Assembly (NCBI RefSeq): GCF_032854445.1
Contig: NC_088299.1
Span: forward strand, 16,979,608-17,043,607
DNA from: Liolophura sinensis
Taxonomy: Eukaryota; Mollusca; Polyplacophora; Chitonida; Chitonidae
Reading direction: 5' to 3'
Length of the DNA stretch: 64,000 nt
Every line of letters begins with the position of its first letter. The stretch's first letter is position 1. This document shows, one piece after another, positions 1 to 64,000 of the stretch. The notes under the pieces are model-generated. The model was not told the DNA's origin and searched no databases. It saw nothing but the letters and a program-made list of their open reading frames with translations. The position numbers were made by a program, and so were the translations under genes.

Positions 1-135
1 ATCTTTAGTGATACAACAAATGAATTTGGGCGTCATTTTCATAATAATTGTAGGCATAAATTTCACTGAAGAAAGTGCCTTAGAGGTTGAAAAGGTACAT
101 GGATTTTCTAACTATCTGCCGCAAAGAAAGGATAC
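1..135 (-). other. VAC14: VAC14 intron 14, partial
   Basis: Begins with the GTATCC donor at 135-130. No further exon is seen before the window edge. Confidence 0.7.
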
Positions 136-254
136 AATGTCTGGGTAAGATCACAGGCATGTTTGTAGTTCTGTGTGAGGTAACAGAGAGAGACGGTGGC
201 CACTGGGCTGTGACACCAGGACCTGTACAGACAGCAGAACAACGAACAGCTCTC
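136..254 (-). CDS. VAC14: VAC14 exon 14 (last exon in window)
   Basis: This 119-nt exon has a TTACAG acceptor and an ATT|GTATCC donor. It encodes [20 protein letters not shown], then [19 protein letters not shown]. The family equivalent is [20 protein letters not shown]. The remaining ~115 codons should lie left of position 1. Confidence 0.95.
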
Positions 255-3200
255 CTGTAACAACATAAGCACAAACATACATGTATTTGTAACCAGCATG
301 GCTAGAGAAATGCAGATTCCAATAACATGGGATATGTACATATATATATATATATTGAATATCTAATAACTGTAACCTTAAATCTAAAACAACAACAACG
401 GCATCTGGACATGATATTTTCAATGCCAACAACCTTCCCACCATATGTGCTTTAACATGGAGTCTGTATACATATATGTGTTAGCATACTTACTGAATAC
501 GTGTATAAAGTGACCCTTCTAATAATCAAAGAAAAGTACTTGAAAGAACAAGGTAAAAACTGGAGTATGACAAAGCACATTTATTTGTTTGTTTGTTTGT
601 TTAATTGGTGTTTTACCCTGCTCTCAAGAATACTTCACTTGTAAGACGACGGCCAGTATTGTGGTGGGAAGAAACCAGACTCAGGGAAACCCACAACCAT
701 GTGCACCTTACAAACCTTCCCACATATGGCCAGAGAGGAAGTCAGCCAGAGCTGGAGTTGAACTCACAGCGACCACACTGGTGAGAGGCTCCTGGTTCAC
801 TGCACTAACCATTTCAGCCAAGGAAGCTTCGCATTCCATACTGATCTGTCAGTTATATATACTGTAATTCTTCAACCTTTACACAAATTTGCAAGGTGTT
901 TATTTAAGGGATTAGTGTCCACACTTAGCTACATCTCCTAAGTATGAAGATTATAACCTGTTGAACACTGTTACCAGGATCATCTCTGAGAAACGTAATT
1001 ATGACTTCAAATCCACCAAAACAATAGATCTGCCACCACAGCCGATCTCCAGCCGGTCGCCCGGTAAAGCTCAGCGGGTGACGTCATAGATAGTCAACTC
1101 AAATCTCGCTGGCCTATATAACCTGGGAATTCGTATCAAAACGACGTCATTTTCGATATGGATTCTAACTACCCAGAAGCAAATATAAAGCAGTATCAAT
1201 TTGAATCCATAGTGGAGGATGTTGAAGTTTCAATTTATGACACTGGCGTCTCTGGACAGACTTCAGATTCCAAGCGTTCAGACGCTGAATTTGATCTTTG
1301 TCCCGGCATTTCCAGCCACACTATCAATACAGACTGGTAAACCATAGCATTATCCCAAGTTACACTGTAGGTCTACATTTCTGTGTATTATAAACAGGGG
1401 CTTTAATCCTCTTTTGTTCCCTGCGGTGTCACTGCGGTGACATCTGGATCAGAGAATAAAACCATGGGGGATGGATTATCACTATGTAAGACTGCTTTTG
1501 CAATATCTGCATTATCTGGGACCTCTCTAACCGTTATATTATTCCCAGGCAGTATCCACACAGGTCTCACTTGTTTTTGCACCTCTGATGAGTAATTTTA
1601 ATCAAAGTGACATTCATTTTTATACAACACATGGTTGTATAAAAAACCTTCCGTCTTGTGCCATGAAACCACGCTTTCCTGAGGGCTAAATCGTCTGTAA
1701 ACTTGAAACTAACTCCCGGGTTCTTCGAAGACCTGTTTTTACAACCGCATGTAGAAAAGCAAATCATTTCGTGGAGCAATTCGATATGCTCGTTGTCACT
1801 TGTGTGGCTTTTTAACACTGAACCAAATGGCGAAGTTCTGACAGCTTGTAGCTGTTGGACTTGTACGACGTCATTCGGCGAAGACCATCAGCAGTGTTGG
1901 CGGAAAAAACGCATAAACCCAGCCTCATTATCTAGTGATTTTATTCCCATATTACCCAGATTACTGTACTTTTTTCCAACATTTTTTTTACACTTATTTT
2001 AACAATATATACAAGGGTAGCTAATTATGAATAAAAATAACCAATCCGGACACTAATCCTTTAAGTATATTCTTAGGGCATTATTCTGTGTAGACTGATA
2101 AAATTCTTCTTTTTGTGAAGCCCTGAAATTAGCCCAATGAACAAATGTTATTTTGTGTCCAAAATCAAATTAAAAATGTGCATAAACTGCACTTAAAGTT
2201 GCTCTTTTACATGCGAAAAGATTGAGAAATTAGGAAAATTTTAGGGAGGACTGCAAGCCTCAGATTCAATTTTACTGGCTGGGAAAACAATCAAATAAGG
2301 GTCTGCAGCAACCTGCGGATGGTCGAGGTTTTCCCCCAGGCCCTGCCCGATTTCCTCCCACCACAATGCTGGCCGCCATTGTATAAGTGAAATATTCTTG
2401 AGTACAGTGTAAAACACCAATCAAGTAAATAAATAAATCAATAAATCAATAAATAAATACATAAGTTTAAATATTTTGAGATCTTCGTGCTAGTTATGTG
2501 TGAACACAGTACCTGTGCACTTATTTAAACAATCTTAACAATGACATAAACACTTCAGAATCACACCGATAACTAACCTGTTCTAACAAGGACAGAACCA
2601 GTTTAGAATCTTCCTCACCTTAGTTTTGAGATCTTTGAGCTGGTTGCGGAGCTCAAACAGTTCTGTAGAGGTGAGGAGGATAAGGTTTAGCGTCTGTACC
2701 ATGGTACAAGCAAACTGCAGATCTCTCTCATGAACTAGAATCTCAGACATAGACCGGAATATATCCTCAGCGTTCAGCAACAGGGACAATTGTCTGTCAA
2801 TAAAAAACAAATACTGCATATTTCAGAAAAATACTGCGCAGTGAAATAAGACAAATACAAAGACAAAATATAGCTGCTGAAGCAGCCATGCTGAGTTTCA
2901 AGTCAGTATTTCCGACATATGCATGCTGTTTTTATGCACTGGGATAGAAACAATTTAATTAGAAGTACATGCTTCCTAGCCTTCAATATATTGTGTGTAC
3001 TCTACATAGTATGTGCATGTAAATGCACCAAATGTAGCACATCAGTCTTTGGACAATTCTATAGGCCTGCAAGTCCTGTGTTTTTTAACACAGTTCAACA
3101 ATTTTATAGCCCTTTCCACTTTCCTTATAGCTGTAACAGTTCTTCCAAGTGACCAGCAAATACTGGTGAATTACACTTTTTACACTTTGATTGTAATTTG

Positions 3201-6200
3201 CGACAAAAGTGTACATCTAAGGTAAGAAAAAAGACCCAATAGGTGAGCAGGGTGTCAAATAACATCAGGCAAAATGTTTAACAAATTCAAATTCTTGCAC
3301 TGCACTCTTTTTCTTCTCAAATAGCTCTCAGGGAAAGCTTGCTACATGTATATATGCTAAATTTCAAGTCAAACGGACATGAGATTCTGACAAGAGTGAC
3401 TTTCAAATATTTTCACTTCAACACCAGGCCACCAGGTCATGTAACTGAAGTTATTACTTGCCAAAGATCATCTCGAGGTCTACTACGTACCAAAGATCCA
3501 TGTACCAAAGATCATCTCAAGGTCTACTATGTACCAAAGATCATCTCGAGGTCTACTATGTACTAAAGATCATCTCGAGGTCTACCATGTACCAAAGATC
3601 ATCTCGAGGTCTACCATGTACCAAAGATCATCTCAGGGTCTACTATGTACCAAAGATTCATGCATTTCGGTGCTGTTTTGGTGGCAGTTTTTTGAGGTTT
3701 TCAATTTTGCAACATACAAAAAAGTTTTTATTTTGGCCTGTCCCACTCTCAGTTTGCAGATGTATATCAAATTTGTCTCCTTGCCTGGGGATGATGTTAG
3801 ACATTAAAACTACGTCTTTAGCTTCAATTCTTCAGCAGAACTGCCCACTTTCCGTTTAGAGGATGTTACTTTCGATTTGCGCAAATTATTAGATGAAACA
3901 AGTGTTTTGGTATTCAGGGAACTGGTGGCACTAAGCGGTTGACTATGTTGCCTGTTTAAATCATGTTATTCTAATAAATACTGACATTAACATGATGTTT
4001 GTTGAAATTTTCTTAATGATGAGTTAACATGTGTTAACCTAATAATGAATGGTGCCTGTTCGTTCAGAAGCTGGCACTGTTAGTTACCTAATAATGAACG
4101 GTCCACGATCGTCCAGGAGTTGCCGGTCAGTACTGAATAGTTTCATCAAACTGCCCATGAACTTTGTGAAGTATTTGTTTGTGCCTTTCTGTGAGTCTAA
4201 CACATCCCTCACTGGGGAGGGGAGGGTTAAAGTGGCGGGGTCTGGAGGCGTGGCTTCACCTGCAGGGTTAGAGGAGATCTCGGCTAGTGCTTCCAGATCC
4301 AGTAATACAACCTGGGCAACATAAAAAGTTCCAGATTAACTGTTCACTGTTCACACATACAATGTGTATTTTGACTTCAATATAGAAAAGATACATCGAC
4401 AAGAATGAAAGATTACATCACTAATTAAACTAGAACCCCAGTCCTGAGCTGAATCCAAACTGCACATAGATGGTGAGATGTCCCCTGAAACGATTCTGAC
4501 CATTTAAAATGTTGAAAGCGGAAGAAAAAAGGTAGAATTTGATGATCAAACATTCGCTGCAGGAATGTGGGGCTACTCTATGCGTACAACACAGACAACA
4601 GGAGACAACTGTTACACTTTTACGACTAATTCTGAGATTATTCCATGCCAAAGTGTGGCTTGCAATGGCAGTAACACAACCCACGATACTATAAGGTTTA
4701 CTTATAAGGCCGAAAATGCCACAGATTGAGAAAATATGGAAGAGATTTCATCAAAAACACCCTTTTATCATGGAGGACTCAATCACAGTCATATGAGATT
4801 TGCTAATTCAGCCAGACATACAAAAAGAAAGGGATGAGGTTTTATATCCTCAACTTACATTTCAAACAACAGGTTTCGACACAATCTGTACTGTGTCACT
4901 ACCCTTTACCCTACAACGGTTACAGGGCACATGCCTTACTTTGCATCTATTTATTTATTTATTTATTTGACTGGTGTTTTCATGCCTTACTCAAGAATAT
5001 TTCACTTATACAACGGCGGCCAGCATTATGGTGGGTAGAAACCAAGGTCAGGGAAACCCACGACCATCTGCAGGTTGCTGGCAGTCCTTCCCACGTATGA
5101 CTGGAGAGGAAGCCAGCATGAGACCTTGCATCTAGGGAACATTTAGTGTGACAATAAGGTCACTGGAGATCTCCTTTAAGGACACTGAACTCAGACCAGA
5201 GGAAGCCAACCCTTTTCATTACTTTGTAGTGATGGAAAATCCTAGTCATTATTTGTTAGTGATGGAAAATCCTAGTCATTATTTGTTAGTGATGGAAAAT
5301 CCTAGTCATTATTTGTTAGTGATGGAAAATCCTAGTCATTATTTGGTAGTGATGGAAAATCCTAGTCATTATTTGGTAGTGATGGAAAATCCTAGTCATT
5401 ATTAGTTAGTGATGGAAAATCCTAGTCACTATTTGGTAGTGTTGAAAAATGCCAGCCATCACTTGGCAGAGATGAGTGACTGAGTGCTTGGGGTTTAACG
5501 TCGTACTTAGTAGAGATGAATAATGCCAGTCATTATCTGGTCATCATGAATAATTCCAGCCATTATTTGGTAGCGATGAAAAATGCTAGTCATTATCTTG
5601 TAGTGACGAAAAATTCTTTTCATTATTCGGCAGTGATGAATAGTGCCAGTCATTTCTTGGTAATGATTAATAGTGCCAATGTTTTATTGTGGTGATGATA
5701 AATGCCACTCATATGTAAATGATCTTGACAGTCTAGTGAACCCTACGACTAGTCAGTTATGTGTGTGAAGTAAAGCTAAATACAGTTAGCTATGTAAGCA
5801 CTTAACTGCCAAAGACAATGTATGTTGTGGAGATATGAAGTGCACTTAATGGCTGCAAGAGCTAACTATTCTAAAAACTAACGTATGAGTATTTTTGGCT
5901 GACATATACTGTAGACTAAAACTTCTGAAGTAGGCTGTAAAAGGCTGTAAAAGACTTTAAAATGTTGGGATCAAAGAATCTCTACCCTATAAGGACACTG
6001 GATTGACTTAAGTATTTTAGTTTGAGAATGCTCCTATAATGGCTTTACATATCGCTGCTCATGTAATTCCAGTAAACATATACACATACATACCTCATCT
6101 GAAGTATCGCAAAGTTTCTTCATCAACAAAGGGAATATCATATCAGCATAGCGGAATGTCTGCAAAAAACAACAATACAATCTTAAGAATGTTAACAGAA

Positions 6201-6490
6201 TGCAAAAATACTCTTCACATGCAAATTACTATCTTCATTTTGTCATTAACCTGCCTGTTTGTAACCAAGTTATTTCAATGTAAAAAGATGATAATGCGAA
6301 TAACCACAAGACATTGTTTCTTTATAAAAAAAATAAATGACTCTGATATATAAAAAAAGTTTTGATTTTAAAAATGAGAAGTGCATTAATTACTCTACAC
6401 ATTGTATACATACTATGTGGCTTATTGTAATACATTCCATTGCTCATTTATACATTTCAATGATATTTCCCACAACTGCCAACAGCATGA

Positions 6491-6549
<59 letters not shown>

Positions 6550-9500
6550 AGAGAAGAGAGAATCAGAATTAAAACCTTATTAGGAATCTTGAGGAGGAGA
6601 TGACTGAACCATCTGAGAGCAGCTATACGTGTCTGCATGGAGAAGTGATCAAGGAGTTTGCTGAGTACACGGATCACGGACTCAACCTCCAGCTGAATGA
6701 ATATGCTGCAAGAGACAAACAATGATAATACATGTGAACTACTGACTCAACCTCCTGCTGAATGAATATGCTGCAAGAGACAAACAATGATAATACATGT
6801 GAACTACTGACTCAACCTCCAGCTGGATAAATACGCTGGAAAGATAAATCAAAGTGCCACAGAATGAGAACAGGACACTATTTAATGACTATCTCAAGCT
6901 GACAGACAGTGCCTACAGACATTAAACATGAATTGCAGCATAATGCATGTACAATGACGTACAACATAACAAGAATTACTGTCAGTAACCCATCCCAAAT
7001 CAACCTCAATATAAATCTGTCACAAATCAGCCTCAATATAAACCTCAAACAAATCAGTCTCAATGTAAACCTGTCAGAAATCAGCCTCAATATAAACCTC
7101 AAACAAATCAGTCTCAATATAAATCTGTCACAAATCAGCCTCAATATAAACCTCAAACAAATCAGTCTCAATGTAAACCTGTCAGAAATCAGCCTCAATA
7201 TAAACCTGTCAGAAATCAGTCTCAATATAAACCTATCAGAAATCAGCCTTAATATAAGCCTCTCACAAATCAGTCTCAAAATAAACCTCTCACAAATCAT
7301 CCTCAATATAAACCTCTCACAAATCAGTCTCAAAATAAACCTATCACAAATCAGCCTTGATATAAACCTGTCACAGGTCAGCCTCAATATAAACCTCTCA
7401 CAAATCAGTCTCAAAATAAACCTATATCAAATCACCCTTGATATAAACCTGTCACAAGTCAGCCTCAATATAAACCTCAAACAAATCAGTCTCAATGTAA
7501 ACCCGTCACAAATCAGCCTCAATATAAACCTGTCACAAATCAGCCTCAATATAAACCTATCAGAAATCAGCCTCAATATAAACCTCTCACAAATCAGTCT
7601 CAAAATAAACCTCTCACAAATCAGCCTCAATATAAACCTCTCACAAATCAGTCTCAAAATAAACCTATCACAAATCAGCCTTGATATAACCTGTCACAGG
7701 TCAGCCTCAATATAAACCTCTCACAATTCAGCCTCAATACAAACCTATCACAAATCACCCTAGATATAAACCTGTCACAAGTCAGCCTCAATATAAACCT
7801 CACACAAATCAGCCTCACTATAAACCTCTCACAAATCAGCCTCAATATAAACCTCTCACAAATCAGCCTAAATGTAAACCTATCCCAAATCAGTCCCAAT
7901 ATAAACCTATCACAAACCAGCCTCAATATAATCCTCTCTCAAATCAGCCTCAATATAAACCTCACAAATCTGCATCATTATAAACATCTCAAAAATCTGT
8001 CTCAGTAAACATGTAAACCTCTCACAAATCAGCCTTGATATAAACCTCTTCCAAATCTGCTTCAATATAAACCTCTCTCAAATCTACCTCAATATAAACC
8101 CGTCACAAATCAGCTTCCATATAATCCAGTAAAAATCCCAGAACACTCTCATGCCTGGAAAGTACAAGATAAAACTTTGCCAAGAAGTTTTTGTATAAGT
8201 TTGTACATTTTCTTAAGTAAATAAATTAGTCACCAAAAACATTTGTATTTTTTTTTTTTAATTTTATAGCCATTTCAAAAAACTGATGTGAATTTGGGAC
8301 ATTTGCGAGTGCCAGCAGAAGTCCTTCATCACAAATCTGCCACCATACTAACACATACTCTGAGGAATCTGCCTGCTCTGTGGATTTTGTGCTGCCTTCT
8401 TTCTTGCCCTCCACTACACTGTTTGTCTGATTGTCCACCTGATCCGTGGATGGACCATTTCTCTTGGTCACCTGTTCACTTGTCTGCTCATTCTTCTTCG
8501 TCAGCTGTTCAGCCACTGTCTCATTCCCACCTTTCTTCGCACTTTGGTCCAGAGGTTCCCCTTTTTTCTTGCTCTGTTGATCCATTGGGGAGTTTTTGCG
8601 CTGAGGCTCTGGAGTGGGCCTATCATCTTCCGAGCTGATCAGTTTCTGCAGACTCAGGTTAACAGACTTGGCAGATTCCCGAACACTAGAAATACGTTAA
8701 GGCAATGTAGGCATACATGGAAACCTCTTGTGATAAATATAAATGACACACATTTGCATGTAGAAACCTTATAATTAAATTCTGTTTTATTTTACTTCAA
8801 ACAAGTCAAAATATCCTGCATGCCTCATGAGTTTTTAACTAACTAACCTCTCTGTTGTACACACTGTGGTTATTAAGGGTGATCAGCTCGTATGTATATG
8901 TATGTATGTATTTAGACATGCTTAGGGTTTAATGTCACACTTGAAATTTTTTCAGTCATATGATGATGAAAAGTCATTAGGTGTATTACATATATTGTGT
9001 TTTCTTGTGGTTTGCGAGTCCATGCTACAAAGTTCTGCCGATATTGAAGTATCATGTCAAAGACACCAGACATGACGCCTGACCCAGTCACATTATACTG
9101 ACAACAGGCCAACCAGTCATGTTTTCTTGCTATGACACATCAGTGCTGAGCTTCGATTGAGACAGCAACAAGTACCAGTTTCGAAGTCCTTGGTATCACC
9201 TGACCTGGGTTTGATCTCTGGTCTCCTGACTTCAAGGCGTGTACGGGTATGCATAAATTGGTGTTATTCACATAGAACTTCACCTGACATTCTACCAACC
9301 TGGTACAGCAAGATGATTTGTGGGTGATAGGATAATAATCCTATCAGAATATAATAGGATCCTTGCAGCAGGATTGTCTTTCAGAAATTAATCAACCATG
9401 GTGACTTGTTGTCAGGTTAAGGATACTTTCTCCTATTCTCCTCTTCATACGCCAAACATGGCAGAATTGCACTAATTATTCCCGACGCAAATGGCAGCAT

Positions 9501-12500
9501 GGCTCTCTCAGACAGGGCCAGGAATTTCTTCAACCATAAAATTGCTGTGAACTGGATGAGATTGTCTGAAACAGATAAGAGATCATTTCTACATGAAGGC
9601 AAACCTTCCTACGGACAACCAGAGAGGAAATGCATATACAATGTATGAGACTAGTACACCATTCCCCACAACAATCTCCATGTAATCATCTGGGTCCATG
9701 AATAACCCAGGCTGTTGAAAAAGGTGTTGACATTTCACTTATTTTGATACCACTTACATGTACACTAAGAAATCATGAAAACTTGGTTTATGTGTGCTTA
9801 GCTTGTATAGGCTCTGTAACTTTTTTTACCATGCTTTTCCAGCCCCAAAAATTACATTTCTCTCTATTACCTTCAGCTTGAATACCTGACTTAAATGCTG
9901 CAACATTTTTCATCAGGGAGCTAAAATTTATATCATTAGTTATGAGCATTCTTATCTGAGAGTAGTATAGCACTATTAAATGACAAGACAGCGCCTGGAT
10001 AAAACATATTTTATTTGAAAGCAGGCTACTCAAGCTTTCTAAAAATTATCATACTTTATTATCTTAATGTCATTTCACCGAATAACAAGTAGAACAAAAT
10101 GGCAATACTGAACAATATCTTGTGTGAATTGAGGCAGCCATCTTGAGAATTTTATCCAATCACACACACTGCTATAATTGCACAGCTTAAGTTGTGACGT
10201 AGCCTTTACTCAATCACTCCATGAATAAACACAGAACTACTGCATAAGACATTATTAACGATTAACGATTTATTTACCAGTAGCCACTTCACACGCTGTT
10301 ACTTGTGGGACAGGTCCACCACAGACCACCACAGACGTAAAATAAGTTGATTTACAAGTCGTGTAATATTCAATGACAGTATCACAAATTATGTCTGACA
10401 GTAAGTACAGTAGCATACCATCTCGGCCCAAACCGCATTCATCTGCCAACAGACTCTACGTCTACTTAGTCAAGTTATACAAATACATTTTTTGTCATTC
10501 ATTTTAGCGTTTAGTCAGCAGCTTCTAAATAACAAATATCAGAGACACTGCTAAATTCATCGGTGATGCCGAAGGTTTGCGGGAATGAGAAGACGGCATC
10601 TCACCGAACAACCCTTAATATAAATTCAATCTTATGATTTATCATTTTTTTTTCTCTAATGCCTAAGTTAGCACGGCTCTCACCTTAGAAGTCGCCGCTA
10701 CAAAACTGAAGTATAAAATCCAGCGACGATTGACTACATTATGCAGCCCCACTGGCGCTTAGAATAATTTCAATTTTACTCAGAAGTGAGCATCAATCTA
10801 GTTGTACAACAATCTTATTGCGATTTTGTAAACATTTAAATAGGGCTCAAAATGTTAATCACCAGTCTACCCCTCCGGGGCTACGACCAGAACCAGGAAT
10901 GCCTTTGATGATAAAGAGTTAGAGTAAACATGACATCCCCGTGCCCTCAATAATAGTGAGTGAGTGCTTGGGGTTTAACGTCGTACTCAACAATTTTTCA
11001 GTCATATGATGACGAAAGAATCATTAGGGTGCATGTACGTGTAATGTGCCTCCTTGTTGCAGGACGGATTTCCACCGCTCTTTTATTTAGTGCTGCTTCA
11101 CTGAGACGACTTACCGAAGGCAAGTAAGCCGCCCCGCCCGAGCCATTATACTGATACGGGTCAACCAGTTGTTGCACTATCCCCTTCATGCTGAACGCCA
11201 AGCAAGTAAGTTACAACTTCCTCTTTTAAAGTCTTAGGTGTGACTCGATCAAGGATTGATCCTGGATCTACCGGTCCCGAAGCGGACGCTCTACCAACTG
11301 TGCTATCCGGGCCGGTCCCCCCCTCAATAATAGAGATGTGATGAAGCTGTGTGAAGATGAAGTTTCACTATACTTTTACTGGGTTGAAAAACATCTAAAA
11401 AAACATTTAAGGCCTGTTTAAGATACTTTAAATAGTAGTCTCTCAGTGGACATAAACATTAGTCAGGTGCTGTCTTTCACTTTAAACCAGATATTTGATT
11501 TCTTCTCTTCATGTTTATATTGTTGTTTAAGGAGGCTAAACCAGAGATTTTTGAACAAAAACATCAATCTGCGCAACTACAATTGAATGTTTGTTATTAT
11601 TTTAAAATAGCCCTAAAATTTACCTTTCACACAATATGAACTTCATCTGAGCATGTATTACTGTTTAAAATTGGTATTAAAGTTTGTAAAAATTTACACT
11701 GTGTCCTGCCATATAACATTTAAACTTTAGAATCATTTCAACATTATAAAGAGTGCTGGTACAAATCTGATATTTTCTAAAAGGTAATAATTTCAGCTTT
11801 TCTTGGAAAACAGAAAAAATCTGAGACGATTGTGTGGATTTTGCAAAAATCTCTGATAGTGCCCTTTTTTAATGCATGGAACATTAATTGCCATCCATGC
11901 CCAGAGAACAATGAAAACAGGGGAATCTTGAAAGTTCCCTGTGTGTGAATAGTACTGAGCCCACCCAGAAATTTGAAAAGAAAAATGTGTTACATGTGTA
12001 TATCAATCTCACAATTAAGTATATGGCATGTTGACAACCAAAAGAAATCAAACTTACCTGGACTTTGTATGTGTAAAATAAGAATGTTAGCCATTCCAGC
12101 AAAGTTTACTCCATTCTTTGGACCGTTCAATTCCTTGAAGAAATTCTGCTAGAACTGCTTCAGCCCTTTTCAGTGTAGGATAAACAGTGAAATGGAATTA
12201 ACGTTCTACTTTCTACATAGTGAAAAAAAAAGGTATAACCATGGTTCATGGTAAAAATGATATCGCTTTAAGAATAAAATATAATTTCTTTACATCACAA
12301 CATTATCATTATTTGACACATTCTACATGTATACCAACGACAACTCAGTAGGCTTTGTAAATAGAACAGACACACAATGGAAACCACATGAAGTCTTATT
12401 ACATGGTAACATTGTCAGAAATATTATCAGGAACACACAAACCAAAGCTTGTCTAACATGGACTTGATACAAAATCATCTACTATCTTGCCATGGAGAAA

Positions 12501-15500
12501 TGAAAATGCGCAGAAAGTCAGGAAGGAGGGACGATATGCATTCGACATAAATAACACTCATTTCTAGAGCTTTGACAAATTGGTATGCCCCCGGAATTAG
12601 AAGGTACTGTTGAATTTGCACTACATACATATCAACCTAGAAGGCACTCCAACAAAGAACGTTCCACAAATCTATAAATCTATAAATTTTCAGACTAAAA
12701 CCAAAAAGTTAAAAGTACACAGGAATAAAAAGCATTTCCCGCCTGTACACAAAATTTACCAGACCGGTCCTTAGTCCAAGGCCAGCCTGTGCACAAAATT
12801 TACCAGATCGGTCCTTAGTCCAAGGCCAGTCTGTGTACAAAATTTACCAGACTGGTTCTTAGTCCAAGGCAGCCTGTGCACAAAATTTACCAGAATGGTT
12901 CTTAGTCCAAGGCCAGCCTGTGCACAAAATTTACCAGAATGGTTCTTAGTCCAAGGCCAGTCTGTACACAAAATTTACCAGACTGGTTCTTAGTCCAAGG
13001 CCAGCCTGTGCACAAAATTTACCAGATCGGTCCTTAGTCCAAGGCCAGTCTGTGTACAAAATTTACCAGACTGGTTCTTAGTCCAAGGCCAGTCTGTGCA
13101 CAAAATTTACCAGAATGGTTCTTAGTCCAAGGCCAGCCTGTGCACAAAATTTACCAGACTGGTTCTTAGTCCAAGGCCAGCTCTGTGCACAAAATTTACC
13201 AGTATGGTTCTTAGTCCAAGGCCAGCCTGTGCACAAAATTTACCAGAATGGTTCTTAGTCCAAGGCCAGCCTGTGCACAAAATTTACCAGAATGGTTCTT
13301 AGTCCAAGGCCAGCCTGTGCACAAAATTTACCAGACTGGTTCTTAGTCCAAGGCCAGCCTGTGCACAAAATTTACCAGAATGGTTCTTAGTCCAAGGCCA
13401 GCCTGTGCACAAAATTTACCAGAATGGTTCTTAGTCCAAGGCCAGCCTGTGCACAAAATTTACCAGACTGGTTCTTAGTCCAAGGCCAGCCTGTGCACAA
13501 AATTTACCAGGCTGGTTCTTAGTCCAAGGCCAGTCTGTGCACAAAATTTACCAGACTGGTTCTTAGTCCAAGGCCAGCCTGTGCACAAAATTTACCAGAA
13601 TGGTTCTTAGTCCAAGGCCCAAATTGTTTTTTAATCTCTCACAAAGATTTTCTGTAAGGCACACGAACAAACCCAAACAACACAAAAAAAACCAAAAAAA
13701 ACACACACACCAGCAAAAAGAGACATTCCTTAGTGGAGGTAACTTACATTTTTCTAATTTCTTGGTTCGTGTCTCCCAAAATTTGAAACAGACCATCTAA
13801 AATCTCTGGCAGTAGGATCAGCATGTTGATATCAGGAACAGCATCTAACACAGAAATCTGGAAGTTATTAACACACATTAAATACTTTTATGTTGTTATT
13901 ACGCCTCATTCAAGAGCCACAACTCATACTTATCATTTTTATATCTCTCTACAGCATACAAAAATGATAACTGAAACTCCGGGATGATTCGGTAAATATC
14001 AGGTAACGTTGTGGATTTCATGCTTCCTAAGCTTAGGGTGTGATGTTTTCTTTCAACATTATTTCTGTCATTTCATCACGTCCAGTGTAGCAGGCCAGTC
14101 CCAGTTTCTCTGGGTCCTCAGTTGGTCAATGGCACTCATGCACCTTATCTTACAAGTATAACAGTGATACAAGTCTTTGTCATCTAAGTTTGAAGAATGT
14201 ATTACCCACTCAACGTCACACCGGAGTATAAAAACATGTCTAACTAACTTTAAATGATTTTGTCCTAAAATAGGTCTCTATGAAATATGTATGATTTTTA
14301 TTGAAGAATCCAAGCTGGGTTGGGTAATTCTTTGTTATAATCTGGAAAGCAACTATCCAGGTATGTCTTTAAACCCGAAAAACCAAAGCTTTAGCATCAG
14401 TATTAAAATCACATGTTAACAATCATGTGCAGTGCATGTTTATTGGCTCGACTGTAACCCACATCCCTTTACCCCATTACTTGTCCTCTTGATCATACAC
14501 AACTTACCCAAGAAACAACAAACTGTCTGGCAAATGGGTTTTTACTGTAAACTCTCTCTCTGAGCAGGGGGATGAATGTCACCAAGTCAAATGAAGTCTC
14601 TGTAACTATATCCTACAAAAAAAGTGTACAGATCTTTTGTAAACAGAAACACTAAATAGATAATCTAGATACCATTGATACAGTAGGCACAAACTACAAT
14701 TTAGCAATCATTCAAAACTTGTTTGTTGGGCATAAGAGACACTTTGAGAAGAAACACAGCAGACTGATAGTCAAACAAATTTGTCTTGCTAATGGAGAAG
14801 ATAGGGTAGATACCTAACACTGAAAAAAAAAATAAAAGTGTGAGAGTAGGGAGATTTTTTTCTTTTTTAAGGGTTGGTCAGAATATACATTTTTAATGAT
14901 GGCCAGTTTCTGAATATATGTTCGCATTAGAGCAAGTTTTTAAATCTTGTATGTTTAATGTTCATTTTTCTTTAAACCATGTTTAAACCACCATGTTTTT
15001 GGTTATTTCAATTCAAAAGAATCTGATTCCTTGCATGCACTGCACGGAAATTTCTTGGTCAACAATTCAGCGAGCATACACGTATATGTATGTAGGAAGC
15101 TGAATCATAAAGCTTCAGCATCAAAAGGATTCAGAATTTTAAATACCTAAAATACATCCAGCAGAAAGAAAAACAATGTGAGTCTATGGACTATTTCCAG
15201 AAGAAGAGTTTCTTCTCTTGAGGGAAGTCATAACCTTGCCAAAACTACATCAGAAAGTATATATGAGAAGTCATACCTTCATTAATCTGTCTAATAATTC
15301 TGTTCCATTCTTCACATTTTGATCAGGGTCTGTTGCCAACTGCAAAGGACCAAAATCATAGCTTTGATACATCCTAAATAAATTCAAATTTAACACAAAA
15401 ATCTGCTTAACAAATGCATTCATCACATCTCTGAACCCTATTCTCCACTGCAAGCAACACAGTTTTATTGCTCACATATATCTACAGATTGAATTGATGG

Positions 15501-18450
15501 GAAGACTTTAGGACATATGCACTGTAAAGGATGGAGCCCACAAAAGACAACCCAAAGAGCAGTCTCAGATATAGAAATTACTGTTTCAATTTATGTATAT
15601 GATTATTGCCTTATGTCACTGTTCCGTTTAAATTCAGAAATATTTGAGGAAAGCTGTTCCCACTCTACATAAGAGTTTACACAAATGTAAAGATACAAAT
15701 TATAAACTAAAGGTCTGGACCTGCCACCAGAAATCAGATCTAGACAAAAAAAACCCACAATACAATTCACAAACCAAGGCATAGTTTAAGGCACAGGATA
15801 ATTTAAAGTGAAAAACAGCACCTGACTAATGTTTATGTCCACTGAAAGACTACAATTCTTAGTATCTTAAACCGGCATTAAATACATTTTTAGATTTTTT
15901 TCCACCTAGTGAAAGTTTAGTGAAACTTCATGTTGTTACAGCTTCAGCGTGTCTCCATTACTGACAGCAAGGTTTACCCTAGCTCTCTAACGACCAAGGT
16001 ATTTCCTGTATAATAGTCTAAGCAGATAAAAGTTGTGGACGCCGGCGATGAAGGGCAAGTGATAAATAGCTTTCTCGGAAATTGGGAATACTGGAAGGAT
16101 ATATTTCTTCCACTGATTGAACTGTTCATCATACAGTGGGCCTACTATGCCATTTATACAGATTATGAGTAGCCTGTAAATGCACAGTTGGGTATTCCTG
16201 GTTCAGGTCATAGGCTTTTGACCGCTATTAAATGTTTACAAAATTACAACAGGATTGTTGTACAACTGGATTCATGCTTTTTTTCTAAAAAAAATGGAAA
16301 AGAATTTAAACATCACTGAGGCTCATCTAGGCATTCGACTGTCACTGGATTTCATGCTTCAGTTTTGTAGTGGTGGCTTCTAAGATGAGACCAGTGCTGA
16401 CCTAGTTATCGCAGACGTCAGAGAAAGCACCTCGGCTTCAACAAGACATTTCAATAATTTTTCTGTATTTTATAGAAGAAAATAGAAAAAATGTCCCTTA
16501 GATGCAAAGGAAAGGGCAAAATTTAAATTCTTCAGTTCTAATAAATTCAGAGAAAAAATATTAGATTATTAGACTTAATTCATTTTAATCATCCGTATTT
16601 TCATTCCCATAAACCTTCGGCATCCCTAATGAACTTTTCACTGGCATTTGTTATTTAGCAACTGCAGGCTGACTAAATGCTAACATGAAGGACAAAAAAT
16701 GTATTTGTAACACACGAACAGCTTGTCCATGTCAGCATAAGGTCTACTAGGGAGATGAATGCTGTTTGGGCCAAGTTAGTATACTGCTGTCTGACATAAT
16801 TTGTGATACTGTCATTGAGTATTACACGGCTTGTAAATCAACTGATTTTACGTCTGTGGTGGTCCGTAAATGATGCATAAATGTCCCACAACACTGTGAG
16901 AAATGGCCCTTCAGCTACACGTCTTATGCTGTAGTTCTGCGTTATCACATCATTTCATGGAGTGAATGGGTAAAGGCTACCTCACAGCTTATGCCACTCA
17001 ACCTGATAGCAACGTGTTTAACTGGATAAAATTCTCAAGACAGCTACCTTGATTCACATCAGCCATTTATGCAGTATTGTCATTGTGTTCTACACGTTAT
17101 CCGGTAAAATCTCACAATAAAGTATAATACTTTTTAGAAAGCTTGATTATCCAACTTTCGATTGAAATATGCTTTAGCCAGATGCTGTCTTGTCCTTTAA
17201 CATCAGCTGCAATTCCCAAAAGGCAACATCGCATGTATTTGTTAGACAATGAAAGATACATATGAGATGGATGGATGGGCCAAAACTTACTCAAGTTTAC
17301 TGATCCTTGTCACTGATTAAATCAAAGATGTCCTAAATGTCAGAGAAAACAATATCTAACCTTTGCTAGTCCATCAAAGATGTCATTGAAGAAAACCAGA
17401 ACTGCCCCTCTGGCCACCTTGACAATGTTATAGAGAGCTTCACAGGCATAGTACCTCACCCTGCTGTCTTGGTCATGAAAGCAAGATATGACTGGCCTGA
17501 CCAGTGTGTGCACATACAGCGAGGATTCCTGAAAACAAACACTAAGTCTCACAAACACTACTTAATATACTGAGAACTGATTATGTTCACTTATATGACC
17601 TAAGGTTTCATCACTTAAAGTTGTTTCACACAACTTTATTTGATTATGTTTTTTAATGCTGTTCTTACAAATATTTCATATGTAAGATTATGATTATTTT
17701 TTTTCTTGAAGCATGTTCATCACAAATCTCTGAAGTGCTGAATATTCAAAACTCAGTCATATGCTCTGCAAAAGTATCAAATACCACACAAATACCTATA
17801 AACATTACAATCTTTTCATAAAAAGAAAATATATCCTAAGCCTGTCAAAGAAAACCACTATACAAATCAAAAACCTCAGCTTATCAGTAGGCCAACATGT
17901 TTTCTGAAAATATTTAAAATACGGAGTTACCTTTCCCAGTCCTATGGCAGTGGCAGCCAGACCAATGAGGCCCCCTTTCCTGGTATTTGGATTGTGCGAA
18001 ATAGCAAAATCATCGAGCACCTTTATGAGTTTATCAACCTGAGATCTCTGATTGACTGCCAAATAATCTTTCACCATTCTGCGAACAAAGAAGGAAATTA
18101 GAACTAAAAGGTTTTAGTTTCTGTATTACTCTTTATATTTTTTTATTTTTTTTTTTGATTTTTATTTTTTTTTTTTGTCATCTGTGAAAAATGTAAACAG
18201 ATGCAATTGTATGAGAGCTATTGATAAAACAACAGTGAAGTCAATCAAACAGTGTCAAAGTGTTCTGATTACAAGTACAGGTGGGAGGAAATAACAGTGC
18301 ACAAATCAGCTAGAAATCTGGTACAGGAGTCTGAGTGAACACCCACTTTTCGATTTCCAAGGCCGCAACCTTTCTCTTCTCGTAGAGTTTATCATTGAGA
18401 GATCTGACCAGGTTGGGCGTTAGAGGTAAATACTGATCTCTGTCACTCAT
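136..18450 (-). CDS. VAC14: VAC14 homologue, PIKFYVE complex scaffold (14 exons, 3' end off window)
   Basis: VAC14 is a HEAT-repeat scaffold. It assembles the kinase PIKFYVE and the phosphatase FIG4 on endolysosomal membranes to control PI(3,5)P2. Exons on the minus strand in order are 18347-18450, 17931-18078, 17361-17528, 15277-15339, 14508-14612, 13748-13857, 12058-12165, 9427-9565, 8359-8685, 6576-6705, 6094-6159, 4088-4311, 2619-2793 and 136-254. All have AG/GT borders. The translation aligns collinearly with the vertebrate protein as I remember it, for example [20 protein letters not shown] at the start, [20 protein letters not shown] in exon 3, and [18 protein letters not shown] then [10 protein letters not shown] near the end. 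About 661 codons are present, against about 782 in human. Odd points are a frame break in exon 7, an expanded linker in exon 9, and a duplicated acceptor at exon 10. Identity is very secure; whether this copy is intact is not. Confidence 0.96.
580..835 (-). mobile_element. SINE family A, near full length
   Basis: It is reverse-oriented. The (TTTG)n tail is at its left end, the conserved 3' domain (GGTGTTTTAC, CTCAAGAATA) follows, and the tRNA-like part is on the right (TTGAACTCACAGCGACC, complementary to a B box). It is diverged from the other copies. Confidence 0.8.
1079..1340 (+). promoter_or_regulatory. Promoter-like block plus 60-codon reading frame inside the transposon
   Basis: A perfect CRE (TGACGTCA, 1079-1086) is followed by TATATAA (1115-1121). 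An ATG at 1158 then opens 60 acidic codons ([20 protein letters not shown] at the start). CAGACTG|GTAAAC near the end could be a splice donor. I do not recognise the peptide firmly. IKQYQFES is loosely like the start of invertebrate P2X7-like (ballast-domain) proteins, which is speculative. Confidence 0.4.
1567..1818 (-). pseudogene. THAP zinc-finger remnant of a transposase
   Basis: The 83-codon reading frame contains a Cys-rich start (CFSTCGC), [14 protein letters not shown], and [14 protein letters not shown]. That is the order of the N-terminal half of THAP domains (C..C, GVSFHRFP, RKxWxxxxRR). The distal C-x2-H part is absent and the frame degenerates after CCIKMN. It is probably the 5' end of a decayed transposase gene. 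Confidence 0.55.
2293..2458 (+). mobile_element. SINE family A, 5'-truncated
   Basis: Starts in the body (AACCTGCGGATGGTCG), runs through CTTGAGTA and ACACCAATCAA, and ends in a (AAAT)n tail. Confidence 0.8.
2619..2793 (-). CDS. VAC14: VAC14 exon 13
   Basis: This 175-nt exon has a TTGACAG acceptor and a GTGAGG donor, and ends in phase 0. It encodes [20 protein letters not shown] and later [20 protein letters not shown], in the conserved C-terminal FIG4-binding domain of VAC14. Confidence 0.96.
2794..4087 (-). other. VAC14: VAC14 intron 12
   Basis: Contains the 29-bp array at 3461-3661; otherwise no feature recognised. Confidence 0.75.
3461..3661. repeat. 29-bp minisatellite, ~6.5 copies
   Basis: The unit contains CAAAGATCATCTCGAGGTCT. 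One interrupted short unit (CCAAAGATCCATGTA) lies near the left end. Sites differ by single substitutions. Confidence 0.9.
4088..4311 (-). CDS. VAC14: VAC14 exon 12
   Basis: This 224-nt exon has a TGCCCAG acceptor and a GTAACT donor, and ends in phase 2. It begins [19 protein letters not shown], continues through a Pro/Thr-rich linker, and ends in the conserved [20 protein letters not shown] then GPFIIR. That is the start of the FIG4-binding C-terminal region. Confidence 0.95.
4950..5125 (-). mobile_element. SINE family A, 5'-truncated, with target duplication
   Basis: Reverse-oriented with a (TTTA)n tail at its left. It is flanked by the 9-bp direct repeat TTGCATCTA (4941-4949 and 5126-5134), so both insertion ends are defined. 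Confidence 0.88.
5213..5720. repeat. 30-bp minisatellite with degenerate extension
   Basis: About eight near-identical units containing GATGGAAAATCCTAGTCATT run to about 5460. Progressively diverged units continue to about 5720. A tiny SINE B 3' fragment interrupts at 5470-5505. Confidence 0.9.
5470..5505 (-). mobile_element. SINE family B 3'-end fragment inserted in array
   Basis: Contains GTGCTTGGGGTTTAACGTCG, the 3' terminus of SINE B in reverse orientation. It is bracketed by AGAGATGA on both sides, which looks like a target duplication. Confidence 0.6.
6094..6159 (-). CDS. VAC14: VAC14 exon 11
   Basis: This 66-nt, 22-codon exon with a TTTTTGCAG acceptor and a GTATGT donor encodes [22 protein letters not shown]. 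It aligns with [22 protein letters not shown]. Confidence 0.94.
6160..6575 (-). other. VAC14: VAC14 intron 10
   Basis: Short AT-rich intron carrying the TA microsatellite at 6495-6546; nothing else seen. Confidence 0.75.
6495..6546. repeat. (TA)n microsatellite
   Basis: An uninterrupted AT dinucleotide run of about 26 repeats, 30 bp from the exon 10 donor. Confidence 0.95.
6576..6705 (-). CDS. VAC14: VAC14 exon 10
   Basis: This 130-nt exon has a TTGCAG acceptor and a GTTTTA donor, and ends in phase 0. It encodes [20 protein letters not shown] and then [19 protein letters not shown]. The family equivalent is LDGIVQVLNCHL and TRIAVLKWLYHLYIKTPRK. The first 25 exon bases and the acceptor are copied again just upstream (65-bp repeat). 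Confidence 0.93.
6681..6850. repeat. 65-bp tandem duplication across exon 10 acceptor
   Basis: Units start at 6681, 6746 and 6811, the last one partial. The first unit comprises the outer 25 bases of VAC14 exon 10 plus 40 bases of intron. The second unit therefore repeats a complete TTGCAG acceptor. Confidence 0.9.
6706..8358 (-). other. VAC14: VAC14 intron 9
   Basis: Occupied mainly by the 65-bp duplication and the 27-bp array. The remaining 8135-8358 is plain. Confidence 0.8.
6990..8130. repeat. 27-bp minisatellite, ~42 copies
   Basis: The unit is built on AATCAGCCTCAATATAAACC plus CTCACA and variants. Because 27 is a multiple of three, long reading frames stay open on both strands (NINLSQISL repeats on plus, RFILRLICD repeats on minus). 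These are by-products of the repeat. Confidence 0.95.
8359..8685 (-). CDS. VAC14: VAC14 exon 9 with expanded polar linker
   Basis: The exon is 327 nt, from a TTTCTAG acceptor to a GA|GTATGT donor. It begins [20 protein letters not shown], matching [20 protein letters not shown]. It continues with a roughly 75-residue Lys/Gln/Glu/Thr-rich linker. The linker carries degenerate repeats of the pattern [DE]Q-x-x-K-[KR], for example [18 protein letters not shown] and EQVTKRNGP. The family has a disordered linker here. The donor is chosen because exon 10 needs phase 2 and because the sequence after it loses the repeat character. Confidence 0.88.
8686..9426 (-). other. VAC14: VAC14 intron 8
   Basis: Contains a diverged SINE B copy at about 8915-9245; otherwise no feature. 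Confidence 0.75.
8915..9245 (-). mobile_element. SINE family B, diverged
   Basis: Reverse-oriented. It shares TTTTTCAGTCATATGATGA, then ATTATACTGA and a CCAACCAGT segment in the same order as the intact copy at 10957-11320. The tRNA-like head on its right is decayed. Confidence 0.65.
9427..9565 (-). CDS. VAC14: VAC14 exon 8
   Basis: This 139-nt exon has a TTTCAG acceptor and an AAA|GTATCC donor, and ends in phase 2. It encodes [20 protein letters not shown], then [20 protein letters not shown]. The family equivalent is [22 protein letters not shown] and MLPYSSGILTAVLPCLAY. Confidence 0.95.
9976..11485 (+). mobile_element. TTAA-flanked TIR element, copy A (interrupted by SINE B)
   Basis: Bounded by TTAA at 9976-9979 and 11482-11485. 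The terminal inverted repeats are imperfect: AAGACAGCGCCTG on the left and the inverse of AAGACAGCACCTG on the right. No coding capacity was seen. It is homologous along its length to copy B at 15803-17200 in the opposite orientation. Shared blocks include the segment around 10325-10440 (GACAGTATCACAAATTATGT). A 364-bp SINE is nested inside, so copy A itself is about 1.13 kb. Confidence 0.75.
10957..11320 (-). mobile_element. SINE family B, full length, 13-bp target duplication
   Basis: Flanked by CCCTCAATAATAG at 10944-10956 and 11321-11333. The tRNA-like head is on the right and reads, on the minus strand, GATAGCACAGTTGGTAGAGC (A box). A degraded B box (GATCGAGTCAC) follows. The 3' domain with TTCAGTCATATGATGACGA is on the left. 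It inserted into the older TTAA element copy A. Confidence 0.92.
12058..12165 (-). CDS. VAC14: VAC14 exon 7, reading frame broken
   Basis: The acceptor AAAAG joins exon 6 so that the frame reads [15 protein letters not shown], as in the family (MCEVVLGEFLKEIK). The second half of the exon, [20 protein letters not shown], is in another frame and is also collinear with the family. That second frame gives the phase that exon 8 needs. The switch lies near 12119-12125. Read straight through, the first frame reaches a TAA within about ten codons. Two missing bases at an expected Asn codon, or one extra base, would explain it. It could be an assembly error, a polymorphism or a real lesion. Confidence 0.88.
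12166..13747 (-). other. VAC14: VAC14 intron 6
   Basis: Over half is the 44-bp minisatellite. The rest is AT-rich with no other feature. Confidence 0.8.
12738..13620. repeat. 44-bp minisatellite, ~20 copies
   Basis: The unit includes TGTGCACAAAATTTACCAGA followed by a GGTTCTTAGTCCAAGGCCAG segment. Copies differ at a few positions (AATGG/ACTGG/ATCGG). One unit has a 1-bp deletion and one a 1-bp insertion. Confidence 0.95.
13748..13857 (-). CDS. VAC14: VAC14 exon 6
   Basis: This 110-nt exon ends in phase 2 at a GTAAGT donor. It encodes [20 protein letters not shown] and then [16 protein letters not shown]. It matches the [26 protein letters not shown] block. The 44-bp minisatellite begins about 130 bp beyond the donor. 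Confidence 0.95.
13858..14507 (-). other. VAC14: VAC14 intron 5
   Basis: At 14030-14110 there is a weak SINE B-like remnant (GCTTAGGGTGTGATG ... CATTTCATCACG). Nothing else recognised. Confidence 0.6.
14508..14612 (-). CDS. VAC14: VAC14 exon 5
   Basis: This 105-nt, 35-codon exon has a TTTGTAG acceptor and a GTAAGT donor. It encodes [20 protein letters not shown] and then [15 protein letters not shown]. The family equivalent is [23 protein letters not shown]. Confidence 0.95.
14613..15276 (-). other. VAC14: VAC14 intron 4
   Basis: AT-rich intron; I see no repeat, RNA gene or regulatory element in it. Confidence 0.7.
15277..15339 (-). CDS. VAC14: VAC14 exon 4
   Basis: This is a 63-nt, 21-codon exon between a TTTGCAG acceptor and a GTATGA donor. 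It encodes [21 protein letters not shown], aligning with the ADSDPNVKSGSELLDRLLK segment. It lies inside the interval bracketed by the inverted TTAA elements. Confidence 0.95.
15340..17360 (-). other. VAC14: VAC14 intron 3
   Basis: Largely occupied by TTAA element copy B (15803-17200); flanks plain. Confidence 0.8.
15803..17200 (-). mobile_element. TTAA-flanked TIR element, copy B
   Basis: Bounded by TTAA at 15803-15806 and 17197-17200. The ends read AACAGCACCTGACTAA on the left and the inverse of AAGACAGCATCTGGCTAA on the right. It is the inverted homologue of copy A. Alignable blocks run through the whole length, for example ACATAATTTGTGATACTGTC at about 16794-16813 against its inverse at about 10376-10395. 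It has no nested SINE. It is longer than copy A without its SINE, so indels exist. Confidence 0.75.
17361..17528 (-). CDS. VAC14: VAC14 exon 3
   Basis: This 168-nt, 56-codon exon has a TTTTCAG acceptor and a GTTAGA donor. It encodes the most conserved part of the protein, including [20 protein letters not shown], and ends FDGLAK. It is HEAT-repeat helix sequence. Confidence 0.96.
17529..17930 (-). other. VAC14: VAC14 intron 2
   Basis: 402 bp, AT-rich, no feature beyond splice sites. Confidence 0.8.
17931..18078 (-). CDS. VAC14: VAC14 exon 2
   Basis: It runs from a CAG acceptor to a GTAACT donor, 148 nt, ending in phase 0. It completes the EIEK codon and encodes a HEAT-repeat segment ending [21 protein letters not shown]. 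This corresponds to the highly conserved [11 protein letters not shown] block of VAC14. Confidence 0.95.
18347..18450 (-). CDS. VAC14: VAC14 exon 1 (start codon)
   Basis: The ATG is read at 18450-18448. The exon encodes [20 protein letters not shown] and continues to ALEIE, ending in phase 2 at a GTGGGT donor. This matches the N-terminal [23 protein letters not shown] region of vertebrate VAC14. The start is supported by that alignment. Confidence 0.93.
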
Positions 18451-18907
18451 CTTGAGACCAGGGTATCTTTAACGGCACAAAAACTCTGCCGTATCACCAC
18501 CAGCATCCGTGTCACCGGCTTTGCCGTCTGCTTCTCACTGCCATTTTGTAAAATCTGTCATGTGACTTGAAATCGCTTACACCAATACAATAATACAAAA
18601 GAAAATCTCTCATCAAGATTTACAGCAATGATAATCTTCACTTACAGAATCATAAACAAAACACATTTAATTCGACTTGTGTCAAAATTTTGTCAAGGCT
18701 TTAATCGTGTCTGCTAGATAATGTTTCGTTTTAGCTTTTTCAATGGTGTATGGGATACATCTAAATATTAAAAGGGGGCGTGGCTACTTGATAGTTGACA
18801 GCTTGGGCCAGTGTGGAAGGCAAGAAAAAGATAAGATGGTTGTCTTTCAGAATTCAAGAGGTATTGACAAAATTTGACAGCTTAAGAGAATGCAATCTGG
18901 CTAAATA
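18451..18907. promoter_or_regulatory. Head-to-head promoter region, VAC14 / MARVEL gene
   Basis: The two start codons (18450 minus, 18908 plus) are 457 bp apart and point away from each other, so both promoters must lie here. Visible motifs are GTCATGTGAC at 18557-18566, a palindromic E-box of the MITF/TFEB (M-box/CLEAR-like) type; GCCATTTTG at 18540-18548, YY1-like on the VAC14 side; and GGGGGCGTGGC at 18774-18784, a Sp1/KLF-type GC box on the plus side. Start sites were not located. An in-frame TAA at 18902-18904 supports the 18908 start. Confidence 0.6.
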
Positions 18908-19399
18908 ATGGAAGAGTCTGAGAGAGACTTGTCGTGTCAAGGAATAGAAAGGCAAGTGACTGGAACGACGCCTGGTTTTGCCAAAGTAGCATCGGGGAAA
19001 TCCGGATACTGCGAAGACTGCGTCGTGGACTCAAGTGTCAGTGCCGTCAGTCGCTCTCCCCTGGACGATGACAGTAGGCAAGACAGTGCTGACGATGAAG
19101 AACCGATGAAAATACTGTGCGAACCTGACAGAAGACAGGTTAAACTGACAACAGCATTGCCGCTGACAGGGCGCTCAAACAGAAACCAAACGAATAGCGG
19201 AAGCGGGACGAGTGGAGGGCAGCCACGGACGGTGACCACAGAGTTAGACAGGACACCGTCAGTAACTGTAACTGGTGATGGTCAGCGGCAGAAATCAGGC
19301 AAACAAACTCGCGCCAACTCCAGGACAGATACCATTGTCATCCAGTACAATAACAGGTACCTCCGCTCATGCCCCGGCATCTTCAGGGTGCTGCAGGTG
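18908..19399 (+). CDS. MARVEL gene exon 1
   Basis: It covers codons 1-164, from ATG to a GTG|GTAAGT donor. It encodes the disordered, Ser/Thr/Asp/Arg-rich N-terminus and the first turn of TM1 (RSCPGIFRVLQV). An upstream in-frame stop at 18902 makes the start plausible. Confidence 0.88.
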
Positions 19400-22300
19400 G
19401 TAAGTAATTGTAGGCCTATACTTATTGTTCTGTCTAAATGTATACATGTGCCATGTGTTCTCTTTAGGTGTGCATTCGGTCGTTCGGTTTAGAAGAATAA
19501 TTAATTTAGGTGTACACATATGACGTTTTTATTGTTCTGTTTTTATGCCTACATGTGACAGGTGTTCTGAGCTGCTATCTACTTGAATCTACTTTAATAG
19601 GTTTCTCTCAAAACATACTACATGATGTGTTGAGAAACCAGGACTAAGTGAAAAAAGTAGACAAGAGCTCATTTGGTTTGCATGCACTTGTCATTCAGTC
19701 TGTTTAGATCTGCACATGTTACATCTGATGGTTCTGCTTAGATGACCATGTGTTACATTTCTTCTGTTTCGATAAACTTTGTTTCTTCTTCAAAATCTGA
19801 AAGTTGGAGCTAGCAGATTTAGGAACTTGAGAACTTTGAATGAGCAATCAAGTTACTTGCTTGCCACACAGAATAAATGAATAAATGCAACATACTAGTT
19901 GGACTGGTGTGATTTGGCAGGCTGTGACTTTGTGGGGGAACATGTCTGGTGTCGTGAGCATGGTGTTTCAGTGACATACCACCATAAATATGTCAGCATT
20001 GGAACTGGTCTGCTTACAAGATGGGAGAGACTCATAAAATGTAGAAAGTGACATTAAATATATATATCTACAAAATAAACTTTGCTGGACTGGGTTTTTT
20101 GGAGAAAAAGCTGTGATATATTATAAAAACATTTTTATTATGAATGAAAACAATGTTATTACCATATAAAATCCCAGACCAAGAGCTCAAATCCGAGTTA
20201 GGTCATACTTGAGAACTTTGAATGGGCAGTTACATTTCTGGCTTGCCACGCTTGTAGAATAAAGGAATGTGCAAGTACTAGTCAGTCCGGTGTCTCAGCA
20301 TGGAACTGTGAGTGGGTGGGGCACTATGCTTTCCAGTGAGGCAGCATTATACATGTATGGATATTCAATGACTGGAACTGATTACTAACAAACAAGGAGA
20401 CACTGTCATAAAATGTAAAAACGAAAAGTTTTGTTATAAAAATATTTTTACATGTATTATGAAACAAACAATGGTATTACTATAAATACATGCACATGTA
20501 TGGGTGACAATTCAGATGTGGTGTAAAGCCATAATCACTCATTTGAACTACATAGTGCATGATCCATGATCTACATATATATATGTACTGATATTGGTAT
20601 TTGCCAGCCTGGTATCTACACATCTGCATATATATATATCAAATCAGGCCATTTAGAGTGCCTATTTACTAGCGTTGTGAAGGTATCTGCAAATACATGT
20701 ACCCTCCCAGGGAGGCAGAAAAAAAGTTTAAGTGTTGAAGAAATTTGTTGTGATCATTAATCATGTATCGTATTCTGACTTAGTGGGAAGAAAATGAAGA
20801 ACTAAACCTAGAGGAGGTTTACATGGACAAAGCAGATGAAAATATTGTCAAAATGTTTTGCTTAGACATACGTAATGAATAGTAGATTGGGAGAAAAACT
20901 CTGTTGTTCCTCAACTGTAGACTTTTAATGTACTGTATGAGGTGGGAGAAAATGTAGGAAAGAGTAGCAACTGCCATGTACATGTGTGAGATATGCGATA
21001 AGTTAAGTAGTGGTATTTCCCAGGATTGTGCCTTGACTGGAAGTTTAAGAGGAAACTTCTTTGTGCTTAGCTTAGCTCAGCTCAGTTCATGGATTTAAGA
21101 ACCAGCTTTAGATGTGAAAATTACGAATCTTCTTGATTTTGAGTAAAAAGGCAGACAGCTGAGTACTAGTTTTTGTAAAAGAAGTTGGTAAACCTTTCAT
21201 CAAGAACAGTCCAGTAAGAAGGCTTATTACAGTATGTGTAGAAGTACAGAAGAAAATGGGGTTAGTGTACATTTGTGTACATAAACCAGAATTACGTTGA
21301 TTTGATAGTTTCCTGTGTTACACCTGTCTGCCTGCACATGGATATGAGTGTTAACAGCCTACATGTACACATCATGGGTTTGTGTCTTGCTAACGGATAG
21401 AAGAGAAATGCTGGCGGCAAGTGTTTTAATCAGTGTACTGTGTGTATGGCATAGAGTCCTGTCATAGATCAATACCAGCAGCGACAGCAGCTTATTCTGC
21501 GTTAATGGATTGGACGGAGATCCCCCTGGCCGAAGGCTGACAGTGACAGTTATATCAAAGGCCTATACAATTAACCATCAGTTGTACTGCTGATGTAGAC
21601 AAACTATCTTAGCTGCAAGCTGGCTTCGCAAAGTTATATAAAAGGCCTAATTATACACGTACATGTGGTGCACAGGGATGGTATACATACAAACCACATG
21701 TAAACAAAGAACACTGATGAACATGTGTATCTTGCTATGCAAGGCTGAAAATGTAGGCTATGTGTAGCCCGAGGTCTTTGCACACATGGGCATTATGCAT
21801 GAATAGTTAGGCATTACAAGCTTAAGCTTGTACATGCATGCATATGTCATTGTCACGACCAACATGACCAACAGAATTTTCTATGTAGGCTTTTCGCATG
21901 TGAAAGAGCAACTTTCAGTACATTTTCTGCACACTGTATTTTAGTTTGATTTATTTTGAAGACTAAACTAAATGGATTGGATTGGCCAATAATATGGCTT
22001 CTCAGTCTACACAGAATAATGTTTAGAATACGCTTGAATAAACACTCTGCAAACATGCGAAAATGTTGAAGACTTACAATACTCTTAGATACACGCACAC
22101 ACACCAACACACACATGTATACACACATCCACGATGGTTTCTATTAAAGCCACCTGTGAGCACGGTTCAGGCTAATCGGCTGCAGCTAATATATCCTCAG
22201 TGTTTGCTATATTCACAGGTGTCGGATGGTGTTATACGATTGCTGATTAAGATTAGCTTGTCGCTGTAACATCTGTTACCAGTGCTACTCTTAGAATTAC

Positions 22301-25300
22301 TGGGCACTATAGGCCTGCAAATGGATGAATTAGTGATCGAGATCCATGGTATTCCAAAGCCGACTCCACATTTGTGCCAGTCTATTAACGCTCCACTATC
22401 AGTTTAGTTACAGCATGTTTTGTGTCATGTCCCAGCTGTAAGCTTAATTACAGGTAATAAGAAGTAAGTCTCCAGAGTGGCGTAGTCTTACTAGAATGTC
22501 TGCACGTTGTTAATTTTGTGGAAGGCCTCAGTATAATATGTGGATATTATCATGGCCTGCAGGCAGTCAGGTACAGTTACAGCTTAATTGGAGGCGAAAG
22601 CTATGTGTAATAAATGTAGGCTTACTGATCCTGTTGCAGGGATTACATAAATGCATGCCCTAGGAAAAATGAAGGATTTGTATAACAATAAAGGTTTTTT
22701 GTCTGCTGTTATCTTAATTTGGGTGGAATCTGGCCTCGGGATCACAAAGCAACCTTAGACTTCAGTCAAAATTCCAGTCATTAAAGTAGGTACTTTCCTT
22801 TTCATTATGTTAGCTAAAATTTGTTTTACAATGATTTACCCAGAAATTATGTTGCCAAACAATATTTTGATAATGTTACATAAGAAAAAAAATTTTTAAA
22901 GTGATATGAAATCTAAACTTAAGGCTAAAATCACTACATGATTCTGGGGCCAGCAGTGTGAGCCAAAGATCAGTTTTGGTACAGATTACTCCCAGAGAGC
23001 CTTAACTTTATTAGCGTGATACTTGATAGAAGTATAAAAGTCTGAGAAGTATGATGCAACCACTCCCCACCCTCTCCCCCTGCTATGTAATACATGTACC
23101 TTGTTTTTCACGACAGTAAAGACAGCTCAGTGTATGAACCACATGGTTGGCTCTATATTTGATTTATTTATTTATTTGATGGGTGTTTTGCACTGTGCTC
23201 AAGAATATTTCACTTATACGATAGCGGCCACATTATGGTGGGTGGAAACTGGGCCGAGCGCGGGGGAAACCCATGACCATCTGCAGGTTGCTGACAGACC
23301 TTCCCATGTATGGCTGGAGTGGAGGCCAGCATGAGCTGGACTTGAACTCACAGCGACCACACTGGTGAGAGGCTCCTGGGTCATTACGCTGCTTGTAGGC
23401 TTTATACACCATACTGATAGAATGGTTGGCACAATGACAGCACATTGATTTCTGCCAGAATGTCAGTGTGCATGTGTGTCTAGTCAGTCTAAGTTATACT
23501 TCAGCATACAGGGCAATATCTAGAGCGATTCTAGTTCTGGAAAATGTTTGGGCTCGCAAACAGATCCTTTTAAGCCATATTAAAACTGACAAATCAATTG
23601 AACAACCATATGATGGTTTAATTAGCAGTACTAATAAAAAGTCTGGCATTAACACAAATTTGCATTTTATGAAATGTGTGCACAATCACATTGTCACCTT
23701 CAAAGGTTATAATCAGAACATTGAATTTTTTCTAGATACGGCATTATGTACATATACATGAGGAAAGTTTTAAGTTCGTGAATGCCACTAGATTTATCTG
23801 TAGATGAAAGTATGTAAGACATGTGGATGTTATACTGCCTCTCCAGTGTAGGATTGCAGTTAACTGACCTCCCATAAGTTCCAGCTATAGAACAGGAAGC
23901 TGGAGAATGTATCCCAACCATATGTACTGTGATATGGGAACTTCCAAATAAGGGAAGGGGTAAAAAGCTGTAAAAGAAAAGGAAAAACTGTAAGTTTCTC
24001 TTACAGCGAGTAATGTGAGACAATTGAGGATGACATATAATATGGCAATTGACCTTAAGAGTTACCTCCCTTGAAATGAAAACTCGTGTAGCATACAGAC
24101 AAGTTAACAGCTTTCAGTGAGAACTTTACTCCCAAAAAGGGTTTGAACAAAGATATGTAAATGTTACATTACCGCCACTGCCCTAACAGTTCGCAAAGTT
24201 GGAGTGAGACAGGTATCAAAGCACATACTGTGCAGAACATGGCCGTTACATTTGAACACAGGTGGAATGTACGGGTAGTGTTAACTAAAAGGGCATTACG
24301 CACAAAATTATGGATACGCCATCAAACGCCAAGTGAAGCAAATATGGTTACATGACTGATTACACTGTGGTTAGCTATGGGAAAATACAGGAAATAGCGT
24401 CAGAGGTGCATGCACATTGTCACATGAATCGCACATAGTAGATACGCACAATGTCCCTCCACACACAGAAGAGTTCCAATCGGCTGTATATGTTTGACTG
24501 TAATATGGATTACAGAACAGATGTAATTCTATTATTGTGGACCAAAAACCCACCACACACTGGATTCTTACATGCATCACTGCACCTAATTCAGTGTAAA
24601 CAGTAGAGTGTAACAAAATGACTACTTAGTCAGTTTTAGATATTTGCCTCTAATTCAGTGAGCTTTCCATTTCTGATGTGCACAGATTAAGTGTTAATTT
24701 GATCATAAATGTAGGGTGAACTCTGAATAGTTAACATAATTCTTTTATAGAGCTGAGATATGTACAGTTGTATGTGTACACACACATACATATACATAGC
24801 CAACCATGCCGTATACATGTATCAGAATTAATGCTTGTTATGTACCTCAGCTGCTACCTGTCAAATTGTATTAAATTGCTACCTGCATGGCACAAAGACA
24901 ATAATTCCTGCTTGTTACATCCCTGATTCTTGCACCCACACATGTGAACGTGTAGGCCTGTCCTGCGTGACCTATTGATATATCACTACATGTAGGATTC
25001 ATTATCAGAGAAGTGCTGCACAGCAGAAAATTTGAGATGGATTTAAGTAAACTAAATTAGATGTAAATGTAGGCCTGCATCCATGACAGGCAGCTTTTGC
25101 GTTGGCGTTTTTGTGTTAGACAGACAATGCTATGTTACATCTCTTGAAGAAAATGTGGCATGGTAAAACGTGTTGGAAATATATGTGTAACAGAGTGACA
25201 TACAAGCACTATCTAACTCTGGGCTGTAACACCCGCAATGAGGTGTGTCTGACCTGTGCTGTAACATCTGGGATGGCATGTCTGGTTATGTCTCTGTAAT

Positions 25301-28300
25301 ATTGTGCTCTGCATTAGCATATTTGATTTGTCTGAAGGCCTATAAATTTACCTGTTTACCATTTTACATATCACATAACATGAGCATGTCTGACCTTAAC
25401 ACTGCATGAAGCACATCTATACAGGTGAGGGAAACCTCACAGAATTGAGAAAAAACAAAGGAGCTTTCTCAGCTAGGTCAGAGAGCTGGGTTTAGAATAT
25501 GAGACATTTTACACATCAGGGCATGAGTCTTACATCAGATCATGATCACGGATGTAACCTGATGATTATGGTCTTACCTGATGTAGGCTGAATGTACCTG
25601 CTTGTTTGAACTTTCTTGGAATATTTTAAATTTAGTTGAGCCGAGTGCAGAACCTTATTATGTGTTTCAAATTTCAAAGCTTCTGTTTTGGCATGCACAT
25701 GATACACCTAGTTACAGGTACATGTACAGGTACTCACATCACTGAGAACTCATTTTTTGTTTTTTTCCTCTCATTGTAGTCCTTATCAATGATCTGTCTG
25801 ATCAGTCTGACCACATCTGGATCTGGGAAATATGAGAGCTACCTTCTCTTACCCTTGAGCTGGCATTTTCGTATCATGGTTTTTGTGTTGGTATTGACCA
25901 TTCTGACAAGCCTGGTGATGTTAGTGACCTATACGACAGGCCTTATCACCACGTTCCCACTCAATTGGCCTCTACTGGTATGTATATAAGTTAATTTGTC
26001 TGATGATTGGATTTTACAGGTTGAGCAATCTGGTTTCACACTTAGAACGGAGGTGAAAAATTCCCAGGAATGACATTAAACACTCAGAATCAGAATAAAT
26101 TACCTTTCAAGCAAAGTTTGTTCAGTGTCTCACCAATCTCCATCTGTAATTTATCTCATGCACATACAACTATGCTATTAAATATCTAAACATATAAGTT
26201 ACACGATCAGAAAGTCTGTTTGAGGTAGTTATAGTGTATGTTATAGTGTGTGTGTTATGGTGTGTGTTATGGAGTGTGTTATAGTGTATGTTATAGTATG
26301 TGTGTGTTAGTGCATGTGTTATAGTGTGTGTTATAATGCATGTTATAGTGTGTGTTATAGAGTGTGTGTTATGGTGTGTGTTACAGTGTGTGTGATAATG
26401 TGTGTTATGGTGTGTGTGATAGTGTGTTACAGTGTGTGTGTTATAGTGTGTGTGTTTTACAGTGTGCGTTATAGTGTGTTACAGTGTGTGTTATAGTGTG
26501 TGTTATGGTGTGTGTTATAGTGTGTGTGTTTTACAGTGTGTTATAGTGTGTGTTACAGTGTGTGTGTTTTACAGTGTGTGTGTGTTATAGTGTGTGTTAC
26601 AGTGTGTGTTATGGTGTGTGTTTTAGTTTGTGTGTTTTGGTGTGTTTTATAGTGTGTGTTGTGGTGTGTGTTACAGTGTGTTATAGTGTGTGTGTTTTAG
26701 TGTGTGTTATAGTGTGCGTTGTGTATGTTATGGTGTGTGTTACACTGTGTTATAGTGTGTGTTATAGTGCGTGTGTTATAGTGTGTGTTACAGTGTGTGT
26801 GTTGTAGTGTGTGTTATAGTGTGTGTTTTTGTTCCTGAATTACCCTTTATTTAGGGAATTTTATTACATGTACTCATAGGTTGTAAACAAATTTGTCTAA
26901 ACTCAGAACAGCCATATTTAGCCCACTTGCAGTTGTCAGCCTGTAACATGGGACATTACATGTATACCCATAAGAATTAAGAAAATACATGTACTTGTAT
27001 CACCCTTTGACATGTCTTTCCCTTGTTATCAAATTATCAGCGAAGGGCATTTTTATTCCCTGTACATTAATACATAAATGTTGTTCGACCTGTTATTATA
27101 TTAAATTTCTAAAGTAGGCTTTGACAAAGATAAGACTACGCTTCTCCACCTAGAACAGGAAGCCTTGAAAAGTGCTGTCTGCTTTTATCTGGCTTTTAAT
27201 TAGTTTCTAGGAAATCACAAGTTACCTCAAGAAGACTTTTGTTCATAGGCCAGTCTGTGACGTAATAGCTCATTCTGACCTAGAAACCTTATGAAGTGCA
27301 GTTATTGGGTTCCTCAGTACAGATATGTCCTCTAAGTACACAAGGCAACCAGTGGTTTCTTCTTGTCCTCATTTGGCTTTCATGTTATTGTACTCAATCT
27401 TATCTGATACATGTGCATGCATTCACCTTCCTGTATCTTGTTAAAGGACCTGGTACTGTATGGTACATTCACCTCCTTGTATCTTGTTGAAGGACCTAGT
27501 ACTGTATGGTACCTTCACCTTTTGTATCTTGTTGAAGGGCCTGGTACTGTTTGGTACATTCATCTCCTTGTATCTTGTTGAAGGACCTGGTACTGTATGG
27601 TACATTCACCTCCCTGTATCTTGTTGTAGGACCTGATACTGTATGGTACATTCACCTTCCTGTATCTTGTTGAAGGACCTGGTACTGTATGGTACATTCA
27701 CCTCCCTGTATCTTGTTGTAGGACCTTATACTGTATGGTACATTCACCTTCCTGTATCTTGTTGAAGGACCTGGTACTGTATGGTACATTCACCTCCTTG
27801 TATCTTGTTGTAGGACCTGATACTGTATGGTACATTCACCTTCCTGTATCTTATTGAAGGACCTGGTACTGTATGGTACATTCACCTTCCTGTATCTTGT
27901 TGTAGGACCTGATACTGTATGGTTCATTCACCTTCCTGTATCTTGTTGTAGGACCTGATACTGTATGGTACATTCACCTTCCTGTATCTTGTTGAACGAC
28001 CTGGTACTGTATGGTACATTCACCTTCCTGTATCTTGTTGTAGGACCTGATACTGTATGGTACATTCACCTTCCTGTGTCTTGTTGTAGGACCTGATACT
28101 GTATGGCACAGTCACCTTCCTGTATCTTGTTGAAGGACCTAGTACTGTATGGTACATTCACCTCCTTGTATCTTGTTGAAGGACCTGGTACTGTATGGTA
28201 CATTCACCTCCTTGTATCTTGTTGTAGGACCTGGTACTGTATGGTACATTCACTTTCCTGTATCTGGTAGGCTCCTCTCTTGTGGCCAGTGCTTTTGACT

Positions 28301-29041
28301 TCTACCAGAAGATGGGAACAGACGTTCCAGAACAGACAATTAGGCGTCTAGTGTTATGTGTGGTAAGGAAATGTGGTAGTACCCGTATCAGTATAATGGC
28401 TCTGGCAGGGCGGCGGGAAAGTCATCTCAGTGAAGCAGCACTAGATAAAAGAGCGGTGGAAATCCGTCCTGCAATAAGGAGGCACATTGCATGCATTCTA
28501 AGGATTTCTTCATCGTCATATGACTGTTAAGTACGACGTTGAATCCCAAGCACTCATTCACTCACCCCCTAACTTATTGGTATTCCTGAGTCATATAGTT
28601 CACAGTTCACTGATTCATGTACAGTAGTTTTCTCTGGTAAATGTTATCCACCACCCCAAAAGTGACTTCTGTTGTAAAACAACGATGTTCATAAAATAGT
28701 ACTATTGGTGCTGAAACAATTCTACCTTCCAAACAAACCTCAAAACACCTTTCCACCATCAGTTAATTATAAACAACCAGAATCAGGAAGAATTACCAGA
28801 TTTTCTTATGAATGAAAGTTTAGGTCATGTATGGTACTACAAGTAGTAGTTTACTCACCTGTATGTTACTAGCTGTTCTCACCTGAGGATGTATAACCTG
28901 TGCTACATGTTTCAGGTGCTGGGTTACATGGCCATGTTCCTTTACCTGGCTACTGCTGTCCATGGTTACAAGAAGTGGAGGTGGCTGGAGCTGCATCAGT
29001 TCAGGCGACAGAGGCTAATGGAGGCAGATGAGATAGCGTAA
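18908..29041 (+). CDS. MARVEL-domain four-pass membrane protein (CMTM/MAL-like), 4 exons
   Basis: Exons are 18908-19399, 25780-25977, 28228-28362 and 28916-29041. All join in phase 0, giving 316 residues. Residues 1-147 are polar and probably disordered, with an acidic stretch DDDSRQDSADDEEP. From NNRYLRSCPGIFRVLQV onward there are four hydrophobic segments, at roughly 155-175, 195-215, 231-253 and 271-293. These are followed by a basic cytoplasmic tail (KKWRW, then RRQRLMEADEIA). Four helices, a short first loop and the CPGIFRVLQ start fit the MARVEL fold of CMTM, MAL and plasmolipin proteins, which act in membrane trafficking and apposition. The exact subfamily is not resolved. The acceptor of exon 3 is embedded in a 46-bp minisatellite. 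Confidence 0.88.
19825..20500. repeat. Diverged ~370-bp tandem duplication
   Basis: Two consecutive segments share the ordered blocks CTTGAGAACTTTGAATG, GCTTGCCAC, GAATAAA, TGGAACTG and CATAAAATGTA, and a final run like TATAAAAATATTTTTA. The copies are about 370 bp apart, with many substitutions and gaps. Confidence 0.7.
23158..23400 (-). mobile_element. SINE family A, near full length
   Basis: Reverse-oriented with a (TTTA)n tail at its left. It includes CAAGAATATTTCACTTATAC, GGGGGAAACCCATGACC and the TTGAACTCACAGCGACC B-box complement. The tRNA-like head fades after 23395. Confidence 0.85.
25780..25977 (+). CDS. MARVEL gene exon 2 (TM1 end, TM2)
   Basis: This 66-codon exon has a pyrimidine-rich TTGTAG acceptor and a CTG|GTATGT donor. 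It encodes SLSMICLISL (rest of TM1), a loop, and WHFRIMVFVLVLTILTSLVM (TM2). It ends LNWPLL before TM3. Confidence 0.9.
25978..28227 (+). other. MARVEL gene intron 2
   Basis: Contains the GTGT-rich array (26225-26830) and the 46-bp exon-edge array (27440-28227). About 26840-27430 holds no recognised feature. Confidence 0.75.
26225..26830. repeat. GT-rich minisatellite (GTGTGTGTTATAGT and variants)
   Basis: About 600 bp of 12-16-bp units alternating GTGTGTGTTA with TAGT, CAGT, TGGT or TTTACAGT. The long alternating purine-pyrimidine runs favour Z-DNA. Confidence 0.92.
27440..28268. repeat. 46-bp array derived from the exon 3 splice acceptor
   Basis: About 18 units. Each contains TATCTTGTTGTAG or TATCTTGTTGAAG followed by GACCTGGTACTGTATGGTAC and ATTCACCTCC. 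The last unit is the real acceptor and first ~40 bases of MARVEL exon 3 (from 28228). Units differ by about 0-4 substitutions. Confidence 0.95.
28228..28362 (+). CDS. MARVEL gene exon 3 (TM3)
   Basis: This 45-codon exon begins DLVLYGTFTFLYLVGSSLVA (TM3). It continues FDFYQKMGTDVPEQ and RRLVLCV into TM4. The donor is GTG|GTAAGG. Its first ~40 bases and its splice acceptor are the unit of the array immediately upstream. Confidence 0.9.
28385..28560 (+). mobile_element. SINE family B, 5'-truncated
   Basis: Starts within the body (TATAATGGCTCTGGCAGGGC). It reads through CAGTGAAGCAGCACTAGATA and ends with CATATGACTG...GTACGACGTTGAA and a CACTCATTCACTCAC tail. It begins about 25 bp after the exon 3 donor. 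Confidence 0.85.
28620..28810 (+). repeat. Dispersed repeat family R1, member 1
   Basis: Shares CCAAACAAACCTCAAAACAC and surrounding order with the inverse of 40640-40800. Weaker relatives lie near 50930-51110 and 57990-58090. No ends could be defined. Confidence 0.4.
28916..29041 (+). CDS. MARVEL gene exon 4 (TM4, C-terminus, stop)
   Basis: This terminal exon has a GTTTCAG acceptor. It encodes VLGYMAMFLYLATAVHGY (TM4), then KKWRWLELHQFRRQRLMEAD, and stops at 29039-29041. The basic/aromatic run after TM4 suits a cytosolic juxtamembrane tail. Confidence 0.9.
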   Translation: MLGYMAMFLYLATAVHGYKKWRWLELHQFRRQRLMEADEIA

Positions 29042-32000
29042 TTAATACTGCACCAGGTTCTCTGTTAACCTACATGTACCAGGCACATTTCTCTCTTTAG
29101 GCCAAACAAGTGGAACTTGTGCAGTTCTCGAGTTAGGTCATGGTGACTACAGAGTGACATCCATGTGGATGATGACACATTGCCACCGTTTGGCACAGAA
29201 AAGCTACCGGCTGAATATCATTACATTTGCAGAACTTGGCACACAAACCCACCAAAGATGTAGCATTAATCTGATCCTGTATAGTTTTCTTTATTTTACA
29301 TACATCTACAACTCATGTTAAAATGGGCACATTGACCTTATACTATTTAATAAAGCAATGTCACTACCCCAAAGGGACATTACTCTGTTGTCATAATGTC
29401 ATATTTTGAAACCTGCATATAATGGGGTCTGTCTCACAGCTATGTGTGTCCTGAGGTTCAGGTATATTCATTTACATGAAAGCGGTGGCACTGGACCAAC
29501 GTTGTTGTTTTTTGTCATGGGGTAAACAAAGTGTTGACCTGCACTGTAGTTTGAATCTAAATACTAACCTTGACTTGCCTCTGTGTAACCAGTATTATTG
29601 CATTTAGATGAGCTTTTCAATTTTTAGAACGAGAAAGTTAATGGGTAACTATTTTGGCAGTATTGCCGTATAAAAGCTCTTCTGACTGTGTGACAGTTCT
29701 AGTCTTTTGGTGCAGTGGTATCATGAGAAGATATTTAATGTATGTATGTATTACATAAAGTTTACTTAAAATGAGTTATGAATACAGGTACCTTACATTT
29801 CATTTCATGGTACTAAAACTTTTAAGAGATTTGCTCATCCTGGTATATTTGAAACTATTGTTAAAGTAAAGGTGTATATCTGCTAGTCATACACGCTGAG
29901 TGATATGTAACACTGTCACATATATATGGGGGGTGGGGTGGGATTTAAACATACCCTCTACATTAATTTAGAAAAACATTGACTCATTCCACTATGATAC
30001 ATGTTGTTTTGTTACTTTTTATTTTTGGGAATTTTAAAACATATATATTTTATTTTAAAAAAGCATTTGTATATGTCATTAACATTTATATATCGTCACT
30101 GTTTGACGGGCATGTCGTTGAAAACCAAAGATCTGAGTTTTTGCATGTCTTGTGTAAAAAGCGGTAAAGAATGCTGAGTACCTGTAAATGTTAACATTGA
30201 TCTACGTAATTGTAAGTGAATATAAAGTAATCCTCTAAATATTAATATTCTTGAAGGACAAATTCATTTTATTTATGTTAAATCAGTAAAATTAATAACC
30301 TAATATTGATTTGATACCTTTGTATTGAGTTCCTTGCAACCACCTGTCATTGATCCATACATCTCTTGAATGTAGGAATGAAAAATGTTCAAAAAAGAGG
30401 CCAAATCCTATCAGCATATACACTCACCATCAACTGAACATTTTTGGCCAAGTTTCTTGCCATTTTGAAATTATCATGATGTTTGTAGAGTAAACCTGGA
30501 GACTTTAAGGCCAGAAAAGATGCCTTGGTTTCACCTTTGCGTATTAATACATTTGAAACTGTACTTCACCTTTAATGTACATCCTTGATGCCTATACATC
30601 AGTTGAGACTGTAGTCATATAAATGGGAAAACATTGCCTCCTTGGTTTCCCAGAGCAAAGAAAAACACCAAAAAAGATATGTTTCCATTTTTCCTCAGAA
30701 GACAAAAATTTGCCTGTTCAGACTAACCAAATTGGGGTTCTGTTAATACAGTACAATATACATTTACAGTTTACAGTTTAAATTAATGCATGTTCCATGA
30801 TAGATGTATGTGTACCTGCTTAGTTTTGTATTAACCAGTGAATAATATAACAGTTAACACTTTATCAGAGCAATTATACCTGTGCTGTGGTATGGCATTT
30901 ACAACATTATTTTGACACATCATTATTTTAGTGTTGTTTGTGAAACTAGTCAATATGCGAGGTTTGAAATTCAGTGTTACAACATCATGGTGGAATTCCT
31001 TTGTGCCATGACGTCTCTTTATGGCTACAGAGGGCTGATAGTGCATCTTAAAAAGGGCGGGCACATTTTTATAAAGTAATTAATATTATCTATGATTCAT
31101 GACTTATTTCCGGAAATATTTAGATTATTAGTAATTCAATAAATTATAGTTATATTTCATGGATAATATTTAACGCTGTATATACCCACCCAAGTTGAAA
31201 TGCACAAAGCTGCCCGCTTTTCATTGTAATGCTCAGTGTGTGTATATAGTCAGATGATAGCTATAATCAGTGTAAATATTTGTGTTGTGTATTATACTTG
31301 TCATCCCCATGGTCTTCCAGTGAACTAAGTCTTGTTCCTGTAGTATATTGTATTCTGATTGTATATATTACTCTTCAAGTACTGAACATGAATCTGGACA
31401 AACTACTGTGTGGTTAAGGCTATTCCTTCAGGTTTACCAACGTAAAAAAAAAGTGCATTTTAGAGGCAAATAAAAGAAACTAATATTTTCCCAGTGGCAT
31501 ATCATACTACCTGTACCTAATCCAAGCAAACTTCAGAAAGACTTGCTAAGATCTACAGACCTCTCAAAATCTAGTACAATTGGTAACTTTGTCGTGGATG
31601 ATATTTTAGATAAAATACCTGGACAAGACGTTTTCTTTGCTGATGTTTTGCCATCAGTCAGCAGCATTTCAGGACAGCAAGTATTACTTTCAGGTTCATT
31701 AATAAGTTATCTACCCTTGTATGTTTTTTTATTTATTTATGCAATAGAGTTGTTCAGTAGCTGTAAAACATCGCAGTAGTTTATGTTTGAGATGTTATAT
31801 TTTATTTCATTGTAGTTTTCTTTGTTGGAGTAGACTCATGGTATAGATATGAAACCATTTGTTTCAGACTCTTCACTTTATTCTCAGAGAATTGTCTTTA
31901 TTATTTGATTCCATTGTGTTTAATGCCATACTCTGGTTTGTATGACGGCTGTCCAGTTTATGTGTGGAGTAAAGCCGAGTAAACCTGATCACTAGTCCTC

Positions 32001-33386
32001 CAGTACAGCCCTGCATTTATTTTTAATGGATAGCCTTAAAGGGATACAGAATCAGTTACATTGTGATTGGCTGGTGTGAGTGATAAGCAAGTCCAGGCTA
32101 TGTCTGCCGGAGCTGAATTTTAGGTATGGCAGATTTCTTCAAGTGTGACCAAGGCCCTAGTGTTTAACCCAGAAAACCCTAATCTTCACTGTCAGCAAAT
32201 CAGCGTCAGTTCTGTATCTCTTTAAGAAAGGAATATGGTAATGTCTTACATTTCTAATGAGAAAATGGTTTTCAGAACATGCCACGTTTCAAGCTAATAA
32301 TTGCTTGTGGAAATACTAGAATATCATGTAATGATTAATAATCATAAATATTTGCCGTGAATTATTCATGTCATCATAGGAATGATGATCAGTTTTTCTC
32401 CTTACACAAAACCAGAGTGAGTGTAGTACAACCATACATCTTAGGCAAGTAATAAACAAACTTGTCTACCTGTGTGATGCACAGGTGTTCATTGTCTGAG
32501 ACTATAATGTATGCGAATTCAATCTTGCATGTGGTGGTGTAATGTAAACGATATCCAACCATCTGAATCATGTCCTGTGATCTGTGAAAACCACCGGCCA
32601 CCTGGTCCCCAAGAGCCAACAGAGGCATAGAAAGTCAAAAACCAAAATCTTGTGTGTTCTACCAATTTTTTAATGGATTATATGATGAAGATAACATTAT
32701 TATAGCATTTCCTGTTATTTTAAAACAATCCCAGTGTTAGAACTGCAGTTTCCTGAGAGTGAATGCTATTGTTAATGGTTACAAAGTTAAATGTTAATTG
32801 GATTACCGGTATTTCATTTTTCAGGTAATGCAGCGTTAAACATTTTCATTCAATCTTGACAGTCTTCATATTTATCAGTATCAGTTGGAATCTCAAAAAC
32901 TTATGAATTATGTTGTAGCTTTGTCAAAGGCTTTTGCGTCTCCAGTACATGTGTATAACTGCTGACTGTGATGGCTTTAAGTATGGAATTGTATATTCCT
33001 GTCAGTTCTTTGATCAGTGTAATCATGAAAATGAATGTTATACATTATATTCTTTTTATGTTGAGAACAAATAAATAAAGTGCAGACTTTTGCAGTTGTA
33101 TTACAGTTTGCTTTTATTTTGTTTTTCTTTTTTTTTTTTCAACATGACATAGCACAACATATAATATAGTTTCAGCACAAACCAATACTGAAAGTTGTGG
33201 GGATCAGGGGAGACAACTCTTGTCACTCTGAATTTGATGTTGCTTAATGCCTTACTCAAGAATTTTTCATGTATACGATGTCAGTCAATCACTTTTGTAG
33301 GTAGGTTACAGGTCATTGGACAGCTCGGCATAAAGCACTGACCTTTGCTAAATTATACTGATCAAATTTCTTCATGCCCATCATGA
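29042..33386. other. 3'UTR and intergenic DNA
   Basis: The poly(A) candidate is at 29349. A fragment of repeat family R1 lies at 31445-31480 (GTGCATTTTAGAGGCAAATA) and a short reverse SINE A fragment at 33236-33290. Apart from these I see only unique AT-rich sequence with short chance reading frames. Confidence 0.6.
29349..29354 (+). terminator. Candidate poly(A) signal, MARVEL gene
   Basis: This is the first AATAAA after the stop codon, about 310 bp downstream. Further candidate hexamers near 33068-33076 would imply a much longer 3'UTR, so the real end is uncertain. Confidence 0.45.
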
Positions 33387-33655
33387 GGGGCCTCTGTGGC
33401 TCAGTTAGCGCACTAGTGCAGCGTAATGATCCAAGAGATCTCACCAATGCAGTCGCTGTGAGTTCAAGTCCAGCTCATACTGGCTTCCTCTCCGGCCGTA
33501 AGTGGGAAGGTCTGCCAGCAACCTGCGGATGGTCGTGGGTTTCCCCCCGGGCTGTGCCCGGTATCCACCCACCATAATACTGGCCGCCGTCGTATAGGTG
33601 AAATATTCTTGAGTATGGTGTAAAACACCTATCAAATAAATAAATAAATAAATAA
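33387..33655 (+). mobile_element. SINE family A, full length
   Basis: Complete copy with a tRNA-like head (GCCTCTGTGGCTCAGTTAGC A-box region; GTTCAAGTCC B box at 33461-33470), the family body, and a (AAAT)n tail. It is flanked by ATCATGA at 33380-33386 and 33656-33662. Confidence 0.92.
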
Positions 33656-33662
33656 ATCATGA

Positions 33663-34984
33663 CCTTCATGTGAGTGGAAGACAAGCGGTATTCAATGAAT
33701 GCAAGATGAATTGTGCATTACTGTAGTTGTTTTAAATAGCTGGACAAAGGGCATTCTGCTCAGCCCGGTGTACGATGATGGGCTGACTGGCTTTCACAGA
33801 AGGGTGTAACAAGACCAGCTTTCTAGTTCTTACACTAGCAGTAGCAAACAAAAAATACACAACAGCTCAAATGTTCGAGAGCTGGACTAGTATTAAGGTC
33901 ATAATTCAAATCCTTAGTTAATTGTGTAAAAACAACAATGATATAAATAAATGCATAAATATTAATTATCCTCAGTTCTGATATCATTTACAGTACAAGT
34001 CCAAAAATGAAAATTTTTGTAACTAAATTGACTCTGCATGGTCAGTAAATCGGTGTCTACATCTATATACAAAACAATATGTGCAAATACACAGTAAATG
34101 ACCTAACACTTATTGTGTCGAGCAAGCTACGCTATATATCATCATCTTCCATATTTTATTTCATATCCCAGGCAACATCATATGGTAAACATTTGTCAAG
34201 TTAAAGTGAAATGCCATTAATTTTTAATTCATGGATTTCTTCATTATGTATGATTGCCCTGGTAAACCAAGCAACAAAGCTAGTACCGGTACTCTGTAAG
34301 AGTCGCTCTGTGTTGTAGTCACGAGAACATTTCTGCTCCATTGTCAAACTCATTATTGCATACACCTATGCATGATGCATGACAAGAATGGTAGTTATCA
34401 TTGGTGGAATGCATCATGTCCACCATGCACATAGAGCTATACCAGCTTAATACAGCATGAGTTGATATTGCTACAAAAATTCAATGAAATAATAAATAAT
34501 TTACTCTACTGAATCTTCTTTGGTCAACTGATCAATAAATACAGATAAACTTGTGAATTTTTCAAGTTTAAGTTATGCTTTTACTAAGTATGTCTCTCAT
34601 GCGACCTACTTTCAATGCATTGAAACTTTAGCAACTGAAGCCATTCAATTCCAAGATCGTTCAGGCAAAATGTTTAAATAGGTTTAAATGTTTGAATGTT
34701 AACAAAATTATTAATGACTGCAGTTTGTTATCTACAATAAATCATGAGCAATCAGAGTTGGGAGTTGAAACAGATGACACTTTTTCTAAAGCCCTTCGAT
34801 CGACGGTATACAGCTGATGTTTATACAAGCACGTGTGGCATGTGACCAACCTGACGTGCATGATAAGCTGTTGTCAATCTCCTTGTCAAAGTAACAATCA
34901 AATATACCACTGATCTCCTCAAGGGCACAGGAATTACCTTTCAGACGGGTACCTTTCTTTGTACTCATCAGATATACAAATGCG
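33663..34984. other. Intergenic DNA
   Basis: AT-rich, no repeat or gene recognised. Confidence 0.6.
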
Positions 34985-35167
34985 ATACGGGCAAGGGACG
35001 CGTGAATCGCTTGAAGCTGTAAGCAGGTTGACAGTGACTTCCGGTTGGACCGAAAACAAACGGTGTCGAGGAGAATCCACAGCAGGTGTTTGCCGACATA
35101 CTGAGGCGGTAAAAACAGCGGAACCGTTTGTTGGTTAAAGATCTGAAAACAAGCTGTTTGGCACAGG
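34985..35167 (+). promoter_or_regulatory. Candidate promoter and non-coding first exon of downstream gene
   Basis: This stretch is richer in CpG than its surroundings. It contains ACTTCCGG (35037-35044), a strong ETS-type core-promoter motif, and ends at a good donor, GGCACAG|GTATGC (35167/35168). The next convincing plus-strand exon is at 47410 or 47521. The exon's left end and the transcription start are not determined, and the link to the downstream exon is inferred. Confidence 0.45.
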
Positions 35168-36204
35168 TATGCATAGCGTTTGATGTTAAATTATTCTCAG
35201 GTAATTTACTGGTTGCCGAGGAGAGTTACTAACGTATTCTTATCGTGAAAAGTAAAGGTTTTAGACGCTGAAAAACTGAGAAGAGTAGATGAAAAATGAC
35301 CACGCTTTTTCTTCCCACATTTTTTCTGTTGCTACTGGAGGCTGGCCAGTCAACCTCTTGTCAATGTCATGTCATCTGTAAGAGTCGCTCTGTGTTGTCA
35401 AGTAGTCACAACGAGAACATTTCTGTTCCAATGTCTCATTATTACATACACCTACCAACAGACTTACTTTTGGTTTTTGCAGTACGTGTGTAATTTACTC
35501 ACTTCATTTGGCGAACTTGGCATTTTGTACAGTGCTTTCCCACGATTCCACACTTCCATTTCAAAGCTTCGCTACGTTCTAAACAGTCCCAGAGACTGCG
35601 TGATGCAAAGAATATATTTTATGTTGCGATCTTATAAACTGTTTCTTCCCATTGAATGGATGGGCTCCCTGCCAGTCTTAGTCTATGTGTATAATTAATC
35701 CAGGTCAAGGTGAACATGCTGAACTGGCTGTTTCACAAAGCCTGGGACTAATTTATCTGTTATATTAGTTACAGACGAAACACATTCTTTTGGAGAAATA
35801 AGATATTTGCCATGGTTAATGATGTATTAAATAATAAGGAGAGTAAGTGAGGTGTAATCATGCGTTTACGTTAGTTCAGGAATAATCAGCTCCACGAAGA
35901 TGTATTTGGATACCGGTGCTTGTGTTCAGTTTTAGGCTGGGCTGGAAGGTCATATGATACTATGTCAGCCCAGTACTTATGAAAAGAGAAGTTGAAATAT
36001 GGCTACAGTATAATATACCCCTATGGTGATATTACAATTTTTTTCAGGCTCATTCGAGAGCTGGTTCGCTGTCAGGCCCTTGACCAGGTATGCAAGAGAG
36101 GTTGTGGTTAGACTTCAGCTCTGCTTCACAATTTAGTGAGGACTGTGGAGGGTTGTCAGGTGTATGTACCTGACAAAGTTTGCTTGTTTACTTCATTTTC
36201 TTCC

Positions 36205-36258
36205 AGCCATGAAATATTCTTGAATGCAGCGTAAAAAAAAAACACCAGTCAAATCTTA
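36205..36258 (+). mobile_element. SINE family A 3' fragment
   Basis: ATGAAATATTCTTGAATGCA followed by an A run and ACACCAGTCAAAT matches only the family's 3' end. Confidence 0.6.
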
Positions 36259-36290
36259 TGATGTATGCTTTGAAATTATGAAGTTGTAAG

Positions 36291-36545
36291 GGGCCGAGAT
36301 GGTTAGTGTTCCAGCGGGGCACAATAGCCCAGGAGCCTCTTACCAATGTGGTCGCTGTGAGTTCATGTCCAGATAATGCTGGCTTCCTATCTGGCTGTAC
36401 GTGGGAAGGTCTTCCAGCATTTTGTGAATGGTTTTGGGTTTCTCTGGGACTCTGCTTGGTTTTTTTCCCACTATAATGCTGACTGCCATTGTATCAATGA
36501 AATGTTCTTGGAGTTCGACGTAGAACACCAATCAAATTTACTTAC
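36291..36545 (+). mobile_element. SINE family A, diverged full-length copy
   Basis: Begins GGGGCCGAGATGGTTAGTGT, has the B-box segment GTGAGTTCATGTCC, and continues to ACACCAATCAAATTT. It is more diverged than the 33387 copy. Confidence 0.82.
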
Positions 36546-36716
36546 ATGTATAAAAGCCTGGAAAGTCTTTTTCTGCGTGTGATATAATTGGCAAATACTC
36601 AAGCTGCCCACATTACTTAGAACGTTACAGTGCTTTTTTAGATGGCCATTTTGTCTTATACAGAAAGCTAGCTCTGATGAAAATATTTTTGGGGGGATGA
36701 TAATTTCTGCATTACC

Positions 36717-37512
36717 TGCACTGTGCATATCCTGTGTAGAGCATCACCTGCACTGTGTATATCCCGTGTAGTGCATCACCTGCACTGTGTATATCCCGTG
36801 TAGTGCACACCCTGCACTGTGTATATCCCGTGTAGTGCATCACCTGGACTGTGTATATCCTGTGTGGTGCATCAATCACCTGCACTGTGTATATTCTGTG
36901 TAGTTCATCACCTGCACTGTGTATATCCCGTGTAGTGCATCACCTGCACTGTGTATATCCCGTGTAGTGCATCACCTGCACTGTGTATATCCCGTGTAGT
37001 GACCACCTGCACTGTGTATATCCCGTGTAGTGCATCACCTGGACTGTGTATATCCTGTGTGGTGCATCAATCACCTGCACTGTGTATATCCTGTGTAGTG
37101 CATCAACTGCACGGTGTATATCCCGTGTAGTGCATCACCTGCACTGTGTATATCCCGTGTAGTGCATCACCTGCACTGTGTATATTCCGTGTAGTGCATC
37201 ACCTGCACGGTGTATATCCCGTGTAGTGCATCACCTGCACTGTGTATATTCCGTGTAGTGCATCACCTGCACTGTGTATATCCCGTGTAGTGCATTACCT
37301 GCACTGTGTATATTCCGTGTAGTGCATCACCTGCACTGTGTATATCCCGTGTAGTGCATCACCTGCACTGTGTATATTCCGTGTAGTGCATCACCTGCAC
37401 TGTGTATATCCCGTGTAGTGCATCACCTGCACTGTGTATATTCCGTGTAGTGCATCACCTCCACGGTGTATATCCCGTGTAGTGCATCACCTGCACTGTG
37501 TCTATCCCTTGT
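36717..37512. repeat. 32-bp minisatellite, ~25 copies
   Basis: The unit contains TGCATCACCTGCACTGTGTA and TATCCCGTGTAG. Variants include CACGGTG, TTCCGTG and CTGGACTG, and a few units have 4-bp insertions (ATCAATCACC). Confidence 0.95.
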
Positions 37513-38140
37513 GGTGTTTGCAGACATCATATACAGTGTATGGTCTTCAGCACAAAGTTAACCCAGAATGACCCCTAATTCTCTTTGTGAGGTCAGCTTG
37601 CAAGATCAAGCCCTATCCATGGGACTCAGTCCTCCTAGGAAATACTTTCATATGCATGTGAGACTATATATATATATGTATACATTCTAGTAAAAGATAT
37701 TTGTATTCACATAGTTATGAAAGTGGCAGTTTAAGTCACTTTTAACAAATGACAGTGGTGGGATTTAACACAGATAATTGCAGATTAGCTAGGATGAAAT
37801 GAGATGCTAGATAACTAGCGGCATGTATTTAAATATTAATTAACTGAACTGAGGGGTGAATACAGTGGCTGAATAGAACAGGCCAGCTAGGCTTAATATT
37901 TCAGGACCACCCTAAAGCAAGGAGTAGGGTTATTAGTGGGTGCTGTGTGTACCTGGAGGAGGACCAGTTACTCTTGTGGAGTTACAGGTAAAGTAACCTA
38001 CATGTGAGGCTTTTGTTCTGTCGATGTCTTGTCTGGAGTCACCACGGAGACCCAGAATGCTTTGGTGAACCAGAAGTCAATCATAAACTTGTTCCTGTGA
38101 TAAGACATATTCTATGATATTCAGCTTATTAAGCTAAAGT

Positions 38141-38502
38141 GTAAGATCAACTGCAACTCTCATGTACTCTGTGAGATCAGCTGCAACTCTCATGTGCTCT
38201 GTGAGATCAGCTGCAACTCTCATGTGCTCTGTGAGATCAGCTGCAACTCTCATGTGCTCTGTAAGATCAGCTGCAACTCTCATGTGCTCTGTAAGATCAA
38301 CTGCAACTCTCATGTGCTCTGTAAGATCAACTGCAACTCTCATGTGCTCTGTGAGATCAGCTGCAACTCTCATGTGCTCTGTAAGATCAACTGCAACTCT
38401 CATGTGCTCTGTAAGATCAGCTGCAACTCTCATGTGCTCTGTAAGATCAACTGCAACTCTCATGTGCTCTGTAAGATCAACTGCAACTCTCATGTGCTCT
38501 GT
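38141..38502. repeat. 30-bp minisatellite, 12 copies
   Basis: The unit contains CTGCAACTCTCATGTGCTCT. The only frequent variation is GAGATCAG, AAGATCAG or AAGATCAA. It is open in several frames because 30 is divisible by three. Confidence 0.95.
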
Positions 38503-40639
38503 ATGTATTTATACCATACAGCTGAAAAATAGGAGCTTAGTTCCGCATGCTGTCACGGGGCAGTGGTTTCCTCGAGGAACTCAAGGCATTTCTATGTGAA
38601 GTTAAACAACAGTCAACCAGATATATTAAATACTGATACCTACATGTAGTTCAGTAGTTACATATATGTATGCTTGAGATAATACCACTACAGAGGTGTA
38701 AGTACAGGCACGTGATAATATAACAGGCCTTACTATATAGTATACAAGTATTTAAATAAATATTGATCGATGTCGCAGTATCTCTGTCTTTGTACAGAAG
38801 AGAATTTCGAAAGTTAAATCTTAGTCAGGGTTGTACGAAAGTGTGTTGTAATGCTTGAATTAGCACATTACTTTGCAGATTTTTTTTTGTGTTCATTTCC
38901 TTTTTAACCTGTGATACAGTGCTCATCAGTACAACTATTAATCTGGTTGTAAGTACAGCCTTGTGGCCCTGTGGCATTCACTTTTCTCTTTTGCTGCTAG
39001 CTGGCCGGGTTAAGCAGTTACAAACAGGCTAATTAGTTATCGGGCATTTTATTGCACAACTCGCCCTGTTTTTTTGCCTGCCCGCTTTTTCTGTCTAATG
39101 AAGTAAGAGAGCTTAGGAGAGTACTTTTGCTCTAATCAATAGTTGCCATGGTAACACCCCTCCAGGACAGAGAATCATTGAGAGGTATGAGTTTGTATTT
39201 GTCAGATCTGTAGCTTTCTGGTCTATTGTCCTGATTGCAGCACAGGATGATACATGTATACTCGTGCACTGATCATCACTCCTCGCCATTTTGTCAAGTT
39301 TTACTCACAGATTCTACACCCGTCTGACTGCCCTAGGATATTTTCCATGATGCTTTTTCATATCCGTGTAGAATGCTGTGTCATACATGTTGAAGAAAAA
39401 TATTTACATTTTCTTCTTGGGGTTTTATATTCAGTTTGATGAAAGCTGTGATCAACTCAGTTTAATGTGGATCATTGGTGTCATGCAGGAGATCAAATCT
39501 GACTTTGGAAGTTTTAATAAGGGTAATTTGTATATAAGATAGAAACTGATTCATTTATATATACCTTTTACGCACTGTCTGAACACTCAGGGAATTAACT
39601 TTCATATCGTATTAACTGACCAGAGCACCAAGCAGGTAAAAACATGTCAGTTTTATGCTGACATGAAGTATCTCATCAATATAGGCTGGTTTTCATTTTC
39701 TCTCATGAACCTTTCATTCATTGCTGGCCTGATTAAACATGAATTGCATGTACAAGTTGATGTGGATAAAATAGCTCTGCTGTTGAGTAATGTACATGTA
39801 TATTCTTAGACACAACAGTTGGGGATGGGAGACATTATTTACTTATCTTCAAAGTGGGGATAGCCATTTACTGTTTGTATAGTCTGTGTTTTGTATGACT
39901 GAGCAACTTGTGATATACCTGGCCATTCTAACTGTGATTCATTATGAATTACAGCATGTCACTCACGCTCACTCTGAATCAGTCGTTGATATTAATTAGT
40001 AATATACATAACGGTTAATTGACTAATCATTAGTACATTTATCTTAGTACGTGTATGTGTATTCACTTACTGTTCAGTTGGAACAAGCAAAACAGAATCA
40101 AACAGCTTCTGATTCCAGGTGAGATATAAGTATGCATGTAGGCATAATGTCTGTTGCAGAATTATCTTCTAGTAACTTCCTGACCAATGGTTTTTTTATG
40201 TCTGCATCTATTGAGTTGTGCATGCACAGTTGTGGGATTATAGTACATGTGTACTACACCGATGTATTTGAGAGATGCAGCTGTAACTGACCTACAGCCA
40301 CGCTGTACAACAACAACACAGTGATAAATCACACCCATGTGTAGTGTGGGATGCTAGTGGATGCTCCAGCCCATGTACCTGCCATTCTTTGTAAGTTCCT
40401 GTGATGCATGATGAAGATGCACGTGACTGTTTCTGTTGATAATTACAGCGATTAGGAAATAATTGTCATGCAGATATACTGTTTAGGAGGAAGTCCAGAA
40501 AGTGATTTTGGCTGAATGTGTTAGGGACAGTCACTGTAACCGTTATGTATATTACTAATTAATATCAATGACTCAGAGCACACCCTAAATGACCATCAAT
40601 TTTGTCCATGACTAACTTGCTCATTTTTCGTGATCCTAA

Positions 40640-40800
40640 GAGTTCTGTTGATTTTAGAAAGGTGTTTGGAGGTTTGTTTGGAACATGGGATGGTTCTCAA
40701 CTGGAATATTGTAAGTTTCAACAATCAAAATAATATTTTGTGACATTTATTTGCCTCTAAAAATGCACTTTTGTGGTCGAAATTTTAGGTCATCTAAGGT
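40640..40800 (-). repeat. Dispersed repeat family R1, member 2
   Basis: Contains GGTGTTTGGAGGTTTGTTTG, the inverse of the 28620 copy, and TTATTTGCCTCTAAAAATGC, the inverse of the 31445 fragment. Confidence 0.4.
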
Positions 40801-43194
40801 ACTAGTATATACAATCTCCTGACATATGTTCTACTCCTTTCATTGATTATGCTAACTAGTGTCTGACTATAAACCTACAGTTAAAGCCTTCTGGATGTGA
40901 AGCAGATTGAACTGAATTCAGCCAGTTTGGCTGTATTATTTTTGTACATGTGACATTACTGTAGGAATTGAAAGTTTAGTTTGCGAAGTGGCAAATGTAG
41001 CAGTGGATAATAAACAATACTGGTAGCCTGGCATGAATTTGTTTGCCAAAAAACTGGTGCTGTGTCAGCATGATCTTGAATTGAGAGGAATATTGCTTGC
41101 AATAGACTGCAATAGAGAATTGGTGGTTGGGTAACCGAGTAACTAATCCAGTCATTTTTGACTGAAGTGGACTGACAGTCAAGCTCATGAACATACATGT
41201 AGTTACTCCTGATATTCCATATCACATGTACTTGTAAGGGTTACCATGGTTACAGTATACTGTTTGCTGTTTTTGTGCTTTTGTCATCAGACAGGCAAAC
41301 CAATAAGTGCCTTTTTATGTTCTGATATTAATGTATTGCACTGAATCATTGGTGGCTTTCCTACCAAGTAGACCCTTGGCATCCAGTACATTGATCAAGT
41401 CTCCACATCAGTATGTCTTAATAACGGGTTTAATAACAGCATTAATGAATAAAAACATTTATGAATAACTGTCTGGTCTATTGCCCATTTGAGTATAGTG
41501 TTTTTGCTCTCTGTACACAAGCTTTTGTCAGATTGCAGACATTTGTCCCCTCTGATTGGCAGCACAAAGACCCGTCCAATTGGGGGTGAGATAAACCATG
41601 TTAGGACTGTGTATAGGCTTACGCTAGGTTGTATGTACAAGGGTACAAGGAAATGGTCTGTGGACAGGCATACAAGTATCACAGCTGATATATGCAGGTA
41701 AATCACAATATGTTATTGTGATTTTATAAGCGAGTAAGGCTCTGTGCAAGCACCTCTGGTTGAAATTATCCTGCATGAGTTCAGAAATACCAAAGTCGGT
41801 AAAATCTTTAGATTTTGTTGGACTTGTGTGCATTCCCCAGTTATTTTTGTGATGGGCTTGTTATAAGTTACAAATTGCAAAGTTTTATCCATGTACATAT
41901 AGTTAGATGAGGCGAAAGTCTGGGATCTGATTATAGTGAAAATGGGTATATGATGTGTTGTATAGGTGTATGGTGGCATTGCAGGCTCTCTCTTATGTAG
42001 TGTCTTGTCTCCAATAACTTACATGAATGATTACCGGATGGAATCAGTGAAACCTTTGTTGAGTAAGACATCAAGCCCCAAGCATATGGAATTTTTTATC
42101 TTATTAAGTTTTGACTGTTTTTCTGATTGTTTTCTTGTTAAAGAAGCCATACCTTTTTACAATTTTGTGTTTGAAATCATTCCAGTGATGTGAATGGGAC
42201 CAAGTATGATATCTCTTGATCATGTTTTTTTTTTCTTGTTTTTTTTTAAATATGTGAATGATGCTGGCAGCAATTTTGGGATTTTATATTGCGGATCCAT
42301 GTTGTAGATGATTCATTATTGACCAGGACAGAGTTCCAGAATATTACACAACTGGTTATAGAGAATGAGATCTTTAGCTATTCAGTAAATTATATTTGTC
42401 TTGAATTACGTAGATTTTGATAGCTCTGATGGATCATGGAATTTTATGACGACCGAGTGACTTAATGGACATTTTACTTGCTCTGTTGATTAGTATTAGA
42501 ATAAAATATATCATTTCTATTTCATCCATTTTATGAAAATCCACAATTTTACTGCAGTTCACTGAGTAAAATAATGTTATTTTACCATAAAAAGGATTTA
42601 ATTGTTCTTCCCATACATGACCTATTGAGACTTGACGTTTCATTGGTGATTTGATAGCGTAACCATTGGTTGGGAGTTTCATTCAGACCGCAAGTAAATG
42701 ACAGCGCACAATACATAGATTAGCATGAACACATTGGAGATGTCTTCTGACCTGATTAGGGGGGAAATGTAGTGTAAGTTATGAGAGTATAATGGTTTAA
42801 TCAATATCAGATGTATGTACGTGTAGTTAGGAGCCAGGTTGTCATATTCTGAGCAGGATTCATAAGTACTGGTACAGCAATGTGAATGTGTCGGACAGCT
42901 CCTGCAACACATGTTCATGCTGATGTATGGATTACCTACGGCTAACTGCTATACCACACAGGTAAGGTCACGTGGCCATAGTGACTTGATAATGTAGTCA
43001 TACAGAAATAATTAAATTTTGGAGTTCAAATTGTGAATACATGGAGTGTATGTTTGTGCAAAAAGGGACATCATTGACTTTGATGGCTAAATTAAGTGCT
43101 GGCATGCTTTAATTGTAGGAACATTGGTGATTTCTGGAGGATGCATGTTTGCATTGAAGTCTCGCTGTTTTGATCGCTGATTTAAGTCAAGGGG

Positions 43195-43265
43195 TTTGCC
43201 CAGTAGTTTACATTGATAAATGAACATTTCTTGAACATGGCGATATACCAATCAAATAACTAAGC
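43195..43265 (+). mobile_element. SINE family A 3' fragment, decayed
   Basis: GATAAATGAACATTTCTTGA then ATATACCAATCAAATAACTA resembles the 3' end of the family. Confidence 0.45.
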
Positions 43266-44460
43266 AAATTCAAGCCAAGACAATTCTTGCAATCCCAGGC
43301 AATTTTATAACTGACATATTAGAATGGACTATTAAATGCTTACATGTAATTGGTGTTCATGTTTGCTGTGTGGAGTTAGTACCAGGCTGTAATGGCTGAT
43401 AATACAGATTGCCTGTGGTATACATATTTGTGTGGAATGGACGGACTGGTGCTCACATACAGCACCTGTACATGTACATTCTGTAGCAACATGTAATGGA
43501 GATATATTGGGATTCATACATGTACAAGTTCTGACATCCCTGAGGTATTGTGTGATGATACCCCAAGTGCTAGAGGGGGAATTCCTCCACCCCACCACAG
43601 GGTCTGGCTGGTTAAGATGACTGAGAGGCCTGTAACCCACACCTGGATCGGTGTAACAGTATATCAGCATGCGCAGTCCTCTATCAACCAACCCCACCCC
43701 CCAACCGAACATGTAGCTTTGTGTGTTGTGCAGTACTGTACTGACCAGGGGTATCAAGGAACATGCCCACCATTGTGCGTACATATAAGTACCTTTGTAT
43801 GAGGATACTCCAGGTGTTGGGTATCATCTTGTGAATGTACTTGTGTATGTGTGTGTTCTGGATTGGCTGGTGTACAACACTACAGATTGCATGTACCTAA
43901 ACACCTGTGCATATGCAGTAGGTAACATTCAGGTGTGTTCACTTTAGAGTGACAGGTAACACTGGAGAAGTTGTTATGCTGATATGAACGTGTACAGTGG
44001 TGAGTAATAGTCAAAGTCAGCTAGATATCCAAGGCTTTGTATGCTAGCACGTCATGTAAGTGTTTTAACAGGTGTTGCAGTGTTGAGGTGGAGAAGTTGA
44101 CATTTTAACTATTTTTATAGGTGTTTGCAATGGTACTTTTGTTATTTTAATTTGACATACATTAATCTTCGCAAGTGATTAGAAATTTTTTTTTTGGGGA
44201 TTTATGTTTATGAGAAGGTACGTGTACATGTGCATGTGTGTAACTGTGTTGTATCTACCTGCATGTTCTCACCTCTTGTTGTATCACTACATGTATATGT
44301 GCAGATCAGCAAGGTTGACAGCTGTTTTCGAAGGCTGGCAGGCTGGCAAGAATGATGGAGACATAACAGTTTGCATGTTTGCAGTGTATCTTAGTACATG
44401 TAGGTCTTGTGACATGAAAGCATTCGGCCATTTATCATAAAGTAATATATCATATATAAT

Positions 44461-44545
44461 GTGGGAAGGTTTGCCAGCAGTGTGCAGTCATGAGTATTTT
44501 CCCAGGACTCTGCCCGGTTTCCTCCCACCATAATGCTGCCCAAAC
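44461..44545 (+). mobile_element. SINE family A body fragment
   Basis: GTGGGAAGGTTTGCCAGCAG through GACTCTGCCCGGTTTCCTCC and CACCATAATGCTG matches the body. Both ends are missing. Confidence 0.7.
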
Positions 44546-45404
44546 TTCTAGATTCTCTTCCATTCCTATTTGGTGAGAATGGAATGGCTAACAGTTTTAT
44601 GCACCCAGAGTGTTGTCACCAGTGTGGCCTGCTAGCTCAACAGCAACTTGCCTAAATTTGGTGGTTTGCCCTGAGCATTCGTAGGAGTGTGAAAATACAA
44701 TAACATTGAACAATAATCTGTCAGATCCTGTAATGTAAAGCTTTGAAAGCCTGTACACAGTTACATGTATCTTTGTGGCCCACTTCATACCTACAGTGTA
44801 GTAAAATGGGTTTGTGGTTTGTCCACCTGCTTGTCATCTACTAACTTGATCTCTCTGTCTGCTCACCTCTCATCTGGTGTACCATGTTACAGTGTTTCTA
44901 GACAATGTCTCCATGTGGCCTTTGTACACGTAGGTTACATGTATATTGATCGGTGGTTCTATGAATACTGTAACTTTACCTTGAAACCTTACTTGAAATT
45001 AATTGAAATTTATCAAGACAAATTGAGCCGTGGAGCTGCTACTCTCCTGTTTATATACATTCATGTACATCTACAGGTAGAAGTTTTGAACCAAGTCAGT
45101 GCATTAGATTATTATAATAGCTCTTCTGCTTTACACTGCTTGTACTCTCTTTTCCATTCCACACTATACCATGGGGAACCTTTCATATTTACCTGGCTGA
45201 GGTACATGTAATTAGGGCCTTACAGCTATATGTATCTAGTCTGCTGTTCACCCCTACCTGTGTGGTGACATTTTGCAGGTGAGATTGGCATCTGCTTGTG
45301 GTTTATCTGTGTCCAGTGCAAAGATTCAGCTTGGACCCAAGATGCTATTGTGCCTCAATCATGTACGACATTCATACACATGTACTGACCATTTGCATGC
45401 TAGT

Positions 45405-45455
45405 CCCATTTCTTCATTTTTCTCCTCATCATATGACTGAAAAAAAGTACCATGT
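45405..45455 (+). mobile_element. SINE family B 3' fragment
   Basis: CTCATCATATGACTGAAAAA is the family B 3' signature, immediately followed by a reverse SINE A copy. Confidence 0.5.
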
Positions 45456-45474
45456 GAAACACCAAGCGTACGTT

Positions 45475-45700
45475 TATGTATTTACGTCATTGGTGTTTTA
45501 CACTGTACTCAACACTATTTCATTATTATAACCGTGGCTAGGATAATGGTGCATGGGGAGAAACTGAGCAGAGCCCCCCTGATCATCCATACATGTATGC
45601 TGCTGGGCTTGAACTCACAGTAGCCGCATTGTTAAGAGACTCCCTAGTCATTGTGCTGCACTGACATGCTAACCACTTGGCCATGGAGGCTTGTCCCAAT
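45475..45700 (-). mobile_element. SINE family A, diverged
   Basis: Reverse-oriented. It contains TTGGTGTTTTACACTGTACT, GGGCTTGAACTCACAGTAGC and a head region ending CCATGGAGGC. Confidence 0.75.
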
Positions 45701-46339
45701 ATCACAAAGCCATGTTCTATAAAGCTCAGTGTGATGCCACAAGATCAGGGCCTTGACAGTGACAGAGTGTTATGTGGTGTAAAGGGGCATGGACCTGTCT
45801 TCTAGTAAGGACCTGTACATCTGGGTATATGAGGCTTCCCACTGGACAGACACATGGCAGATGGTGAAGCTGTTAGCTCAGTGTTTATTCCCTGACCCTC
45901 AGGTTGATAAGTGCCCTTCCTGCTCCTGTGTGCCCTGGCTACAGCCAACAGCCAACAATCACCCTCTCAGTAAAAACATTCCCTAGGCCTGGCAGAAATA
46001 TTTACCTTTTGAGTGTGAGAAGTTGTTTGTACTTCAGCATTCCACACCAGTCTCAGCTGCAATAATACCAGTAATTAGAAACTCCAAGGTGGTTGGAAAA
46101 GCAGAAAGAACTTAGAGAGACAAGGGTTGTGAGGAACCCAAGTGGTACAGTATTTAGTCATACTGGTTGTGTTCATGACTAGGACTGTGCCTTGGGTTAT
46201 GGTTCAAGTCCATCAGGGTGGATTTTCATTCATTGTTCTGTGAACTTTATTCCATTGATCACAGAAATGATGTACAGGTAATCATTGTGGAATTTTATAA
46301 ATTAATTTAAAAACATCGGTTTTATGATACTGTTTGCAG

Positions 46340-46405
46340 GTATAAGGTTAGTAAGGCTTCGTCTCTGCTGGCCATTGTGGTGTAAATGAAAGATTCTTAA
46401 GTATG
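46340..46405 (+). mobile_element. SINE family A 3' fragment
   Basis: CTGCTGGCCATTGTGGTGTA, AATGAAAGATTCTTAAGTA matches the 3' domain with several changes. Confidence 0.45.
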
Positions 46406-46508
46406 TAGATGTCAGGCTTCCTAAATTAGCTTCATCTGTTGTCACCAAGGTTAATACAATGCCCACCCCTGTTAGTTCTTAGTCTCCTACAGCCCCCCAG
46501 TCCCCTAC

Positions 46509-46690
46509 TTATGGTGTTTGTTATCAAGAGGATGAGCAGGTGTATATGGTGTTAGTTATCTGGATGATGACCAGGTGTTTATGGTGTTAGTTATTTGGAT
46601 GATGACCAGATGTTTATGGTGTTAGTTATTTGGATGATGACCAGATGTTTATGGTGTTAGTTATTAAGAGGATCAGGTCTTTATGATATT
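46509..46690. repeat. 35-bp minisatellite, ~5 copies
   Basis: The unit contains TATGGTGTTAGTTATTTGGA and TGATGACCAG, with decayed units at both edges. Confidence 0.85.
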
Positions 46691-47217
46691 TGTTATCTGG
46701 AGGATGCATCTGGTTAAGGAACTTTTGCATTAAATATGCAAATGTTTAAACACAATAATTAAGGCATGAACCAGGATGAGGAAATGAGGCAATCTGAGGT
46801 GATGTGTGGAGATTGAGTGAACATAAGGATTTAGGGGTGTATCTTGGTTACAAAGGTAACAGCTACCAGGTAGTTGTCCTCCTGGACAGGACTAGATTAT
46901 ACCTTCTTTATACCTCTCTTACCTGTACTTGTAGATAGCAGAGATTACTTAGCCAGCTTTGTTAGTTGGACATTGATCAGCCCTAGTCATTGGCCAGGTA
47001 TAGACTGATGTATTTTTAAAAACCATTCCTTTGGATTATTTAGGTGTGTGCTATGATCATACCTTCACTTATTTTGGTCATTGCAAGCAAAGCTGGTTGC
47101 TAGGTAACATGGTTGTATGCTTTCTGCATATACATATAGGTGTTAGTCATTTGTAAATTTACAAGTTCAAATTGTGGCATGAATTAGGTACATGTATACT
47201 TGTTATTAGACAGTGGT

Positions 47218-47320
47218 ATAATTGTCAGGTGGGAAGGTCTGGTTTCCTCCCACCATAATGTTTACCACAGTGATGTAAGTAAAATACACTTGAGTAAAAC
47301 ACCAATCAAATATATAAATA
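47218..47320 (+). mobile_element. SINE family A fragment with internal deletion
   Basis: GGTGGGAAGGTCTGGTTTCC joins body positions that are far apart in the full copy. It then runs to ACACCAATCAAATATATAAA. Confidence 0.7.
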
Positions 47321-47530
47321 ATGGTCAGCTAATTAAGCAGTCAATTATCTACATGTATTTCCACTGTAATTCAACCTGTATTTACCTGTGATTTTATTGT
47401 CTTTTTCAGGCAGTTTTCACCCAACTGGACATTACGATGTATACAGAATCCTGAGATCTCCTACTGACCTCATTAACGTCGGATATTTCTTAACATCTTT
47501 GTGTTCGCTCTTGAATTCAGGCCAGTCAGG

Positions 47531-47609
47531 ATGAGTTCTGTGTCCAGTACACCCCTAGCCAGCCCGTCCACAACGCCCATCCCCATCCACCCAAAGTCAG
47601 CCTCCATGG
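47531..47609 (+). CDS. First coding exon of an unrecognised gene, partial
   Basis: Two acceptors are possible: TTTTTCAG before 47410 and GAATTCAG before 47521. The ATG at 47531 opens 26 codons plus one base, MSSVSSTPLASPSTTPIPIH then PKSASM. It ends at a strong ATGG|GTGAGT donor, phase 1. The Ser/Thr/Pro-rich N-terminus looks disordered and proline-directed. I do not recognise the protein. All later exons must lie to the right of the window or be missed, so this intron is at least 16.4 kb long. Confidence 0.6.
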
Positions 47610-47801
47610 GTGAGTTCCCCTTGTCTACATCTACATGTACATCTGTGCTGTTTTAGTAAGGTCGTATTATGAAAAACACACCTGTTGGCCACATAAATGC
47701 TCATGCATGTCAGGTGGTAAACATGTATAGCAGGAGAATCGCTCATATGATGGAGAGAAAAAATTGAAGGTGCTTGCTGAGGTTTTGTTTTGTTGGAAGG
47801 A

Positions 47802-48067
47802 TTTATTTATTTATTTGATTGGTGTTTTACGCCGTACTCAAGAATATTTCACTTATGCGACGGCGGCCAGCATTATGGTGGGTGGAAACTGGGCACAGCC
47901 CGGGGGAAACCCACGACCATCTGCAGGTTGCTGGCAGACCTTCCCACTTACGGCCAGAGAGGAAGCCAGCATGAGCTGGACTTGAACTCACAGCGACTGC
48001 ATTGGTGAGAGGCTCCTGGGTCATTACGCTGCGCTAGCGCGCTAACAGACTGAGCCACGGAGGCACC
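47802..48067 (-). mobile_element. SINE family A, full length, 12-bp target duplication
   Basis: Reverse-oriented intact copy with a (TTTA)n tail at its left and a complete tRNA-like head at its right (inverse of TGGCTCAGTCTGTTAGCGCG). It is flanked by TTGTTGGAAGGA at 47790-47801 and 48068-48079. Perfect flanks and intact boxes make it one of the younger insertions here. Confidence 0.95.
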
Positions 48068-48124
48068 TTGTTGGAAGGAGAAAGTTTGGAGAAATGGTGG
48101 GAATAGTTATGTGTGGGCTATTTG

Positions 48125-48868
48125 AAAGCGAGTATGTGTGGATGCAGATATATGTGTGGTAGGAGTATATGTGGATACAGATTTACATGTAGTAGGAGTA
48201 TGTGTGAGTGTGTGTGTGAATACAGATATACCTGTATCTATAGTAGGAATATGTGTGGATACAGATTTACAAGTAGTAGGAGTATGTGTGAGTATGTGTG
48301 AATACAGATATACCTGTAGTAGGAGTATGCGTGATTACCGATATACCTGTAGTAGGAGTATGTGTGAGTATGTGTGAATACAGATATACCTGTAGTAGGA
48401 GTATGCGTGATTACCGATATACCTGTAGTAGGAGTATGTGATCACAGATATACCTGTGGTAGGAGTATGTGTGAATACAGATATACCTGTAGTAGGAGTA
48501 TGTTGAATTACAGATATACCTGTGGTAGGAGTATGTTTGAATACAGATATACCTGTAGTAGGAGTATGTGTGATTACAGATATACCTGTAGTAGGAGTAT
48601 GTGTGAATACAGATATACCTGTAGTAGGAGTATGTGTGATTACAGATATACCTCTTGTAGGAGTATGTGTGAATACAGATATACCTGTAGTATGAGTATG
48701 TGTGAATACAGATATACCTGTAGTAGGAGTGTGTGTGATTACAGATATACCTTTTGTAGGAGTATGTGAATACAGATATACCTGTAGTAGGAGTATGTGT
48801 GAGTGCAAATATACCTGTTGTAGGAGTATGTGTGAATACAGATATACCTGTAGGAGGAGTGTTGAGTA
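48125..48868. repeat. 33-bp minisatellite, ~22 copies
   Basis: The unit contains ACAGATATACCTGTAGTAGG and AGTATGTGTGAAT. Two subtypes (GTGAATACAG and GTGATTACAG) alternate irregularly. Confidence 0.93.
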
Positions 48869-49733
48869 GATTACTGTTCTGTGTGAATGTTATGCATATC
48901 TGCTTATACACACCTTGTTCCCATAACCACTTCCAGTGTCCATATTGCGGATTAAGAAAAAAAAACACCCTCAGGGTTTTACCACAAACCCAGTCTTATA
49001 CAAGCTCAAGTTGCAAACATGTAATTAAGCTTTATAATTAAAAGATAAATATATAACAGTTTGAAATTCTGTGCCCATAAATTCAGCATTATGTTAAATG
49101 AAGCTTTCAAATTTGGCGGTAAAGAATTAGTTGTAATGTTGGGCAGGTGTTAACCTAGACACACTTGTCAGTGATGTTTGTTATAAAATTTGTCACAGTG
49201 AACAGCATGTTTCCCTGTAAATGTACGTAAACAAAGTGTGTTTTGTTTGATACTGTATCAATTAAGAGCAAAGGGCAGCTTAACACTTCATTTTATATCA
49301 GTTAAAAGCTTACAGTTAGAAGCTGTTAAAGAGTCTTTTGTTCATCATTGACATTTAAGACTAAAGTCAGAGTTGTGTGCTGTTTGTTACATTCTGATGT
49401 TAACATGCAGAAGGCAGAATTAAAATAACATCTGCATTGTTTAGCAGATTTTTTAAGGGTACTTGTTAGATTCTTAAACCTATTTGTTAAAATTTGCTTT
49501 TAAGCTACTGAAAAATGTAAAGAACTGTGAGTGGCATTGTTATGATGTATCAGGTGTATTATGTGCATCAGTTTCTTTGCGGTAAGACAATATCCTGTAC
49601 CAGTTCAGTGGATGCTGGGCAACATTGTTGCGATGTGAACTTAGGATACAAATATGAGTCAGTGCTTCACCTTAAAGATACATTATGCAACAATTTAGTG
49701 GATTCTGAGCAACATTGCCACTCAGGTACAAGC

Positions 49734-50169
49734 GGGTCCAGATTAACAAGAACCTTGTGCCAAAAAATCACGAGGTTTTGCCTTATCTGGACCTGCAGGT
49801 TCTATGACAGGAAGCACAAGTCTAGAACTTGACAATGCGAGATCAATGAAACCGCACGATATTATTGCTAATCTCAAGCAGTTTGTTAAATACCCCGCAA
49901 GAATAACTACAAAAATTGGGTGGATTTTGGTACTCTTGACGTGTGGTGTCAGCGTGCGGGTTTTGTGATGGGATGCGTGAGTCAAGAATTCAAGAATGTG
50001 AGATTAACAAAAAACTATGATCTTTGACAAACTGGTCAAGATTAGCAATAATATTGCACGGTTTATCTAATCTCGCATTCTCGATTTGTGCATCCCGTTA
50101 TAACACCCCCGGGTCGAGATTAAGCAAAACCACACGATTTTTTGCGCGGGTTTTTGTTAATCTTGACTC
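49734..50169. mobile_element. Foldback/MITE-like palindromic element, 436 bp
   Basis: The outer ~60 bases are an imperfect inverted repeat: GGGTCCAGATTAACAAGAAC on the left and the inverse of GAGTCAAGATTAACAAAAAC on the right. Inner segments pair as well (AATGCGAGATCAATGAAACC with the inverse at about 50060-50090). An AGATTA(A/G)CAA motif recurs in both orientations about eight times. No coding capacity was seen and the target duplication is not clear. Confidence 0.8.
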
Positions 50170-50929
50170 TCTAGTTCTCAACTAGCGTGTATTGAAAGAC
50201 GCGGCTCCAAAATGCTAGTGGCCGCATCTGTCTCCCATAGTGATCAAATAAATAGCTTACTCTGGTACAGTTGTATGTTTACATGTGTATGTATAACCAA
50301 TAGTTCCTTTCCACAGTGCATAACAAAAACTGTGATATTTGGAGGTGAGACATGGCATCTTTGTGGTGCTGTAGGCTTACTTGCTTATACCTCTTAACAA
50401 GGCAATATTCGCTTACAAATAAAGCTACTCTCAGAAAATGATTTGATGTACGTGTTTGCGATCTTTTACCCAGCCAAGAACATACAATTACGTGTAACTA
50501 CAGATAAGATAGGTCTTGTTCATTTAGTTTTCTGTGTTATTTTTTGCTTTAGTTATACAAGCTGTGCATAAAAACTACTTATAGTCTGATAAGGTAAACA
50601 AAAAGTCAGGATGCTGTTCATTAATTGGCTTACCTGTTCCTTTGTACTGCTTGTTAATTTAACACTTAACACGTGGATGGTTTGTGTACCTTTACTAAAC
50701 ATGGTAGGAAATTTCCCCAACACCTGTGTGTAGAGTGATAATTCAGAATGCTGATTACTCAAGATGCTGCATAGAAATCAAGGATAAATTAAACTCACTT
50801 CAAATGTTAATATTTTAATGGTAATGAGGTTTAATTGAGTCAAGCCAAACAGTTTTCGGTTAAAGATGTCCTGGCCTTTGATAAAAATTTATTCTGGCGC
50901 AGAAGTAGTCAGAAGAGAAACAAATTTCA

Positions 50930-51110
50930 TGTAGTTACTGTATTTACCCTAAATATTTTTTTCAAAGATGTGCATTTTTAAAGATAAATACAAAAAAAAT
51001 TGACTTTTGGTGGTGAAAGTTACCAAATTTTCCCACCTACCTTGGAAACAAACCACAAGTCATCTTTCTAAGATCAATATGTAGAACTCGCAGAATTCGT
51101 CATTATGAGT
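50930..51110 (+). repeat. Dispersed repeat family R1, diverged member
   Basis: GATGTGCATTTTTAAAGATA and TTGGAAACAAACCACAAGTC occur in the same relative order as in members near 31445 and 28700. Weak similarity. Confidence 0.3.
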
Positions 51111-51366
51111 AAGTTAGCCATGAACAAAATTTTAGGTCAAATACTATAAGCTTAATTGTAATCCTAAGTTTAATAAACAGGGTTTTTTTTGTTCTGTTTA
51201 ATTAACATAGTTGCGCAAGGACAAAGCGTATGGGTGTCATTTCCTCCTGGGTCTGTCTTATTATGTTGTGAGGCGACGTTTTGTCTGTTTTATAATAATA
51301 TTTTGTGGCCTGATACCTGTAGACCCATTCTCATTCATGCAGTAGGATTTATGTGGTTAACGTCAT

Positions 51367-52270
51367 AATTTTCCTAGTACATGTACTGATGGGTTATCAC
51401 TGGCTGTGTGGTCTAGGGTGTCACACTACAGATGATAATCCTTGATCAGTGTGGTCACATGTTATAATTTTCCTGGTACATGTGCTGGTGGGTTATCACT
51501 GACTGAGTGGTCTAAAGTGTCACACTACCGATCACAATCATAGATCAGTGTGGTCACATGTTATAATTTTCCTGGTACTTGTGCTGGTGTGTTATCTCTG
51601 GCTGAGTGGTCTAGGATGTCACACTACCGATCACAATCATAGATCAGTGTGGTCACATGTTATAATTTTCCTGGTACATGTGCTGGTGGGTTATCACTGA
51701 CTGAGTGGTCTAAGGTGTCACACTACAGATGATAATCCTTGATGAGTGAGGTCACATGTCATAATTTTCCTGGTACATGTACTGATGGGTTATCACTGAC
51801 TGAGTGGTCTAAAGTGTCACACTACAGATGATAATCCTTGATGAGTGAGGTCACATGTTATAATTTTCCTGGTACATGTACTTTTGGGTTATCACTGACT
51901 GAGTGGTCTAGGGTGTCACACTACAGATGATAATCATAGATCAGTGAGGTCACATGTTATAATTTTCCTGGTACATGTACTTTTGGGTTATCACTGGCTG
52001 TGTGGTCTAGGGTGTCACACTACAGATGACAATCATAGATCAGTGAGGTCACATGTTATAATTTTCCTGGTACATGTACTTTTGGGTTATCACTGACTGA
52101 GTGGTCTAGGGTGTCACACTACAGATGACAATCATAGATCTGTGAGGTCACATGTTATAATTTTACTGGTACTTTTGCTGGTGGGTTATCTGAGTGGTCT
52201 AGGGTGTCACACTACAGATGATAAGCTCTGATCAGTGAGGTCACATTTCATCATTTTCCAGGTACATGCA
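51367..52270. repeat. 99-bp minisatellite, ~9 copies
   Basis: Successive GTTATAATTT starts at 51461, 51560, 51659 and so on give a 99-bp period. The unit includes GGTACATGTACTTTTGGGTT, GTGTCACACTACAGATGA and ATCAGTGAGGTCACAT. Confidence 0.93.
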
Positions 52271-52544
52271 CTGGTGGGTTTTTACTGTTTAGATGTAGGG
52301 AGACCAGAGATCAAATCCAGTTTGGATTACACCAAAGACTTGTTATACTTGTTGCTGCCTGGCTTGGTGCTCAGCACTTAGAGGTTAGAGCAAGGATACA
52401 GGACTACTTGGCCTGGTGTCACTATAGTGTGGTTGTCTTAATTGTCTGGTGTCTTCGGCATGACGGAAGTACTTTGGCAAAATGTACTTGCTGTGTCACA
52501 ATAAGACACGGTAGGCTATGTGTACACACACCTACTGACTTCTC

Positions 52545-52610
52545 ATCATCATATAGCTGAAAAATTAATAAGTACGACGTTAAACCCCAATTATTCATTC
52601 ATTCACTGGA
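52545..52610 (+). mobile_element. SINE family B 3' fragment
   Basis: CATCATCATATAGCTGAAAA, AAGTACGACGTTAAACCCCA and an ATTCATTCATTCACT tail define the 3' end of family B. Confidence 0.75.
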
Positions 52611-52757
52611 TAGATAATGTGCACAATTCCTATAAACTGGACAGCTTCTCTTGCTTTCAGTGTTCTTGAGGTGTCTGTGTCAGTAAGAGGCTAACAATGC
52701 TGTTGGGAGTGGCCACTTTGCTTCCACCAGCACGACAGAAGTCACTTGTGGCATTTT

Positions 52758-53000
52758 GTGTTTTACGCCATACTCAAGAATATTTCACTGATATGACGGC
52801 GGCCAACATTATGCTAGGAGGAAAGCGGGCAGAGCTCGGGGGAAACCCTACAACCATTCATAGGTTGCTGTAGACCTTCCCACATACGACCAGAGAGGAA
52901 GCCAGCATGAGGTGGAGTTGACCTCACAGAGACTGCATTAGTGAGAGGCTCCTTGGTCATTGCAGCATGCTGGCATTCTAACCTCAGAGGCTCCCCAGTT
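52758..53000 (-). mobile_element. SINE family A, near full length
   Basis: Reverse-oriented. It contains TTTTACGCCATACTCAAGAA, CTCGGGGGAAACCCTACAAC and the decayed head on the right. It lies immediately before the 64-bp array. Confidence 0.85.
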
Positions 53001-53065
53001 GTGGGACAAGCAGCCAGTGGCTCACCAGTCATGTCAGTGGTTTACCAGCTGATGAACCCAGGTGT

Positions 53066-55225
53066 TCTCTGTTTTACCATTTGCTATCTGTCTCTAATGG
53101 TTTTGTACTCTGACATGTTCCCCAGGTGTTTTCTGTTTTACCATTTGCTATCTGTCGCTATTGGTTTTATACTCTGACATGTTCCCCAGGTGTTTTCTGT
53201 TTTACCATTTGCTATCTGTCTCTAATGGTTTTGTACTCTGACATGTTCCCCAGGTGTTTTCTGTTTTACCATTTGCTATCTGTCGCTATTGGTTTTATAC
53301 TCTGACATGTTCCCCAGGTGTTCTGTGTTTTACCATTTGCTATCTGTCTCTAATGGTTTTATACTCTGACATGTTCCCCAGGTGTTTTCTGTTTTACCAT
53401 TTGCTATCTGTCTCTAATAGTTTTGTACTCTGACATGTTTCCCAGGTGTTTTCTGTTTTACCATTTGCTATCTGTCGCTATTGGTTTTATACTCTGACAT
53501 ATTCCCCAGGTGTTCTCTGTTTTACCATTTGCTATCTGTCGCTATTGGTTTTATACTCTGACATGTTCCCCAGGTGTTCTCTGTTTTACCATTTGCTATC
53601 TGTCTCTAATGGTTTTGTACTCTGACATGTTCCCCAGGTGTTTTCTGTTTTACCATTTGCTATCTGTCTCTAATGGTTTTGTACTCTGACATGTTCCCCA
53701 GGTGTTTTCTGTTTTACCATTTGCTATCTGTCGCTATTGGTTTTATACTCTGACATATTCCCCAGGTGTTCTCTGTTTTACCATTTGCTATCTGTCGCTA
53801 TTGGTTTTATACTCTGACATGTTCCCCAGGTGTTCTGTGTTTTACCATTTGCTATCTGTCTCTAATGGTTTTGTACTCTGACATGTTCCCCAGGTGTTTT
53901 CTGTTTTACCATTTGCTATCTGTCTCTAATAGTTTTGTACTCTGACATGTTTCCCAGGTGTTTTCTGTTTTACCATTTGCTATCTGTCGCTATTGGTTTT
54001 ATACTCTGACATATTCCCCAGGTGTTCTCTGTTTTACCATTTGCTATCTGTCGCTATTGGTTTTATACTCTGACATGTTCCCCAGGTGTTCTCTGTTTTA
54101 CCATTTGCTATCTGTCTCTAATGGTTTTGTACTCTGACATGTTCCCCAGGTGTTTTCTGTTTTACCATTTGCTATCTGTCTCTAATGGTTTTGTACTCTG
54201 ACATGTTCCCCAGGTGTTTTCTGTTTTACCATTTGCTATCTGTCGCTATTGGTTTTATACTCTGACATATTCCCCAGGTGTTCTCTGTTTTACCATTTGC
54301 TATCTGTCGCTATTGGTTTTATACTCTGACATGTTCCCCAGGTGTTTTCTGTTTTACCATTTGCTATCTGTCTCTAATGGTTTTATACTCTGACATGTTC
54401 CCCAGGTGTTTTCTGTTTTACCATTTGCTATTTGTCTCTAATGGTTTTGTACTCTGACATGTTCCCCAGGTGTTTTCTGTTTTACCATTTGCTATCTGTC
54501 GCTATTGGTTTTATACTCTGACATGTTCCCCAGGTGTTTTCTGTTTTACCATTTGCTATCTGTCTCTAATAGTTTTGTACTCTGACATGTTCCCCAGGTG
54601 TTTTCTGTTTTACCATTTGCTATCTGTCGCTATTGGTTTTATACTCTGACATATTCCCCAGGTGTTCTCTGTTTTACCATTTGCTATCTGTCGCTATTGG
54701 TTTTATACTCTGACATATTCCCCAGGTGTTCTCTGTTTTACCATTTGCTATCTGTCGCTATTGGTTTTATACTCTGACATGTTCCCCAGGTGTTTTCTGT
54801 TTTACCATTTGCTATCTGTCTCTAATGGTTTTATACTCTGACATGTTCCCCAGGTGTTTTGTGTTTTACCATTTGCTATTTGTCTCTAATGGTTTTGTAC
54901 TCTGACATGTTCCCCAGGTGTTTTCTGTTTTACCATTTGCTATCTGTCGCTATTGGTTTTATACTCTGACATGTTCCCCAGGTGTTTTCTGTTTTACCAT
55001 TTGCTATCTGTCTCTAATAGTTTTGTACTCTGACATGTTCCCCAGGTGTTTTCTGTTTTACCATTTGCTGTCTGTCACTATTGGTTTTATACTCTGACAT
55101 ATTCCCCAGGTGTTCTTTGTTTCACCATTTGCTATCTGTCGCTATTGGTTTTATACTCTGACATGTTCCCCAGGTGTTTTCTGTTTCACCATACGCTGTC
55201 TGCCTGTAATGGTTATATACTCATA
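53066..55225. repeat. 64-bp minisatellite, ~33 copies, higher-order structure
   Basis: The unit contains CCAGGTGTTTTCTGTTTTAC, CATTTGCTATCTGTC and ACTCTGACATGTTC. Variant sites (TCTAATGG/GCTATTGG, GTTCCCC/ATTCCCC, TTTTCTG/TTCTCTG) fall in a repeating order. A rare GTTTCCC variant recurs 512 bp apart (53431 and 53943), and a rare TTTGTCTC variant recurs 448 bp apart (54431 and 54879). Confidence 0.95.
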
Positions 55226-55302
55226 TATCCCACGGGTGTTTTCTGTTTCACCATCGGCTCCCTCCCCCTCACAGTTGTATACATGTACTCTTATATATCC
55301 CC

Positions 55303-55477
55303 AGACCAGCTCATGCTGCCTTCCTCTCCGGCCGTATGTGGGAAGGTCTGGCAGCAACCTGCGGATGGTCATGGGTTTCCCCCAGGCTCTGCCCGGTTTC
55401 CACCCACCATAATGCTGGCCACCGTCGTATAAGTGAAATATTCTTGAGTACGGCGTAAAACACCAATCAAAAAAAAA
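55303..55477 (+). mobile_element. SINE family A, 5'-truncated, inserted in array
   Basis: Starts CCAGCTCATGCTGCCTTCCT. It runs through GGCGTAAAACACCAATCA and ends in a pure A run. TCTTATATATCCCC on the left and TCTTATGTATCCCC on the right may be the target duplication or simply neighbouring array units. Confidence 0.9.
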
Positions 55478-55494
55478 AAAAAAAATCTTATGTA

Positions 55495-56695
55495 TCCCCC
55501 TCGGTGTTTTCCGTTTTACCATCTACTGTCTGTAATGGTTATATACACATACATGACTGTTTTACCATCCACTGTGTGTCTGCAACAGGCCTGTACTCAT
55601 ATATATCCCCCAGGTGTTTTCTGTTTTACCATCCACTGTCTGTAATGGTGATATACACTTATATGTCTGTTTTACCATCCACTGTGTCTGTAACAGGCCT
55701 GTACTGTTATTTTTATGCCCCAGGTGTTTTCTGTTTTACCATCCACTGTCTGTCTGTAACAAGCCTGTACTCTTATATATCCCCCGGGTGTTTTCTGTTC
55801 TACCATCCACTGTCTGTCTGTAACAGGCCTGTACTGTTATATCTGTCCCCCAGGTGTTTTCTGTTCTACCATCCACTGTCTGTAATGGTGATATACACTT
55901 ATATGTCTGTTTTACCATCCACTGCCTGTCTGTAACAGGCCTGTACTGTTACATATATGCCCCAGGTGTTTTCTGTTTTACCATCCACTGTCTGTCTGTA
56001 ACAGGCCTGTACTCTTATATATCCCCCAGGTGTTTCCTGTTTTACCATCCACTTTCTGTCTGTAACAGTCCTGTACTGTTATATATATATGCCCCAGGTG
56101 TTTTCTCTTTTACCATCCACTTTCTGTCTAACAGGCCTGTACTTTTATATACATGTATCCCCTAGGTTTTTGCTGTTTTACCATCCACTGTCTGTCTGTA
56201 ACAGTCTTGTACTGTTATATATATCCCCAGGTGTTTTCTGTTTTACCATTCACTGTCTGTCTGTAACAGGCCTATACTCTTATATATCCCCTGGGTGTTT
56301 TCTGTTCTACCGTCTACTGTCTGTCTGTAACAGGCCTGTACTGTTATATCTATCCCCCAGGTGTTTTCTGTTCTACCATCCACTGTCTGTAATGGTTATA
56401 TACACTTATATGTCTGTTTTACCATCCACTGTCTGTCTGTAACAGGCCTGTACTGTTATATATATGCCCCAGGTGTTTTCTGTTTTATCATCCACTGTTT
56501 TACCATCCACTACAGACTGTCTGTCTGTAACAGGCCTATACTCTTATATATTCCCCGGGTGTTTTCTGTTCTACCATCCACTGTCTGTCTGTAACAGGCC
56601 TGTACTCTTATATATCTCCCGAGTGTTTTCTGTTTTACCATCCACTTTCTGTCTATAACATGACTGTACTCTTATACATCCCCCAGGCATTGATC
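55495..56695. repeat. Array related to the 64-bp repeat, diverged and irregular
   Basis: Units share CAGGTGTTTTCTGTTTTACC with the neighbouring array. They continue as ATCCACTGTCTGTCTGTAAC and AGGCCTGTACTCTTATATAT. Lengths vary from about 60 to 120 bp, with some units missing the CAGGTGTTTT part. Confidence 0.88.
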
Positions 56696-57989
56696 TTGTA
56701 GGAAAAGAAAATAGAAATAGCTATGAGGAAATAGCAGCTTGATATACTTGTTTCTTATGGACCTAATTCTTTGATTCAAGTTATGACAAACTGATGTATA
56801 GCTGGCGGCCTGATCTGTTTGAAGTCTGTTTGAAGTCTGTTTGCCTTATGTTTAGTGTACGTATGATGTGCAGCCAAGCATGGGTCTCACCTGTCCTGAT
56901 GTACACAGGTAAGGGGGTGTCCACCCACCTGCGTCAGTTACTGGATGATAGTCTTTACCTGCTCGTTAAGCTCGCACTGCTGGTGTTGCGTAGAAGAAAG
57001 ACACCAAGACGATGATTGGATCAAAATGTACTAAGTAAGCAAAAGATTTTTGATTTGCTCAGGTAGGATTTGGATCATTTTGCTGTACTATGTTGATGCT
57101 TTGTGTATATGTGTGTGTGTTGTGGTTTACACATACATGTAGCTGTTATAGCTGTACTTGGTCACACCTTTGTGCAGAGTGTGTTAAGTTGTATACCTAC
57201 CACTGATAATGATGGTGTCATACCTGTGTCATGTTGTACAGGCTTCTCTAATCTTTATGTACAGGTAAGCCACCGGTATCACTCAGAGCAGTACGTGTTT
57301 TGAAACAACTTAGCACTAATCTGCTCAAATTTAATCAGTGTACGATGATGAATGAGTCGTTTGAGATATAGATTTGATGTTTTATTATTGCTGGGTATTG
57401 GGTTTTAATAACTAAGGCCATACACATCATCGTAAAATATTTTAAGTTAGTTCTAGTGGCTTAAACAGTTGCAGTTATGAGAGTGAAAGGTTTATGGGCC
57501 CTGGCTGTGTGCTAATGAACTACAGTACATGCTCAGACATGTCTCCTTCACTCACCGCTACAAACCCCCCCCCTCCCCCATCCCCTACTCCGCCACCACC
57601 GCTCATTAGTCATACCTGTCTCCCCCAAGATGATTGGGTTAGGATAATTCGTGTCTGACTTTGTACATGTATGTATGAACTCGCATATGTTCCAGAGAGT
57701 AAGATGTTTTAGTAACTACAATCAACTCAGGTGTGCATTTACATCATAATCCAGGTAAACTTGACCTCACCTGGTACATGTACGCGTTATACCCAGCACA
57801 ATGACTCATTAAGTATGTGGGTGGATGCCTGTTAGTACTGACAGTTTGGCAGAGGATGTACAGGCTAGGTACTGAAGAGAAGGGTACATTGATTAAGCAG
57901 TTACATATTGATGCACATTTAGTAAATGACCTGTAATTCCAGCCAATAAAATGCATTGTAAGAGGCCAATAAATGTCATGAATTCTTAC

Positions 57990-58090
57990 TTTTGTTCTGA
58001 CTCAAAGTTTTAGAAGGATATAATTCTACCTTTGAAACATACCTAAAACACCTTTCTAAATTCTATAAAACTCATAGAATTTATAGGTAA
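57990..58090 (+). repeat. Dispersed repeat family R1, diverged member
   Basis: TAATTCTACCTTTGAAACAT then ACCTAAAACACCTTTCTA parallels the 28720 region with about 20-25% difference. Confidence 0.3.
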
Positions 58091-58127
58091 TATACACCAC
58101 GCAATGATGGGCCAACCCTGAGGTCAG

Positions 58128-58690
58128 AAATTGATGAATGACATCAGTAATGGATGAAATCTGTGAACAGTAATGGATGAACTCTGACATCAGTAATGGG
58201 TGAAATCTGACATCAGTAATGGGTGAAACCTGACATCAGTAATGGGTAAAATCTGACGTCAGTAATGGATGAGCTTTGTAATGGGTGAAATCTGACGTCG
58301 GTAATGGATGAACTCTGACGTCAGTATGGGTGAACTCTGACGTCAGTAATGGGTGAAATCTGATGTCAGCAATGTGTGAAATCTGACGTCAGTAATGGGT
58401 GAACTCTGACGTCAGTAATGGGTGAACTCTGACGTCAGTAATGGGTGAAATCTGACGTTAGCAATGGGTGAAATCTGACATCAGTAATGGGTGAAACCTG
58501 ATGTAAGCAATGGGTGAAATCTGACGTCAGTAATGGGTGAAATGTGATGTTAGCAATGGACGAAATCTGACGTCAGTGATGGGTGAAATCTAATGTTAGC
58601 AATGGGTGAAATCTGACGTCAGTGATGGATGAAATCTGATGTTAGCAATGGGTGAAACCTGATGTTAACAATGGACATAATCTGATGTCA
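58128..58690. repeat. 23-bp minisatellite, ~24 copies, CRE-bearing
   Basis: The unit is built from TGACGTCAGTAATGGGTGAA plus ATC. Variants TGACATCA, TGATGTCA and TGATGTTA are frequent. Perfect TGACGTCA occurs at 58254, 58316, 58338, 58384, 58407, 58430, 58522, 58568 and 58614. Confidence 0.93.
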
Positions 58691-58889
58691 TTTACTGTAT
58701 GAAGTTAATAGCAAAGATCAGTGAATTCTCCAATATCTGTATTTAATACAAAAAGGTTGTGAAGCCAGTGTTTATGTGCCTTGATAACCTTGTAAATGGC
58801 ATTCATCTCGACAGACACGCTAGATTTCAGAGCGACTTAATGACGTGTATTAATTGGCTGAATTATTTTGGTAAAACATGGCTGCTTGT

Positions 58890-59040
58890 TAGTGGGCTGA
58901 TAGTGGGCTGATAGCTTGTTAGTGGCTGATAACTTGTTAGTGGGCTGATAGCTTGTTAGTAGTGGGCTAATAGCTTGTTAGTGGGCTGATAGCTTGTTAG
59001 TGGGCTGATAGCTTGTTAGTGAACTGATAGCTTGTTTGAG
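58890..59040. repeat. 19-bp minisatellite, ~7 copies
   Basis: The unit is TTAGTGGGCTGATAGCTTG with small deletions. Confidence 0.88.
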
Positions 59041-59589
59041 GTGAGGTTTTGAAGGCTGTATGTGTTGTGTGAATATAGGTCACAAGACCTGAAAAACCAC
59101 ATACATGTTGATATGATTATGTCAGTTGCTATTTACCCTGGAAATGATATAAACATGGATGTTGTTAGATGATGTGTGCAAAGCAGCAGTCTGCATGCAG
59201 ATGAGCTTTAGAATGGCCTGTCATGCTAGGCTTTAGAGCCTACCTATGTGTTATGTTAATATCAGTTATGAAATGTGAAAAATTGACAAATAATCAGATT
59301 ATGTCCACTTAGGTCCACTATGTGACCTGGGGATTATTTATATTTAAGTTTGCTTGTTAAATTTGTTATATTTAACTTTACTATGTCACCATCTGAGAAA
59401 AAGGAAGTCACCATGTATTAGTTATCTGTGAGAACCGACCATGAGGTACAGTTATTTCAGTTTGCTGTTAGGATAGGGGATCTAATTATTATTTAACAAT
59501 AACCTTCAGGATTAAATATTGACCACAATTAATTTGCATAGATTTTACAGGTATAGGTGAAACATTAAGAGACCAGATGTATGCTTAGA

Positions 59590-61632
59590 CATAATGCCTA
59601 GCTCTGACGGACACACGCATCAATATCAGGTATGACAGTTGATGATTGGTGACGAGCTGTGGCATACTGACCAGCTCTGACGGACACGCGCATCAATATC
59701 AGGTATGACAGTTGATGATTGGTGAGGAACTGTGACCTACTGACCAGCTCTGACCTACTGACCAGCTCTGACGGACACGCGCATCAATATCAGGTATGAC
59801 AGTTGATGATTGATGATGAGCTGTGACGTGCTGACCAGCTCTGACGTACTGACCAGCTCTGACGGACACGTGCATTAATATCAGGTATGACAGTTGGTGA
59901 TTGGTGACGAGCTGTGACATACTGACCAGCTCTGACTGACACGCGCATCAATATCAGGTATGACAGTTGATGATTGGTGACGAGCTGTGACATACTGACC
60001 AGCTCTGACTGACACGCGCATCAATATCAGGTATGACAGTTGACGATTGGTGACGAGCTGTGACATACTGACCAGCTCTGACTGACACGCGCATCAATAT
60101 CAGGTATGACAGTTGACGATTGGTGACGAGCTGTGACATACTGACCAGCTCTGACGGACACGCGCATCAATATCAGGTATGACAGTTGATGATTGGTGAC
60201 GAGCTGTGACATACTGACCAGCTCTGACGGACACGCGCATCAATATCAGGTATGACAGTTGACGAATGGTGACGAGCTGTGACATACTGACCAGCTCTGA
60301 CTGACACGCGCATCAATATCAGGTATGACAGTTGACGATTGGTGACGAGCTGTGACATACTGACCAGCTCTGACGGACACGCGCATCAATATCAGGTATG
60401 ACAGTTGACGATTGGTGACGAGCTGTGACATACTGACCAGCTGTGACGGACCCACGCATCAATATCAGGCATGACAGTTGACGATTGGTGACGAGCTGTG
60501 ACATACTGACCAGCTCTGACGGACACGCGCATCAATATCAGGTATGACAGTTGACGATTGGTGACGAGCTGTGACATACTGACCAGCTCTGACGGACACG
60601 TGCATCAATATCAGGTATGACAGTTGATGATTGGTGACGAGTTGTGACCTACTGACCAGCTCTGACGGACACACGCATCAATATCAGGCATGACAGTTGG
60701 TGATTGGTGACGAGCTGTGACATACTGACCAGCTCTGACGGACACGCGCATCAATATCAGGTATGACAGTTGATGATTGGTAAGGAGCTGTGACATACTG
60801 ACCAGCTCTGACTGACACGCGCATCAATATCAGGTATGACAGTTGATGATTGGTGACGAGCTGTGACGGGCTGACCAGCTCTGACTGACACGCGCATCAA
60901 TATCAGGTATGACAGTTGGTGATTGGTGACGAGCTGTGACATACTGACCAGCTCTGATGGACACGCGCATCAGTATCAGGTATGACAGTTGACGATTGGT
61001 GATGAGCTGTGACATACTGACCAGCTCTGATGGACACGCGCATCAATATCAGGTATGACAGTTGACGATTGGTGACGAGCTGTGACATACTGACCAGCTC
61101 TGACGGACACGCGCATCAATATCAGGTATGACAGTTGACGATTGGTGACGAGCTGTGACATACTGACCAGCTCTGACTGACACGCGCATCAATATCAGGT
61201 ATGACAGTTGATGATTGGTGACGAGCTGTGACATACTGACCAGCTCTGACTGACACGCGCATCAATATCAGGCATGACAGTTGGTGATTGGTGACGAGCT
61301 GTGACATACTGACCAGCTCTGACTGACACGCGCATCAATATCAGGTATGACAGTTGATGATTGGTAAGGAGCTGTGACATACTGACCAGCTCTGACTGAC
61401 ACGCGCATCAATATCAGGGATGACAGTTGGTGATTGGTGACGAGCTGTGACATACTGACCAGCTCTGACTGACACGCGCATCAATATCAGGTATGACAGT
61501 TGATGATTGGTGACGAGCTGTGACATACTGACCAGCTCTGACGGACACGCGCATCAATATCAGGTATGACAGTTGATGATTGGTGACGAGCTGTGACATA
61601 CTGACCAGCTCTGACAGACACACGCATCAATA
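59590..61632. repeat. 73-bp minisatellite, ~28 copies
   Basis: The unit contains TCAATATCAGGTATGACAGT, GATTGGTGACGAGCTGTGAC and GACCAGCTCTGACTGACACG. Most copies keep exact 73-bp spacing. Irregular units occur near 59740-59870, with short internal duplications of the CTGACCAGCTCTGAC segment. Confidence 0.96.
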
Positions 61633-63864
61633 AGCACACGGCGTATGCCTCGTAAACATGGCAGGGCTCTATTAATACCTGTAATGTGGGCATAGATTGT
61701 CCAGTAACCTGTTCTGGAAAATCGATAGTGCAAGACGAGTTGTCCACCTGAGAAGATGAACACTTTGAGGGAAATGTGTGTGTGCTTGGGGCATAATCGT
61801 GCCACGTGGACAGTTATTAATTAGTGCAGAAACAGTGTGTGTATTTGTAAATCAGATGTACTTTTGGTATGCATATTTTCTGATATGGCTGAGGCGATTG
61901 TTTTGACACTTGTAATACAGTGCACAGAGTTGTTTGATTGATGGGGTCAGAAGCAGTGGAATGGAACATAATGTCGGGCACGTGTTTAACATTGTCTAAA
62001 TGTGTAGGAAATAGTAATTGGATGTGTGTGTTTAAGATACATATATTTACATAAATATTTGCAAATACTGTGTGATGAATATTAACTAGTATTTTGCAAG
62101 ACTGTTTTATAGTGGAAGATTATTTTAGATTCATACAAAGTTAGGCACAGTTGATAGAAATAAGGACTAAAATAGTGGAGGGGTTTGTCAACTCTGGAGG
62201 CACTAATATCAGGGATCACTGTCACTTTCTGAAAAAGCAGATTTGAGTCTCAGATTTAAATTTTTCTTTCTTCAAAACGTCATTAATAAAATGTATATGT
62301 ATTAAAACTGATACACACCACTTAATAAAATCAGTAAATGACAGTATTGTGTCTTGTGTTTGTAGTTACCGGCTTTTGTCAAAATATTAGAACATTAGCA
62401 AAAGTTTTATGACAAATACATACAAGTGATGAGCTCATGCATAAAATATTGACAAAATTCAGATTCTTTCCTATGATCCACAAATTATAAAAAACACTGA
62501 TTTATTGGAACTTTAAGAGTTAATTTTTGTGAACAAGATTTTCATTGAACAGTGGTGTAACGTGAAACAACTGATTCTGAAAGGGTTTTCTTATCCCCAT
62601 GGCATACAGATATGGAGATACAGTGACATGGGCTCTTCTGCCCAGTTTGATATACAGTAATCACTCCTATAGGACAGCGGTATGTACAAAATAGTGTATG
62701 ATAAAAAAAAAATATTTGAGGCTGGGCCCAGGTCTGTTGGTCTGTTTGTTCATTATCATTTTTTCCTTATGTTTCCAAGCAAAAAACTTATTATTTCACT
62801 GAATTTTTCTACACTCAATTTCATCCGAGTAAAGATGTTACAGAGGATATTTTCATTTTCACATATTTTTGCATAATTATTTTAGCCCTTTATAGCTAGT
62901 GATCTTTACAGCTACATGTACATGTATAACTCTAAAATTTAGCAGTGTTTTAATACAATGGCAGCATAAGCTGTGAGGATGGATGCACCATATAATAGCC
63001 ATATAAAATGGCTCTTATTGTCCGTTTGAAATGACAAAGTGCGCACTTTGTGCACCTTTGTGTAAACCCAACACTGATGGGTGTATTAAGGTAACCTGCT
63101 TCTGAAGTTAGATTCTGTCTCACTTGACTTAGCATGTAAACCTTGTTTCTTGTACTAACTTCCCTGTTTGATGTCCCTTTTGGGGTAGGCCATGACCTGT
63201 AGTCTATTAGGTTCTCCTCCTCCAGGGGACCTATTGTTCGGCACATTTAGGTGTTTGGTCCTACTCCTGTAACCTGTGATAAGATCAGAGGTTATGAAGC
63301 TGTGTCAGCAGGTATGACAGGTACATATAAAAACCAATACATATGAGATGTAGTAGTTGTACATACTGTATACAGTGTACAAAACCAAACAGTGGGATTG
63401 GACTGATGCCGCATGATGTTTGCAGGGAATTAAATACCAGTACCTGTGGTTTCTACTAAAGGCTGCTAAATTGAGGTTTGTGGTTTCACCAGAATCAGGT
63501 TTTCTGATACAGGTGAAACGTAACCTACGGTGTTATCCAAATGATTAGCCTATCCAAGCCTAAAGAAAAAACCCAGAGGTTTACATACATCTTTTGATGG
63601 TTGTTTAACAGTGAAGATAACTTGTACATTAGTGAACATACCTCAGATTTGTCAAAGCTTTTAGGAGCTGCTTAATATAGCCTTTGTTGCGTTGCTAGGA
63701 ACAGTTAAAACTTGTAAACAGGCATACAGCTTACCTCCAAGCAGTAAAAGTTCCTTGCCTTTGTCCTACAGTTGCCAAACTGTATAAAGTCCTGAAAAGT
63801 TTTGAGAGTTTGCCCTTTAACCGTTTCATGATGGTATGCATGTACATGTAAATACCATGGGCCT

Positions 63865-64000
63865 GAAAACTGACATTAGGTCCAGCTCATGGTCACTGGC
63901 TCAAGTCCAGTGTTGTTATTGTCAGGCGTCTGGGGTGTGGCAGTGGTTTGTTCTGGGCACTCTACCCACTCATAAACATGACGGCTGTTGTGTAAGTAGA
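63865..64000 (+). mobile_element. SINE family A, decayed, cut by window end
   Basis: GTCCAGCTCATGG, then TTCTGGGCACTCTACCCACT and GACGGCTGTTGTGTAAGT resemble the body and 3' domain in order. Many differences. Confidence 0.4.

Follow-up and report, generated by a model that had tools for sequence, protein, structure and literature searches.

In the window, which is the whole 64-kb stretch of chiton DNA analyzed here (the assembly was published under the name Liolophura japonica and later reassigned to L. sinensis), a 46-bp minisatellite of 18.4 copies lies across the junction between intron 2 and exon 3 of a MARVEL-domain gene (27420–28265, forward strand, like the exons and splice sites of this gene described below). 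We consider it probable that this array is a chiton minisatellite of the type known as mirages, which originated from a duplication crossing the junction and has been tolerated since one junction stays intact. The likeliest account of the array is that of a near-neutral mutational by-product.

The gene is known here from its exons 2 to 4. Exon 2 (25780–25977, 198 nt) has an open frame, is preceded by AG and followed by GTATGT, and ends at phase 0 with ...TFPLNWPLL; exon 3 (28228–28362, 135 nt) begins with DLVLYGTFTFLYLVGSS, its first 38 nt recurring in the array; and the coding part of exon 4, with its TAA, occupies 28916–29041. These three exons join into one reading frame, which matches the Pfam MARVEL family with an E-value of 6.2e-14. 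The alignment to synaptophysin is weak (E 0.023) and is ungapped across both the L|D joint of exons 2 and 3 and TM3, the nearest gap being one of two residues located four residues before the joint; this ungapped course supports position 28228 as the true start of exon 3. Judging from the frame and the alignment, exon 3 is a genuine exon. The authentic AG acceptor (28226–28227) belongs to the last unit of the array, and its position is deduced from the protein by the MARVEL frame and the synaptophysin alignment, both of which back the proposal of the first-pass annotation that the genuine acceptor is the last one in the array. Ten long open reading frames, out of 419 listed for the window, gave no Pfam match above the curated cut-off.

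TRF reported 91% matches and a score of 1384 for the array. The first-pass annotation had noticed about 18 units at 27440–28268; the array as such was confirmed, and its extent had to be moved to the borders given above. The unit consensus consists of GACCTGGTACTGTATGGTACATTCACCTTCCTGTATCT followed by TGTTG(T/A)AG, and GACCTGGTACTGTATGGTACATTCACCTTCCTGTATCT agrees with the start of exon 3 at 37 of 38 positions; that is, the 46-bp unit is composed of 38 exon-matching and about 8 non-exonic bases and crosses the exon-intron boundary. Upstream of the true exon there are 17 decoy units (27447–28227), each with a decoy junction at its start. When 16 of them were aligned, the one with a 1-base deletion being excluded, the mean identity to the first 38 bases of exon 3 was 92.8% and the mean pairwise identity among the aligned units was 92.6%; base 27 reads C throughout the 16 aligned units but T in exon 3, which, as far as a single site can tell, would be in line with units homogenised among themselves to the exclusion of the copy at the boundary. 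The focal array was found at a single place in the assembly (609,464,459 bases in 632 contigs), a count to be taken as a lower bound. No trace of an older unit was detected to the left of the array, where the flank scored 12 vs a shuffle mean of 14.7. The same intron 2 contains a 600-bp degenerate GTTATAGTGTGT array (26228–26827), whose unit differs from that of the exon-edge array.

Direct reading of the units shows how the acceptor signals are composed. Each unit has a TTCAC, a pentamer that we take to be a branch-point-like motif; its A precedes by 21 nt the G of the AG in the same unit. The pentamer is followed by CCTTCCTGTATCTTGTTG, a pyrimidine tract made of coding sequence; without its last 8 bases, the unit matches coding bases (T F T F L Y). 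The pyrimidine tract is transmembrane-helix coding sequence placed as a splice signal, and not a copied intron tract. Because TTCAC and the tract in the units are both coding sequence, the signals on which the acceptor relies today come from the exon. The unit had been described earlier as a polypyrimidine tract, an AG and about 40 coding bases; the coding edge is indeed part of the unit, whereas the tract turned out to be exon-derived. The 8 non-exonic bases would derive from the end of the old intron, and a pyrimidine-rich stretch immediately to the left of the array (27354–27400, recognized by eye) may be the original tract, left stranded there. This stretch, together with the coding origin of the present tract, is compatible with an explanation in which the array is a step to intron gain or acceptor migration, having replaced the original acceptor signals and being able to found exons or introns, and the publications on the amphioxus globin mirages (PMC3087553) and the potato RdRp gene (PMC4974935) contain models of this kind. 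We regard this explanation as rather unlikely, because the L|D joint lies within an ungapped stretch of the synaptophysin alignment and no new exon or intron was seen at the locus.

We then consider the decoy acceptors, on which a regulatory explanation of the array would depend. AG is retained in 16 of the 17 decoys, seven times as TAG and nine times as AAG, and the remaining decoy has AAC; the seven TAG decoys share TTGTTGTAG|GACCT with the authentic site, and the two decoys closest to exon 3 are AAG. Among 84 sampled acceptors of this genome, which were placed with assumed weights favouring CAG, there are 69 CAG, 13 TAG and 2 AAG. The earlier statement that every unit presents a plausible 3' splice site is weakened by the rarity of AAG in this sample, along with the nine AAG decoys and the one devoid of AG. 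When scored with the matrix used for this sample, the authentic acceptor reaches 5.03, the 8th percentile of the 84, and is surpassed by five decoys, at 27538 (7.64), 28090 (7.49), and 27906, 27952 and 28044 (5.95 each), as well as by a cryptic exonic site at 28271 (6.71), whose AG at 28269–28270 lies in the context TTTCCTGTATCTGGTAG|GCT. Since the authentic acceptor scores below five decoys and the cryptic site, sequence strength fails to explain the choice.

A premature stop is predicted for all 17 decoy positions, including the one without AG, in agreement with the first-pass annotation; 15 of the stops fall within the array and those of the nearest two decoys in exon 3, and all precede the exon 3 end at 28362. 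Its additional claim that a three-unit decoy would end at the TAG before the exon was incorrect, because an earlier TGA stops this frame first. These stops, the seven TAG decoys that carry the authentic motif and the five decoys with superior scores would be in favour of a splicing rheostat, the tuning by copy number that the first-pass annotation had envisaged, in which decoys compete, transcripts spliced to a decoy are stopped prematurely and decay, and the output depends on array length. We consider this quite improbable: premature stops are the expectation for non-coding repeats, both of the decoys nearest to exon 3 are AAG, data from the amphioxus literature suggest regular splicing of mirages, and six of ten usable decoys of a CCT chaperonin mirage described below (L060) are in frame and open. 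The last finding tells us that a stop on decoy use is usual, yet no general design rule. Furthermore, structures of this kind are already known, so that the array can be explained without a rheostat. On the preferred account of a near-neutral by-product, the last acceptor would be used and the decoys would remain unused.

To see other junction-spanning arrays of the genome, we used a sample of myosin heads and CCT chaperonins collected by Pfam family, which comprises 92 exons and a total of 151,475 bases, spread over 29 stretches that contain 47 of 81 myosin and 45 of 50 CCT matches. The splice edges of these two gene families were predicted by a script with assumed weights, and not taken from transcripts; 154 of 184 edges were examined, the other 30 being left out for a predicted site score not above 2 or a flank shorter than 280 bases. 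The 24-mer over each junction was sought in the adjacent intron, the opposite strand serving as the control. Nine of the 154 edges (95% interval of the rate, 2.7–10.8%) have a same-strand copy in the neighbouring intron at 21–24 of 24 bases, and these comprise 7 of the 77 donors and 2 of the 77 acceptors or, by family, 6 of 84 myosin and 3 of 70 CCT edges. As many as 144 edges matched at 17 bases or fewer, and in the opposite-strand control none of the 154 exceeded 17. The one edge at 19 of 24, the acceptor 1294 of L067, was set aside as a duplicated alternative exon, the same profile positions being matched just upstream.

The 151 kb sampled contain 50 tandem arrays, which cover 12.8% of the sequence, and random seeding outside exons predicts about 2.3 spanned edges among the 154, against the 9 observed (Poisson P about 6e-4). 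This null is a rough one, because edges of one gene are non-independent, unlisted exons are treated as intron and two families are a small sample. Separately, donors amount to 7 vs 1.15 expected (P about 2e-4) and acceptors to 2 vs 1.15 (P 0.3), the difference between donors and acceptors being not significant (Fisher P 0.17). L067 had been fetched partly because the array of L015 resembled a mirage and was dropped in a stricter count; without its three exons, 8 of 149 edges are spanned (6 of 74 donors and 2 of 75 acceptors) vs 2.2 expected, with P about 0.002, and an earlier subset gave 7 of 135 edges vs 1.5–1.7 expected. In that earlier subset, a control comparing edges with other introns gave 20 of 20 in one case, probably through a neighbouring exon of the same stretch, and was excluded as evidence. 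The excess over random seeding argues against arrays starting at random places. It suggests that junction-spanning arrays are frequent in the sampled genes and seemingly in this genome.

These counts also bear on two other explanations of the focal array. It might be a common intron minisatellite that just happens to lie against the exon, as could be expected when about 13% of genic sequence is in arrays and when some arrays, such as those of L017, L024 and L065, end near exons and have no exon bases in their unit (these three were left uncounted). For the focal array this is contradicted by the exon bases themselves, 37 of 38 of which equal the array consensus, and in the sample it is opposed by the number of spanned edges with or without L067, so that we judge such a coincidence to be of low probability. 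An assembly artefact might also be suspected, since repeats are difficult to assemble and the coverage is 14x. This is exceedingly improbable, because the reads are HiFi reads with a mean of 8,347 bp, about ten times the array length, the units differ among themselves, and similar arrays are present in seven other genes.

The nine arrays are located in seven genes, namely L021, L060 (two arrays), L067, L068, L059, L018 with L025 (two arrays) and L027; seven of them were inspected as sequence and an eighth partly. Behind one myosin exon, TACCTCACACAG|GT occurs in about 18 copies, and a CCT gene with a 109-bp unit has four perfect AAG|GTGAGT copies including the authentic one. According to the assumed weights, no decoy scores above the authentic donor in any of the seven donor arrays, and at least one decoy is equal to it in six of the seven; in these six the 9-base donor motif alone cannot discriminate. 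Systematic weakening of decoys at splice positions is absent in most arrays and is clear in the 31-bp donor mirage at L018 520–1075 (G000:C12:683158-686313), where position +3 is C or T in 16 of 18 decoys and the authentic donor is GTGAGT. The 66-bp donor mirage in the CCT chaperonin gene L060 (sense strand 6584–7044; G000:C8:53404100-53412600) has a different property: six of its ten usable decoy donors are predicted to insert 22 residues per unit, in frame and stop-free, so that the protein might in principle grow with copy number. For the other eight mirages, each usable decoy is predicted to lead to a stop or a frameshift. Exon 1 of L060 has arrays on both sides, which were not counted; by eye, one ends at AG and the second begins some 12 bases past the donor.

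Several other loci were inspected outside the edge count. In a kinase sample, for which the loci of 30 out of 138 matches were fetched and whose top hits consist largely of long open frames, no array was found at the edge of an open reading frame, and one short array lies inside such a frame (L047). Four haemocyanin loci and two extra MARVEL loci, presumably synaptogyrin-like, had no array with a period of 10 or more; molluscan haemocyanin gives eight matches in a row on C8, which settles the genome as that of a mollusc. A lancelet origin, which the literature on mirages had led us to expect, was therefore rejected; a GFP-family search had yielded no match, which by itself does not prove absence. 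At L022 1–1014 (G000:C3:25730892-25734107), a 121-bp unit is present in 8.4 copies, each unit having, by eye, MEDY(F/Y)RVNLLLEPSEDR as an open stretch and then a TAA that overlaps AG|GTAA, and this array is possibly a mirage of an exon missing from the match table. The window itself is very rich in minisatellites, with 27–99 bp units at 6996–8124, 12741–13619, 36708–37516, 51365–52287 and 59832–61632. Two 64-bp arrays at 53057–55254 and 55489–56687 have a unit with the acceptor-like CCCCAG|GTGTTTTCTGTTTTACCAT, and no exon beside them was recognized by eye; the stretch between them (about 55300–55490), which we take to be SINE-like, contains a run of A.

The closest known structures are amphioxus minisatellites spanning exon-intron boundaries, which were named "mirages" (PMC3087553; PMC3902484). 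The former deals with the globins BflGb6 and BflGb9 and cites Adh3 and other loci, and the latter deals with PGBD5 and cites Adh and TnC; the former also gives two haplotypes with 6 and 3 units, and states that regular splicing is suggested by Adh3 data and globin RT-PCR. The likeness consists in tandem units that span the boundary at acceptors or donors, in the cryptic AG or GT of many units and in the authentic junction beside the array. The chiton case differs in that the host is a mollusc, beyond the published cephalochordate range, in that the focal array has about 18 units and 9 of 154 sampled edges are spanned, and in that the tract of the chiton array is coding sequence. The intron gain by tandem duplication in potato RdRp (PMC4974935) resembles it through a duplication that crosses the intron-exon boundary with branch site, tract and acceptor, whereas that gene acquired one extra copy and a new intron and the chiton gene has about 18 copies with no sign of a new intron. 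Human segmental duplications contain internal tandem repeats (PMC2812944), with units of 30 bp on average repeated 4 times; these are likewise minisatellites, some of them at exon-intron boundaries, and alter gene structure; unlike the chiton array, they concern human paralogs and the elongation of exons or introns. Among the titles listed in our search of open-licence papers, no earlier mirage of a mollusc or chiton was found.

We propose the following course for the focal array. A tandem duplication would have occurred over the intron 2/exon 3 junction and included about 8 intronic and 38 coding bases; slippage or unequal exchange would then have expanded the duplicated unit, the remaining copies turning into intron. 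Duplications inside exons would be removed, unlike those crossing a junction, which leave one intact junction and so may hardly be seen by selection; the array would be tolerated because one complete junction always remains beside the exon body. The copy used would be the one nearest to the exon's other splice site, most simply via exon definition. When the authentic site is the copy nearest to the exon's other splice site, as here, exon definition is the simplest route to correct splicing. In competition experiments with duplicated sites, the intron-proximal copy tends to win. Such genes are useful because this preference would predict the wrong choice here.

A broader interpretation, to which we give somewhat less than an even chance, is that minisatellites in this genome arise preferentially at exon-intron junctions, and especially at donors, that several percent of all junctions, provided that the sample is typical, have arrays of near-identical decoy splice sites, and that it is position across the exon, and not site sequence, that guides the spliceosome in choosing one of them. 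If this is true, the chiton genome would amount to a natural experiment on how splice sites are chosen, extending over thousands of genes. In the papers considered here, mirages are described from a handful of amphioxus genes, and the mollusc cases show that the phenomenon is not lancelet-specific. With genes that have identical or near-identical competing splice sites, the selection rule of the spliceosome would become testable in bulk, as would the notion of new introns being seeded by duplications of this kind.
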